Of a stretch of DNA of 5,702 nt, positions 1 through 5,702 are shown one piece after another. The position numbers were made by a program, and so were the translations under genes. The notes below the pieces were generated by a model. It was given only the letters and a program-made list of their open reading frames with translations. It made no database searches and was not told the DNA's origin. Position 1 is the stretch's first letter. The number at the start of each line of letters is the position of its first letter. The DNA is from Thermoplasmata archaeon (GTDB lineage Bacteria > Actinomycetota > Acidimicrobiia > Acidimicrobiales > Acidimicrobiaceae). The stretch covers positions 1 through 5,702 of the forward strand of contig JAKBHQ010000060.1 in assembly GCA_021836665.1 (NCBI GenBank), read 5' to 3'.

Positions 1-201
1 CCCGCTGGGTCCGAGACGGCTTGGGATCTTCTCAATCCTGCCTGCACTGCAGGAAAAGTAGCAAAGGAGGTGGGTTAGCGCTACGACAGATAGACGCGCC
101 ATCGGAAGGGTTAAAAGGGTTGGTGTTAGGGGTTAAAGGAATAGCAGTTCCAATTTATTGGATTACCGGAAACTTTTCAGTGAATTGAAATAAGGAATTA
201 A
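1..201. other. Left edge, no supported gene
   Basis: Frame 1 on the plus strand is open from the window edge to a TAG at 76-78 (25 codons), so this could be the C-terminus of a gene starting outside, but the peptide is not recognisable. An AAAGGAGGTG stretch at 62-71 looks like an ideal Shine-Dalgarno sequence, yet no ATG, GTG or TTG follows at a usable distance. Positions 79-201 are AT-richer, with stops in all frames. The left end of the neighbouring insertion sequence is not visible here, so the break that truncated the transposase probably lies near 200. Confidence 0.3.
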
Positions 202-528
202 AGGAAAGCCCGAATAATCATAAAGAGCGATCTTGGCCTTTGTCCTGTCTATCAGCAGCCTGCTGCTCGCACGAGTGCGCATCTGTTTATCTCCGTTCTT
301 GCCTATCACCTCTACGGAGCAATCGGCTATGAACTTTTCACCAAGTCAGATGCCAGACTTCCCTCGACGATTTTTGAACGCTTAGCTACCCATATGAGAG
401 TCACCGCCACCCTGACTGACGCGGAGTGAAAGGTTTATCACCAACGAGTCTCTACTACTCCAGATCCCGACCAACGCCAGATCCTTGACTTTTCCAGATT
501 TGTGACCCCTTGCCCATACGAGCCGTAG
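202..528 (+). pseudogene. IS1634-type transposase remnant, C-terminal part only
   Basis: Frame 1 translates into a stretch typical of the C-terminal end of IS1634-group (IS4-superfamily, DDE) transposases: KSDLGLCPVYQQ, then a segment containing HLFISVLAYHL, then a short region ending in ATHMRVTATLTDAE. This corresponds to the conserved SDLGLRP-H and HLFISVLAYHL blocks that follow the catalytic core in these roughly 500-residue proteins. Frame 1 is interrupted by TGA at 427-429, and the homologous reading KVYHQRVSTTPDPDQRQ continues in the same frame to TAG at 526-528. Both 5' truncation (a TAA at 199-201 in frame, with no upstream homology) and the internal stop mark it as dead. The TGA probably replaces a GGA glycine codon, since family members often read -GK-YH- here. 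The family call is from memory of the motif; the interruption is read directly. Confidence 0.8.
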
Positions 529-1271
529 CCAGTTTGTAGTGCCCCATCCACTGGGACTAACCAGCTGAGCTGGGGATTCTTGGGCGGGAATTGAAAGTTG
601 GCTTGAGGCTGATTGTTGCGTGGGCGTCCTCACCAAAGGCACTAGACCTGGGCCGGTTTACCGCCGAGTTCACCAGCCCAGCACCACAAACCGGACTAAT
701 TTCAAGAGTCCGAAACATCATGGTGATGTCTTCAAGTTTAAGGTATTCGATCCCGATCATGAAGATCCGAGTCGCTCCGGGACATCGTTCCAGCGTGTCA
801 TCATGCGGTGGGTTGATTGATCGACCCGTGTCACATCGCCGGACCGCCCAAGTCGGTCGAGTACCGAGCGATGAATGATCTCTTGACGCGAGACGTTTTC
901 AAATTCGCAGAGGGAGGCGAGCGTTCCCTCGATCGTGCTGTCGGCTCTATTAGTACTTGGTCAGAGGTCTCAGGTGCAACACTTACTGCCGGGCACTAAT
1001 TTTCCTTACCAAACCACGTCGGTGTTGTTGAACCAAACGCCGCGCAATCAGCTAAGGCCTGCCTAGAGACATGCATAAAGATCTTTGTAGCCAATTCTTA
1101 TTTTGTTGACTCAAGGTTTACCAAGATGTCCGGATGAGAACCCAGCGTCTTGTCGTTGTGCCCGTAATCAGCTTCAAGACCGGCTTCTGGCGTTGCAGGG
1201 CTGGGCGGTCTTCTTGGTCGTATGTTCGTTAGGCCAGCGGGATGTGATGTTGGTGCGCTAATTTTGTTGCG
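529..1271. other. Gene-poor, probably decayed region
   Basis: No convincing intact gene in 743 bases. Immediately after the transposase remnant is a short perfect palindrome CCAGCT-G-AGCTGG (561-573). Several overlapping short frames are open on both strands, none with a recognised domain, and none has a good ribosome binding site. The most protein-like is frame 1 on the plus strand from about 817 to a TGA at 1135-1137, interrupted only by TAA at 997-999; it could be a second gene remnant. A weak 7-bp stem (AAGACCG 1176-1182 with CGGTCTT 1206-1212, 23-base loop) lies downstream of the exporter stop on the minus strand but has no T-tract. Confidence 0.45.
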
Positions 1272-2693
1272 TTAAGCGGCTAGAGGGGATGGACTACGAG
1301 GGCGAATGAATTGGCTCGCAAGACCGGACATTGCCGCCATGGACGCTGCGTACCACCACAGGTGATGGAAGTTTGCGAGATCAGGGAGCGAACCATGGGT
1401 CGACTCGAGGATCACTACCATTATGGCGATGCCAAAGGCGCCCCCAATCTGCCTGGCGGTCTGGTTTACTGCACTACCAACAGCGAAGCGGTCCGCGTGA
1501 AGACTGGAAACCGCCGCAGCGCTTAGTACGGGGAAGGTGAAACCGATTCCAAGGCCGGTGATGATAGTAGCGGGCAGCCACAGAGCGAGATATTCGGGAT
1601 GGAGGCCGATAAGCAATGCGTACCACGCCAAGCCACCAGCGAAAAGTGTTGAACCAACAGTGATGACCGGACGGAAGCCGATTCGCGATGCCAACCTGCC
1701 GGCAGGTCCCGATACAGCTGCCACAACTAGCGGCCCCGGAGTTACGGCCAGTCCAGCTGAGAGGATTGAATAGTGCCAGACGCCCGTAAGAAAAAGTATG
1801 TTGCCAAGCAACATAGCGAAGAATCCCATAGCGTAGAGGAGCGTCGCAGCATTAGCTACGGTGAAGGATCGCTGCGAAAATAGGGTTAAGTCAAGGACCG
1901 GAGATACGTGGCGTGCCGATCGGACCAAGAAGGCGATACCTAGAACGATACTGGCTCCGAAGGAGCCGATTACCGATATGCTTGACCAACCCCAGGCGGG
2001 ACCTTGCGATATTCCCAGGACAATTGCTGCCAGCGCCATTGCGACAAGTACCGCACCCAAGTAGTCAGGCACCGCCCCTTGACTTTCTGTCTTCGACTCG
2101 ACTAGTACCTGTCGACCGAAAAGCCAAGCAGCGAGGCCGAGCGGAATGTTGGCATAGAAGATCCAATGCCAACTAGCTACGGAGATCAGACCGGCTCCGA
2201 GTGATGGTCCCGTTGCCACTGCTAATGCTCCGATACCTCCCCACAAGGCCACCATCTGTGATCTTCGTTCGGCCGTGAAGGCGCCGAGCAGGAGACCTAG
2301 CGATGCGGGAAGCATCGCTGCTGCACCGGTTCCCTCGATCACTCTGCCGACAATTAACACCGTAACCGAAGGGGCCAGGCCGCACATTGCCGAACCCGCA
2401 CAGAACACAGCAAGGCCCCAAAAAAAGACCAAGCGTCGGCCCAGACGGTCCGCTGTTCTGCCCGCAACGACGAGGAGTGCGCCAAACACGACGCTATAGC
2501 CGGTTATGACCCAGGCAAGTGTTGAAGTGGCGTCGCGAGGGAAGGACCGCTCAAGTGACGGAAAAGCTACATTGACGATCGAAAGATCTAGTGAAGCCAT
2601 AAAGGCTCCCAGTGCAGTAACCACAAATACCGCAGTCGACCTGCCACCATGGCCATGTTCAGAATTGGGTAATCCATTGGTCGATCGCTTCAT
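1272..2693 (-). CDS. MFS drug exporter, DHA2 (EmrB/QacA) type
   Basis: A 473-residue integral membrane transporter of the major facilitator superfamily, expected to export small hydrophobic or toxic compounds by proton antiport; the substrate cannot be told. Motifs in order: LDLSIVNVAFPSL at residues 35-47 (motif D1 in TM1), GRTADRLGRR at 78-87 (motif A, loop 2-3), GRVIEGTGAAAMLP at 116-129 (motif B with its Arg117), GGIGALAVATGPSLGAG at 152-168 (motif C, the antiporter signature) and WHWIFYANIPLG at 175-186, diagnostic of the 14-TM DHA2 branch. Length fits the family (about 450-550). The ATG at 2693 is chosen over the TTG one codon upstream because a TATAAT box ends 7 bases before it, suggesting a leaderless mRNA; no Shine-Dalgarno sequence is visible. 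It is divergent from an HxlR regulator, its likely repressor. The stop is TAA at 1274-1272; no strong terminator follows. Confidence 0.93.
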   Translation of the reverse strand: MKRSTNGLPNSEHGHGGRSTAVFVVTALGAFMASLDLSIVNVAFPSLERSFPRDATSTLAWVITGYSVVFGALLVVAGRTADRLGRRLVFFWGLAVFCAGSAMCGLAPSVTVLIVGRVIEGTGAAAMLPASLGLLLGAFTAERRSQMVALWGGIGALAVATGPSLGAGLISVASWHWIFYANIPLGLAAWLFGRQVLVESKTESQGAVPDYLGAVLVAMALAAIVLGISQGPAWGWSSISVIGSFGASIVLGIAFLVRSARHVSPVLDLTLFSQRSFTVANAATLLYAMGFFAMLLGNILFLTGVWHYSILSAGLAVTPGPLVVAAVSGPAGRLASRIGFRPVITVGSTLFAGGLAWYALLIGLHPEYLALWLPATIITGLGIGFTFPVLSAAAVSSLHADRFAVGSAVNQTARQIGGAFGIAIMVVILESTHGSLPDLANFHHLWWYAASMAAMSGLASQFIRPRSPSPLAA

Positions 2694-2698
2694 CAATG

Positions 2699-2722
2699 CT
2701 ATTATACAGAATAGGTTCTATT
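2699..2722. promoter_or_regulatory. Candidate HxlR operator: three alternating half-sites
   Basis: Plus strand reads CTATT (2699-2703), AATAG (2710-2714) and CTATT (2718-2722). Adjacent pairs form inverted repeats with 6- and 3-base spacers, and the outer two are direct repeats 19 bases apart (about two helical turns). The array covers the -10 box and the whole spacer of the exporter promoter and lies just ahead of the regulator start. Binding of a dimeric winged-helix regulator here would block the exporter and could autoregulate. The repeats are seen directly; the binding is inferred. Confidence 0.45.
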
Positions 2723-2728
2723 ATGCAA
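2701..2728 (-). promoter_or_regulatory. Promoter of the MFS exporter, probably leaderless
   Basis: On the minus strand a perfect -10 hexamer TATAAT (2706-2701) is preceded by TTGCAT (2728-2723) at 16 bases. From the -10 box to the A of the exporter ATG there are only 7 bases (AGCATTG), so transcription would start at or next to the initiation codon. That arrangement is common in actinomycetes. The -35 match is weak (3 of 6). Confidence 0.6.
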
Positions 2729-2746
2729 GTGACTATGCTAGCGAGT

Positions 2747-3286
2747 ATGGAACACAAGAGCCTTTCCGGCATGGACTGCTCGGTCGCCCAGTGTCTGGAG
2801 GTCGTTGGCGAGTGGTGGAGCATGCTGATTATGCGCGACGCTTTCCTGGGAGTGAGAAGGTTTAACGAGTTTCAGAGTCGACTTGGAATATCAAGCAATA
2901 TCCTCCAGCGGCGACTCGATCGACTGGTTGAAGCTGGCGTTCTGGCAAAAGTGCGCTATAGCGACCATCCGCCACGCAACGAGTACCGACTCACCAACAA
3001 GGGATTCGACCTATGGCCGGTATTGAATGCGATGCGACAGTGGGGGGACCGCTATGCCGCTCCGGACGGACCACCGCTGCTGATCGTTCACGACGGATGC
3101 GGGTCGGTATGCGAAACGATTCAGGTCTGCTCATCCTGCGGAGTTTCGATTGATCCTCGAGGAATAAGCGTGGTTGCTGGGCCCGGTCGAAGCGGAGAAG
3201 ACCTGATTCCGAAAGAGGCCGATAAACGAAAGCGGCCGATAAACGAAAGCTCAAGTCATTCGACTATCGGTTCTTTATCAAAATAG
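2747..3286 (+). CDS. HxlR-family winged-helix regulator with Cys-rich tail
   Basis: A 179-residue transcription regulator of the HxlR (DUF24, MarR-like) family. Residues 10-105 carry the family pattern: DCSVAQCLEVVGEWWSMLIMRD, then FLGVRRFNEFQSRLGIS, NILQRRLDRLVEAGVL (recognition helix region), the wing around RNEYRLTNKG, and a dimerising helix with WPVLNAMRQWGDRY. Cys11 sits at the N-terminal cysteine position that senses electrophiles or oxidants in relatives such as YodB, CatR and HypR; a second Cys is at 16. The tail has C118, C122, C128 and C131 (GCGSVC and VCSSCG), resembling a small zinc ribbon seen in many actinobacterial members. The ATG at 2747 gives the usual distance to the first Cys; in-frame ATGs at 2696, 2723 and 2735 are possible but would overlap the operator or lengthen the N-terminus atypically. 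The divergent exporter is the obvious target. Residues from about 157 onward are altered by a 17-bp duplication. Confidence 0.88.
   Translation: MEHKSLSGMDCSVAQCLEVVGEWWSMLIMRDAFLGVRRFNEFQSRLGISSNILQRRLDRLVEAGVLAKVRYSDHPPRNEYRLTNKGFDLWPVLNAMRQWGDRYAAPDGPPLLIVHDGCGSVCETIQVCSSCGVSIDPRGISVVAGPGRSGEDLIPKEADKRKRPINESSSHSTIGSLSK
3217..3250 (+). repeat. 17-bp perfect tandem duplication inside the regulator gene
   Basis: GGCCGATAAACGAAAGC occurs twice without a gap (3217-3233 and 3234-3250). As 17 is not a multiple of three, gain or loss of one unit shifts the frame after residue 162 of the regulator. With one unit, the frame would read on to a TGA at 3346-3348 (194 residues in total), overlapping the end of the convergent membrane protein gene. 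Confidence 0.92.
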
Positions 3287-3340
3287 AAAGCTTTGACTTT
3301 GGTGACTGTGAACCTAGGCGTCATAGGGCCAGGTGCCGAA

Positions 3341-4519
3341 TTAGATGAATACCACTAGTTGGGCAGCACTCAAAGCGGTAGCGACAAATAAGACCGAGTA
3401 CCACCAGCGAATTGGCCTTTTAGAGTAGAAGATTATTAGCCAACCGAAAACCCACACCAGATCTATGCTGCGTAGGTAGTTATCATTGGGCCAAATCTCG
3501 CCTGAAAGGCTTACGGAAAGCGCAATCATTGCTGCGAAGGTGATTTTAAATAATGCTGGTATGGAGTTTGAACGGTACCTTGCAAAGGCAAGTATGACCA
3601 GCAGCACTAGCGACGCGAACTGTATGACCCAAAGAGAGTTGCCAATTGGCAAGGGATGCTGAATTCGCTCCCAGATACCTCGGAGCATTGCGACAAATGG
3701 TAAAGAAAGATTGCTTGAAATATCGCTGCGTAGCGGTTCGTGCTGCTCGACAAGACTAATTACAAACTGCCAAACCATAAAGGTCGAGAGCGGTATCAGC
3801 CAAGTGTAGATGGGTATAAGGGCACCTTTTCTCGCATGTCTTGTTTTAGCGATCAACGTCAAGAACCAGTAGATGCCTAAGGAAAGCACCAGCACCATGC
3901 CGGTCTCTTTAGCCAGTACCGACAGGCTGAGCAGGAGACTGGCTAGCCAATATTGGTTTTTCAGTAGGTAATAGATTGCCGCTAGCAGCAGTGCAGAGGC
4001 GGTGGGTTCGGTAAGGTCCCTGCCGACGCTGAAAAAGTAGCCTGGAAATGCCGCTATTGCCAGACCGAGCGATGGGTGCCTACCCGACTCCCTTGCCAAG
4101 AGGGCCGCAAAGAAGGCGATTGCTGTCCAAGCTAAAAGCTCGACCAAAATCATTGCAAAGGGAACTAGGTGCGGATCACCAAAAGATATCAACCACGACA
4201 GCAACGGGTAAAGGATCCTTTGCGCCCTGATCGGACTGTCGAATGTTATACCAGAGTAGGACCTAGAGGTGGAAAAGGGATCTAAAGCTAGTCGGAAGTA
4301 AAACTGCCCATCGTATCCGGAGCCCTGGATTATTGGGATCTTCATGCCGAGCTTATTCTCGTTGACATATTGGCTGCCAGCCACGATCAAAGCTGATGCA
4401 TATCCGCGCGCAGCTATGAGTATTCTGGCAAGCAGGTAAAGCCCGCCTAGAAAAAAAGCGACGGTGGCCACCCTTGCCGGCGAGCGAAGACTTTTTTCAG
4501 AGCGATCTCTGAGGCTCAA
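3341..4519 (-). CDS. Polytopic membrane protein, GT-C glycosyltransferase-like
   Basis: A strongly hydrophobic 392-residue protein with roughly ten membrane segments; the first spans about residues 17-37. It resembles uncharacterised bacterial membrane proteins with a GT-C-like layout, which in characterised cases move a sugar from a polyprenyl-phosphate donor on the outer face of the membrane. Recognisable pieces are GYDGQFYFRLALDP at 68-81 (an acidic residue, Asp70, in the large first external loop, the usual catalytic place in GT-C enzymes), RAQRILYPLLSW at 98-109, VGRDLTEP at 165-172 and VLAKETG at 201-207. Donor and acceptor are unknown and catalysis is inferred only. The start is taken as TTG at 4519 because AGGAGGG (4533-4527) lies 7 bases upstream; the ATG at 4537 would add six residues but has no ribosome binding site. 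The gene ends in TAA, 54 bases from the convergent regulator gene. A non-enzymatic membrane protein remains possible. Confidence 0.75.
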   Translation of the reverse strand: MSLRDRSEKSLRSPARVATVAFFLGGLYLLARILIAARGYASALIVAGSQYVNENKLGMKIPIIQGSGYDGQFYFRLALDPFSTSRSYSGITFDSPIRAQRILYPLLSWLISFGDPHLVPFAMILVELLAWTAIAFFAALLARESGRHPSLGLAIAAFPGYFFSVGRDLTEPTASALLLAAIYYLLKNQYWLASLLLSLSVLAKETGMVLVLSLGIYWFLTLIAKTRHARKGALIPIYTWLIPLSTFMVWQFVISLVEQHEPLRSDISSNLSLPFVAMLRGIWERIQHPLPIGNSLWVIQFASLVLLVILAFARYRSNSIPALFKITFAAMIALSVSLSGEIWPNDNYLRSIDLVWVFGWLIIFYSKRPIRWWYSVLFVATALSAAQLVVFI

Positions 4520-4526
4520 AGCAGTA

Positions 4527-4533
4527 CCCTCCT
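4527..4533 (-). promoter_or_regulatory. Shine-Dalgarno sequence that decides a TTG start
   Basis: Minus strand AGGAGGG followed by 7 bases (TACTGCT) and TTG at 4519. This near-consensus site lies inside the reading frame that would begin at the upstream ATG (4537), and so argues for initiation at TTG. Confidence 0.7.
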
Positions 4534-4751
4534 GCATCTCAACACAATATCTGCCGAGACCTACCGCCGAGACGGCTGCATTAATCGTGACCCAACCAGT
4601 GAGTATTATTTTTCATATTTAAATACTGAAATGATTGAATTCGAAATTGACCAGACGCCCAAGTTGCTTGGATTCGAAAGTATATTGCTGACATAGATGG
4701 CGCAATAAATTAGAAGTTGCTGCTCTATCGCTACCCTTTTGACCTCGGCTT

Positions 4752-4789
4752 TTGTTGACGAATTTAAAGCCGACTAAACAAGTCAACAA
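4752..4789. repeat. Perfect 8-bp inverted repeat TTGTTGAC / GTCAACAA
   Basis: TTGTTGAC (4752-4759) is matched by its exact reverse complement GTCAACAA (4782-4789), with 22 bases between. Centre-to-centre distance is 30 bases, near three helical turns, so a pair of half-sites for a regulator is as plausible as a hairpin. It lies about 215 bases upstream of hypA, in the likely promoter zone. Confidence 0.5.
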
Positions 4790-4929
4790 CAGGTTAAATG
4801 ATGATGTCCTTTGTCTTCTTGAGGATGAAACGTATATCGAATCACCGAAACAATATTGGAATATATCAGGCGGTGAATATTTCCCTATTGATCCGGGTTT
4901 TTGTTCCTTCCTATCCGATATTCTTGCAC

Positions 4930-4981
4930 CTGAGACTATTTCGGGTGGGCTGCCAAAGGGCGGTTGTTCATCCAGTCTCAG
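4930..4981 (+). repeat. Perfect 8-bp inverted repeat just upstream of hypA
   Basis: CTGAGACT (4930-4937) pairs exactly with AGTCTCAG (4974-4981), enclosing 36 bases that include a possible small inner stem (GCC-AAAG-GGC). The structure would end only 13 bases before the hypA ribosome binding site, so it could act as a leader hairpin on the operon mRNA. There is no T-tract, so it is not a classical terminator. Confidence 0.45.
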
Positions 4982-5004
4982 AATCCTTGGGGGAAAGGAA
5001 ATTC

Positions 5005-5349
5005 ATGCACGAGTATGGAATAGCGGAGGAACTCGCCGTAGCGGTGAAGCGCGCTATTTCGGGTCATGGAGACAATCGCGTCGTTCGAATTGTTGTCGAG
5101 GCAGGGGCTGGCGCCCTAGAACATGGAAGTCTTGATTTGGCTTTTGCTCACGCGAGCGAGGGAACTAACTTTGCTAATGCAGAGCTGATTATCCAAAAAG
5201 CTGAGAGAATGTACCACTGTTTGGACTGCGGGATCGACTTCAGCAATTCTGACTCTCCTAGTGGAATCTGTCCAAGCTGCAAAAGCAGCGAAACCATATC
5301 AGCCCCTAGCCACGACATAACACTCAAATCAGTAGAAATTGAGGATTAA
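5005..5349 (+). CDS. hypA: Hydrogenase nickel metallochaperone HypA
   Basis: A 114-residue HypA/HybF protein, which delivers Ni(II), with HypB, to the large subunit of [NiFe]-hydrogenases in the cytoplasm. It starts with MHEYGIAEEL: the N-terminal Met-His-Glu is the nickel site (His2, Glu3). The zinc site is complete: Cys72, Cys75, Cys89 and Cys92 in a CxxC-x13-CxxC arrangement. The central part has the family pattern EHGSLDLAFAHASEGT followed by AELIIQ. Length matches the family (about 113-120). The ATG at 5005 is fixed by the need for His2 and by AAGGA at 4995-4999; the frame is open further upstream but that extension is not HypA-like. The gene ends 2 bases before the hydrogenase small subunit, so the two are surely co-transcribed and probably translationally coupled. 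hypB and the other maturation genes are not in the window. Confidence 0.95.
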   Translation: MHEYGIAEELAVAVKRAISGHGDNRVVRIVVEAGAGALEHGSLDLAFAHASEGTNFANAELIIQKAERMYHCLDCGIDFSNSDSPSGICPSCKSSETISAPSHDITLKSVEIED

Positions 5350-5351
5350 GC

Positions 5352-5702
5352 ATGGATTTGGACCGGCGCTCTCTGTTCAGCGGTGCCTTGAGACATCGCG
5401 GGTCGCAGCAAAACGAGAGTGAACAGCTCGCACTGAAACAGAAGTATCAGGAAAGACTCAAGGAGGTAGAGGCGATGGAACCGCTGAGCGGGCTTTCGCT
5501 GCCTGCACTTCTGGTTGAGCATCGCTTAAGCCGCCGCAATTTTATGATGTGGGCTTCAGCGATGACCGCCGCTTTGATGTTGCCGCCAGTGTTCGAAAAG
5601 CAAGTGGCAGAGGCTGCAACTTTGCTCAATCGTGTTCCCGTAATTTGGATTGAGGGGCAAGACTGCGCCGGAAACTCTGAGGCATTTATTCGGTCTGCCG
5701 GT
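5352..5702 (+). CDS. [NiFe]-hydrogenase small subunit, N-terminal part (runs off window)
   Basis: The first 117 codons of a uptake-type (group 1-like) [NiFe]-hydrogenase small subunit, the FeS electron-relay partner of the catalytic large subunit. Residues 60-79 form a Tat signal, SRRNFMMWASAMTAALMLPP, with a likely cleavage near AEA-A (86-89), so the folded heterodimer would be exported with cofactors inserted. The mature start RVPVIWIEGQDCAGNSEAFIRSA (94-116) is the conserved small-subunit opening that provides proximal-cluster ligands. Cys105 is present, but the second cysteine of the usual CxxC (as in ECTGCTE or ECTCCSE) is Asn108 (codon AAC). About 59 residues precede the Tat motif, longer than in typical HyaA or HoxK proteins, and start with another twin-arginine motif (DRRSLFSGAL, 4-13) without a hydrophobic stretch. 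Start: ATG at 5352 with GAGG at 5341-5344, 7 bases upstream. The large subunit should lie beyond the right edge. Confidence 0.93.
   Translation, partial: MDLDRRSLFSGALRHRGSQQNESEQLALKQKYQERLKEVEAMEPLSGLSLPALLVEHRLSRRNFMMWASAMTAALMLPPVFEKQVAEAATLLNRVPVIWIEGQDCAGNSEAFIRSAG

Follow-up and report, generated by a model that had tools for sequence, protein, structure and literature searches.

The locus raises the question of how the first iron-sulfur cluster of a [NiFe]-hydrogenase is held when asparagine occupies the place of one of the four proximal cysteines. The window (the whole stretch of DNA analyzed, 5,702 nucleotides) ends inside a gene for a [NiFe]-hydrogenase small subunit, which begins with an ATG at 5352 and is represented by its first 117 of 429 residues (5352..5702, forward strand). 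In frame with this start codon, positions 5661-5690 read GAC TGC GCC GGA AAC TCT GAG GCA TTT ATT, or D-C-A-G-N-S-E-A-F-I. The proximal-cluster loop D-C-A-G-N-S-E (residues 104-110; 5661..5681, forward strand) comprises Cys105 and Asn108, and the AAC codon of Asn108 (5673..5675, forward strand) stands where the second cysteine of the proximal cluster would be. The initial annotation had read Asn at 5673-5675, in register with that cysteine, and both the sequence and the alignments, including one of 391 rows, confirm it. The position is of interest since the residue next to the first electron acceptor of the [NiFe] site helps set the catalytic bias and may affect the behavior toward oxygen. Residues were assigned to the proximal, medial, and distal clusters throughout by homology with known hydrogenases.

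The full small and large subunit genes, which the annotation had called for, were obtained in an intact operon on an actinobacterial MAG contig (L001) whose DNA is 99.49% identical to the window over all 5702 bases. The full-length homolog (L001:6340-7629) is identical to the window protein across the 117 amino acids. The complete 429-residue protein matches TIGR00391 at 434.4 bits (NCBIfam; cut-off 179.5) and, in Pfam, both PF14720 and PF01058 above their cut-offs, and the 117-residue fragment by itself yields just a weak Tat match of 17.1 bits in Pfam. Immediately upstream in the window lies a gene for the HypA nickel chaperone (5005..5349, forward strand; PF01155, 64.4 bits, over residues 70-181 of the ORF at 4798-5349, with Met at 5005 as the probable start), whose stop codon ends 2 bases upstream of the hydrogenase start codon. 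On L001, the small subunit is followed at its 3′ side by the large subunit (PF00374), a b-type cytochrome (PF01292), and a HycI/HyaD-type protease; further along the operon region come a HypF_C_2-like match that is weak and under its cut-off, HypC, and a DUF6390 protein. Among the nearest loci, L002 and L003 are MAGs labeled Acidimicrobiaceae. In an order-level search, 32 of 198 genomes had a match, the close ones being only the genome G001 itself (100%) and G008 (78%) and the remainder lying at 30-39% identity. Farther upstream of the hydrogenase region, the window holds a divergent pair consisting of an MFS transporter (PF07690; 1272-2696, reverse strand) and an HxlR-type regulator (PF01638; 2696-3286, forward strand).

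We read the gene as encoding the small subunit of an ordinary cytochrome-b-linked group 1 H2-uptake [NiFe]-hydrogenase. The Tat signal peptide region (residues 59-78, LSRRNFMMWASAMTAALMLP; 5526..5585, forward strand) scores 17.1 bits against Pfam TAT_signal, below the cut-off of 22.7, and its Arg61-Arg62 pair is invariant across 76 aligned rows. Together with a C-terminal anchor helix (372-412 in the predicted model) and the cytochrome b partner, it provides the features of a membrane-bound group 1 enzyme. The model was predicted from the same 76-row alignment (A2) and contains no cofactors; its mean pLDDT is 74.4 and its pTM 0.70, with segments 277-296, 303-321, and 329-341 at pLDDT below 50. 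The large subunit on L001 carries both group 1 motifs as given in PMC5364354, L1 RICGVCTxxH (AMRICGVCTGVH) and L2 SFDPCLACxxH (HSFDPCLACAVH). The other two cluster sites of the small subunit are ordinary, and their residues (Cys320, Pro332, Cys339, and Cys342 for the medial cluster; His277, Cys280, Cys305, and Cys311 for the distal one) are invariant in the 76 rows. The group 1d signature of two supernumerary proximal cysteines (the 6Cys [4Fe-3S] cluster) is absent, as Gly107 and Gly210 stand where HyaA and HoxK have Cys, and so is the C-x-G-D signature of group 1h, given Asn108 instead of Asp. The protein does have the C-x-G-N proximal loop of the group 2a type, but not the Gln of group 2a at the distal cluster, where His277 is invariant in the 76 rows. 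The subgroup is probably HydDB group 1b, which rests on the published 1b labels of relatives, namely the Methylacidimicrobium enzymes, which occur with cytochrome b (PMC6813726), and an Arcobacter enzyme (PMC5037454). P0098 and P0104, a Methylacidiphilaceae and an Arcobacter sequence, lie in the small-subunit clade of L001, but the tree sequences carry no HydDB labels of their own, and P0104 may or may not be the labeled Arcobacter enzyme.

The N-terminus has a further peculiarity. A second twin-arginine-like motif, DRRSLFS, was read directly from the sequence near the start of an N-terminal extension (5361..5381, forward strand). In the actinobacterial members, this extension of about 50 residues (window 5352-5585) precedes the true Tat signal and opens with a DRRSLF-type motif, a similar motif being present in L005, P0003, P0005, P0010, P0035, and P0045. 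In the Sulfurimonas and Arcobacter proteins, an extension is likewise present but lacks the second twin-arginine-like motif.

Position 108 was then compared across relatives. Among 391 aligned small subunits (271 plus 120 from a search based on L011, a Chloroflexi locus), 266 have Asn at the second proximal position, 114 have Cys, and 11 have Asp, with no other combination, and the remaining three proximal cysteines never vary; these rows comprise the ranked relatives of three queries (the best 120 of 3452, 4061, and 7342 matches) and a set of selected references and were not sampled at random, so the counts are not natural frequencies. Cys105, Cys205, and Cys239 are accordingly invariant in all 266 Asn-type rows. 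In the 271-row alignment, 148 rows have C-N-C-C at the four proximal positions, 113 have C-C-C-C, and 10 have C-D-C-C, and the best 120 relatives of L011 comprise 118 Asn, 1 Cys, and 1 Asp. The 271-row set does not include L016 and L019-L037, and 16 of the 30 loci L017, L018, and L038-L065 were dropped from it, having no suitable ORF by the motif filter. L012 was left out as its small-subunit gene, on a Sulfurovum mangrovi plasmid (approximately 8001-9240), is split between two reading frames; the small subunit is missing from the record's (incomplete) gene table, in which the large subunit and cytochrome b are listed.

The annotation had also suggested that the Asn may be typical of a clade, and the phylogeny bears this out. 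In a FastTree of the 391 rows, built with the trait column left out, the query clade (SH-like support 99) holds 131 rows, 124 with Asn and 7 with Cys. A separate clade around L011 holds 121 rows (119 Asn, 1 Cys, and 1 Asp), and its named members are mostly Chloroflexota, from which we would guess the label 1f. Seven state changes were counted on this tree, 5 of them forced by well-supported branches for the Asn label, and 4 on an earlier FastTree of 130 of the 271 rows; all of these counts are rough owing to long branches and a program warning on joins. The fragment P0004 is omitted from the 130-row tree and kept in the residue counts and the 391-row tree. Changes of residue are also seen between close relatives: P0343 (Cys) and P0354 (Asn) share 87% identity and differ little around the proximal site, and P0350 (Asp) and P0304 (Asn) share 83%, although single-row exceptions on the tree could be assembly errors. 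The seven Cys rows of the query clade, which read DCAGC, are neighbors of Asn rows on the tree and retain E101, Q103, D104, and A238, the letters of the Asn type. Because of these rows, no coupling of Asn108 to second-shell residues is claimed; the largest differences between Asn and Cys rows (e.g., at 101, 103, 104, 238, and 241) mostly follow clade. L011, P0354, and related rows have an Asp in the loop that follows the proximal Cys205 (CAFDGG in the rows displayed; L001 position 208); the window protein has Tyr there, and most members of the L011 clade have Cys at L001 position 176.

The different coordination of the proximal cluster foreseen in the annotation is likely by analogy with HucS, Nostoc HupS, and HofK. 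Our preferred reading is that the cluster would be [3Fe-4S], with Cys105, Cys205, and Cys239 as its ligands and Asn108 next to it at the fourth position, unligated or weakly interacting; we put its probability at roughly 0.53. This form is preferred because Huc, the CxGN enzyme for which a high-resolution structure was found, was so assigned, all three clusters of HucS being described as [3Fe-4S] (Huc paper, PMC10017518). The analogy is weakened by distance, however, since HucS is 27% identical to the window protein over the aligned part and differs in its distal ligand, a Gln (Q-T-G-C) versus His277. Position 108 is never Ala, Gly, Ser, or Thr in the 391 rows, which would suggest a working side chain and hence speak against an unligated Asn, but this is a weak point because Pro332 is equally invariant (76 rows) without ligating. 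A search of the open-licence PMC literature found no spectra, redox potentials, or structure of any Asn-type group 1 enzyme.

At somewhat below even odds, the proximal cluster may instead be [4Fe-4S], with Asn108 itself ligating the fourth iron (3Cys1Asn, as Asp does in group 1h) or with an open site. Three points keep this alternative in play: the Nostoc description, the Asp-ligated relative in group 1h, and the limitation of the position to Asn, Cys, and Asp. The exchange of these three residues on one scaffold, as between P0343 and P0354, also favors it. On the other side, asparagine is a neutral, weak ligand, and Huc has the same C-x-G-N loop with its [3Fe-4S] assignment. The published descriptions that speak for an Asn-ligated [4Fe-4S], and in part against [3Fe-4S], are several. 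A review presents the proximal cluster of the heterocyst (Nostoc) HupS as a [4Fe-4S] ligated by three Cys and an Asn (PMC6616624), and a 2014 table places the Nostoc Asn at the same position (PMC4070099). HofK is said to retain its [4Fe-4S], an Asp serving as ligand in the second proximal place, and Asn coordination to 4Fe4S is spoken of for group 2a enzymes, which have Asn at this position (Mohammadi 2016/17, PMC5364354). In Alteromonas macleodii HynS, the variants C81D and C81N were built on a “G1” background that had itself been altered; both remained active when whole cells were screened for H2 evolution, so that measurable H2 evolution persisted with Asn (PMC4070099).

It is improbable that the fourth ligand comes from another residue (Asp104, Glu110, Cys176, or Glu164), at least in this protein. 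Asp104 adjoins Cys105 and was named in the annotation, with Glu110, as a possible ligand, but conservation rejects either as an obligate one: among the 266 Asn-type rows, position 104 is D in 206, S in 54, A in 5, and T in 1 (60 other than Asp), and position 110 is E in 253, M in 12, and H in 1 (13 other than Glu), with Glu110 present in Cys-type rows as well. The other possibility raised there, that another cysteine replaces the ligand in the ordinary way, was not seen as a conserved feature in these 266 rows. Beyond the known ligands, Cys occurs in at least 20 of them at positions 176 (143 rows), 193 (77), 32 (69), and 68 (22), of which columns 32 and 68 fall within the Tat signal or ahead of it. 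The window's protein has Cys176, as do members of the L011 clade, but 123 of the 266 rows have another residue there, and HyaA, HoxK, and the seven DCAGC rows have it in addition to all four proximal cysteines. In a smaller comparison, Cys176 was found in 17 of 134 rows, and position 32 was Cys in 48% of Asn rows versus 26% of Cys rows. Cys176 may also count against the [3Fe-4S] form. Glu164 is Glu in all 266 Asn-type rows and aligns with the position that we take to be E76 of E. coli Hya, but its equal invariance across the mixed 76-row alignment, Cys-type rows included, argues against a special replacement.

Finally, a sequencing or assembly error, for which the sole point in favor is that the window ends 27 bases past the Asn108 codon, is as good as excluded because the same AAC is found in all ten closest, separately assembled loci (L001-L010, all reading DCAGNSE), none of which has TGC or TGT there, and a decaying gene is rejected with it on the full ORFs, the family matches, the intact operon, and the 266 Asn rows. 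The more distant L011 reads DCCGNTE in the same loop. The exchange of Cys for Asn is real, is common to whole families of such enzymes, and is already in print.

Under the preferred [3Fe-4S] reading, a periplasmic, membrane-anchored enzyme of an Acidimicrobiia-type actinobacterium would split H2 at the ordinary [NiFe] site of its large subunit and pass the electrons to the proximal cluster. From there they would proceed via the medial [3Fe-4S] (three Cys and Pro332) and the His-ligated distal [4Fe-4S] to cytochrome b and quinone. The potentials of [3Fe-4S] clusters lie about 250 mV above those of [4Fe-4S] clusters (Huc paper, PMC10017518), so in the present protein the Asn form would be expected to favor H2 oxidation; indeed, either cluster form would probably raise the proximal potential and favor H2 oxidation over H2 production. 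A link between the Asn and oxygen tolerance, as drawn in the annotation, is not supported. Methylacidimicrobium tartarophylax 4AC, whose sole hydrogenase is of group 1b, is described as using H2 only below 40 µM O2, with its authors' caveat that expression, not the enzyme, may set the O2 limit (PMC6813726). One could also imagine the second proximal ligand of respiratory group 1 hydrogenases as a redox switch used in evolution, flipping among Cys, Asn, and Asp on one scaffold, with the Asn form giving a high-potential [3Fe-4S] and thus a strongly oxidation-biased relay, without the [4Fe-3S] of group 1d, in a periplasmic cytochrome-b-linked enzyme. Taken as a whole, this proposal is tentative and rather unlikely. 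The published accounts of Asn-type enzymes conflict, with [3Fe-4S] in Huc versus [4Fe-4S] in Nostoc HupS, and natural near-pairs (P0343 versus P0354, P0350 versus P0304, and the seven DCAGC rows) could be used to settle the cluster type.

Among known systems, non-cysteine residues at this position recur in several groups. HofK of group 1h (PDB 5AA5) has Asp (GCDGDSV) rather than Asn and lies on a distant branch, and group 1h is described as having no Tat signal, unlike the window protein (PMC5364354). The gene of the Cupriavidus necator (C. necator) HofK (L015, 4963-6018) is annotated as HypE in its plasmid record, and its product is identical over the full length to chain A of 5AA5. Nostoc punctiforme HupS has Asn at the same place as the window protein (table in Yonemoto 2014, PMC4070099), but cyanobacterial Hup is described as being without a signal peptide (PMC6616624). 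Huc of Mycobacterium smegmatis (group 2a) shares C-x-G-N, its HucS in the PDB reading GGACSGNTM. Two related MAGs (L017 and L018, genomes G010 and G008) carry, in addition, a group 2a-like small subunit that reads ACSGNTM, so that a single genome can hold C-x-G-N hydrogenases from two different groups. In Sulfurimonas, a second small subunit (L013, 5664-6569) adjoining the group 1 operon likewise has C-N-G-N (TCNGNTH). For group 1f, the enzymes of Roseiflexus, Geobacter, and Frankia are described with Asn or Asp at the same position (PMC5364354), and both the group 1f-type enzymes and the L011 clade resemble the window protein at position 108.

A close likeness is with the group 1b enzymes of Methylacidimicrobium, mesophilic verrucomicrobial methanotrophs whose HupS has Asn for one of the four proximal cysteines, as in the window protein (Mohammadi 2016/17, PMC5364354); the comparison uses this published description and P0098. 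P0098, named Methylacidiphilaceae, reads DCAGNSE like the window protein, is 60% identical to it, and falls within the query clade. The two differ in host phylum and in the N-terminal extension with a second RR motif found in the actinobacterial proteins. Asn at the second proximal position has thus been in print since 2014 (PMC4070099) and again in 2016/17 (PMC5364354), and the present locus adds one further Asn-type member, from an actinobacterial lineage.
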